Shown here piece by piece: positions 1 to 37,004 of a stretch of DNA of 37,004 nt. The notes under the pieces are model-generated. The model was not told where the DNA came from. It was given only the letters and a program-made list of their open reading frames with translations, and did no database searches. Within the stretch, counting starts at the first letter, position 1; each line of letters starts with the position of its first letter. Source of the stretch: a virus. The position numbers and the translations under genes were made by a program. Location of the stretch: the IMG/VR virus record IMGVR_UViG_3300049043_000012, positions 1 through 37,004 of that record; one strand, given 5' to 3'.

Positions 1-166
1 TAACAGTACTTAGTCTCTGCCCAGTTTAATAAGTCTAGGGTCAGAACTATACAGATACTGGCTAGTCTAACAGGTAGACTGAACTGAACGAGCAGATGTC
101 TGCGAGTAGTCTATCGCTCGGCACTATTCCTGTTGCCTCGCCCCTATAAAGCAAACCCGTGCCAGG

Positions 167-180
167 CTGATTTAAATCAG
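167..180. promoter_or_regulatory. 14-bp perfect palindrome, candidate operator
   Basis: CTGATTTAAATCAG reads the same on both strands with no spacer. Its position about 110 bases before the first small gene of the left arm, in otherwise non-coding sequence, fits a site for a dimeric repressor. No phage repressor gene is recognisable in the window, so the binding protein is unknown. Function is inference. Confidence 0.35.
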
Positions 181-194
181 AATTGAAAAGACCT

Positions 195-245
195 AGCAGT
201 CCCGTCAAGCCAGGAAAAGCGTCTGGCTTGACAGAACTGCTTTTG
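195..245 (+). terminator. Hairpin followed by T-run, terminator or attenuator
   Basis: The inner stem GTCAAGCCAG/CTGGCTTGAC (204-213 with 223-232) is perfect with a 9-base loop. A second 6-bp stem AGCAGT/ACTGCT (195-200 with 236-241) encloses it across a 3x3 internal loop. The right arm runs into TTTT. This is the form of a Rho-independent terminator for transcription entering from the left, or an attenuator in the leader. Confidence 0.5.
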
Positions 246-290
246 TAGGAATTGTAGTTATAGGAGATAACCTATAGCGGAAAGGCTAAG

Positions 291-416
291 ATGGAGCACA
301 AAGACTTCCTTGGCGGGTGGGCAATGCCTTGGGTTTTGGGTTGCCCTTGTAAGGACTGCGACCTTGAGCGCAGTATGGACATCGGTGAGATGGGAGAGAT
401 GGAAGGTGAGTTCTAA
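291..416 (+). CDS. Small Cys-rich protein, unknown function
   Basis: This intact 41-codon frame starts at ATG 291 after a GGAAAGG ribosome site and ends in TAA that overlaps the next ATG (416). The protein has CPCKDC near residue 18, a C-x-C-x2-C cluster that could bind metal, and an acidic Met/Glu-rich tail. I do not recognise the family. The tight overlap with the next frame supports translation. It is the first of an unusually large group of small Cys-rich proteins in this arm. Confidence 0.5.
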   Translation: MEHKDFLGGWAMPWVLGCPCKDCDLERSMDIGEMGEMEGEF

Positions 417-560
417 TGGATAATTCAGTAGATTCGTTCTTTAGAAAACGCTATTGACATAACCTGCGTCTATCACCCAGATACACTAGCAGTTGGCTTT
501 GCAATAGGTCAGAATGGCAGACCAATTGCCCTATGTGAGGAGTGTGACCCAATTGTCTAA
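416..560 (+). CDS. Small Cys-containing protein, frameshifted
   Basis: ATG 416 overlaps the preceding stop (TAATG), but its frame stops at 455. The neighbouring frame continues with sensible sequence (ITCVYHPDTLAVGFAIGQNG, then PIALCEECDPIV) to TAA 558. An indel near 430 joins them into about 48 residues containing a C-x2-C pair (CEEC). Together with an upstream Cys this could be a small zinc ribbon. The product is unknown and its relation to the following gene is unclear; the two could be one gene with a second indel. Confidence 0.4.
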
Positions 561-1047
561 TATCCAATACCTTCCACTTGATGTGGAAGCAATACTTCAG
601 GCAAGACTGTTTAGTATGTCTGCCTGTATGTCCTGCGTAGGGCTAACTGAGTTATGCCCAGCGTGTCAAGACCTAAAAGATACTCGTGATTCCGAGATGG
701 CTCATCAGATAGTAGATGAGTCTGAGGACTATTACTACCGTGGCTATGGTGACAAGAAGGTTGCCATAGCCAACGGTGGCGCTGTATCAGAGTTGAATCC
801 TATGTCTATCATCAGAGATATGGTCTCTGGTCACGAATGGACAGAACGAGAAGGCGAGTGCCTAGAGCCAACCTCCCTTCTCATTGACAGGCTCTACGAC
901 CTAGAAACCTCGGTCACAGTCACACGCAACGAAACTGTATGCCCAGACTGCCACTATCTACACAACAAGGCAACTGCCTGCCCTAACTGGCAACTAATCA
1001 AACGGGGCCCCCCTTCGGGCGAAGGGGGATTCCCCAAACCAATCTAA
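514..1047 (+). CDS. Cys-rich phage protein with two zinc-knuckle-like clusters
   Basis: One open frame of up to 177 residues. The start is uncertain: ATG 514 lies inside the preceding gene, and TTG 553 or GTG 583 are alternatives. CMSC and CPAC sit near residues 38-51, and CPDCHYLHNKATAC near 142-155, so there are two potential zinc-binding knuckles. The middle is acidic with a YYYRGYGDKK stretch. The last codons run through a strong hairpin (1009-1028), so the tail GPPSGEGGFPKPI may partly reflect an indel. Family not recognised. Confidence 0.55.
   Translation: MADQLPYVRSVTQLSNIQYLPLDVEAILQARLFSMSACMSCVGLTELCPACQDLKDTRDSEMAHQIVDESEDYYYRGYGDKKVAIANGGAVSELNPMSIIRDMVSGHEWTEREGECLEPTSLLIDRLYDLETSVTVTRNETVCPDCHYLHNKATACPNWQLIKRGPPSGEGGFPKPI
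1009..1028 (+). terminator. GC-rich hairpin at a gene end
   Basis: CCCCCTTC (1009-1016) pairs perfectly with GAAGGGGG (1021-1028) around the tetraloop GGGC. It lies in the last codons of the preceding gene and ends 29 bases before the next ATG. There is no T-run, so it is more likely a weak or factor-assisted terminator, or an mRNA-processing/stability element isolating the gene at 1058. Confidence 0.4.
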
Positions 1048-1057
1048 AGGAGACAAA

Positions 1058-1381
1058 ATGAATACGGTAAATAGTTTCACCTTCAACAACGCTTTGTTGA
1101 AGAAAGTTCAGGATTACGGCAACGTAGTCAAAGGCATCGTCCAATCCCGTCAAACGGAATACACTCCAAACGGAGAACTCCGTAGCAAGTTCATCGCTTC
1201 CCGTCAGGTAACCATTACTGACCAATCAATCATCGCAATCCTCCGTCCTCTAATTTCCGAGAACGCTGAATTCGTTGTCAATCTCTCAGGCTATCTCACA
1301 ACAACCGTTCGTGAAAATGCCGAAACAAAAAAGCCAGTGTGGTACGACAATCAAATCGTCACCTCACTTGAACTTCTCTAG
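1058..1381 (+). CDS. Putative divergent single-stranded DNA-binding (SSB-like) protein
   Basis: Intact 107-residue frame starting at ATG 1058 behind AAAGGAGAC. The strand pattern resembles an SSB OB fold: VVKGIVQSRQTEYTPNGELR near residues 23-42 echoes the family's R-x-YTPNG-x-x-x-F segment, and LSGYLTTT with a following Trp and IVTSLELL near residues 76-107 echoes the final strands of SSB. It lacks the long acidic C-terminal tail of bacterial SSB. Its codons favour C-ending forms (AAC, ATC, TTC, CTC, TCC) much more than neighbouring genes, and hairpins flank it on both sides, which suggests a highly expressed unit. The SSB assignment is inference; other OB-fold roles are possible. Confidence 0.45.
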   Translation: MNTVNSFTFNNALLKKVQDYGNVVKGIVQSRQTEYTPNGELRSKFIASRQVTITDQSIIAILRPLISENAEFVVNLSGYLTTTVRENAETKKPVWYDNQIVTSLELL

Positions 1382-1391
1382 CAAGTTCATC

Positions 1392-1423
1392 GGGCTAGTC
1401 AGGGCTTCGGTCCTGGCTAGCCC
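1392..1423 (+). terminator. Strong stem-loop downstream of the SSB-like gene
   Basis: GGGCTAGTCAGG (1392-1403) pairs with CCTGGCTAGCCC (1412-1423) over 12 bp with one G-T pair and an 8-base loop GCTTCGGT. It begins 11 bases after the stop of the upstream gene. There is no U-tract, so it is either a terminator of the actinobacterial I-shaped type or an RNA-stability element. Confidence 0.6.
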
Positions 1424-1492
1424 ACTTCCCCCCAGCCCAGGGGTTCACAAGACAGTAAGCAGCGAGTCAATCAGATTTCATAGGAGACTAAA

Positions 1493-1654
1493 ATGTATTT
1501 AGATGTAGGCACACTAATTGCAGTATGTATAGCGTTAGTTACTGAATTAATTATGATGTTAGTTCTATTCCGTTCTGCTTATAAGTGGGAGCAGAACTAC
1601 CGAGATGTAGTCCGCTTGTTAAAATCAGAAAGGGCAGCCCGTGACAACTACTAA
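1493..1654 (+). CDS. Small single-pass membrane protein
   Basis: Intact 53-residue frame behind TAGGAGAC at 1481. A hydrophobic helix covers about residues 4-28 (VGTLIAVCIALVTELIMMLV). A charged tail rich in Lys, Arg and Glu follows. This is one membrane span with a short cytoplasmic amphipathic tail. The last 14 bases overlap the next gene. The function is unknown; holin-like or membrane-anchoring roles are possible but unproven. Confidence 0.6.
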   Translation: MYLDVGTLIAVCIALVTELIMMLVLFRSAYKWEQNYRDVVRLLKSERAARDNY

Positions 1655-2000
1655 CAGCCAACGCAAGAATGGTAAAGCGTGGAAGAAGAATCCTAAAGTT
1701 CAAAAGAAAACAGGCAAGACAATCGGTGGCTATAGCCCAGCCAAACTAAAAGCCAGGGCTGAGAGAAAGGAAAAGCAAATGATGACGGTATTCGCAACCC
1801 GCAGATGCCCAGTCTGTTATAAGACTGGCTCAATTATGGTAGATGAAAACGAGTTGTTCACATATCTCCGCGGTGAGTATGTTCAGACAGCCTTCAAATC
1901 CTTGACAGTTCCTCTGCGTGAGCAGATAATTAGCGGTATGCATCCAGCCTGTTGGGAATCTATCTTTGGACAAGACCGAGAGGAATCTTATAATGACTAG
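1641..2000 (+). CDS. Basic N-terminus, putative zinc-binding protein
   Basis: Intact 119-residue frame from GTG 1641, overlapping the membrane-protein gene. Residues 1-50 are strongly Lys/Arg-rich and probably disordered or nucleic-acid binding. CPVC near residue 56 and HPAC near residue 101 could form a split zinc site (C-x2-C plus H-x2-C). The stop overlaps the next ATG (1993). Family not recognised. Confidence 0.55.
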   Translation: MTTTNSQRKNGKAWKKNPKVQKKTGKTIGGYSPAKLKARAERKEKQMMTVFATRRCPVCYKTGSIMVDENELFTYLRGEYVQTAFKSLTVPLREQIISGMHPACWESIFGQDREESYND

Positions 2001-2177
2001 TAAATACAAAGAAACTAATTGCCGTAAGTGTGATATGCCCATAGTCATACCCGTATATGATTGGGAACCTAGCGGTAATAACTTCTGCCAGCCCTGCGCT
2101 ATGGGCAGGTTATATCGGTGCAGTTTCCAGATGATGAAGAACTAAACAAAGCCTACACAGACCAACAGATAGGATAA
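1993..2177 (+). CDS. Zinc-ribbon protein, frameshifted C-terminus
   Basis: ATG 1993 opens MTSKYKETNCRKCDMPIVIP and then FCQPCAMG: two C-x2-C pairs about 25 residues apart, a typical short zinc ribbon. As read, the frame ends at 2145. An indel near 2118 restores VQFPDDEELNKAYTDQQIG and the TAA at 2175, three bases before the next ATG. The protein would be about 61 residues. Likely a small nucleic-acid- or protein-binding adapter; function unknown. Confidence 0.55.
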
Positions 2178-2179
2178 CT

Positions 2180-2347
2180 ATGAGAGACGAAGAAGTTCTG
2201 CTCAACTTAGCAGAGGTAGCCAAGTGGTTAGACAGTCTTATAGTAGAAGTTAACCGCATCAATGAAGTAGTAGAAGACCTAATCGCTGAAGCACCAGTAT
2301 CACTGGAGGCTTGGGACAAAGTAGGAGAGACAGTATGGAACAAGTAA
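2180..2347 (+). CDS. Small acidic helical protein, unknown
   Basis: Intact 55-residue frame starting at ATG 2180. It is rich in Glu, Val and Leu with heptad-like spacing (LLNLAEVAKWLDSLIVEVNR), consistent with a coiled coil. It follows the zinc-ribbon gene by two bases and overlaps the next gene by 13 bases. No family assigned. Confidence 0.55.
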   Translation: MRDEEVLLNLAEVAKWLDSLIVEVNRINEVVEDLIAEAPVSLEAWDKVGETVWNK

Positions 2348-2520
2348 AACTATCTAGTAAAACAGTAAGAGACCGCTCTAAAGCATATGACTGGGCTTTG
2401 CGTGTATTGGCAAAGCGCCATCAACAAGAGTTCAGGTCTATCTATCACGAGATACTAGACAAAGAGTTTAATCTCAAACCTTCAGGTAATCTTCCAAAAC
2501 AACTAGACAAGTACGTATAA
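2335..2520 (+). CDS. Conserved small actinophage-type basic protein
   Basis: Intact 61-residue frame starting at ATG 2335 inside the preceding gene. An upstream TTG at 2311 is in frame, but the ribosome site GTAGGAGAGAC favours 2335. The body reads as a helical hairpin (RDRSKAYDWALRVLAKRHQQ, then EFRSIYHEILDKEF). Similar short proteins are, to my recollection, common in actinobacteriophages without known function. Confidence 0.55.
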   Translation: MEQVKLSSKTVRDRSKAYDWALRVLAKRHQQEFRSIYHEILDKEFNLKPSGNLPKQLDKYV

Positions 2521-2531
2521 AGGAGACAGCA

Positions 2532-2752
2532 ATGGCAACAAGCGTATCACTACAGCAATAGACTTCAGTAAAACTGAAGTAGATAAACTAGATAGCAGTT
2601 GGGTAATCCGATTCTATGATGATGAGCGTAACAACGTAACCCTATTTATAGATAGAGCAGAGGAAATCTACGAGTTGTCTAAACGTATCGTGATCTCTTT
2701 AACTGTTGATGTGTTGTCTAACCCAGTCAACCAGGCTACAGTTAATGTATGA
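2532..2752 (+). CDS. Small phage protein, frameshifted near the N-terminus
   Basis: ATG 2532 follows AAGGAGAC at 2520 but reaches TAG after nine codons. The next frame then gives a coherent protein (AIDFSKTEVDKLDSSWVIRF, then YDDERNNVTLFIDRAEEIYE) to TGA 2750. An indel near 2555 is implied; the restored length is about 73 residues. It looks like a compact alpha/beta protein of unknown role. Its stop overlaps the next ATG (ATGA). Confidence 0.5.
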
Positions 2753-2840
2753 AACTATCCTTCCGCACATCCCAACAGCAATCACCTGGCTATACCTCAT
2801 TGGCATTGGTTATTGCATATACAGATGGAGTAGTAGATGA
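2749..2840 (+). CDS. Tiny membrane protein next to lysozyme, frameshifted
   Basis: ATG 2749 starts MKLSF. A one-base correction near 2770 then gives IPTAITWLYLIGIGYCIYRW and a short basic end, closing at TGA 2838 in an ATGA overlap with the lysozyme start. The uncorrected frame runs on through the lysozyme gene and looks artificial. A single hydrophobic span in about 30 residues directly upstream of a secreted muralytic enzyme suggests a pinholin or accessory lysis peptide; this is inference. Confidence 0.4.
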
Positions 2841-3268
2841 AAAACAAATTAGCAGCGCTATTCAGTTGGGCATTGACGCTATCCAGCACAGTCTTTCCCA
2901 GTCAGTCATTTGCAATAGCAGTAGCAGACAAGTACAAAGACAACGACAACTTGAAGCAGGAACGCAAGGAGATACGTTGGACCAAGTCATTGAGCAAATC
3001 CTATGCGAAGGCTCTCATCTCAGCACAGTATGAAACGTGGGGTAAAGCAGAATACAAAGCACTGCTAAAACTTTGGGGTAAAGAATCTGCGTGGGACCAC
3101 ACAGCAGATAACCCTAAGTCAACTGCTTTTGGTATTCCACAATTGTTAGGTATGGCACCAACCACGCCTGCGCCCGAGCAGGTTGCTCGGGGCTTGGCGT
3201 ATATCCAACACCGATACGGTAAACCATCAGTCGCGTGGGCGCATTGGCGCAAGCACGGCTGGTATTAG
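2837..3268 (+). CDS. Secreted lytic-transglycosylase-like lysozyme
   Basis: Intact 143-residue frame from ATG 2837. The first 26 residues form a signal peptide: two Lys, a hydrophobic core (LAALFSWALTLSSTVFP) and a small-residue site near SQSFA. The catalytic-type core has LLKLWGKESAWD, where the Glu of KES is the likely acid catalyst, then ADNPKSTAFGIPQLLGM, the A-x-G-x-x-Q signature of SLT-like folds. QVARGLAYIQHRYGKPSVAW and a C-terminal HWRKHGWY complete the pattern of phage and actinobacterial transglycosylase-like proteins. It should cleave peptidoglycan glycan strands outside the membrane. Its location in the early/replication arm, far from the late lysis genes, is unusual. Confidence 0.75.
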   Translation: MKNKLAALFSWALTLSSTVFPSQSFAIAVADKYKDNDNLKQERKEIRWTKSLSKSYAKALISAQYETWGKAEYKALLKLWGKESAWDHTADNPKSTAFGIPQLLGMAPTTPAPEQVARGLAYIQHRYGKPSVAWAHWRKHGWY

Positions 3269-3367
3269 AATTGATTAGGCGGATGCCAAGAGGTTGCTGA
3301 ATAGGATTGAGGAGTATACCCAGAAAAATCCGTTCCTAATCATTAACAACAAACGAAGGAGACAACA
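3269..3367 (+). other. Short gap, no convincing gene
   Basis: One frame reads ADAKRLLNRIEEYTQKNPFL and continues with an Arg-rich tail, but it has no start codon other than an internal TTG. It could be the remnant of a small gene damaged by indels. The end of the gap carries the AAGGAGAC ribosome site (3356) for the next gene. Confidence 0.3.
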
Positions 3368-3768
3368 ATGGCAAGACGAGGACAGACAATCAATGTCAAG
3401 GTACCACGTAAGAAAGTAATCGTGGCTCTTGAGAAGGCACTCAAGAAACTTGAGGTTGATTATGCAAACATAGATAAAAATGAGAAAGCATTTGAGAAAA
3501 GAACAAAATGCTTGGCTCAAGAATGTATATACTGGTTTAAAATCGAAACAACCAATTGGTAGTAGAGTACTAATTACAATAGTATTGAAGTAAAATTTAG
3601 TTTGCCAGATAATTTCGAAATACAATAAACCAAAAGCGTAACTTTGAAACAATGCACGACTGGCAATACAGAGATAACAAAGAGAGAACTGGAGAACGCT
3701 ATTCGTGTTCTCGAGTATGTGCGAAGATGAATACATCAGCACTGCAACCTATCAGGCGCAATCAGTAA
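3368..3768 (+). CDS. Lys-rich phage protein, multiply frameshifted
   Basis: ATG 3368 follows AAGGAGAC. The first 46 residues read well (MARRGQTINVKVPRKKVIVA, then a Lys/Glu-rich helix). The frame then degrades, but other frames supply AWLKNVYTGLKSKQPIGSRV, NSIEVKFSLPDNFEIQ, RELENAIRVLEYVRR and DEYISTATYQ in order. At least four indels are needed to join these into about 130 residues, ending near 3768. Family unknown; the basic, helical N-terminus suggests nucleic-acid contact. Confidence 0.4.
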
Positions 3769-3790
3769 GTACCTATAAGGAGACAACCAA

Positions 3791-3999
3791 ATGATAATCA
3801 AACACATAGTAGAACTTGAGACTGTTATCGATGACGACTCTCAAAGATGCAACAGCAAAACAAATTCTTTCTTATGCCAGAAGAATTTCGCAATGCTTTC
3901 TTTCAGCAAGCAGGAGCAGGAATGATTGCTGACTTGCTAGCAAAAGTAGGAGTAAATGAAGGCAGTACTTGGGCAGAACTACGAGTTGCAAACCAATGA
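3791..3999 (+). CDS. Small phage protein, frameshifted
   Basis: ATG 3791 follows AAGGAGAC at 3777 and reads MIIKHIVELETVIDDDS. After an indel near 3840 the sensible frame gives LKDATAKQILS and later MPEEFRNAFFQQAGAGMIAD, then LLAKVGVNEGSTWAELRVAN to TGA 3997. About 69 residues. No family assigned. The stop overlaps the start of the DUF932 gene (3996). Confidence 0.5.
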
Positions 4000-4995
4000 C
4001 AACTAACACTATCTCTCCAGCAATTCCCTACAAGAACAGAGCCAACTGGCTCAAGTCAGGTACAGGAGTTACCGCTACTTCAGCATCAGATGTAGCCAGA
4101 CAAGCAGGTCTTGACTGGACAGTATCACTACATCCAATGACAGCCTCCTATCTAATTCCAGGTGGCGGTCAACCAATCTCAGTGCCAGTTACCAACAAAC
4201 AGGCAGTCATTAAGACTACGCCCATTTCGGTCAGGTAACCAACATTGGTGTAGTTGGCAATCGCTATAAGCCATTCCAAAACGCAGAGATATTCTCAGCG
4301 CTGGATACTCTTATTGATTCAGGTGAGAGCAACCTATGCAGCAGCAGGTGAGTATGACGGTGGTGCAAAGGTATGGATGTTATTGGAACTACCTAACCAG
4401 ATTAGCGTCAGCCGATTGACCCAGACGCTGCATTTATCTTGGCTAGAACCAGCCACGATGGCAGCAGTTCAGTCATCATCAAGCCAATCATTGAACGGCT
4501 ATGGTGCCACAATCAAATCAATAAGATATTCCGTAACAGGAAATCAGTTCACCTATACCCTCAAGCATACTGCTAGTAGCAAACTACAGGTGTCAGAGAT
4601 TAAGTCACATTCTTATCTCGTCTTATGCAAACATTGAGGCATCTGAGCATCTCGAATCATCTACTCAAGCAAGAGGTAGACCGTGAGCAGGCAGTCAAGT
4701 ACTTCAAGAAGGTGTTCCCACTACCTACTACTGTAGAAGATAAGCCAGTTCATCTACTATCACAGGGTGAAAAGGTTCAGTCTGACGCGGGCTAACGCGG
4801 CGCGTCAGACTGCTATGCACATCTACTCAGCCAGTGAGACACAGGAGAATATCCGTGGCACACAGGTTCGGTTTATGGCAGGCAGTTGTTGAGTATGCCG
4901 ACCACGGCAAAGCAGATAAGACCACAGCCAGCGGTCTTCGTGCTATGTCAGGTAAGTCTGACGGAGTTAAGTTACGTGCATTAGAACTCTACTGA
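3996..4995 (+). CDS. DUF932 phage/plasmid-like protein, frameshifted
   Basis: The start ATG 3996 overlaps the preceding stop. The N-terminus AIPYKNRANWLKSGTGVTAT and SDVARQAGLDWTVSLHPMTA match the opening of DUF932 (TIGR03299) proteins. Further blocks in shifted frames keep the family order: NIGVVGNRYKPFQNAEIF, DGGAKVWMLLELPNQI, PIDPDAAFILARTSHDGSSS, VIIKPIIERLWCHNQINKIF, AMHIYSASE and WQAVVEYADHGKA near the end. About five indels are needed; the restored length is about 330 residues, normal for the family. Biochemical function of DUF932 is not established; it is frequent in phages and plasmids near recombination genes. A 12-bp inverted repeat (4778-4812) lies inside the gene. Confidence 0.8.
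4778..4812 (+). repeat. 12-bp perfect inverted repeat inside the DUF932 gene
   Basis: CAGTCTGACGCG (4778-4789) and CGCGTCAGACTG (4801-4812) are exact complements around an 11-base loop GGCTAACGCGG. The sequence also reads as protein in the restored frame (LTRANAARQTAMHIYSA), so it is coding. It has terminator strength in GC terms but no T-run. Confidence 0.6.
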
Positions 4996-5014
4996 ACAAA
5001 CTAAGGAGACTACA

Positions 5015-5168
5015 ATGGAATACCTACACACAAATGATGACGGTAGTACTATCGCAAGATACACCGACGAAATAGATTAAAAGTGTTATTAAAGATAAAG
5101 AACATTATCACGGTCGTTACAATGCTTATCGTACCACTAGAGTAGGTGAGATTCGTCAATCAGTCTGA
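5015..5168 (+). CDS. Small phage protein, frameshifted; possibly the N-terminus of the next gene
   Basis: ATG 5015 follows AAGGAGAC and reads MEYLHTNDDGSTIARYTDEI to TAA 5078. One indel restores KSVIKDKEHYHGRYNAYRTT and RVGEIRQSV to TGA 5166, about 51 residues. The next frame overlaps it by 23 bases and begins with very similar phase-shifted sequence (NQSDDFF). A further indel could therefore merge the two into one protein of about 142 residues. Function unknown. Confidence 0.4.
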
Positions 5169-5444
5169 TGACTTCTTTAACGAACGCTATGATGCAAGTG
5201 ATACAGAGAATGAAATTACCTGCACAGTAGATGATGTTAATAAACTATTAGAGTCTATCGGAGCAGACAAACTCAAGAGAATGTGGACAGTATGTGGTCG
5301 TGTAGAATTCACTATCACAGATATTGAAGCAGACTCAGAAGAAGATGCTCGTGACCAGGTAGAGAACAGTCTATCTGTAGAGTTTGATGGCAACATTGTT
5401 GATCGAGCTACAACATTGAAGTCAACGATATAGAACAGCAATAA
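5146..5444 (+). CDS. Acidic phage protein, unknown, frameshifted C-terminus
   Basis: The frame from GTG 5146 reads SDDFFNERYDASDTENEITC, TVDDVNKLLESIGADKLKRM and WTVCGRVEFTITDIEADSEE. It is a very acidic, beta-rich segment; the last part resembles short domains of the form 'V-x-F-x-I-x-D-I-E-A-x-S-E-E-x-A'. As read it stops at 5433; a late indel gives NIEVNDIEQQ and TAA 5442, five bases before the next ATG. It may be the C-terminal part of the 5015 gene. Possible DNA mimic or chaperone-like role is speculation. Confidence 0.5.
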
Positions 5445-5448
5445 GTAG

Positions 5449-5601
5449 ATGCCAAAGATTGCAGACCACAGTTATACTGAGGCACTGTCATCTGGTAAAT
5501 GTATGGTAGGCAAACACAGTGAATGTACAGGTACTGCCGTCATCAGTATCCACGCACTCAGGAGACCCTGTAATTGCCAATGCCACGTCACGTCAAAGTA
5601 A
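5449..5601 (+). CDS. Small Cys/His-rich protein
   Basis: Intact 50-residue frame from ATG 5449. Cys residues at 18, 26, 41, 43 and 45 and a final His (PCNCQCH) give a dense potential zinc site. The frame closes 39 bases before a strong terminator and so is the last gene of this transcription unit. Family not recognised. Confidence 0.55.
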   Translation: MPKIADHSYTEALSSGKCMVGKHSECTGTAVISIHALRRPCNCQCHVTSK

Positions 5602-5640
5602 GCAGATAACCGCCTTTCTATCTGCTATGCCTTGCCCACT

Positions 5641-5686
5641 GAGCCAGACTAGTTTTGATTAGTCTCCTTTCTAGTCTGGCTCTTTT
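5641..5686 (+). terminator. Rho-independent terminator
   Basis: GAGCCAGACTAG (5641-5652) pairs perfectly with CTAGTCTGGCTC (5671-5682) over 12 bp. An 18-base loop separates the arms and TTTT follows directly. It divides the small-protein/DUF932 unit from the replication genes starting at 5707. Confidence 0.85.
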
Positions 5687-5706
5687 AACAAGGAGACAAG
5701 GACAGA

Positions 5707-6501
5707 ATGACACGAGTAGAGATACCACGGGACAGGTATGGTCGTCCTCTAGTTACACCGCCTAAGGCGGGCAAGCCAGTTGCATACACACGGGGCAACA
5801 ACAATAGCCAATAGTCCTTGATGACCCAGCAGCATTGACTGCTTGGAAGATGCGTATGGCAGCAATTGGTTTAACAATCAGAAGCGATTTACTTCTTGCT
5901 ATTAACGCATCGCAGGATGATAAGATGGCAATCAACAAGTACATTGAAGATGCTATGGAAGTAGCAGGTGCTAGTCGTGCAGCAACTATCGGCACAGCAT
6001 TACATTCATTTACTGAACGTATGGATTTGGGACAGGACATAGGGCCAGTTCCCAAGCGAGTGGGCAGGGGACTTACGTGCCTACGAGCAAGCAACAAAAC
6101 AACTGAATAAAATTTTCATTGAACAGTTCACAGTCTTAGATAAGTTTAAGATTGCTGGTACACCAGACAGAGTAGTTGAACTCAACGGTGAAAGATTCAT
6201 TGCAGATATAAAGACAGGCAGTATTGACGACCCCAACAACATCGCTATGCAGTTAGCAATCTTATGCTAACGGGTTGCCGTACGATGTTGCTACGGCCAC
6301 CCGTGAGTAGTTGGGGCTGATGTCAATAAAGATAAAGCCATCATCATTCACTTGCCAGCAGGAACTGGTCTATGCAAATTAGTTTGGATAGACATAGCAG
6401 AGGGCTGGAAGGGAGTACAATTTGCAATGAAGGTAAGAGCGTGGCGAGACAAGAAAGGTCTTGCTACACCATTCTCAGAACAGGAGACAATCAGTGGCTA
6501 G
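5707..6501 (+). CDS. RecB/Cas4-like PD-(D/E)XK exonuclease, frameshifted
   Basis: ATG 5707 follows AAGGAGAC at 5690. Read across about four indels it gives about 264 residues. Motifs in order: ATIGTALHSFTERMD (motif I, His in a G-x-x-x-H-x-x-x-E context), AGTPDRVVELNGERFIADIK (the catalytic Asp of GTPD, then D-x-K of ADIKTG), and AMQLAIYANG formed across an indel (the Q-x-x-x-Y motif). These match phage members of the RecB/Cas4 nuclease superfamily, two-metal DNA nucleases used in recombination or end processing. The gene opens the replication cluster and overlaps the next start by seven bases. Confidence 0.75.
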
Positions 6502-6966
6502 CACTGAAGCACCAATCAGCATCACAGTAAAAACACCAGCAGGTTCACTAGTGACAGTTCGTGCAGCAGCACGGAGAAGAACTTAGACCAGTTGGTATCA
6601 CAAGCACTAGACGCTATCAGTTCAGCAGTATCTGAACTAGAGTCAGCAGTCAGAGGTGGAATCAACCTCTGCGCCAGCAATGGCACCAGCACAAGTAGCA
6701 GCAGCACTTGGTGCATCTATCATTGATAACCCAACACCAGCAGATTACGGTGGTTGGTCTGGGCAACAACAGCGCCATCTACTCGGTGGTAAGAACTGTC
6801 CTCACGGCAAGATGACTGCAATTCAAGGCACAGGTAAAGACGGTAAGACCTACCGTGGTTACTTCTGTCCAGCACCAAAGGGTGCATTTGATAAGTGCAA
6901 AGAATGTTTATGTCCGTGCAGGTTCACCAGAATGGAACAACATTCGTCGCTGAACAAGTTAAGTAA
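6495..6966 (+). CDS. Zinc-finger phage protein in the replication cluster, frameshifted
   Basis: GTG 6495 (after AGGAGAC 6482-6488) starts VASTEAPISITVKTPAGSLV. After indels the protein continues LDQLVSQALDAISSAVSELE, then MAPAQVAAALGASIIDNPTP. The C-terminal half has NCPHGKM, YRGYFCPAPKG and DKCKEC, giving C-P-H-G plus three more Cys, a pattern I recall from phage proteins in replication operons. A late indel gives NGTTFVAEQVK ending in TAATG with the helicase start. About 155 residues. Probably DNA-binding accessory protein; inference. Confidence 0.55.
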
Positions 6967-7785
6967 TGCGTACACTTAAACGTAGCATTAGCAAAGCAGA
7001 GGTGGGTGGCGAACCATTGCCACCCGCTTTTGCGGCATTTGAACGGGCAGGAATTATCCTGCGCCGTGCAGAAATCACAATGGTTGCAGGCACTCCAGGT
7101 GCAGGCAAGTCATCAGTAGCACTGGCTATTGCAGCCAGAGCCAAGGTTCCTACGCTGTACTTCAGCGCAGATACCAATGCTCACACTATGGCAATGCGAC
7201 TACTAGCAATGTCTAGCCGTATCACACAAACAGCAGCAGAGCAGATGCTCAAGCGTGAGCCACAACAAGCAGAAGAAATACTGACCCTTAACAATCATTT
7301 GTTCTGGTCTTTTGAATCCACTTCGACTCTAAAAGATTTAGATGATGAGGTCAGTGCATTTGAAACTGTATGGGGTAGAAGTCCAACATTAATTGTCGTA
7401 GACAATCTAATGGACATAGCAATGGATGGTCACGAAGAATTCCAAGGTATGCGTGCAGCAATGAAGGAGTTGAAAGTATCTCGGAAGAGATACCAACTCA
7501 GCCGTGCTTGTTCTGCATCATGCTAAGGAAGGTTCAGAGGGCTATCCTTGCCAGCCACGTAGCGCCATTCAGGGTCTGGTAAACCAGATACCAGCAATGG
7601 TTCTCACTATCGGTCAGATGAAGCAAGGCGACGATACCTATCTCTGTGTAGCCCCAGTCAAGAACAGATACGGGCGAGCAGACCAGACAGGTAATAACTA
7701 TGTCAGCCTAGCCTTCAACCCTGACAGTATGTATCTAGACGATGTTCAAATCAAATATGCACAGGAGACTATGTATGGAAACTAA
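6966..7785 (+). CDS. DnaB/RecA-type replicative helicase ATPase, frameshifted
   Basis: ATG 6966 in a TAATG overlap. Residues 36-49 read EITMVAGTPGAGKS, a clear Walker A; TLIVVDN near 141-147 is Walker B; FSADTN near 66-71 corresponds to the segment after the first RecA strand in DnaB. An indel near 7475 separates this from VLVLHHAKEGSEGYPCQPRS (the H-x-x motif region) and VKNRYGRADQTGN, the K-x-R-x-G arginine-finger-like end typical of DnaB C-domains. About 275 residues, one RecA domain without the DnaB N-terminal domain. It should unwind the phage replication fork with the primase encoded at 8275. Confidence 0.8.
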
Positions 7786-7951
7786 AATATGGGACAACTC
7801 ATTCAGCCGTGAAGATGTAGAAGTTTTGCTAGGCAAAGCAATTACAGATGGTGAATGGGAGATTGTTGTAGATGAACTTTATAACAACGATACACTTTAC
7901 AATTCAGTAGCAGAACAAGTAGTTAAGGTAGCAAGAGCAGCACTTGAGTAA
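7775..7951 (+). CDS. Small acidic protein, unknown
   Basis: The 58-residue frame starts at ATG 7775, five bases after AGGAGAC; the earlier in-frame start at 7742 lies deep in the helicase gene and is less likely. The protein (SREDVEVLLGKAITDGEWEI, then VVDELYNNDTLYNSVAEQVV) is acidic and helical. It is placed between helicase and resolvase genes with overlaps on both sides. Family not recognised. Confidence 0.6.
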   Translation: METKIWDNSFSREDVEVLLGKAITDGEWEIVVDELYNNDTLYNSVAEQVVKVARAALE

Positions 7952-8288
7952 CCCAGCCAAAGCAAAAGGTAGCCAAGCAGAACGAGCAGTCGTTGCTTGG
8001 CTTAAAGCCAACGGCTACAAGTATGCAGACCGCAGACTCGCAGGAGCAACCTTAGACAAAGGCGATATAAGCGGTGTGCCAGGTGTAACCATAGAGATTA
8101 AGAACCACGCCAAGTTAGACTTGGCAGGTTGGGTAGCAGAATTAGAAGTAGAGATGAAGAATGATGATGCTTGGACAGGAACAGTAATTCATAAACGTAA
8201 AGGTAAAGGAGATGTTGGAGAATGGTATGCAACTATGCCAGCAAAAGTATGGTTAGCATTACTCCAGAAAGCAGATGGACAAACATAG
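7944..8288 (+). CDS. Holliday-junction-resolvase-like PD-(D/E)XK nuclease
   Basis: Intact 114-residue frame from TTG 7944. Residues E13 (GSQAERAVVAWLKANGY), D41 (DKGDISG) and E51-x-K53 (VTIEIKN) reproduce the active site of archaeal-type Hjr and related phage resolvases. R30/R31 lie in the loop that usually contacts DNA. HKRKGKG near residues 81-87 follows. It would resolve branched replication or recombination intermediates. It overlaps the primase start by 14 bases. Confidence 0.75.
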   Translation: MSNPAKAKGSQAERAVVAWLKANGYKYADRRLAGATLDKGDISGVPGVTIEIKNHAKLDLAGWVAELEVEMKNDDAWTGTVIHKRKGKGDVGEWYATMPAKVWLALLQKADGQT

Positions 8289-9118
8289 TATTGCTGCATA
8301 CCTAGAGTATGTAGGCGCCGCCGTGCCAGCACGGGGACACGGCTGGCGCAAAATCAAATGCCCATTCCATCCAGATAAACACGCTTCCGCTGGTGTTAAC
8401 TTTGATGAAGAACGATTTAAATGCCACGCTTGTGGCGTTAGCGGAGATGTATACGACTTAATTATGTACAGAGAAGGAGGCAACTATCGTGAGGCTGTCA
8501 AATTCGCAGAGACAATTTCTCCTACAGGCAGCGACAGAGTACGCTCAGCACATTCATCAAGCAGCAGACTATCTAACAACACGGGGTCTGTCGGTAGACG
8601 AAGCAAAGATGTTTCATTTAGGAGTAGTGGGCAATCCATTGCCAGGACACGAAGGCTACAAGGGTAAGTTAGTTATCCCTTATGTCACACCATCTGGTGT
8701 GGAAGACCTACGCTTTCGTAGTATTCACGGCGAAGACCCTAAGTACATTGGTCTGCCAGGGGCTAAGACAACTATGTTCAATGCTCAGGCAGTGCTAACA
8801 GCAGCAGGTTATATCTGCGTCACCGAAGGTGAGATTGACTGTATTACTACAGTAGTAAAGACAGGGCATCCTGCGGTAGGAATCCCAGGTGCTAATAATT
8901 GGAAGCCTTATTACAGCAAAATTCTTGACGACTTTGATACGGTTATTGTGCTAGCAGATGGCGATAATCCAGGACTAGAGTTCGGTAAAAAGATTAGCCG
9001 TGAGTTAGGTAATGTGAATATAGTCCAGATGCCAGAAGGTCACGATGTCAACAGCATTGTGCTACAGGAAGGAGTTGGTTGGTTAGATGAACGTATCAGA
9101 AAGTGCATATCAGAATAA
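8275..9118 (+). CDS. DnaG-like DNA primase (CHC2 zinc finger plus Toprim), frameshifted once
   Basis: ATG 8275. The zinc finger has C29-x2-H32 (CPFH) and C50-x2-C53 (CHAC). An indel near 8510 joins it to the catalytic half: LTTRGLSVDEAKMFHLGVVG, then LVIPYVTPSGVEDLRFRSIH. The Toprim motifs are VTEGEID and LADGDNPG (acidic D-x-D). About 280 residues, short compared with bacterial DnaG and without a C-terminal helicase-binding domain. With the helicase at 6966 it forms a split version of the T7 gp4 primase-helicase pair. The 5' end overlaps the resolvase gene. Confidence 0.85.
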
Positions 9119-9182
9119 TGATGACTTTTGGAATTATATAAAAGATAATCCAAGATATAGTTGGGATACCAGTATCAGATGA
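9087..9182 (+). CDS. Small protein overlapping the primase end
   Basis: Intact 31-residue frame from ATG 9087, preceded by AGGAAGGAG at 9067 (spacing somewhat long). It reads MNVSESAYQNNDDFWNYIKD and then NPRYSWDTSIR. Overlap with the last 32 bases of the primase frame and an ATGA junction with the next frame fit the arm's style. Unknown function; an indel may have truncated it. Confidence 0.4.
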   Translation: MNVSESAYQNNDDFWNYIKDNPRYSWDTSIR

Positions 9183-9307
9183 TAAAGGACTTGATTTACT
9201 TAGTGCTCTCTAAAGATGTAAGAGAAGCCTACCAGAAGAATGTCAGAGATAGGCGATACTATGTTAACCTTACTTGCAACACTACTAGTTGGTGCTGCCA
9301 ATGGTGA
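9179..9307 (+). CDS. Possible small protein, uncertain
   Basis: The frame from ATG 9179 (ATGA overlap) reads MIKDLIYLVLSKDVREAYQK, then a Cys/Trp end that looks like out-of-frame sequence of the next gene. Probably only about the first 25 codons are genuine, the rest being displaced by an indel. No function can be assigned. Confidence 0.25.
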   Translation: MIKDLIYLVLSKDVREAYQKNVRDRRYYVNLTCNTTSWCCQW

Positions 9308-9398
9308 GGGTGGAGCAATGGTAGAAGAAGTCATAGTCTCAGAGGCTATGGTAGGGATAGATAAAGAAATCAGGAAGGTTCTTAATGAAGGACAGTAA
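9240..9398 (+). CDS. Small hydrophobic-start protein, unknown
   Basis: Intact 52-residue frame from ATG 9240: MSEIGDTMLTLLATLLVGAA, then a Gly/Glu-rich linker and an acidic-basic helix (EAMVGIDKEIRKVLNEGQ). The N-terminal 13 residues from Met8 are hydrophobic but short for a membrane span. The stop lies 13 bases inside the next gene. Confidence 0.45.
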   Translation: MSEIGDTMLTLLATLLVGAANGEGGAMVEEVIVSEAMVGIDKEIRKVLNEGQ

Positions 9399-9714
9399 GT
9401 ATCTAGATGAAATCCTAATGGAACTAAAAGTACTTATGATTCGTAAGAATCAAGACTATGGTCCATACAATATAGCCCACGCACCTGGCGGTCCTATGAA
9501 TGGACTAATAGTTAGGATGCACGACAAAATGACACGGCTAGAACATCTTGGATACAGCCGTAAGACCGACACGCCGAACTATGAATCTATTGAAGATACT
9601 CTTAAAGACCTAGCAAACTATGCCATAATAGGACTTATGGTACAAAGAGGAATGTGGGAAGGAGCCGATGGCACACGGCGGGGAGTTCATAAACTGAATA
9701 CGACTATCTTGTAG
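9385..9714 (+). CDS. DUF1599 / nucleotide-modification-associated domain protein
   Basis: Intact 109-residue frame from ATG 9385. KNQDYGPYNIA (residues 21-31), GLIVRMHDKMTRLEHLGY and the ESIEDTLKDLANYAIIGLMV block are the conserved features of DUF1599 proteins (K-x-x-D-Y-G, then R-x-x-D-K-x-x-R, then D-T-x-x-D-L-A-N-Y). The family is all-alpha and related to MazG-like folds; it is often found in phages near nucleotide metabolism genes and has been proposed to act in nucleotide modification. The precise reaction is unknown. The last codons overlap the next gene and may be indel-affected. Confidence 0.7.
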   Translation: MKDSKYLDEILMELKVLMIRKNQDYGPYNIAHAPGGPMNGLIVRMHDKMTRLEHLGYSRKTDTPNYESIEDTLKDLANYAIIGLMVQRGMWEGADGTRRGVHKLNTTIL

Positions 9715-10332
9715 AGTCGTTAGCAGTTGAATACCATAGAAAATATCCGATGGTTGAGACAGAGGATATACAACAAGTTCTATGGTTATGGTTTATTACC
9801 CACCCCATAAAGATGGCTGAATGGTCAGCCTTAGATATTAAAGACAGAGAAAAACTAATTGCTAAATCTTTACGCAATGCAGCCATAAAGTTTTGTGAGC
9901 GTGAGAAAGCACGCACAGTAGGCTACGAGTTCTTAGATTTATATTACTACGATGCTACAGTTATAGAAGCATTTCTACCTAGCATTATCTCTGAGTCATA
10001 TGAGATACCAACTAAGATTAAAGATTTAAACTACAAGTTCAGCAAGGCAGAAGGCAGCAGTGATGGTAACAACTGGCTAAGTTCTAAGGTCAGATATAGC
10101 CAATGCTTTCTTCAAACTAACAGAGGCTAAACAAAATGTCTTACGAGTTAGGTTTAGCACAGAAAGCAACGAGTGGAGTCTGATTGCAAAAGACCTAAAG
10201 ACAACACCAGATGGTGCCAGAAATGGAAAGTCTCAACGGGCTATCAATTCTCTTATCAGAAACCTAGGTGGCTGGCGTCCTTATACAGATGAAGACACAG
10301 TACAGCAGGAAGAAGACGATGGCGGAGAGTAA
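9668..10332 (+). CDS. Sigma-factor-like phage regulator, frameshifted
   Basis: ATG 9668 opens MAHGGEFIN. After an indel the body reads EYDYLVESLAVEYHRKYPMV, then DREKLIAKSLRNAAIKFCER. A second indel near 10080 leads to RSDIANAFFKLTEAKQNVLR and VRFSTESNEWSLIAKDLKTT, with a C-terminal helix-turn-helix segment (KSQRAINSLIRNLGGWRPY). The domain order, with an N-terminal all-helical part and a sigma-region-4-like HTH in about 221 residues, resembles ECF-like sigma factors. It may direct host RNA polymerase to phage late promoters; this is inference. Confidence 0.6.
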
Positions 10333-10556
10333 AGATATTCGTGACCTGTTACATCTAGTGGACTACAGCAAAGTCAATGGACTTGCGTGGTGAACCAACA
10401 GAAGTATGTGTATGTGGTTGTGAAATCTTTATAATGCTTGGTGGATTTGCAGATGGAGAGATAGCCTTCTACTTTACAGATGCAGAGTGTGCTAGTTGTG
10501 GCAGTATGGTCACCTTACCTACGCCAGTAGACGGAGATGATAATGCCAACCTATGA
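10319..10556 (+). CDS. Zinc-ribbon phage protein, probably frameshifted
   Basis: ATG 10319 overlaps the sigma-like gene and reads MAESKDIRDLLHLVDYSKVN before a stop at 10391. Joined by one indel is LRGEPTEVCVCGCEIFIMLG, then FADGEIAFYFTDAECASCGS and a stop at 10554. The cluster C-x-C-x-C and C-x2-C is a plausible zinc ribbon. An independent start at ATG 10377 (MDLRGEPTEV) is the alternative, giving two overlapping genes. Function unknown. Confidence 0.5.
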
Positions 10557-10716
10557 GTTTAGTTGTCCAATATGTAATGCAGTAGTAGAGCAATACTTTT
10601 CTGTATACTCAGACCACATAATTAATTGTGGTGATTGTGGTGTGCAGATGGATAAGAAGTTCTCAGCAACACCCGTGCACTTTAAGGGCACAGGGTTCTA
10701 CAAGACAGGAGACTAG
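10543..10716 (+). CDS. FmdB-family zinc-ribbon protein
   Basis: Intact 57-residue frame from ATG 10543. It opens MPTYEFSCPIC and has a second pair CGDC near residues 34-37, then the family ending KKFSATPVHFKGTGFYKTGD. This is the standard FmdB putative regulatory zinc ribbon; members are widespread in Actinobacteria and phages, with poorly defined function. It overlaps the preceding gene by 14 bases and the next ATG follows its TAG directly. Confidence 0.8.
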   Translation: MPTYEFSCPICNAVVEQYFSVYSDHIINCGDCGVQMDKKFSATPVHFKGTGFYKTGD

Positions 10717-10890
10717 ATGAAGAATAAACTATTTACTATAGGTAATAGAAACATAATCTTTATATTAGGTTATGGACGTAGACTTGCTTTAGGATTTTGT
10801 ATTAGTCCTTGGGCTATTGATTTAGAGTTTGGTCCGTGGTGGTTAACTATAGAATGGTGGCGCACTAATGATTTTGAAACTGAAGAATAG
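10717..10890 (+). CDS. Small Trp-rich protein, unknown
   Basis: Intact 57-residue frame starting immediately after the FmdB stop. MKNKLFTIGNRNIIFILGYG is followed by RRLALGFCISPWAIDLEFGP and WWLTIEWW, then an acidic end. The strand-like, Trp-rich make-up suggests a small beta protein. It overlaps whiB by 23 bases, so the two are probably translationally coupled. Family not recognised. Confidence 0.55.
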   Translation: MKNKLFTIGNRNIIFILGYGRRLALGFCISPWAIDLEFGPWWLTIEWWRTNDFETEE

Positions 10891-11146
10891 ACCAGCCTGC
10901 GAGGGAACAGACACAGAGATGTGGTTTCCTGGCAATGGCAAAGAATATACACATAAAGAATATCTAATTAGGATTTGTAAGAGTTGTCCAGCAAGGCAGG
11001 AATGTCTTGAGTATGCACTGGAATACAACGTAGATGGATTCTGGGCAGGCACAACAGACCACCAGCGTAAACAGATTCGCAGACAAAAAGGAATGATTCC
11101 TAAACCAGTCCTACCAGAATGGGAGATAAGTAGACGTGGCGCTTGA
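10868..11146 (+). CDS. whiB: WhiB-like Fe-S transcriptional regulator
   Basis: Intact 92-residue frame from ATG 10868. The four cluster-binding Cys are C11 (ACEGTD), C37 and C40 (CKSC) and C46, followed by the turn GFWAGT that corresponds to G-[VI]-W-G-G, and a basic DNA-contact segment (DHQRKQIRRQKG). WhiB proteins are restricted to Actinobacteria and their phages, where they act with the primary sigma factor; phage copies are known to interfere with host WhiB2. This is the best single marker for the host. The stop overlaps the next gene by 11 bases. Confidence 0.92.
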   Translation: MILKLKNRPACEGTDTEMWFPGNGKEYTHKEYLIRICKSCPARQECLEYALEYNVDGFWAGTTDHQRKQIRRQKGMIPKPVLPEWEISRRGA

Positions 11147-11599
11147 ACCTATTCGTCAGGTAAATAATGATGGCAAAAGAGAAAGAATTGCAGCAACAGC
11201 ACTAGCCGAATACTTTACGGGCTGGAAAATGATACGCTACTCCCCGCTTTTATTTCACCGACTTTCATATTTGCCTACAATGGGGCAACGGCAGAGAGAA
11301 CTACATAGGCGATTTAGAAATCAAATGGCTTAAGACAGACAGCAGCAAGCCTGCTATCTTCCCATTCAACAAACTACAACAGATGATGATAGCCCCACCA
11401 TATACAGATAACGAACATTCCTGATCATCGTATCTGCTTCAGATTCTCAGACGGTATAGCAATGGTGCCAGCCAGAGAGTTAGCCCATATAGAACCAGTC
11501 TTTCATACTAGATGGGACACGCAAGAGCGTGACCTAGTAGTATTCTTTGACGCCAGAAGTAGACCAGAATATTGGCATAACTTAATAATAAACGAATAG
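11136..11599 (+). CDS. Phage protein, possibly nuclease-fold, frameshifted
   Basis: GTG 11136 gives VALEPIRQVNNDGKRERIAA and TALAEYFTGWKMIRYSP. Two indels lead to YFTDFHICLQWGNGRENYIG, DLEIKWLKTDSSKPAIFPFN, then RICFRFSDGIAMVPARELAH and ARSRPEYWHNLIINE to TAG 11597. About 154 residues. The E-I-K of DLEIKW preceded by acidic residues is compatible with a PD-(D/E)XK active site, but the spacing is not decisive. It is the last gene of the rightward arm. Confidence 0.5.
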
Positions 11600-11639
11600 A
11601 TTTCTGTTGGAAGGGGAAGCCAGCAGAAAACAAAAGACA

Positions 11640-11683
11640 CCCCTACCTGTCCTATCGGACCAGGTAAGGGGGTTTCTTTTATT
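11640..11683. terminator. Bidirectional terminator between convergent arms
   Basis: CCCCTACCTG (11640-11649) pairs with CAGGTAAGGGG (11661-11671) with one bulged A; TCC/GGA extends the stem inward around TATC. T-rich TTTCTTTTATTT follows on the + strand. On the - strand the hairpin is followed by TCTTTTGTTTTC, so both directions have a U-tract. It lies between the last + gene (stop 11599) and the last - gene (stop 11690). Confidence 0.85.
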
Positions 11684-11689
11684 TAGAAA

Positions 11690-11878
11690 CTAGTTAGCGC
11701 CACGACCAAACTCAGTGGCTGATGGGGTCTAGCCACTTCAAGACAGGTCCAAGGAAGCCAGCAAGTGCAGCAAGTTCCTAGAGTTTTAATGTCGGTCTCT
11801 CCTGCTAGGTAGCAGTGCAATAGCAGCAGATGCTGCAGCACGAAACCAAGATAGAGATAGTTGCTTGAGTGTTTCCAT
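11690..11878 (-). CDS. Holin-like small membrane protein, frameshifted
   Basis: Start at 11878 behind GAAAGGAA. It reads METLKQLSLSWFRAAASAAI, then across an indel ALYLAGETDIKTLG and AALAGFLGPVLKWLDP, ending ATEFGRGAN at 11690. About 62 residues with two hydrophobic stretches split by a short polar loop, and a short charged C-terminus, which is the form of small class II holins. It directly follows the M15 endolysin and is the last gene of the late operon, facing the bidirectional terminator. Confidence 0.6.
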
Positions 11879-11915
11879 TTATTTTTCCTTTCGGATATTC
11901 CCAATCTTATGCACC

Positions 11916-12413
11916 TTACAGCAAGTGCAAGATAGGTGCCACTATGACACCTTCTGCCACCTTCTCCTGAGGTGTAGGCTGGAGTACAGCCTTTATTTGA
12001 TTGAGAACTTTTGGTTGATTTAGCCACCAGAACCAAGGGCTAGTGTCATTGCTACTACTATCGTTAATAGAAAATATGTAAGTGCTTGTTGTGAGGATTA
12101 CTACCAGTGTACTTACGGTTGCCTTCTTTGCGGCGCTCACGCGACCAGATTTTCCCCTGGAAGATAACAGCTGCAACGCGTTCATCCTCTTTAAGTTTTT
12201 CAAAGATGACCTCACAATCAATCCCGTTCTTCGGGTCGTGAGTAAGGTCTACCGCTAGCCCAGTATTGTGGTCCGAATTCGGGCTCAAGCGTTGATGGGC
12301 TAACGACTGGCAATAATCCGTTCTGACAGTTTCTTTCGCTTCGGCGACAACGCCGTCGCTTGACGTAGAACAGCAATAGCAGCAGGCGTGGCTTTCCCGA
12401 TTACAGGCTTCAT
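11916..12413 (-). CDS. Endolysin, M15-family D-Ala/L-Ala peptidase, frameshifted
   Basis: Start 12413 (MKPVIGKATPAAIAVLRQAT). After an indel the catalytic part reads NSDHNTGLAVDLTHDP, the S-x-H-x-x-G-x-A-x-D zinc motif of M15/VanY peptidases, then DERVAAVIFQGKIWSRERRK and NKHLHIFY, the C-terminal H-x-H motif. A further indel follows at the HLHI end, then a Trp/Pro-rich tail (SPWFWWLNQPKVLNQIKAVL) that may bind the cell wall. About 165 residues. It cleaves peptidoglycan peptide stems and, with its two membrane-protein neighbours, makes the late lysis cassette. Confidence 0.8.
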
Positions 12414-12617
12414 TCATTTCCTCAATACTTCTCTAACTAGGTCAGTTAACAAATCTACTTTATCTTTTAAAGAATTAACTTTATCTTTTAGTGATGACCC
12501 GCCATTGGGCTTTAATTCCGACAGATAGTGTTTAGTTAAACGTTTAACTCCCATTGCCAGTGCTCCGACAAGAGTAGTTACGGATACGGCTAGTCCAGCC
12601 CAATCAGCAGGTGTCAT
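12414..12617 (-). CDS. Membrane protein with coiled coil, putative holin/spanin-like
   Basis: Intact 67-residue frame from 12617, behind AAGGACC. One hydrophobic helix (WAGLAVSVTTLVGALAMGV, residues 5-23) is followed by KRLTKHYLSELKPNGGSSLK and a C-terminal Leu-heptad coiled coil. This layout is common for phage proteins encoded just before endolysins, often annotated as holin. The end overlaps the endolysin start. Confidence 0.6.
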   Translation of the reverse strand: MTPADWAGLAVSVTTLVGALAMGVKRLTKHYLSELKPNGGSSLKDKVNSLKDKVDLLTDLVREVLRK

Positions 12618-12627
12618 TATACGGTCC

Positions 12628-14601
12628 TTATAAGTATGTCAATGATGCCACCATAGCCAGAGAATCCTCTGTCAGGTGGAGTTTGTCTAGTGAATGTGAT
12701 TTGTTCATTACAACTTGACGGCTTTCGCCTGTCTGTAAATCCTGCCACGTTACGACATCACCGTTTTGTTCAATGTTTTCTAGGGCTGCTATACGGTCTT
12801 TAGCACGACCTTCATAGCCCAGCATTACATTGTATTTGTCTGTCTCAACATCGTAACAAAAAACAGGAAACTTAATTACCCTCTGACGAGGAGTAGCGAT
12901 AGTAGCCTTTGCTTGGTAGCCCTCAAGGACTGGGCCAAGAGTATTGGTAGTGCCATCTCTATACAGAATAAACTTATAGGCTAGCGCCTCTTGGGCGCCT
13001 GATGGTTGGCTAGTAGTTACTTCTACTGGCGGAACTGTTGCATCATAACTAACTACATCATACTCAGTACCATCTTGGTCTATAGTTTCTAGTGTTATAG
13101 AACCATATGTAAAATCACCACGAGCAATAAGGCGTTTTATAGTTTTTAGGTTCAAGCGTATTATATCTAATTAAACCAGTTTGGATATAACCATCTGGCA
13201 TTAATGTGCCAGATGACTGAATATTAATTGAACCTGAGTTAGCACTGGTTGCTGTTGTGCAAAAGATTAATCTGATCTGTGCTACCGCCAAAGGCGCAGG
13301 CTGTAGTTACGTGGCTGGTATTACCATTGTCTGTCCACAAATCATTGGCATAGGCAAATCGCAACGGAGATAGTTCATTGCCTAGATTGATACGAGTTAC
13401 CCCAGCCTCACCTGCTACACCAGTAGCAGCCCAAGCAAACTTATCTCTAAAGCAAAGTCATATACAGGTTGGCTAGTCTCAACAATCAGAGGACCATAAG
13501 TAATAGAACCATTATCATCAACAGTAGCAGCACGAATACCTTTGCTAGTGCCAATCAACATATATCCTAAATAGTATTCAATCTTGTATATCTTCTCACC
13601 GACTGGCATCTCTGCTGCTGTAATAGCCGAGGTAAGGCTAGGCATAGCACCAGTAGTTGTGCTGAGAGTAAACTTATAGATAAACGACTGGACGCCGCTA
13701 AAGGCGGCTATGTATATCGCTGTACCCGATGCTGTGATACTAGTAAAGACTACATCCGTATCGCCGTGTGTATAAACAGGGCTAGGTAAGGTTGAGGCAT
13801 TAACAGCAAACTCATATATCTTATTATTAATAGCCATAATAATACGGTCTTTAAGATATTCCATTACCCCTTCAGTAACCGTAATACTGTTATTGCTAAT
13901 CATAAGTGAGGCTGTAGTAGATGAAGTACCAGTCAACGGTTTACTATATACACGCAGCCTTGGAGTGCCAGCATTAAGCACATTAGTTACCCAGTAAGCA
14001 TTAACACCATCATCACAAATGGCATAGACAGGATAATCTGAGCCAGAGTTATAGTCAATAAAATGTGTTTCAGTTCCGTCAACAGAAATTTTATCTACAT
14101 CATACTCATCCCATAGCAATACACCATCAGTACTTGACCAGTTAATAGTACGAGCAGACTGAAATGGTTTACCATTAGCCTTTAGTTGACCAGTAGTATA
14201 GTGAGAACTAGTTGTGCTATTTAGTAAAGTTACCTGACCTTCAGTCCATACATCTACTCCACGGCTATCAGCAAATTGATATGTGCTATCTCCTGGGATT
14301 AATGCAGGGTCATAAAAGTAATGCCAGTCCCGTCGTGAAACGAAGACTGGCTTCTTATCCACCACCCAGTAAGACTTTGCTCACCAGGTTCAGTCTGGTT
14401 ATCAAACTGTTCCTTTCGGTAAGGCGCAGTCTGGCGGATATAGGGACGTTGGTCCGAAATCGCATAGATAAATGGCATACCGCCAAGGGCTGTATCATAG
14501 GCAATATCCGTGTTCTGCCAGATGCTGTCAGTAGCAACTACACCTACGTCTACAGCAATCGCTCTACTAGAGCGACCTTCGGTAATATCACGACCAGCCA
14601 C
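12628..14601 (-). CDS. Large minor tail protein, beta-propeller-like, frameshifted
   Basis: Start 14601: MAGRDITEGRSSRAIAVDVG, then GMPFIYAISDQRPYIRQTAP and GEQSLTGWWIRSQSSFH. An indel near 14320 joins FYDPALIPGDSTYQFADSRG. The body has repeated blade-like segments (YLKDRIIMAINNKIYEFAVN, AAFSGVQSFIYKFTLSTTTG, EYYLGYMLIGTSKGIRAATV). Indels near 13440 and 13240 lead to FAWAATGVAGEAGVTRINLG and TLMPDGYIQTGLIRYNTLEP, and the C-terminus from 13155 continues NLKTIKRLIARGDFTYG. About 657 residues. Position after the tail fibre and before lysis genes and the repeated beta motifs point to a tail or receptor-contact protein; exact role unknown. Confidence 0.65.
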
Positions 14602-15335
14602 TTATCTCTCCTTGCTGTTGTTCTTTCAGTTTATTTTTTAAATGTTCGTGTGCCCAGTACAATGCGTAGTAGTCATAGTCAAGACTAAAGCGTTTAATAT
14701 GCTTAACAACTGCACCAGTATGAGCGTGCAATGGCACGCCAGCATCTTTCATTCTGCGGAAGAAGATGATATCCTCACCAATGAAATGGTCATCATTACC
14801 ATCACCAGTCTTCAAAGAACATACCCTTGCCTGGGTTAGCCTCACGCATCTTCGGTATGATGGATTTGTGCATTAAGACAAAACCAAAGCCAGCATTATC
14901 TACCTTGATTACTTCATCATTAGGTAGTGGGTGGACATACTGAATCTGAAACTCAGATACATCATTGAATAAACAGGGGTAGGGCTTCATTAGACTGCCC
15001 TCATTGTCTTTGGATATGAAGTAGACACCACTTACTACAGGACGATTTACTTTATCTGCTGTCTTCCATAGTTTAGCCATAGCATCAAGAGTTAAGACTA
15101 TGTCTGAGTCAACCCAGAGTATCCAGTCTGTCTTGACTTTATCTGCCCAATGGTCAAAGAGTACTTGGCGTTGTCTGCCAATCTGATTACCTTGGACTCG
15201 GATACTGGGTACTGTATCGGCATACCATTGGCTGCGACCAGCAAGTACTGCTGTCATTAGCCCTTCAGTAAACTTGCCATCGGTGGTGCCATTATCGCAC
15301 CAACCGATAGCGACTGTATCTGACTTACCTATCAT
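14588..15335 (-). CDS. GT-A-fold glycosyltransferase, frameshifted once
   Basis: Start 15335 behind GGGGACA. VAIGWCDNGTTDGKFTEGLM opens a nucleotide-sugar-binding fold; VKTDWILWVDSDIVLT contains the D-x-D metal motif at residues 76-78. PVVSGVYFISKDNEGSLMKP and DNAGFGFVLMHKSIIPKM follow; an indel near 14815 leads to DDHFIGEDIIFFRRMKDAGV and HAHTGAVVKHIKRFSLDYDY, with the E-D of GEDIIFF fitting the acceptor-side acidic motif. About 248 residues. It may glycosylate virion tail proteins or host surface/teichoic polymers; location between tail genes favours a virion target (inference). Confidence 0.75.
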
Positions 15336-15350
15336 TGTCCCCTACTTTCG

Positions 15351-15577
15351 TTACTTACTCAGTGCTGCGATTTCTTCTGCGGTCAAACCAAGAGCAGCAA
15401 GTTTGGACTGTGCTGAAGCCTTGGCTTCTGCTGCTGCCTGTGCTGCTGCTTCTTCGGCAGCCTTTGCTTCTGCGGCTGCTTGTGCGTCTGCTTCCATCTG
15501 AGCAATCTCTTCTGCGGTAAGTTCTACCTCAGTTGACAGATACCTGTGGAGCAGTCCACTACGAGTTTAGTTGGCAT
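15351..15577 (-). CDS. Ala/Glu-rich coiled-coil protein next to tail genes, frameshifted
   Basis: Start 15577 behind GGAAAGG. MPTKLVVDCSTGICQL meets a stop; an indel near 15530 restores EVELTAEEIAQMEADAQAAA, then a long Ala/Glu/Lys helix and LAALGLTAEEIAALSK. About 75 residues. The repeated LTAEEIA box at both ends is a pattern I recall from small proteins beside phage tail-fibre genes. It may be a fibre-assembly chaperone; inference. Confidence 0.5.
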
Positions 15578-16115
15578 TGTTTTCCTTTCCTGAAGAGTTT
15601 TTGATTCCGTATAAAGTTGCTGACGAATACTGCACAATATTGAAACCATTTTGTTCTGTAAAACGCATTGAAGTAATGGCAGAAGTTCCAGTCCAAAGAT
15701 TAGCATATAACTGATTATAAGCCTCTGCTTGATTATCTTCTTGCGATATATCAAGTATTACAGATTTTTGAGAACTACTTGCATAATTAGGAATATAACA
15801 ATATAAGTTATTGAAAGTATTAGCAGTAGCATCTGCGGCTGGAACATACAAGTAAGTAATACCAGTTTCTCCCGTACCAGAATAAGTTGCAACAGATGAA
15901 CCATTTCCTCAGCATACTTCTCCGATTATAATTTGTAGAAGTATCGCCATTGAAAGTCAATTTCAACTGCGATTGTCTATAACCAGTTTGACTTGAACGG
16001 GCTGACAGTAATACACATAAATCCTTATAAGTTCCTGGAATACTTGTAAATTCAATATAAGCCGCCCCACCGTACCCACAGTCGTCGTGGCTATTGCTAC
16101 ATAAGTGTTTGCCAT
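15567..16115 (-). CDS. Adhesin-like tail protein, tandem copy 3, frameshifted
   Basis: Start 16115 (MANTYVAIATTTVG) and then, across indels, IEFTSIPGTYKDLCVLLSAR, LTFNGDTSTNY, GETGITYLYVPAADATANTF and NLWTGTSAITSMRF, ending with ATLYGIKNS. The module order matches the two following paralogues: IAT-x-T-V, EFTSI-x-x-TYxDL, NGDT, W-x-(S/G)T-(S/N)AITS, LYGIK. About 182 residues of beta-rich sequence. Likely a trimeric surface or receptor-contact jelly-roll-type module. The last 11 bases overlap the small Ala-rich gene. Confidence 0.6.
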
Positions 16116-16117
16116 AG

Positions 16118-16601
16118 TTACGCCGCCTTTATTCCGTAGAGAGTTACTGTTGTACCAGAAGAAAAGTCATTACCAGTATTCAATAGTTTCACAGAAGTAA
16201 CTGCTGAAGTAGAACGCCATACTCCAGTATTCATAAGAACAATTCCAGTAGCAAATCCACTTCTACCTAAGCCAGTTTTATAAGTAGTTGTATTTGAGTA
16301 ATTTAAAATATGTATTGTATTTGCTGTTGGAGTTGTAGAACTTTGACCTAAAAACATATTGGCGGTGTTTGTTCCTCTATCGCTTGCAGCAGAAGATGTT
16401 TCACCATAAACTCGTGTCCAAGAATAGTTATTTCCTGTATCACCATTCAGTTGTACTTTAGTATCATCGCTTGTTGATGAAGAAATAATTACGCCTTGAA
16501 TTAATAAATCTGTATAAGTACTAGGAATAGAAGTAAACTCTATATTTGCGGCTGAAGTAGTAAAGAGTAACAGTTGCTATTGGTTCATACGTTGATGCCA
16601 T
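16118..16601 (-). CDS. Adhesin-like tail protein, tandem copy 2, frameshifted
   Basis: Start 16601 in a TAATG overlap with copy 1. MASTYEPIATVT is separated by an indel near 16565 from ANIEFTSIPSTYTDLLIQGV, then KVQLNGDTGNNYSWTRVYGE, GVWRSTSAVTSVKLLNTGND and VTLYGIKAA. About 161 residues. It shares all module motifs with its two neighbours but diverges in the middle, suggesting duplication followed by diversification. Confidence 0.6.
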
Positions 16602-17186
16602 TATGCTGCCGCCTTTATTCCGTAGAGGGCGAAGGTTGAGTTTTGAGAAAAAGATGTTCCTGCACTGAGGAAAAAACTTCAAACTTGTTATAGCGTTTGT
16701 ACTTCTCCAGTTACCAGAATGAAATACGATTTCTCCACCAAATCCAGCAATAGTTCCGTTGTGGTCAACTCCGCCTAAATGTTCTAGTTGTTTTATATTT
16801 ATTAGTATTAGCATAATCTAAATATCAACTATGCCGCCACCAAAGAAATATGTTCCAGCAGCCGTCGTTCCACAAGCACCAGCAAATATTCTAGTTGCAT
16901 TTACTTCACCACCTGAACCAATACTAGAACCATCACCATTTAGTGAATGAGTACTATAATTGGTAGTGTCTCCATTTATATTTAGAAGAACCAAATCACG
17001 ACCATATGTTGCTCTATTTGATTGTGCAATATAACGAACTTGTAAATGAGTATAGGTGTTTGCTATTGAAGTAAACTCAACATTGGCAGCACCACCGCTT
17101 CCGACTGTGACAGTAGCAATGGATTCAAAAGAGGATGCTACAAGCAGTATTACCTGCCAGCATACTCCCATAGACAAGTCCTGCCA
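16601..17186 (-). CDS. Adhesin-like tail protein, tandem copy 1, frameshifted
   Basis: The likely start is ATG 17186 (MAGLVYGSMLAGNTA), with an indel before ASSFESIATVTVGSGGAANV. EFTSIANTYTHLQVRYIAQS, NINGDTTNYSTHSLNGDGSS and GEVNATRIFAGACGTTAAGT read continuously to about 16818. After an indel come HNGTIAGFGGEIVFHSGNWR and STNAITSLKF, and the end FALYGIKAAA at 16601. About 195 residues. The N-terminus is less certain than the rest because it differs from the MA-x-TY start of the other two copies. Confidence 0.55.
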
Positions 17187-17226
17187 TTCTTTATAGAATT
17201 AGCAGATAGTTTGTATACAGGACTCA

Positions 17227-17541
17227 CTAGGCAATCTCCACTCCAGAGATATGGAAGTTTACACCAGTTGTAGAAGCACTACCAGTAATAGTAGCAGCAG
17301 GGTTAGTTGCTGGGATTACCTGCTTCATATCAATCACTGTAGTGTCATAAGCACCAACAGATACTGATGAGGCGGTAGTAACGCCAGCAATAGATAACGT
17401 AAAGTTAGCCGTGCTACCAGTTGTGTTTGCTACCAATAGGTTGGTAACAATAGTCGTAGTGCTAGTATTGGGTTGGGTGTATAGGGTTGTTGATGTAGTC
17501 GCTGCTGCTGTGCGAGCGAGTACCTTAGTTGTTGTAGCCAT
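17227..17541 (-). CDS. Small beta-structured virion protein
   Basis: Intact 104-residue frame from 17541. MATTTKVLARTAAATTSTTL is followed by alternating hydrophobic/Thr-rich strands (TIVTNLLVANTTGSTANFTL), and the end FHISGVEIA. Short proteins of this kind are frequent in tail or head-decoration loci of phages with Thr-rich beta proteins. Specific role unknown. Confidence 0.6.
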   Translation of the reverse strand: MATTTKVLARTAAATTSTTLYTQPNTSTTTIVTNLLVANTTGSTANFTLSIAGVTTASSVSVGAYDTTVIDMKQVIPATNPAATITGSASTTGVNFHISGVEIA

Positions 17542-17557
17542 TAATTACTACCTTTCT

Positions 17558-19478
17558 TTACCAAGCGCTCATTATATTCATAATGGCAATGTCTATTTCA
17601 TTTGAACTGGAGTTTTTTACCATAAAAGCATCTGATGTTAGTTTGCTTAAACCAACAATAGTTGTAAGCTGTAGTGCCAGATGTAATTGTTGTTGTACCA
17701 AGTGTTGGGGCTGAATAACGCAGAAGCAACCGGCCATTCCAAGCCTGTTGCCGTTGCAGAATTGACTGCCAAAACATACCCATTGGTTGATGCAACTGTA
17801 AGTTTAGACGCAGTATCATTTGCAGTTCCAACAATTAAATCACCTTTAGCGTCAAATGTATTGATTTAGGAATTGCAGCATTAGCCAAATCGTAGGCTGA
17901 CTTAACAGAGTTAGGTGTAGCAGCAGTTGTGACGCTAGTAGATGCTGTACTGTCAGAAGTTGAACTGCGCCAGATTGTGCGGTAGTCGCTGCCTGGATTG
18001 AGATAGTTACATCTCCACCTGTGCCACCACCTGTAATTGGGGAAGTTACGTTAACCGCCGTAATATCTCCAGTCTGTGCAGCAATCCATTCAAGACCAGT
18101 AGCGGTAGCAGAGTTAACACTTAAAACATAACCATTGGTAGTTGCTGCTGCTAGTCGGGCTGCTGTATCGTTTAGCGCTAGCAACAATCAAGTCACCCTT
18201 AGCATCAAAGATAGTTGCCTGTATTGCACCAGCAAGAGTTGCTGCAGCAGACGCTGCTGAAGTAGCAGCACTAGCAGCAGATGTAGCAGCGCTAGATGCT
18301 GACGTTGCAGCACTTGAGGCAGAGGTAGCAGCAGCGCTAGCCGATGTAGCAGAGGCTGTGGCCGATGTAGCCGAAGCCGTGGCTGAGGTAGCAGAAGATG
18401 TCGCTGAAGTACTTGCTGAGTTAGCAGAGGTTAAAGCAGATGAGGCTGAGGTAGCAGCCGAAGTAGCAGATGTTGCTGCTGCAGCAGCTGTGCTAGCAAC
18501 TGTTCAGACACTTGCTGCTGCACTAGTAGCACTGGTTGCCGCTGCTGTCGCAGAAGCCGCTGCAGAGGTTGCAGAGGTGGCTGCTGCTGTGGCTGAGGTA
18601 GATGCACTGTTGGCGCTAGTTAGGGCGCTAGAGGCGCTTGTAGAGGCGCTAGAGGCACTTGTAGCGGCACTGGCAGCACTTGTGGCAGCCGAGTGCTGCA
18701 CTAGTGGCTGCTGCCTATGAGCAGAGCCTAGGATTGAGTCTACGTAATCTTTAGGGGTAGCAACAGGATGCAACCATACCTGCACTGGATAGTCCAGTAA
18801 ATGCTGGTGAGCCAGAGATGGAGGGCTAGTTAAAGTCTTGTTGGTTAGAGTCTGAGTTGCTGTAGCAATGACTACCGTACCTGTCAGGTATTAGGTAGGG
18901 TGATTGTGTTGTCCTGAGTTGGGTCAACTACGGTCAGGGTTGTCTCATAGTCATCTGCTGTAGCACCTTCAAATACGATGCTTGCATCAACACCGAGCAC
19001 CAGAGATACTTGGGTTAGTAATCGTTGGCGAGGTAAGGGTTTTGTTGGTTAGAGTTTGTGTCTTAGAGTGTACCTACAACAACACCTTCGCCAGGCGGCG
19101 ATAGCCGTGCATATCGTGGGCAGTACCACTACCATCATTGTATGAGCCAGTTGCTTCAGCGTGGAGGTTAGCATCTCGGTAATCTCTACCAATAGCCATA
19201 TGACGAACAACTGCACCAGCGCTATGGTCTTGTGCTGTTGAACCATCTATAGCACGTGTGATTGTAAAGGTATTAGTAGATACCGCCGTGGCATCTAAAC
19301 TTTCTTCAAGCGCCTGTATCAACATCGAATAACTAACGTGAATGTTCTACCTGCTGGGATAGTTACACCACCAAGTAAACCTGTACCAGAAACCACCGTC
19401 ATAGACGTGGCTCCAGATGTGATAGCGCCAGTTAACGTAGTTCTGCTGGCTGCGAGACAAGTATTGCCGTGTTGTCAT
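17558..19478 (-). CDS. Long tail fibre with Ala/Ser/Thr repeat, frameshifted
   Basis: Start 19478 (MTTRQYLS). After an indel the N-terminal module reads RTTLTGAITSGATSMTVVSG and TFTITRAIDGSTAQDHSAGA, then VVRHMAIGRDYRDANLHAEA. Two TLTNKTLTSP boxes bracket ASIVFEGATADDYETTLTVV. The shaft is an Ala/Ser/Thr repeat of about 150 residues (18240-18720). The C-terminal third repeats a module twice: FDAKGDLIVASANDTAARLA and FDAKGDLIVGTANDTASKLT, each followed by NGYVL and NSATATGLEW, ending DIAIMNIMSAW at 17558. About 640 residues. This is a classic trimeric fibre architecture; the C-terminus should contact the host. Confidence 0.8.
18240..18720 (-). repeat. Ala/Ser/Thr low-complexity repeat encoding the fibre shaft
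   Basis: Imperfect repeats of about 21 bases encode units such as ATSASSA and ATSATSA on the - strand. The antisense strand is also open over most of this stretch because of the GCN/ANC codon bias, so that frame should not be taken as a gene. Repeat number may vary between related phages through slippage. Confidence 0.7.
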
Positions 19479-19486
19479 TTAGGTTC

Positions 19487-20417
19487 CTATCGGGCGCTGT
19501 AGTGAACTCGGGGAGGATATTGGTTCTGTTGTTTACTACGTTCTTCATTAAGACGTTGTGTATACAAAGCAAATAGTTGTCGGACTGCAGTATTGCTTGC
19601 ACCGAATGGACGCTTAGCGTCAATCTCATCAGCCTGCGGGCTATATTGAGCAGCACGGGCTGGGTCTAGATATTGTAGTAATCGGTATGAAGCACCAAGA
19701 ATAACTACATCTTTAGTAGATTCTGGTAGTCCAGTCTGTGTAGTGTAATCCTGGCTAGTAGAAGTAAATGTGGCTGGGCTGAGTCGATACATAACCTTAA
19801 CTGGTTCTGACCAGCAATAATAACATCCCCAATAGTTACTGTTTGGCTATCGTGACCCCAAGTAGTAACATCAGCAAATGGGTCAAAGTCCCAACGCTTA
19901 ACACGTATCGCATTCTTTTGTAGGACCAATATCCTGCCAAGAGATAATAGTAGAATGTTTTCAATATTTAAATTCTCAAATTCATAAGTTGTTACAGCAG
20001 CATTGTATGTAAATGTAGTCTGCTTAGTTGCATAGATAGCAGAGCCAACAGCGTGAATAGTGTCATTGATAGCCTTCTCAACACTAGACTGGGAAGATTG
20101 GGCTAACAGTCACCTTTGATGCTTCAGCGTGAGTAGCAGCCGTAGTGCCTAGATAGCCTCTGCCAGTACGGAGCAATAGTGGCCGTGTTAGCAACACGGT
20201 CTACGCTATCTACCCACATTAACTCACTGTCAACTTCAATAACACCTTTACCTAAGGTCTTGTGTAGAAGCACAGACTCAACATGAAAGGTGCAGTAACA
20301 GGAGATGTTGTAGTAGTAACAGCAGTTGTTATATAGGTAGAACGGTCTTGTTGGTATGTATATCCAGATAGATGTAATCTGAACTTCATCCATCATTTGT
20401 GACAAGGTATAAGTCAT
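19487..20417 (-). CDS. Putative tail/connector structural protein, frameshifted
   Basis: Start 20417 (MTYTLSQMMDEVQIT) overlaps the preceding stop (ATGA). After indels: LGKGVIEVDSELMWVDSVDR, SKVTVSPIFP, then KNAIRVKRWDFDPFADVTTW and HDSQTVTIGDVIIAGQ. The clean C-terminal part has MYRLSPATFTSTSQDYTTQT and LPESTKDVVILGASYRLLQY, ending with a Gln/Arg-rich helix. About 310 residues. The position between capsid-associated genes and the tail fibre suggests a head-tail or tail-tube component. No family assigned with certainty. Confidence 0.55.
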
Positions 20418-20689
20418 AGGTTAATGCTCCTTAGAGCGTCAGTCGGAGAAAGGTCTGTAGTACCAGCAAGTTCATTGCAAATACCACCTAAAGCCTTATA
20501 GTCATCTGGCTGGCGATTAGCATCAGCCTTTTTATTTAGCGCACCAATAAGTGCTAGCCCTGTTGTACCTGCATAGTCATTAGCAGCAGCAGTCGGAGCC
20601 TGATATGCCGTCAACGCTGGATATGTCCCACCATTAGCCAAGCGATTTAGTTCGCTTGTAAAAGAACTACCTGCTGTGCCTGTTGCCAT
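20414..20689 (-). CDS. Small structural-region protein, unknown
   Basis: The 91-residue frame starts MATGTAGSSFTSELNRLANG and ends TTDLSPTDALRSINL. It is small-residue-rich with NKKADANRQPDDYKALGGIC in the middle. A one-base ambiguity around residue 16 is possible. It is preceded in frame by the Lys-rich tail of the upstream gene (no clear stop between them), probably because of an indel. Likely virion-associated by position. Confidence 0.55.
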   Translation of the reverse strand: MATGTAGSSFTSELNRLANGGTYPALTAYQAPTAAANDYAGTTGLALIGALNKKADANRQPDDYKALGGICNELAGTTDLSPTDALRSINL

Positions 20690-20702
20690 TGATCTGTACC
20701 TA

Positions 20703-20926
20703 GCCGTTTTCTTTGCAATAGATTTTGGTTGTTTAACAAATTGTTTTAACCTTTTTTATTACCAGCAGCCTTAGCCTTATTAGTAGCAGCCTTCTCTGCT
20801 GCAGTCATATTAGCCCAGGCTTCTTTAGGTAAATGCTTCTTGCCTTTAAGAAGGCTTACCATCAGAAGTAGTCCACTTCTGTTTAGTCCAGTTCTTTAAA
20901 GACTTCTGTGACTTAGCCAGTGCCAT
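20703..20926 (-). CDS. Lys-rich small phage protein, frameshifted
   Basis: Start 20926 in a TAATG overlap. MALAKSQKSLKNWTKQKWTT then SDGKPS meets a stop; shifted frames supply KHLPKEAWANMTAAEKAATN, NKAKAAGNKKG and KQFVKQPKSIAKKTARYR. About 75 residues, with roughly a quarter of them Lys. It belongs to a set of consecutive basic proteins between capsid and tail genes. Probably binds DNA or capsid interior; inference. Confidence 0.5.
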
Positions 20927-21124
20927 TACTTATAGCCACCGCCTCGCTTTCTATATTCAACTGCAAGTAGTTGTGCTTTACGTGGCTGACCATTCTCCTG
21001 GGTCTCCGCCCTTAGAGCCAGCCTTAATCTTTTCAAATAAGGCTTTTCTCATACCAGGCTTAGTGTAATTACCAGCCTCATTAACTTTAGATTTAGTTTT
21101 AGGCTTAGACTTTTTCTTTACCAT
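20926..21124 (-). CDS. Lys-rich small phage protein with GGDPG / RKAQLLA motif, frameshifted
   Basis: Start 21124. MVKKKSKPKTKSKVNEAGNY, then GMRKALFEKIKAGSKGGDPG; an indel near 21000 leads to RKAQLLAVEYRKRGGGYK and TAA at 20926. About 65 residues. The motif 'KGG-x-PG ... RKAQLLA-x-EY' recurs, as far as I recall, in basic proteins of environmental tailed phages. No function known. Confidence 0.55.
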
Positions 21125-21414
21125 TTGACTTTATCCGCCCAGTAAGCAGCAGACATCTTGCCCTTTGCAATGTTCTTGCTATGGCGTGCCTTAAAAGATT
21201 CACGACGCTTACGATATGAAGCAGATTCGCCTGACTTCTTTGGGCTACCAGATACACCCTGCTGTCCAAATCGGATAGTCTTTACTTGGCTACCTTCTTT
21301 AGCCACAACAACGTGTGACTTAGTCGGGTGGTTAGGCGTACGCTTAGGCTTGTTGAAGCCTGATACGCCTGCTCTCTTAAGCCTTGGGTCCGCTTTGTTT
21401 GCCATATTCCCCAT
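21118..21414 (-). CDS. Conserved basic phage protein ending ARHxKNIxKGKMSAAYWADKVKW
   Basis: Intact frame of 98 residues; start at 21414 or, better, at 21405 (MANKADPRLKR), which has GGGG four bases upstream. TIRFGQQGVSGSPKKSGESA is followed by RKRRESFKARHSKNIAKGK and AAYWADKVKW. The C-terminal block is highly recognisable and widespread in unrelated environmental phages, usually near head genes. Function unproven; very basic, probably nucleic-acid or capsid binding. Confidence 0.7.
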   Translation of the reverse strand: MGNMANKADPRLKRAGVSGFNKPKRTPNHPTKSHVVVAKEGSQVKTIRFGQQGVSGSPKKSGESASYRKRRESFKARHSKNIAKGKMSAAYWADKVKW

Positions 21415-21527
21415 ACTTTCCTAGTACTGCTCTTACTGTTCCATTTTTATTTAACCGCACCACATATCCATCTTTAATCTGAACGCTGATTAAATCCGCG
21501 ATGCGGTTTATAACTACCCGATGACAT
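21377..21527 (-). CDS. Small basic protein, frameshifted
   Basis: Start 21527 in a TAATG overlap with the preceding gene. MSSGSYKPHRGFNQRSD stops; the shifted frame gives IKDGYVVRLNKNGTVRAVLG and KYGEYG, ending at 21377 inside the next gene. About 50 residues. Unknown; the GYVVRLNKNGTVRAV part is a beta hairpin-like segment. Confidence 0.4.
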
Positions 21528-21708
21528 TACTTTTTCTTAGTCATCCCACGGACCTTCTTCAGGTTGGGATTCTTTTTCTTGGCTGCTGCTGAGGCTTTCC
21601 GAAGCACCAGCCGCAAGCGATTGCTCCTGCACGTTCCTTTGAGATACCCTGCTTTTTGGCAATTTGTGATTGGGCCGCTTTGAACCACCATTCCTTTTTT
21701 GCTTTCAT
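21527..21708 (-). CDS. Lys-rich small phage protein, frameshifted
   Basis: Start 21708 behind GGAGATACAAACATA. MKAKKEWWFKAAQSQIAKKQ, then GISKERAGAIA; after an indel ASAAAKKKNPNLKKVRGMTK and the TAA at 21527. About 60 residues. The W-W-F-K-A-A start and Lys-rich end resemble other members of the cluster. Confidence 0.5.
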
Positions 21709-21833
21709 TATGTTTGTATCTCCTTACGGATTAGTAAGCCATACCTCTTAGCAATTTGGTCTTGAATCTTTTTAATGCTTCTGTCTGGAGTAACTTTGCC
21801 AGTCTGTTTCATCCATCTGAACGCTATAAGCAT
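21708..21833 (-). CDS. Very small basic protein
   Basis: Intact 41-residue frame from 21833 (MLIAFRWMKQTGKVTPDRSI, then KKIQDQIAKRYGLLIRKEIQ), ending in a TAATG overlap with the next gene. An ATG at 21845 followed by TGA suggests a slightly longer N-terminus hidden by an indel. Unknown. Confidence 0.4.
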   Translation of the reverse strand: MLIAFRWMKQTGKVTPDRSIKKIQDQIAKRYGLLIRKEIQT

Positions 21834-21836
21834 TCT

Positions 21837-21931
21837 TCAAGCCATCTTAGCCTTACTGCTCATCAGCAGCCTACGTGAGACTATAGCATTCTGATCGGCA
21901 TGTGTACACCTGGTTATTTTGCCTGTTGCAT
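21837..21931 (-). CDS. Very small protein, frameshifted
   Basis: Start 21931 (MQQ); after an indel ITRCTHADQNAIVSRRLLMS then SKAKMA and TGA at 21837. About 31 residues. Supported only by continuity with the other small genes. Unknown. Confidence 0.3.
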
Positions 21932-21933
21932 AG

Positions 21934-22095
21934 TTACTTCTTTTTCTTTTTCTTAGCAGCCATCTTCTTCATACCCTTTTTGGCTTCCATCATTTTCTTC
22001 TTTTGGATTCCATCTTCTCGCCCATTGCATAAGCCTTGGCTGCTTTCTTTCCTTTGTGCTGTATATGGGAACTTCTTATTTCCGACCTTTGGCAT
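21934..22095 (-). CDS. Extremely Lys-rich small protein, frameshifted twice
   Basis: Start 22095: MPKVGNKKFPYTA, then in the shifted frame KGKKAAKAYAMGEKMESK, returning to KKMMEAKKGMKKMAAKKKKK. The start MPKVG-x-K-x-FPYT is typical of short phage proteins that end in poly-Lys. About 53 residues. Probably neutralises packaged DNA or sits in the capsid; inference. Confidence 0.55.
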   Translation of the reverse strand: MPKVGNKKFPYTAQRKESSQGLCNGREDGIQKKKMMEAKKGMKKMAAKKKKKK

Positions 22096-22096
22096 A

Positions 22097-22411
22097 CTAT
22101 GCTCCTATTTCTTTCATTACTGCTGCTGATTTGTTTGTTGATTGCTTTGGCTGGTGGCATTTTGCTACCGTTGTATGGTTTGCCTAATACTTCACTAGCC
22201 TTAACTGCCTGCTTGAATCTTCGCCATAGAGGTTCCATTTGGCTGGATACCTTGGGCTCTAGCCTCTTTATAGGCATCCAATTCTTTATTATAACGCTTT
22301 AGTAGGCATAACCCTACGGCTATCAGCGTCACCTGCGTTCATCTGAACGCTCATCCCCTTACATCCGAAGCAACCATCTACATACTCAGGATGATATTCC
22401 CAATGCTTCAT
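22097..22411 (-). CDS. Small zinc-knuckle-containing phage protein, frameshifted
   Basis: Start 22411 in an ATGA overlap with the preceding gene. MKHWEYHPEYVDGCFGCKGM has a C-x2-C pair at residues 14-17. After indels the chain continues RYNKELDAYKEARAQGIQPN, then VKASEVLGKPYNGSKMPPAK and VMKEIGA. About 104 residues. The layout (Cys pair, then E-L-D-A-Y-K-x-x-R helix) is one I recall from head-region proteins of environmental phages; function unknown. Confidence 0.5.
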
Positions 22412-22680
22412 AGCGCTGTAAAGTTACTTTCTGTTACTCCAACTCCACCAGCAATAAGGGCTGCTTTAGTAGCATCATCTACTACGTCGATTATAACCAC
22501 CCTGGTAAACTCAGGATAGGTTGCATAATCTGAATCTAGTAGATAACGCACCTGTGCATAATCACCATCTACTTCTCTAACAATGGTGATACCACGGTCA
22601 ATCTTATAGAAATGAAATAACCGAGATTGTCCAGCAGGTCCTTCTTCTACTGTTGGTGTTTTAAATAGCCATTCAGTCAT
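22408..22680 (-). CDS. Conserved protein following the major capsid gene
   Basis: Start 22680, four bases after AGGAGG+A; an upstream in-frame start at 22701 lacks a ribosome site. MTEWLFKTPTVEEGPAGQSR, then LFHFYKIDRGITIVREVDGD, YAQVRYLLDSDYATYPEFTR and the end IAGGVGVTESNFTAL. About 90 residues of mixed alpha/beta. Conserved in position after capsid in similar phages as far as I recall; possible decoration or head-completion protein. Confidence 0.55.
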   Translation of the reverse strand: MTEWLFKTPTVEEGPAGQSRLFHFYKIDRGITIVREVDGDYAQVRYLLDSDYATYPEFTRVVIIDVVDDATKAALIAGGVGVTESNFTAL

Positions 22681-22706
22681 AAGTCCTCCTAGTGAACTCA
22701 CCGCCA

Positions 22707-22752
22707 GGTAGGGAGCCTAATGCTAAGCAAGAGGCGCAGTTAAAGCCCTACC
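22707..22752 (-). terminator. Hairpin downstream of the major capsid gene
   Basis: GGTAGGG (22707-22713) pairs with CCCTACC (22746-22752) with a 32-base loop. It lies in the 86-base gap between the capsid stop (22767) and the next start (22680). No T-run follows on the - strand, so partial termination or mRNA processing is more likely than full termination. Confidence 0.35.
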
Positions 22753-22766
22753 CGACAGTCAATCAA

Positions 22767-23978
22767 CTAGAGAGCAGCGATTGAAGAACCAGTTTCAATA
22801 CGATACAACGCTTCTTCACGGTAACGTGCAAAGCCGAGTACGCCGTACCAGCCCATTGGGCGGAAGCGCATCAACTTATCGGTTACGTTTCCGATAACGA
22901 TGTGTGGTTCTTCTGCAACAGCCTCAGCAAGTGCTTGCTGTCCGCAGAGGAGAGTATCGAATACACGGGTTACTGGAGTTACAGTTACAGTAGTTGTAGT
23001 AGTAACTGCTGCAGTGTTTGCTGTATCTACAGTGAAGGTTGTGGTTGAGCCAGAGGTGCTGATTGCAGTAATCTTTGCACCTGAAGCAATACCAGTTCCA
23101 GCAATCTTATCGCCAACTTCTGCACGTGTTGCGATAACAGCAGAAGAAGCAACACCGAAGGTGAAGCCTGCTGATGTACCTGCAACGGTTACAGCGGTTG
23201 TAGCAAGAGCAGTCTGGTCTGCGCCAGTCTTAGCGGACTGTGAAGACGAGAGATTTTACGAAGAATGCACCTTCGTAATCTCCGATTTCGCCAGCCCAGA
23301 TCTTGTCTACATTGCCAGGAGCTGATTGTGCGTGAACGAAGTTCCAGCCCATGTTTCCTGTTTCTGCACGAAGGTCGTGTGATACTTCTGGGTGAATACC
23401 ACATCCAGTATAGTAAGACCCACGACGAGCCTTTGCTTTGTTAGCACGCAGCTTAGCAACAGCCTTACGGATGTCTGCTGAGTCAATCGTGTCAGTAGAA
23501 GTAATGGTTGCTGTAGAAGTACGAGCACCACCATAAATGTATGTTTGTTCCGCCGAGTAAGGGTTGTCGATCACTACATCGTCAATAGAATCAGCAAGGT
23601 TGTATGCAATGATATTTGCAATTGCTGGGTCTACATCTGCAAGTGAGAACAACTCAAGAGCGCGGGTTACGAGAACTGCGTTACCGTACTCATTAAGAGT
23701 AATGGTGACGGAAGTTGGGGTTGTGAGCGCTACTGCATCTGGGTCAGTTGTCTCAGATAGAGTAAGTCTTTGGGTCTCAGGTCTACATAACGTTGTAGAA
23801 CAACGGTTGAACCTGGAAATGCTTGGCGTGCAGGACGCTTGTCTGCGACAGAACGAAGTAGTGGTTCTGAACGGAGAGCAAACTCGAGAAGACGGTCATA
23901 CGCCTTCTGAACGAGACCTGCGCCACCAACGGAACCACCGAGAGAGGTAGAACCTGTATCGGTATAGGCATTAGCCAT
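22767..23978 (-). CDS. Major capsid protein, N4-gp56 type, frameshifted
   Basis: Start 23978 behind AGAGGTGAC. VGGAGLVQKAYDRLLEFALR, SEPLLRSVADKRPARQAFPG and STVVLQRYVDLRPK are the N-terminal signature of the N4-gp56 capsid family. After an indel: TLNEYGNAVLVTRALELFSL, ADVDPAIANIIAYNLADSID. ETGNMGWNFVHAQSAPGNVD and GEIGDYEGAFFVKSLVFTV follow. A second indel near 23245 precedes a Thr/Val-rich segment (about 22990-23220; KITAISTSGSTTTFTVDTAN) that looks like an inserted beta domain, then EEPHIVIGNVTDKLMRFRPM and IETGSSIAAL. About 403 residues. Confidence 0.85.
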
Positions 23979-23999
23979 TGAGTTGTCACCTCTAAGTGA

Positions 24000-24487
24000 C
24001 TATGAACGGATTATGGAATTGCGTAGAAGATTCATTAAATCATCAGCAGAGTTGGCATTTTCTAGTTGTTGCTCTAAATCTACCGGCTTTGTCTGGAGTC
24101 AATTCCGCCTTGAGTAAGAACATCTTGCTGACGTAATGTTGCAAGATTCTTCTGCATTTCATCATTTTGAACCTGTGGGCTATAGCCAATTAAATCTCCG
24201 TTATCACGGAGCCAAGAGTCATACTGACTCCTCAGTGGCATCCTCGACATCTTTCAAAATAAGTCTTGCAGCCTTAGCGTTTACTCCCTTTTTGCTAGGA
24301 CTTCAGAAACTGTACGCTCACGCTTTTCCTTGTTGTAATACATCAAGTTGTTCAGTGAGTTCTTTAATACGCTTCTCATCAGCACGCTTGGCTTTTCGTA
24401 ATTTCTTAACTAAGTCATTGCCACTTAACCTGATGGTCAGGTATTTCTAGTGTCGTCGTCTTCATCATCCCAGTAGTTGTTGCTCAT
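24000..24487 (-). CDS. Putative scaffolding protein, frameshifted
   Basis: Start 24487 behind AAAGGGTGG. The N-terminus MSNNYWDDEDDD is very acidic. Across indels: NDLVKKLRKAKRADEKRIKE (coiled coil), RERTVSEVLAKKGVNAKAAR, LILKDVEDATEESV, WLRDNGDLIGYSPQVQNDEM and LEQQLENANSADDLMNLLRN. About 162 residues. Its acidic start, coiled coil and position just before the capsid gene are the usual marks of a phage scaffold. Confidence 0.65.
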
Positions 24488-24507
24488 AGCAACCACCCTT
24501 TCGATCG

Positions 24508-26067
24508 TTAGTTAGTTCGCAAGCCACAGTTCTGCTCAGGGAAGGCAGGCTGGCTCTTGCTATCGGTCTTATACGCCGCGTGGGGCCGATTGGTCCACGT
24601 CGGGAATCTATATATTGCCGCCAATTTGGCTAGTTAGTGAAGTTCTGACCAAGTCCACTTGTACCACTGAAAATGCTGCAATTTCACGCTCGTATTAGAC
24701 GCTTGACGCTTACGCTGTGCGGATGCAAGCTGAATTAAATACTTCTTGTTCTGCTTCTAGCTAAGTCCATATCCTTCAAGAACATTGCCATAAATATCAG
24801 ATAGTTTCTTGCACGTGGCAATATATCCGCAATAGTTGCATAACCCTTTTGTGCTTCTGCCTGGCTAATACCTTGTGCTAGCCAAGTTGCTCAGCAACAG
24901 TAACACCTGCTGTTAATGCCTTGACGACTGCAGCAGCACCAATTTCTGCAGCAGCAATCTGACGTTCGAATCTTCTGGAACTTGTTGATTAGGGTCAAGA
25001 ACATAAGCAACTAAGTCAGTATTGCCAATACCATAATAATCCTTAAGCATTGTAGCAAATAGCAGGGTCAGCATTTTGAACACGCTGTACTGCCATTACT
25101 ACACGATTAGAAAGTTCTGCTGGCAGATACATCGTTAGCAATAAACTGGCTAACATAATCATCTGTATCAAATTGTTTTAATCCATATGTACGTAATATC
25201 TGACGGTATCCATCTTCAAGATTAAGATATTCGGCAGGGAGTTAATACTTGTAAACCTTTTTTGATGCGTTCTTGATCGCCTTTAAATCGGCGCTGATAA
25301 TCTTCTGTTTCTTGCAAAGCAAGAGTAATAGTTGATTCAGTTGCACCTTCTTGAGCAAGCCGTTTAATTGTAGGAATAAGTCCAGTTAGATCAATACTTT
25401 GTAAATCTATCAGTAAGAACATTCATAATAGACTGACGCTGCATAGCCTGTTCTTTTTCACGGGCTGCTTGCTGTTCAGCATATTGTTTAGCCAAAATAT
25501 CTGCAGCACCCATACCACCAAGCAGCAGGAGTCCCAGGCATATATACCTTACCAGCGGTATTAATATTACCTGCAGCAGATATTGACCTATTAAGTAGCA
25601 TCTCGCACGCCGCTTTAGCAGCAGCAGCGGCTGCTGCATCTGCTGCTGCTTTTGCTTTTGCTAACTCTGCTTCTAGTCTTGCTTTCTCTTCAGCGGCTGC
25701 TTTGGCTGCTGCTGCAGCGGCAGCATCTGCATCGGCTTTAGCCTGGACGTGCTGCTCTCTTTTTCTGCAGCCTTTTTGCTGCTTCTGATTCTGCCAATGC
25801 TTGTCGAAACTCTTGCATTTTCCGCTTGTTCTTTTGCTAATTGCTTCTAATCTTGCTGCTTTAGCAAGTTCAGCCTCTGCTTCAGACGCAGCAATGTCAG
25901 CCTCTGATGGTGGCTCAGGTGCACCCATAGATGCTTCTTCGCCCATACGCCAACGTGCTACATCAAATGAAGCAGCTCAGTAATACTGGTGTTTCGGCTG
26001 CTTTAGCAGCAGCAATTTCTTGAGCAAGCCTCGCTCGGGTTGCTGCTCTTTCATCTGCTGAAGGCAT
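24508..26067 (-). CDS. Ala-rich coiled-coil virion protein, frameshifted
   Basis: Start 26067 in a TAATG overlap. MPSADERAATRARLAQEIAA, then GEEASMGAPEPPSEADIAAS. A long Ala/Glu/Lys coiled coil follows (about 25600-25900; KAAAEEKARLEAELAKAKAA). Then PGTPAAGGMGAADILAKQYA, DLTGLIPTIKRLAQEGATES, RRFKGDQERIKKGLQVL. After more indels: YLNLEDGYRQILRTYGLKQF, DTDDYVSQFIANDVS, DYYGIGNTDLVAYVLDPNQQ and QAEAQKGYATIADILPRAK; the end is YKTDSKSQPAFPEQNCGLRT at 24508. About 519 residues with at least eight indels. Probably internal virion or ejection protein; inference from size, composition and position. Confidence 0.55.
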
Positions 26068-26942
26068 TAGACAAGACCCCAATCACTCATTACTTTATAG
26101 GCAAGATTATCTCACTGTAGTTGTAGCATTATTTGTAAGTTCCCATTCAGGACTCATACGTAATCTCACGCTCAAATTGCCATAGTGGTTTAACTGCTGG
26201 CTTTCCATCAGGACCGTACATAGGTCGGCAATGCAGCACGTAGTCTCGGGTCTTCAAATGTAACTGAGTCAGCATCTCGTTCAAGAACACTAGCAATAGC
26301 GCCTTTATATGCTGACGCCAAAGAATCTACAGTTATACCAGCCTTAATCCGGTCTGTGGCATATCCAGGAAATGCGCTGGGTGGCAAGATTACGTACTTC
26401 ATCTTCAATATCTTCTGTAGTGGTTCTGCCCAAGAAAAGGTCTTGTGATTTTCTGTGGCCCAGTATTTATCATCAAGATATTGACCCACACCAAAAGAAT
26501 TAGCATAAGCCTTTGTGGCGGAGGTATCCCGAAGTACTTCCACACCATAACCAGTAACTAAATTAGAACTAACAATTAATTCTTTAAGTTGGTCTTCTGA
26601 CATAGCAGAGTCATAGGCTTTTGCTGCTAAACCATCAAATAATTTAGCATCCATCTTAAGACCAGCACTAACTAAACTTCTTAACGAGTAGCAAGAAGAC
26701 TGTACTTATTTAAACCATCTGTATAGACACCAGGCTGTGATGTTTTAGCCTGTAATCGGGTACGGGCTGTAGCATTATTATTCTGATAGAAATTACTTTG
26801 AAGAATAAGAGAACGCATATCATCAAAGCGTCCTTCTCTGATAGGCTTTCCAGGCTTCTTGCAATTTAGTATCAATATTTTCTTAAGAGCAAGGAGCATA
26901 CCAATTTCTTCAACTGTTTGCACCAGTTACTGCTTCAGCCAT
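26067..26942 (-). CDS. Putative internal virion protein, frameshifted
   Basis: Start 26942 (MAEAVTGANS). Segments in order: EEIGMLLALKKIL, MRSLILQSNFYQNNNATART, TSQPGVYTDGLNKYSL, LFDGLAAKAYDSAMSEDQLK, GYGVEVLRDTSATKAYANSF and FPGYATDRIKAGITVDSLAS. Then FEDPRLRAALPTYV, DGKPAVKPLWQFE and YKVMSDWGLV at the end. About 291 residues, mainly helical. It lies in a run of structural genes and overlaps both neighbours. No enzymatic motif seen. Confidence 0.55.
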
Positions 26943-27966
26943 TACATACCACCGCTCAGTATTTTAGTAAGTTCATCCATAAAGCCAAACCCTTGACGGC
27001 GTTCATACTCTAAAGGATTTTGTGTTTTTAATTCTTCTTGCAGTCTTAATGCTTGTTGTTCTTTATCAAAACCACCCTTAGTGCGATATTGAACTTCTCC
27101 GCCAACTACCTTCTTTGTAGATACAATGCCAGCCTTAACAATCTTATCTAGTTCTTTCATCTTGGCTTTGCGTTGTTCTTCTGTTGGTTTACGCCCAATA
27201 GTTTCAAGATAAATATTGTCAATAAAAGCATTGAGTTGGTCTTTGCGAATATCTTGAAATTCACGTCGTGGCAGGTCTGATTCATCTACGCCAGCCCCTG
27301 TACCCATAATTCCTTTTATAAAGTCAAAGAAATTTTGAGGGTCTTTATTAGGCTCATTTAAAGCAATTACGGACTTGGGGAATATTCTTTAATTAATCTT
27401 TGTAAACTCAGAGTTAAAATCATCTCTAGGTTTCACTTTTACGCATTATAGGTTTCCTTACTAATATATTTTCTTTTATATAACTCATCAAATAAATTAT
27501 TAAGTTGCCCAGTTTTCTTAAAATCATCTAAGGCTGCTTTTTTAATTTTATCATAGTCATAATCTAACTTCAAAGTACCATCTGAAGTATAGTAAAGATA
27601 CATACGTTGATTTTGTTTATCGGCTAGATAAGTTTTCTCCGCCTTCATCTGTTCTTACATAAAGACCATATTTATCTATATAGGGCTTAAGTGGATTTAT
27701 GGCTGCTTCATATCTAGCCTGTCCAGCAACCTGTGGCTCTACTGGTTTTCCTTCAGCATCTACAGGTCTATATGGACTTTCACTGCCATAAGTTTTTCTC
27801 CCTGTTGATAGTTCTCATAGGTAACATCACCCTTAACTACCTTATTAGCAGGAACAACTTTCCACTTTTGCTCTTTAACAGAGTATACAAGTTTCTTATC
27901 ACGTGTACCTTTTAACCAAGATTGAACAACATCATTATCTGGTGCTGGGATATTTGTAATTGCCAC
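26942..27966 (-). CDS. Putative structural/ejection protein, frameshifted
   Basis: Start GTG 27966. MAITNIPAPDNDVVQSWLKG, then RDKKLVYSVKEQKWKVVPAN; after indels YEAAINPLKPYIDKYGLYVR, KAEKTYLADKQNQRMYLYYT and NEPNKDPQNFFDFIKGIMGT. The clean C-terminal part has REFQDIRKDQLNAFIDNIYL, TIGRKPTEEQRKAKMKELDK and a conserved-looking end (LEYERRQGFGFMDELTKILS). About 341 residues. The GRKPTEEQ helix resembles segments of large phage structural proteins linked to peptidoglycan entry, but no catalytic residues are evident. Confidence 0.55.
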
Positions 27967-27967
27967 T

Positions 27968-30900
27968 TTATAACCCTATACGTAATCGGCGGTAGTAATA
28001 ATCCAGAATGGTCTGGAAGATTGCTCGGTTGGCTTCTTTAACTTATTAAATCACCCTCAAGCATCTGTGCTATCAGGGCTTCAATATCTGCTCTACGCTG
28101 ACGTTTAATATCTGCAAAGTTTTTTGCTTCTTTTAATCTAGGGTCCTGAGATGTATGAATAAAATCTCTAATCTGTGTAGCAATAATTGCTATCTCCTTA
28201 GACCGTGTTGCTTCTGGTATTTTAAAAGCAGTATCCTGAACCATCTGCTCAAGATTTTCAAACATAATAGTTTCACTAGCAATTTCAAATCCACCACCAG
28301 TGATGATTGCATCTAAAGAAAGGATTAGATGCTTTCAATAGCCTGACGGTTCATCGTTGCTCTAGCAATAATAGCCCTTCTTGCAGTAGGACTGCCTGTA
28401 GTTTCAAGTTCTTCTTTTTCTTGACGGGCTATATCGTAGTAAGCGCGTTTATCCTGAGAAGTCATTACATCTATATAGTATTTATCAAGGTCTTTATTCT
28501 TTAGCAAAGTCGGCTGCTTCTAGCCACGCATAACTAGCAGCATCAAACTCTCCTACTTGTGGAGCAAAATAAATGCTGCTTCTCCATATTTATCGACTAA
28601 AGACTTATTGTCAATATACCAATTTTTCATTTGCTTTGTTTTGGCAATCAAAACATTTGTTTGTTTATCATCACGGGATACTGTATAAACTAATTTGCTT
28701 GGATTGTTACCAACAAAAGATGCAACAGCCATATCGTATGGATTCTGAATATCTCCGCCATACTTTTTCGTAATAGAGTTTACATAATCATAAAATTCAG
28801 CACGAACACTGGTAATTCCAACAGCCTTTAGATAGTCAAGGAACATCCTTACTTCTTGAACTGTTGGTGCAACTGGTGCTAGTAATCCAAGAATCTAACG
28901 CATAACCATAATGTTATGTGCTGATATACGAACATCTTGTAGATATTCAGACTTTTCTTCTGGGCTGAAGCATTAGCATTTGGGATATTACCACGTGCAG
29001 CATTAAAGGCAATAGCCTGCATAGCAGCAGTTGCTTCTTGTCTATCCTTTCTCAAGACTTAGGCAGTAAAGCGTAAATCCTTTCTGCAATGGTGCTGGTA
29101 TTGCGGCTCTAATAGCATTGATGTTATCGCCTATTCCACCCAATGCAAAGTTATCTAATTCTTCTGCTGTTTTTTTAAATCTGACTGTTCCTAAATATTC
29201 TTCATACCTATAATACTTAAGGCAGCAATAGGTCCAGAGAATGTAGGAACACCAGACTGGTCATCAAGTGATGGGTTAGCCAACTTTAACTTAAGAGTAA
29301 AATCATTAAATAATGGTTGTTTAAATCCAGTAGTTCCTAAAATACTCTAGTTACTATTCTTACTGTTTTAAAAATAGCGTCATCCATAGGCATCATTAAA
29401 TATGGGTCGCCATTGGCATCTTCGTATAGACCACCATAAGCATCTATACCAGTATGGGTAAGTCGCATACGAGACAAAGCACGTGGGGATACATCTCGCA
29501 TACGATATACACGACGCCAAAAATCTTCAGTTGCACGATAGAAACGACCAACATTGCGGGAAGAGATAGCAAAATTAGTACGAATGTTTGGATTATCTAC
29601 ATACTTTAAAATTGTATCTGCTGCTTGTTGCAGAGCAATTTCAGTGTATTTCTTTTGAACAATTTCTGTTACATCCTCGAGCGCGTCTTCGCGCCAAGTT
29701 ACTGGTATCTGATAAGCACCTGTACCTCTTGGAAAGACTTAACTGTTTCTTTTTATATATTGTCTGACTAGTTAACTTATCAAGTAATTCTTTTAACAGC
29801 AGCAGGATCTTAAAGTTGTTACATCAATACCTTTAGACTCTAATAAAGCGCTAACTCTAGCACTCATAAGAGCGCTCATTTCCTGCGTCTCTAGTTTTGC
29901 ATAGTTTTCTCTAGTACTACGAAAATAGGTTGTCCATAATGCTGGCTGACGCAAAATACCTGTGACTTGGCGGTCCATTATATCCATCATATTATTACCA
30001 AGTTTTGCCCAAGCAGATTCTTGGTCTACAACACCTTCTGACATCTTTCAAATCAAGGGTTGTATACATTCTTCCACTTGGCTGAAAGCCTTTAGTTAGA
30101 CCGAGCAAAGTCATCAAAACTCAATAGCCTGCGCTGCTAGATTCCATTTATCTTTAATTTTTCTACCAGTAGTTTTTTCATCAGCAACATATCTATCATA
30201 ACTTACTTTAATACGGTTAAATAAGTTATCGTTAAATTTACCTGCACGACCGTGAAGGAGCAGAGGCATCAAGTAAAGTTCTATCTACAATATCCTCTGC
30301 AATCTGCATATCACTAATACCACGTTGCTTGAAATCGTGGTACGACTAAGAGTTCCAATGCCATTAGTTAATGCTTTAGCATCATCAACTTTATGAGTTA
30401 CCGTAATACCTAAACCCTTAGATGCAGATACTTTTTCTGTTCTATAAATACCCAATGATTGTAATAAAGCATCTTTTGCTTTAATATAATCAGCCTCTGG
30501 TCTTTCAGAGCATTGTTAAGAGAAGAAAGCATCTACTGGTGTAAATCTTCTATAAACTTTAGTAGGAACTAAATTGCCTTGAGCATCTTTTACCTGTATC
30601 TCCCCAGGTACGACTTTTTCTATTTCCATAAAAATATCTAGTAAAATCTTCATAATGAACGCCAGCAATAGCCTTGCCATCAAATGCTTTAGAAACGTTC
30701 TGAGGTCTTTAGTGTTGACTAATCTACCTTTTGCTCCAGAAGATAGGTCTGACATCTTTTAGGGCCTTTTCCCAATTATTTGGAATTAAAAAATCTTCTG
30801 CAAGTTCTGCTCTATAGGTACCGCTAGCACTAGCCTTTGCTACAATAGAATTTGTCATACCAGTAACTACGCCAGAGCCGTGAACATTTGCTTGGATTAA

Positions 30901-33271
30901 ATAAGAAAGTTGTTCTGGTGAAATTTCATCAGGTAAAGTACGGGCTGCATATTGAGCAACATCGGCAACAACATCTGCCTTAGATACCATTTCTTCAGAA
31001 ATTACATTTTTATATGCAGTCTCTGTTCTAAACTGAACACGTTTAGAAAGAGGAACTGTTTCACTTGAGAGTAAGTGCACCAACTGCACGTTTAAATAGC
31101 GCAGTAAAACCTTCGGTTGAACGAGAACCACTAATAGCAGTAGCAATTTTTCCAGCAGCACGACCAGCAGCAACTGCTTTTGGCAATAAAACATTAAGAA
31201 TATCTCGTCCTGGTGCTGTTAAAAGATACATAGTTCCTTCATCTAAAAGCATCTTCGCATACCTAGACGTGGAAACAAAGTCATAATTGTCCAAGCATTT
31301 ACAAGATTGCTAGATAATTTTGACTGTCCAGCACCTTTTACTGCAGACTGAATAAGTATTTGTTTTAGTTCTAGCCTCATAACCAAGTTGGGCTAGCATC
31401 ATATAGTCAAGATTTGCTATAGCACCAGACTCTTGGGAAAGGGTGAATAACACCAGATGACTGATAAAATATACCTTCTGGCAATATCTCTAACACCAAT
31501 AGAACCAATTGGATTTTTTTAGATGGTCTGGCACTTGTATTTCCTCCGACAAGACCTGCACCTCTTGCTGAACCAAAATGAGACTGTAGTTCTTTTTCAA
31601 TAATATCACGCCCACGAGCGTGACCATCTACGCCATATTTCTGCATAATTGCATAATAAAGACTACGTAGTACTGCTACTTGGTCATTAGCATCAGCATT
31701 AACAAATTTAACTGTAAGAAAATCTGCTAAATCACGAGGTAAAACCTGACGCGCTGTATCTCTAAAGTTATCAGCAGTATCGATTGCATCTTCAACCCAA
31801 TTTTAATTGAACGGCCCATTGGTGATTTAGCAAAAGCCCTGCCAACTCTTTCTTTAATGGTAAGACCTTCAGTAAATTTTTGTATTTCTGGCAATTTGAG
31901 GACTTACAAAGTTATCTGCTTCTTCTCCAAGTTTTTTATAAGAATATCCCAGGCTGACTCACCTTTTTTCTTAACTTCTGGAGTTGCAATAGAAGGATTT
32001 AGTTGTTTTATCAGTATAAACGCCCAAATCCAAAATCTAAACGGCGTTGATTTCTGAGCAGTAACAACTCCAGTTCTAAAATACCGGATGCCTTCTACTC
32101 TGCCAGAAATAAGATTTAGTGTGGCATCAACATCTTTTTCAAAAATATTTTACAGCAGAAACAGAATCAAATATCTCATTATCTTTTAATAGTTTAATCC
32201 AGCGCATATTTGCGTGACCTGCGTCATCTACTATAAATATCACGAATGATTTTAGATTCTTCTTCTTTACCCTTTGCCGCGGATAGGGTCTTAATCATAG
32301 GACCAATTTCATTATCCCAATGGTCTTTAAGCAAGGGAGATGAATCAAAAGTATTTTTTACACCAAGTGTTCCGCCTAATTTAATATTAGCGACCATTCG
32401 GTCGCCAAGATTCAACATCTGGCCATCCTTTACGTGCTAGGAATGGCGCTACCTTTGAGGCTCCAAAAGTTAAATAAGTAAGTGGGTCAATTAAAATTTG
32501 ATAGATTTGGTCAACAAAACCAGAAACATTTTTTGTTTGACTACTAATATAATCTGGAGTGTTTTTTGTTGGCTTATTAAGAATACGTGCTATGTCACGA
32601 TCTCAGGCGTAAACCTGAGCATACTTAACAGCATCCATAACTTGTTTAAAGTTTGAATCATTATTAAATGCTTTTGAGAAAGCATCCAAAAATCCTTGAG
32701 TAAGTTGTCCTTGACCTTCAATAATTTCTCCAGGTTTTTTGCCCATAAGCAGACCCTTGGGCAACTTCTACACTATCCTTGCCAAAATCTTGTTCAGCCT
32801 GAGCAAGAGCACCTTCATCAATATACTCTACGTCCATCCCAAGCATCACTAAGAACATTAGTGCTAAAATAAATTTTCACCCTGTGCTACTTGTCTTGCT
32901 GCAAGATATGGAACATTTATAGCCTTACCATAAGCACCAGCAACTTTAAATAAACCCTACATAGGACTGGCTGCTAACTTAGCAGCACCTTTTACTAATC
33001 CTACAACTCTATCTCCAGCAGTTGCATCTGGTTTTGTATAGTCAGCATTAGGATAAAGAAAACTTAACATCTCTTGAACTTTAACATCAAGATTGTTGTA
33101 TTCTTCTCTAGCACGGTCCAATGGCATAGCCAAAAGACTTTTATTCTTTTTTACGGTACGACTAAATTGTTCAATCTGTGTTATTTGAGTTTTATCAAGA
33201 TTAGCCGCTTGAGCAGCAGCATAAATATTAGGGCTAACTTCGGCTACAGCAAAGTCTACTTTATATGCCAT
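27968..33271 (-). CDS. Giant virion protein of about 1770 residues, heavily frameshifted
   Basis: Start 33271: MAYKVDFAVAEVSPNIYAAA, then AANLDKTQITQIEQFSRTVK. Coherent blocks follow in rotating frames without an intervening start: LGDRMVANIKLGGTLGVKNT (32418), MQKYGVDGHARGRDIIEKEL (31646), DEGTMYLLTAPGRDILNVLL (31294), VVADVAQYAARTLPDEISPE (30900s), VVPGEIQVKDAQGNLVPTKV (30600s), MMDIMDRQVTGILRQPALWT (30000), YDYVNSITKKYGGDIQNPYD (28800) and RQRRADIEALIAQMLEGDLI (28060), with the tail ANRAIFQTILDYYYRRLRIG at 27968. I see at least 20 indels. Mostly helical with few Cys. No polymerase, protease or transglycosylase motif is evident. Likely an internal virion/ejection protein or a tape-measure substitute (inference). 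Confidence 0.6.
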
Positions 33272-33663
33272 TAGTATCCTTCATCAACAAGCCGTCTATA
33301 AACTAATTCTGAATCTCCGCTAGGGTCAAAATCTGAAAGTAATCTAAAAGTTTCTGCTAAAGATACTGTTGGTTTAACTGGCATAGGAGCCAATGCTTCA
33401 GAACCTGCACCTGCACCCATATCAATACCAGTAGTTATAGGCTCACTTTTACGTTCAGTAACTGCAGTAATAGGTGTTACATTAGATTGAACTTCAGCCA
33501 ATGGATTGACAGCCATAGGTGCTGCAGCCTGTTGATTGTAAGTAGCCTGACCTTCTCCATACGGCATACCAGAGATATAGCGAATAGGCTGCTGAGAAAC
33601 ATTTAAGTCTGTTCTCTTAGCGTCTTTACCGATTCCAGAAACTTGTTCTCTAATGTCTGCCAT
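33271..33663 (-). CDS. Small virion protein between portal and giant protein
   Basis: Intact 130-residue frame from 33663, overlapping both neighbours by one base (TAATG/ATG style). The first two thirds are Gln/Pro/Ala-rich and probably disordered (GEGQATYNQQAAAPMAVNPL); the end is a helical LAETFRLLSDFDPSGDSELV. No family recognised. Confidence 0.6.
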   Translation of the reverse strand: MADIREQVSGIGKDAKRTDLNVSQQPIRYISGMPYGEGQATYNQQAAAPMAVNPLAEVQSNVTPITAVTERKSEPITTGIDMGAGAGSEALAPMPVKPTVSLAETFRLLSDFDPSGDSELVYRRLVDEGY

Positions 33664-33920
33664 TAATCATCATCCTCATCAAAGTCGTCCAACGGATTTT
33701 TAATTGGGTCAAGCGGGTCAACTATCCAATCAGGATAACTGGAACGGTCCATAGCAAATGCCATTGCAGTGCCTTCATCAAAACCAGCACGAACACAAGC
33801 ATCATAAACTTCTTTTGCAGCAATAGCCCAAAAATCAATTTTTACAAGTACAGGTTCTTTTGTAGTTCTTCTGCGCTTAGGCTGTGGTTTAGCCTTGTTA
33901 ACTTTTTTACGTGGTGGCAT
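33663..33920 (-). CDS. Small protein with basic N-terminus and acidic C-terminus
   Basis: Intact 85-residue frame from 33920. MPPRKKVNKAKPQPKRRRTT is strongly basic; a short globular part follows (IAAKEVYDACVRAGFDEGTA, then MAFAMDRSSYPDWIVDP), ending in DDFDEDDD. The 'AKEVYDACVRAGFDEGTAMAFA' part is reminiscent of short conserved head-region proteins in other phages. Function unknown; virion location inferred. Confidence 0.6.
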   Translation of the reverse strand: MPPRKKVNKAKPQPKRRRTTKEPVLVKIDFWAIAAKEVYDACVRAGFDEGTAMAFAMDRSSYPDWIVDPLDPIKNPLDDFDEDDD

Positions 33921-33922
33921 AA

Positions 33923-35666
33923 CTACCTCCGTATTGCAGTTCGGGCGCTAGCGCTTGCTGTTCCTCCAGCCGAAAGGCTGGATAGTAAAGTTTGTAGTGA
34001 AGGTGGTTGAGAAGCGCCTCCTGCTAACGCACGCGGGAGCAGGGGACGGTTGCTCAACCATAGGGCAGCGCCAGCAGGAGGTAATTCTGGAGCGAAGACT
34101 TCTTCAACAGCGTCTTCAATAGGTACACCCTTTTGGCGTGCTTTAATAACATCAGCAACTTTCTTAATGACCATTGAAGGGTCTCCACCTTGAACTGCCA
34201 TTTGTGGAATTGCTTGTGTATATGCCTGCAGGGATTGGACTAGCGACTTACGCATATTTTCAATCTCAATCTTTTCTTGCTCCTGTGTTACGTTAATACC
34301 AAATGGTAACTCACGCATAGCAAGGTCTGTTGAAATTAGTCCGCCCCCTAGTGCCTGCAACATAAATATCAAACCTTGTGCAGGATTAAGCCCAGCCAAC
34401 ATTCCATAACGAACATCGGCTGAATAGTCTTTCTTAATATCTTTGCTTGGTAAGTATGTAATCTGATACGGACTACCAGCATCTACACCACGAATAGTCT
34501 TTTCATAATTAAAGAATTTCTCATCTACCTCAAAGCAAACAGAAATTACATCACGTAATGCGCTAGCAAAAATAGCCTGTGCAGATTTAACTTGAGTATC
34601 AAATCCACCCATAAGTGCTTGCACACCTTGTCCCGTGATGATGCTGGCATCAATATTGCCAGTACGTCCCTCTGGGTAACGTGTACCTGTTCTAAGTTCT
34701 TGTTGCAGCAACTGCTTGTTCAGTAAATGCTCCAGGTGGAATGTTAAGGTCTACACGGCGAACACCTGCTGGGTTAGCGGTGCGGATAACAGCATCGCCA
34801 CCCATTTCAAGTTCATTAACATCCATAGGCAAAACAATTGGTGACTGAACAGATTTTTCCGCTGCTTCCATCGCAAGTAATGCGAACCTGTTGCGAAGCA
34901 ACTGAATACCTAATACGTCATCAAACTGTCCACGCATCTCATTATCAATGCTTGGACGACGTGCTACTACTACCATCATCTTACCAATTGGGTTCTTGGC
35001 TTGTGATAGTACTAGGTTGTTACGCTCTGGCACATACAAGATAGATTGCTGGTCATCGTAATAACGAACAACTTCTAGTTGTGAGTTCATATCTGACTTG
35101 TACATTTCTCTACCAAGTAAGATATTGGCATATTCAGGGAACTGTGATGCTAGTTCTCCTACTGCCATATAGTAACGTTTTGCAAAAGCAATGCAGCGTC
35201 CATAGCGGTCAAACTCTGGGTAAGCGCCCACTGGGTTTTCTATACGGATACGCGGCAGCCCTGCTTCTTCGTCCAACTCTATGATGAATGGGACGAAACC
35301 AAATGTGATGTATAGGTCTGCGCCTGTATACATCTGGACCTGTAAGTCCGAGTTAGCAAAATAATTAGTAGCAATACGGGTACGTGTATCAGCAAACTTA
35401 CGAGCACGGTCATTAGCCTGATTCGCCGCGGAACAGTTGACCGACGGCAAAGGCGCCATAACTTCCGATAGGTCTCTTGCAACAATATCAATAAAATTTG
35501 CAACGACATTTGCATCTACACCTTCAGGAAAAAAATCAGGATAGACAGTTGCAATTTGTCCCTTACGGACAGCAAGAACGTCTTGTTGGCGTGAGTCACG
35601 CTCTGCAGCACGTTCACGTAAATTTTCTACGCGTGCTGAAATTTGTTCTATTGATAACATTGCCAT
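33923..35666 (-). CDS. Portal protein, one frameshift
   Basis: Start 35666 behind AAGGATGG. MAMLSIEQISARVENLRERA, then NVVANFIDIVARDLSEVMAP, GADLYITFGFVPFIIELDEE and RIENPVGAYPEFDRYGRCIA are features of portal proteins of related actinophages. An indel near 34700 joins the second half: GNIDASIITGQGVQALMGGF, QVKSAQAIFASALRDVISVC, and the long C-terminal helix NMRKSLVQSLQAYTQAIPQM. About 580 residues. It forms the dodecameric vertex ring for DNA entry. The last 40 residues are Ala/Ser/Leu-rich and coincide with several inverted repeats (33945-34081), so the exact C-terminus may be altered by an indel. Confidence 0.8.
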
Positions 35667-35700
35667 CCTTCATTTCATCAAGTTAGATTGTATTTGTTGT

Positions 35701-36978
35701 TTATTTGCTTCTGCTTCTTGTCAGTAATTGTCTCCAAAGTAATACAGCATCTACTCCTAAACCTACTAGACCAAATGCTGCACCGCCCCTACCACCAACA
35801 ATTGGAACCTGTTTAGAAATATTCATTTGTATTCTTAGAGAATTGCCTGTGTGATAAACTTTATAGGAGGCATTTAATTTATCCAACAATTTAATAAATT
35901 CAGAGTCAACACCTGGCATATCACCAACTACAAACTTAGCACCTGCTTGTGCTGCTGCAGTAATTTGATTTATTGTTTCTGGTCTTAATGGTTTATTTGC
36001 TAACTTGCCATTTTCTAGCAAGCATAATTGTTTTGCCAGATAAATTTCCGCTAGCAGGACCTAACTGTAATAAACTTGTTTCACTAGAAGTTTTACCAAT
36101 TTTTCCTGGTTCAGCAGTTGTAATCTGTGATTGTCTCAGTTGTATCTTGTAATTCTACTATCGCAGCATTGGCTACTTTTCTCATAGCAACATCTTTGGC
36201 ATCTCCCATAGGAGTTCCTTTGCCTGCATTGCCACCAGAAATTTTAACAGTATTTTGTTTACTTAATCTTTCAAAACTTTTCATACCTTCAAGTGCGCGA
36301 CGGTCTGCTTCAGATTGCACAGTACGCTCTGCAAGCGGATTTACTTCGCCAGTATCTATATCTCTCAACATAGCGGCTTCTTTAATAGCAGCATCTCTAT
36401 CAAGTAAAGCATCTTGCTGCTTGAGCAGCGCGGTCAATTAATTTCTGTTCTTCTCTACTGATAACACTACCCATAGATATACGAAATGAATCTTGAATAG
36501 CATCTAACTCAGCACGTCTACGTGCACGTTCTTGTGCAATTTCAATAGCCATAGGTAAAGACTTGGCTAATGATGGTTTAGAACCAGGTGCTCTAGTCAT
36601 ACCACCAATAGTTCCGCCACGAATACCTTTTGCAACATCTTGGCGCTCTTTAGTTCCTTTAAATCCTTTTTTGCCTGGGGCTTTTATTTTAGTAACTTCT
36701 ACTTTTTTAGTATCAGGTGCTGGTGTAGGTATATTACTTGGTTTTATTTCACCAGTTTTAAAAGCACGAAAACCTTCACGAGCAATATCTCGTTTAACAA
36801 TTGGACCTTCTGGTTCTTGCTGTATTCCACCAAGAACAGGTGAAGGTACAGTAGGTGGTCCACCTTGAACACCGCCAGGTGTTACTGGTCTAGGCATAGG
36901 AACATTACCACCAGGAGCCTTTGATATCTCCTTAATAACTTCTTTTAAATCTTTCTTTAGTGGTTTCTTTTCAGCCAT
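35701..36978 (-). CDS. Two-part protein with disordered N-terminus and SLOG-like C-terminal domain, frameshifted
   Basis: Start 36978 in a TAATG context. Residues 1-100 are Lys/Pro/Gly-rich and probably disordered (APGGNVPMPRPVTPGGVQGG). RARRRAELDAIQDSFRISMG and SREEQKLIDRAA form a helix; an indel near 36420 leads to DAAIKEAAMLRDIDTGEVNP and MKSFERLSKQNTVKISGG. After two more indels the C-terminal domain reads GKTIMLARNGKLANKPLRPE, INQITAAAQAGAKFVVGDMP, GVDSEFIKLLDKLNASYKVY and HTGNSLRI. The strand, G-D-x-P-G-x-D loop and second strand match the nucleotide-binding SLOG/YspA (DUF2493-like) pattern. The last stretch is Gly-rich and hydrophobic (VPIVGGRGGAAFGLVGLGVD). About 425 residues; could be two genes split at an indel. 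Position next to the portal suggests packaging or virion link. Confidence 0.5.
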
Positions 36979-36983
36979 TAGCC

Positions 36984-37004
36984 CTATCCATATGTTTGTT
37001 GCCA
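36984..37004 (-). CDS. C-terminal end of an upstream gene, partial
   Basis: On the - strand the window begins with codons for WQQTYG followed by TAG at 36984-36986, five bases before the next ATG. This is probably the tail of the next gene upstream (a terminase or head protein by position), but too little is present to identify it. Confidence 0.3.
   Translation of the reverse strand, partial: WQQTYG

Follow-up and report, generated by a model that had tools for sequence, protein, structure and literature searches.

The binding domains at the tips of phage fibres are normally homotrimers, built from three copies of one chain encoded by one gene. A heterotrimeric binding head is found in human C1q, in which three tandem paralogous genes (C1QA, C1QC and C1QB) encode beta-jelly-roll heads that assemble together. 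The closest viral system to the locus described here is that of Dishui Lake virophage 2 (DSLV2; QIG59353–QIG59355), which has a tripartite heterotrimeric tail (J Virol 2025, PMC12724248). The 1:1:1 heterotrimer was reported from AlphaFold3 and co-purification, and three genes of this type are kept together in 45 aquatic virophages (PMC12724248).

We analysed a virus record of 37,004 bases, hereafter the window, that carries a comparable trio. As in DSLV2, three consecutive tail genes of similar size are related to one another, lie in one orientation and come from an aquatic virus; that such genes are kept together also holds for the family to which this trio belongs. In DSLV2, however, all three proteins have the T4 gp37-like collar domain PF07484, which is absent at E ≤ 0.1 from the trio proteins scanned against Pfam (the three of the window and 51 class-2 relatives). 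The carrier is here a tailed phage instead of a virophage, sets may also be doubled or tripled, and single subunits are exchanged. Because PF07484 marks the DSLV2 system and is absent here, we do not file the trio as a DSLV2-type member; by analogy, it may nevertheless work like the DSLV2 tail, and we infer a heterotrimer from the comparisons below. The likeness to C1q is also one of working only, with no homology claimed, and C1q is not among the Foldseek matches listed. No tailed phage with a heterotrimeric tip made of three paralogs was found in the titles and abstracts searched, an absence that is no proof of novelty. We propose, with a probability of roughly two in three, that the trio encodes the three different chains of one 1:1:1 heterotrimeric receptor-binding tip.

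Organization of the three genes

An initial annotation, made from the sequence of the window, had described three tandem paralogous adhesin-like genes at 15567–17186. The trio is indeed located there, but gene 1 begins further upstream and the trio covers 15567–17227. Gene 1 (class 1; 16601..17227, minus strand) encodes an N-terminal extension (VSPVYKLSANSIKNGRT..VYGSMLAGNTA..) followed by a beta domain, and groups in the class-1 clade with 67 relatives. It starts at a GTG (17227–17225) overlapping the preceding gene's stop (TAGTG, 17229–17225), and its anchor-like N-terminus (VSPVYKLSANSIKNG...) matches that of gene 1 of the relative L073. Gene 2 (class 2; 16118..16601, minus strand) and gene 3 (class 3; 15567..16115, minus strand) consist of the domain only and fall in the class-2 and class-3 clades, respectively. 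The TAA stop of gene 1 overlaps the ATG of gene 2 at 16601 (TAATG); gene 2 ends with a TAA at 16120–16118, and gene 3 begins two bases later with an ATG at 16115. The C-terminus of gene 3 in the window, LYGIKNSSGKENNAN, extends a few residues past the usual LYGIKNS end.

All five motifs of the ordered set that had been proposed occur, in the same order, in these three adjacent minus-strand genes. The first reads IATVTV, IATVT and IATTTV in genes 1, 2 and 3, respectively, and the fourth WRSTNAITS, WRSTSAVTS and WTGTSAITS, while NGDT and LYGIK are present in all three. The second, given initially as EFTSI-x-x-TYxDL, recurs at its place (EFTSIANTYTHL, EFTSIPSTYTDL and EFTSIPGTYKDL, respectively), but gene 1 has TYxHL, and this H/D difference turns out to be diagnostic of the class. 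Once the pieces are joined across frame breaks, and leaving aside the N-terminal extension of gene 1, the alignable proteins comprise 178, 159 and 177 residues. Pairwise full-length BLASTP of the three window proteins gives identities of 40% (E 3e-31), 35% (9e-21) and 36% (2e-15), a similarity that, as judged from sequence, lies far beyond chance. Among the matches listed, the closest relative of gene 2 is L004, with 62% identity. Two trivial explanations were considered and rejected: chance motif matches are ruled out by the full-length alignments, and an assembly duplication, which would have left identical copies, by the 35–40% identity between the copies and by the orthologous trios in hundreds of independent contigs.

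Genomic setting and frame breaks

The window is largely collinear with two cultured Planktophila phages, LanE43-AprE7 and LanE43-AprF5 (OX376640 and OX376641; hereafter E7 and F5), which belong to a group of WhiB-encoding actinophages (PMC10202952). The gene order in E7 is a head–tail adaptor-like protein, a tail fibre (phrog_38058), a 108-aa gene, two Gly-rich proteins and the trio, followed downstream by a small coiled-coil gene, a 128-aa gene, a glycosyltransferase and a large tail gene. Given this order, the trio lies in the tail-fibre module. The earlier assignment to a tail-fibre locus thus stands: upstream of the trio are the adaptor, the tail fibre and a small fibre-associated gene, to which E7 adds the Gly-rich proteins.

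In the window, the gene directly upstream of the trio (17227..17541, minus strand) encodes 104 residues and has a weak relation to tail-fibre families via its E7 counterpart, the 108-aa gene at a similar place, which matches phrog_11338 and phrog_693. It is preceded by the tail fibre protein gene (17558..19478, minus strand), the counterpart of the 559-aa E7 fibre (phrog_38058, tail fiber protein), which is frame-broken and encodes alanine-rich coiled-coil-like repeats. Directly downstream of the trio is a small coiled-coil-like gene of about 75 residues (15351..15577, minus strand; MPTKLVVDCSTGI...ELTAEEIAQMEADA...LAALGLTAEEIAALSK, with a frame break near 15545), and then a frame-broken glycosyltransferase-like gene (14621..15317, minus strand), 58–59% identical to its E7 counterpart. 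In about 160 of 189 relatives, among them L004, L013 and L040, the trio is likewise followed by a gene of this type, small (mostly 70–89 aa) and acidic/alanine-rich. The examples scanned from relatives have no PHROG or Pfam match; the product is probably a coiled coil and possibly a trimer assembly factor. As to hosts, a scan of reference genomes returned three contigs in binned genomes (Polynucleobacter and an uncultured actinobacterium), which are likely to be binned virus contigs and therefore indicate no firm host beyond Planktophila.

None of the three trio genes is a single open frame in the window: on the minus strand, gene 1 is broken near 17186, 17140, 16817 and 16673, gene 2 near 16562 and gene 3 near 16070 and 15912. 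Other genes of the window show similar breaks with respect to the E7 proteins, the portal gene being spread over two frames, the capsid gene over three pieces and the large tail gene over several; alignment of the E7 proteins to the window shows the same for the adaptor, fibre and glycosyltransferase genes. The trio genes are intact in nearly all relatives, where almost every match spans the full open frame. Since the whole contig is similarly broken and the relatives are nearly always intact, the breaks in the trio look like sequencing errors of the record rather than programmed frameshifts or pseudogenes. Throughout the region checked (12600–35700, from terminase to tail), nearly every long gene is split into at least two frames with respect to E7. 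In this the record resembles a long-read contig that has not been corrected, and any claim of a short ORF or of overlapping genes in the window therefore calls for caution.

Relatives, gene order and copy number

Scans of viral contigs and metagenomes, seeded with family members and reporting at most the 80 best matches each without regard to array size, pointed to more than 500 relatives per scan. Searches of Pfam, PHROGs and the PDB gave no credible sequence match for the family; two relatives match phrog_31512, a family of unknown function, and the Pfam scan of the three window proteins gave only a chance match (E 0.055). We built a maximum-likelihood tree from the window and 67 relatives with three complete copies (68 loci, 204 genes). 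The 68 first genes, the 68 second genes and the 68 third genes form three separate, position-specific clades (SH-aLRT 98, 99 and 98, respectively), and no gene has moved between positions in this set. Class profiles assign 204/204 genes to the right position, by 61 bits or more, a consistency check and not an independent test because the same 204 genes built the profiles. The tree thus argues for a triplication that is both ancient and ordered.

Copy number was compared across related phages, as had been suggested at the outset. There are 120 distinct arrays that count as complete, with 1.5 kb or more of contig to either side; 107 of them hold three genes, nine hold six and two hold nine. The two exceptions are L246, in which gene 1 is split in two, and L267, whose sole match lies in a stalked fibre, as its C-terminal domain. 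According to the class profiles, the larger arrays read 123123 or 123123123. What is retained and duplicated is the whole 1-2-3 set, rather than a single gene.

One lineage departs from this reading. In L193 (5429–6998) and L205 (5045–7015), class scores for the first set are ambiguous, giving 2-1-3 or 1-1-3; it still comprises three genes, and the lineage reads 213123. The 1-2-3 order is not absolute, given these two loci, which are possibly a case of re-assigned subunit identity.

Within the set, the genes are closely spaced and translationally coupled, and the classes carry distinct features. Of 216 distinct trios, 87% (1/2) and 83% (2/3) have the junction at −10 to +5 nt, the modal junction being TAATG. 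An N-terminal extension of about 20–40 residues is usual in class 1, and the other two classes start directly with the domain. An N-terminal motif, SLKTG..SLLVGN (S[IL]K..LLVGN), is present in six class-1 genes and in ten neighbouring Gly-rich proteins, and in 0/134 class-2 or class-3 genes; it may represent a shared docking peptide. At core column 28, the residue is H in 96% of class 1, D in 99% of class 2 and D in 100% of class 3; column 56 is H, T and R, and column 82 is D, variable and Y, in classes 1, 2 and 3, respectively. These class-fixed residues imply interfaces that are not equivalent.

In L029, L086, L089, L105 and other loci, a Gly-rich gene occupies a gap of about 800–900 bp between genes 2 and 3. 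Such genes are present in many of the 42 wide-gap trios, and those of their products that were read end in SGxVIVRY. The set thus has another stable arrangement besides the compact one.

Predicted fold of the trio domain

AlphaFold2 models the class-2 protein of L004 as a 12-stranded all-beta domain (pLDDT 92.8, pTM 0.88). The closest structures found by Foldseek with this model are predicted proteins of uncultured tailed phages (TM-scores of about 0.75–0.92), several of which are annotated as fibre, collagen-repeat or Stf-repeat proteins. They include unannotated BFVD proteins of uncultured Caudovirales phages (A0A6J7WWM7, A0A6J5NFQ6 and others), of similar length to the trio proteins, with TM-scores of 0.89–0.92 and 29–31% identity, which probably belong to the same family. 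The fold search against the PDB gave only weak matches, mostly to ConA-like sandwiches and also to galectin, laminin-G and inulinase C-terminal domains (TM ≤ 0.51 for the ConA/galectin-like resemblance); we do not take them as proof of a lectin function.

Remote matches of the trio domain (about 30–64 bits) are located at the C-terminus of stalked fibres, some of them in contigs that also bear a trio. In these fibres (for example L045, 9273–10025, and L146, 10794–11588), a C-terminal beta domain follows a TGDI..ARLGIGSTGQVL stem; it is a remote sequence match of the same domain and belongs to the same fold class by Foldseek. A stalked fibre is one chain with its own stem and without class differentiation, assumed to be homotrimeric as phage fibres are in general, whereas the trio consists of three stemless chains. 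The trio domain is thus predicted to share its all-beta fold with phage fibre tips, and the model and the Foldseek matches agree with the initial description of the genes as adhesin-like.

The three trio genes of L004, at 7416–8993, share one frame, and reading their stops as glycine yields a fused 1-2-3 chain of 501 residues. Its model has a pLDDT of 88.6 and a pTM of 0.66 (eight full-length alignment rows, no control chain), compared with a value of roughly 0.35–0.4 that we would expect, as a rough estimate of our own, for three unplaced domains; this is only suggestive of at least two domains being placed relative to each other. The three domains all come out of the modelling as all-beta domains of one kind, which bears indirectly on the concern raised initially that the copies might belong to unrelated folds.

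Sequence variation and subunit exchange

The mean pairwise identity is 0.444, 0.434 and 0.440 within classes 1, 2 and 3, respectively, i.e. the three classes diverge equally. The trio is hypervariable relative to the flanking genes, in line with the diversification put forward initially: in the pairs L123/L150, L180/L233 and L088/L101, the flanks are 93–97% identical at the nucleotide level but the trio proteins share only 46–69% of their amino acids. DNA similarity persists at the gene junctions in such pairs. Moreover, in 15 mosaic pairs one or two subunits are at least 90% identical and another less than 75%, the mark of single-subunit replacement.

Genes resembling HNH homing endonucleases are inserted in the 1/2 or 2/3 junctions of L015, L070 and L087, and also of L022, L116, L142 and L199. 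It is plausible that these endonucleases drive the exchange of adhesin genes.

A proposed heterotrimeric tip and its alternatives

The heterotrimer is our preferred reading because of the number three, the fixed identity of the chains, their coupling, their equal variability and their relationship to fibre tips. Each chain would essentially be one all-beta tip domain such as those with which phage tail fibres end at the C-terminus. After an ancient triplication of the gene, the copies would have ceased to be interchangeable, and one chain from every class would associate laterally with the other two, giving a pseudo-threefold heterotrimer of 1:1:1 stoichiometry. The N-terminal extension of class 1 probably docks this trimer on the virion, and translational coupling would keep the subunits equimolar. 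The outward-facing parts of all three chains would vary rapidly through single-subunit replacement at the conserved junctions, and would determine the host surface that the tip binds. The sequences themselves show that the genes are paralogs, that they keep a fixed order and come in multiples of three, that they have class-specific residues and close junctions, and that they are hypervariable and exchange single subunits; from this we infer the 1:1:1 stoichiometry, the threefold arrangement, docking by chain 1 and binding to the host surface.

The same fixed order, equimolar coupling, duplication by sets and restriction of the N-terminal extension to class 1 are also predicted by a fibre of three stacked homotrimers, one per class in the order 1-2-3, with class 1 next to the virion and class 3 forming the tip. 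We consider such a stack unlikely. Its buried base should be far more conserved than its tip, yet the divergence is equal in the three classes, all of which are hypervariable between near-identical phages. The H/D/D pattern at one equivalent column is better suited to asymmetric lateral contacts, and a stack fits DSLV2 less well, a 1:1:1 complex having been found there.

Less probable still is a repertoire, possibly switchable, in which each gene encodes a homotrimeric adhesin of its own, independent of the others and specific for a different receptor. It would account for three divergent adhesin-like genes, each of them variable, and for the occurrence of two or three sets in one phage. However, arrays of 1, 2, 4 or 5 genes, gene conversion between positions and changes of order would then be expected, and essentially nothing of the kind is present in the 120 complete arrays or in the tree; multiples of three would also be left unexplained. 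On reading the region and its neighbouring genes, we noticed no switching device, be it an invertible segment, a recombinase, a DGR or a phase-variation device. The initial annotation had hesitated between a heteromeric adhesin and a switchable repertoire. Order, multiples of three and the lack of exchange between classes strongly favour the heteromer, while switching is disfavoured, with no such device noticed in the region read, no gene conversion between classes and single genes neither gained nor lost. Finally, a role in decorating the head or virion, or as another surface factor that may bind the glycans of particles rather than the host, is very improbable: beta proteins as small as these can serve as capsid decoration and the folds resemble lectin-like beta sandwiches, if only weakly, but the trio sits between the tail-fibre genes and a glycosyltransferase with a large tail gene, a homologous domain is found at the tip of stalked fibres and hypervariability is typical of receptor-binding proteins.

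If the heterotrimer is correct, the trio would show how a symmetric adhesin turns asymmetric, and also why: one exchange would alter one third of the binding surface. The broader proposition, that a widespread group of freshwater phages uses an obligate heterotrimer of hypervariable paralogs to change host range combinatorially, one chain at a time, and adds spare tips only as whole 1-2-3 sets, seems to us evenly balanced. The family is common in viral metagenomes and includes phages of abundant freshwater actinobacteria that are hard to culture; with no fitting family in Pfam or PHROGs, it would offer a simple sequence handle on host-range determinants.

The trio in phages E7 and F5

In E7 and F5, an intact 1-2-3 trio occupies the position that corresponds to the trio of the window; it lies at 25320–26916 in E7. 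Their gene 1 is only about 43–47% identical to that of the window. The trio is not described in the available part of the isolation paper, which gives a single host strain, Planktophila LanE-43, for the isolation of both phages (PMC10202952). Their trios are identical (over 138 residues for gene 1, as the F5 record begins inside this gene). This is consistent with a link to the host, for one pair only, and is unspecific because several neighbouring genes are also 100% identical.

The two phages also differ in an island of 8 kb that separates the portal region from the capsid gene (8727–16928 in L084, compared with L249; E7 and F5, respectively). It encodes a 1764-aa protein with no PHROG or Pfam match. 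Over the island there is no or almost no protein similarity between the two phages, and the rest of their genomes is mostly 95–100% identical, a difference that the isolation paper notes too (PMC10202952).

Follow-up and report, generated by a model that had tools for sequence, protein, structure and literature searches.

Phages oppose host defences that signal through nucleotides with decoy proteins such as Tad1, Tad2 and Acb2, which, to our knowledge, have to be expressed after infection before they can act. SLOG domains encoded by viruses have likewise been proposed to counter ADPr signals (PMC9503650). A further class of described phage factors, the polyvalent proteins, consists of giant modular proteins with exchangeable domains that are thought to be injected into the host (PMC5512222). 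The three decoys are named in PMC12043709.

The window analyzed here is the whole of an IMG/VR virus record, 37,004 bases in length, in which many genes are broken by frame changes; the split genes, together with a gene order as in the related record G001, make it resemble uncorrected long-read sequence. At one end of the window, the first-pass annotation had read a SLOG-like domain in a protein located among head genes, beside the portal. The block is real: it belongs to a single minus-strand gene, and among 23 stretches of viral contigs selected by pattern, 9 code for a relative (78–90% identity), which is far above chance. These nine relatives are single open frames (one is cut by a contig end and some are mutually identical), and the complete intact relatives of the carrier protein are 437–481 aa long. 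The location was likewise correctly read, since the carrier lies between the terminase and portal genes (Table 1), an arrangement also found in locus L004 of the 39.5 kb record G001, where the order is terminase, a 460-aa protein, portal. The portal, whose open frame begins at 35666, matches phrog_104 with E-values of 1.2e-13 and 8.2e-13 and is 82 and 93% identical to the L004 portal in its two frames. Compared with intact relatives by tblastn, the carrier gene is readable in five pieces (36978-36412, 36416-36144, 36136-35999, 36033-35713 and 35720-35676) and, therefore, contains at least four frame changes, one of which falls inside the originally quoted block, where KTIMLAR and NGKLANKPLRPE...YKVYHTG are read in different frames. 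Outside the domain, the carrier has a basic, low-complexity appearance.

Table 1. Features of the window, domains of two related giant proteins, and predicted structural elements (E, strand; H, helix) of the two domain families
Feature	Position	Strand	Basis
Terminase large subunit, last codons	36984..37004	-	frame 0 WQQTYG then stop; L004 terminase ends QWQETYG (by eye)
Terminase-portal accessory gene with SLOG domain	35673..36978	-	tblastn of intact L012 and L002; start codon 36978
Basic low-complexity N-terminal part of carrier	36260..36978	-	domain-less versions in L093, L094, L106
Predicted circularly permuted SLOG domain (b4, b1, b2, b3)	35827..36248 (about)	-	profile A3, three pieces
b4 block KGTPMGDAKD..MRK..NAAIVEL	36126..36248	-	E 8.5e-17; weak match to C-terminal block of unpermuted family
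Portal protein, two frames	~33926..35660	-	phrog_104; identity to L004 portal
Giant late protein, frameshifted, without SLOG domain	27989..33280	-	matches G015 and G001 giants
Empty counterpart of giant insertion site A	30114..30272	-	ORF reads HGRAGKFNDNLFNRI...; by-eye comparison with filled and empty giants
WhiB-family gene, host indicator	10886..11074	+	PF02467, E 6.9e-15, above its cut-off
L213, cpYpsA and sub-threshold NADAR	aa 911-1053 and 1091-1181		Pfam
L215, 2OG-Fe(II) oxygenase	aa 1048-1165		E 5.7e-8
Unpermuted family (A6), elements in rotated order	E78-83, H86-96, E99-102, H112-122, E2-6, H13-29, E33-37, H42-54, E61-66
Permuted family (A3), matching elements	E2-4, H19-27, E30-34, H56-64, E75-80, H91-102, E106-110, H117-126, E130-134

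The interval initially assigned to the domain, 35701-36100, covers part of it and misses its full extent. A profile of the family (A3) matches the window at 35827-36036 (E 3.2e-31), 35978-36136 (E 1.4e-9) and across the b4 block, which falls outside that interval, so that the domain runs approximately 150 bases beyond the end originally given. The core comprises about 140 aa, starts upstream of the quoted block, and contains, in this order, the motifs GKGTPxGDxKDxxMR...IVEL...SSETS, KTIMLARNGKL, FVVGDMPGVDS and Y.IYHTG..PR. Among the 25 aligned domains, 12 were compared in codons, and in the resulting 66 pairs the median dN/dS is 0.23 and the highest value 0.49, which indicates that the domain is under purifying selection.

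Scans of the domain against Pfam, PHROG, NCBIfam and PADLOC yielded nothing convincing. In particular, PF12694 (cpYpsA) gave no match with an E-value of 10 or less to any of six queries (relatives or domain pieces), and PF10686 (YAcAr/DUF2493) matched neither the window nor, at E-values up to 10, the intact relatives. An hmmsearch of PDB sequences with the domain produced one chance-level match and none to DprA, YpsA, LOG, the molybdenum-cofactor carrier or ThsA; a tblastn search of PLSDB plasmids detected no copy of the permuted domain, and matches to a Rhizobium phage and plasmid proved unrelated. The AlphaFold2 model built on 25 relatives (A3) is one compact unit (pLDDT 93.3, pTM 0.89). When compared with the PDB by Foldseek and VIA, aligners that follow chain order, it retrieved generic alpha/beta folds only, with no SLOG protein among the matches listed and a best Z of 6.0; its best match in BFVD is a giant protein of 'uncultured phage cr10_1' (E 9.9e-3, probability 0.96).

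The connection to SLOG emerged when a weak hit in Lak megaphages (E 0.8) pointed to L063, a short protein in which the same motifs are ordered differently. Relatives of L063, collected from phages, plasmids of cyanobacteria and 18 viral loci, were assembled into alignments A5 (16 sequences) and A6 (13 sequences), and the leading VIA matches of the A6 model (pLDDT 95.2) are chains that we take to be SLOG proteins, the ThsA SLOG entry being so named: the molybdenum-cofactor carrier (Z 12.9), ShosA (12.2), DprA (11.6), YpsA (11.5), TM1055 (11.1), LOG with AMP (10.2) and ThsA (9.4), with an rmsd of 2.1–3.7 over 107–120 residues. Foldseek by itself placed DprA first, at E 5.6e-3, with no match below 0.001. 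The b1 loop followed by the b2 motif G..(G).D is present in the cassette, where IMLARN and VGDMP[GN]VD align with ISGHR and GD..G.D. On the strength of the comparison of the unpermuted relatives' model with the PDB and of profile homology between the families, the domain of the window is assigned to the SLOG superfamily. The superfamily thus stands as the first-pass annotation had it, and the narrower placement in the YspA/DUF2493 group is not supported; the structural resemblance to SLOG comes from the model of the unpermuted relatives. The unpermuted short SLOG family (L063, L065, L067-L085) is found in huge phages and cyanobacterial plasmids, and its members matched no Pfam family (one scanned) and no NCBIfam family (three scanned).

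A feature overlooked in the first reading, along with the N-terminal third of the domain, is its element order. Over b1, b2 and b3, the cassette's C-terminal half aligns with the N-terminal half of A5 (E 1.7e-13, probability 98), and its N-terminal half gives a weak, though specific, match to the A5 C-terminal half (score 19.3, E 0.0012, probability 20); same-side comparisons of the halves, included as controls, scored 9.3 and 7.4. With 25 domains, none of 300 column shuffles reached the observed score for either half, and with 61 distinct domains instead, the probability for the b4 half is 14 and two of 300 shuffles reach its score. The modest b4 figures would be compatible with a reading in which the protein is not permuted at all, only b1–b3 being SLOG-like and the N-terminal third being an unrelated segment with a chance likeness to the b4 block. 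We regard this as improbable, given that the motif [RK]D.AM[RT]...[SA][DN]..I ... S.T is common to both families in swapped place; that the predicted elements of A6 and A3 pair one to one after rotation (Table 1), A3 having only a short extra helix at 38-43; and that the model folds as a single compact unit. A candidate b4 block with an (S)GT loop is seen at the swapped position, with the weak scores given above. The order of the two motifs is opposite in the two families, in all 25 permuted compared with all 16 unpermuted sequences. The break falls where the unpermuted family has a loop joining PR to GGF, a loop of 8 and 10 residues in the two proteins counted (L067 and L076). Taken together, sequence and model comparisons identify the order b4-b1-b2-b3 as a circular permutation of SLOG, cut between b3 and b4. 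No description of a permuted SLOG of this form was found in the open-access literature searched.

The position of the domain varies among related phages. It occurs once per record in each of 35 records searched, all of which were picked for having it (the three matches in the window are pieces of one copy), and the domain profile has no match inside the giant late protein of the window. Within this phage group, the places of the cassette are the terminase-portal proteins, at two sites, or a giant of about 1,900 aa, also at two sites, approximately 70–80 residues apart as counted on the alignment; in other members it is absent. In G001, the domain resides in the terminase-portal protein and the 1,808-aa giant lacks it; in G015, the portal starts 8 nt after the terminase and the domain is within the giant. 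Cassette-bearing giants are located between the portal and capsid genes, and L008 has the domain close to the N-terminus of a terminase-portal protein of a different kind.

Fourteen filled proteins were compared with domain-less versions. The two flanks of L172 are 97 and 98% identical to the empty L094, those of L178 and L174 are 98 and 92–95% identical to the empty L142 (98 and 95% for L178), and those of L002 are 87 and 90–95% identical to the empty L106 and L093. Lower values were obtained for L175 and L163 (77 and 65%), L167 and L094 (69 and 64%), and L008 and the empty L126 (56 and 66%); the best empty partners of L017, L177, L179, L025, L029 and L173 are at 28–53%, and no empty partner was found for L168. 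At the DNA level, 12 nt in L142 take the place of 468 nt in L178, between flanks that are 93 and 96% identical, and no target-site duplications or end repeats were evident in the two stretches scanned or the junctions inspected. The domain thus behaves like a cassette that moves between late head-region proteins.

Within this phage group, it is a rare one. Of the at least 559 portal loci, 80 were kept and three of these have the domain, a lower bound because many portal loci are fragments. Where terminase, portal and a complete giant are all present (30 loci), the domain is found in two and missing from 28. These numbers bear on the possibility that the domain is structural, its SLOG fold serving, without a ligand, to clip proteins together in the head or the giants. 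In the records examined in detail, it is indeed always in or close to other late proteins, and two records (L030, L031) have it free-standing, which is in keeping with such a role. Absence from 28 of 30 loci and the swapping of sites imply, on the other hand, that assembly does not need the domain, and the presumed ligand side carries G, D, H and R residues that do not vary among the 25 sequences and are largely kept in the unpermuted family. A structural clip is, accordingly, a rather unlikely explanation.

The terminase-portal junction was also inspected in its own right (L088-L166). Either there is almost no gap or the space is occupied by diverse basic proteins, ranging from an overlap or 4–11 nt up to 2,675 nt, and the junction is an accessory-gene hotspot.

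A WhiB-family gene is found in four of six records searched (the window, G001, G015 and OX376641), indicating an actinobacterial host; from this gene content, the phage of the window probably infects actinobacteria. The G001 portal is 76% identical to the portal of OX376641 (LanE43-AprF5), a record that we take to be phage F5 of Ca. Planktophila, which with phage E7 of the same host represents the cultured relatives (PMC10202952). A tblastn search of INPHARED records, F5 included, found no copy of the permuted domain. F5 has a giant of 1,711 aa (L087, OX376641, 2255-7390) that corresponds in place and size to the G001 giant; the two share no BLASTP similarity and are not alignable.

A further scan extended the family to 70 loci, 24 of them close (at least 62% identity) and 46 more distant. 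The close loci comprise ten proteins of 408–481 aa, twelve giants or cut giants and two free-standing domains (161–162 aa). The 46 distant viral loci, some of which are near-duplicates, are found in frames of 1,807–5,058 aa in 44 cases and in frames cut by a contig end in two. In GTDB genomes, two pattern scans, each of which sees only pattern-fitting places, yielded no relative in the first and one in the second: locus L044 (3225-10001), from a contig binned into a Neisseriaceae MAG, codes for a protein of 2,258 aa that has the permuted SLOG, an A1S_2505 phage domain (NCBIfam, E 3.3e-30) and a weak match to ThcA of Thoeris type III (E 0.11). The contig is probably a misbinned phage. Macro and DUF4326 domains read by eye beside the L044 domain were not confirmed by Pfam.

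Among seven giants scanned, one of the distant ones (L202) matches a PHROG virion structural protein (E 4.5e-37), L203 matches an exonuclease, L032 and L217 match families of unknown function, and L019, L034 and L200 have no PHROG match; a PDB search with a profile built from six actinophage giants gave no significant match. The 4,080-aa giant L213 (698-12937) has the cassette and cpYpsA (PF12694), detected in one of 14 records searched, within the same protein, and, below the Pfam cut-off, PD-(D/E)XK and NADAR. Its sister L215 has a 2OG-Fe(II) oxygenase in a similar stretch (Table 1), which shows that these giants do exchange parts. A NADAR domain read by eye in L041 has a Pfam E-value of 0.0062, below the cut-off.

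The motif DFDxDK, known from crAss-like virion polymerases, is present in the same frame as the domain at 29 of the 46 distant loci, a count made with no chance control; the literature search did not find the motif. Its presence is relevant to an alternative in which the domain would be a sensor that switches its carrier, such as an enzymatic portion of the giants, in response to a host nucleotide, leaving the signal in place. SLOG domains elsewhere act as sensors, that of ThsA among them, and ThsA is matched by the unpermuted model. Sensing by SLOG domains in fusions has also been proposed (PMC9503650). Such a role is less easily reconciled with the occurrence of the same cassette at varied places and in carriers that have no other recognizable domain, which would be unusual for an allosteric sensor, and a phmmer comparison of L034, L041 and L044 with the PDB gave no sequence support for a polymerase identity of the large giants. 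We consider the sensor alternative unlikely.

We favor a different interpretation, at a probability of roughly one half: the domain is a permuted SLOG cassette that is delivered with the head and binds an NAD- or nucleotide-derived host signal. According to this proposal, the b3–b4 loop of an ordinary SLOG became the two ends of the domain as the old ends were joined. The N- and C-termini would then be near each other in space, separated only by the former short loop, so that a loop of a different protein could accommodate the domain, and phages would shift it as a cassette from one late head-region protein to another. Permutation would thereby provide a physical reason for finding one domain at several places in unrelated late proteins. 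The carriers may belong to the particle and reach the cell together with the DNA, as suggested by the late gene region, the giant size and the one virion-protein match. The invariant polar residues on the presumed ligand side point to a nucleotide-type ligand, most likely an NAD- or nucleotide-derived host alarm signal, and the co-occurrence of the cassette with cpYpsA and a sub-threshold NADAR in one protein provides a signal-related context. The cassette would presumably sequester the signal before any phage gene is expressed. Cleavage is less likely: the catalytic Glu of LOG-type proteins is not seen in the domain, with an Asn near that place in A5, and binding is, for this reason, preferred.

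The analysis shows the relationship to SLOG, the permuted order, the insertion sites with their empty counterparts and the purifying selection. Packaging, delivery and a counter-signal role, which are putative, become more plausible in view of the recurrence of the domain in giants and its place in the head module. A broader version of the idea, which we put forward tentatively and consider possible rather than probable, is that permutation, by bringing the ends together, converted a stand-alone signal binder into a plug-in SLOG that suits almost any particle-borne protein and is passed from site to site, and that actinobacterial phages and crAss-like-looking giant-protein phages employ it against host nucleotide signals in advance of gene expression. 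The near-identical filled and empty sites make the effect of the cassette testable between sister phages. The anatomy of the domain is unusual and well supported; its function is putative.

Among known families, cpYpsA is also a circularly permuted SLOG and shares the giant L213 with the cassette. It differs in being cut between b1 and b2 (b2 ... b4 ... b1, from the L213 motifs read by eye), whereas the cassette is cut between b3 and b4 in 25 of 25 sequences; the name cpYpsA is absent from the open-access literature searched, although Pfam lists the family. The nearest relatives found are the unpermuted short SLOGs of cyanobacterial plasmids and of huge phages, Lak phages among them, which have the same motifs and predicted elements in the ordinary order and, in the 11 proteins inspected (130–325 aa), are not within a giant. 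DprA, YpsA, LOG, the molybdenum-cofactor carrier and the SLOG of ThsA have the fold of these unpermuted relatives (Z 9.4–12.9) and are set apart from the cassette by element order and by their lack of an hmmsearch match. Cassette giants resemble polyvalent proteins in being modular with exchangeable parts (PMC5512222); the term SLOG does not appear in the available portion of that text, and the actinophage giant L019 is devoid of any Pfam match. The viral SLOGs of PMC9503650 share with the cassette a phage origin, NAD-related neighbors and a head-gene context proposed for related domains; the viral exemplars are described there as typically standalone, and the accessible part of that paper contains no permuted or cassette-like form. 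The idea that viral SLOGs counter host signals is therefore already published (PMC9503650), and what is new here, relative to that accessible part, is the permuted form and the delivery context. Set beside the expressed decoys Tad1, Tad2 and Acb2, a SLOG carried in the particle would, if the proposal is correct, act at time zero.
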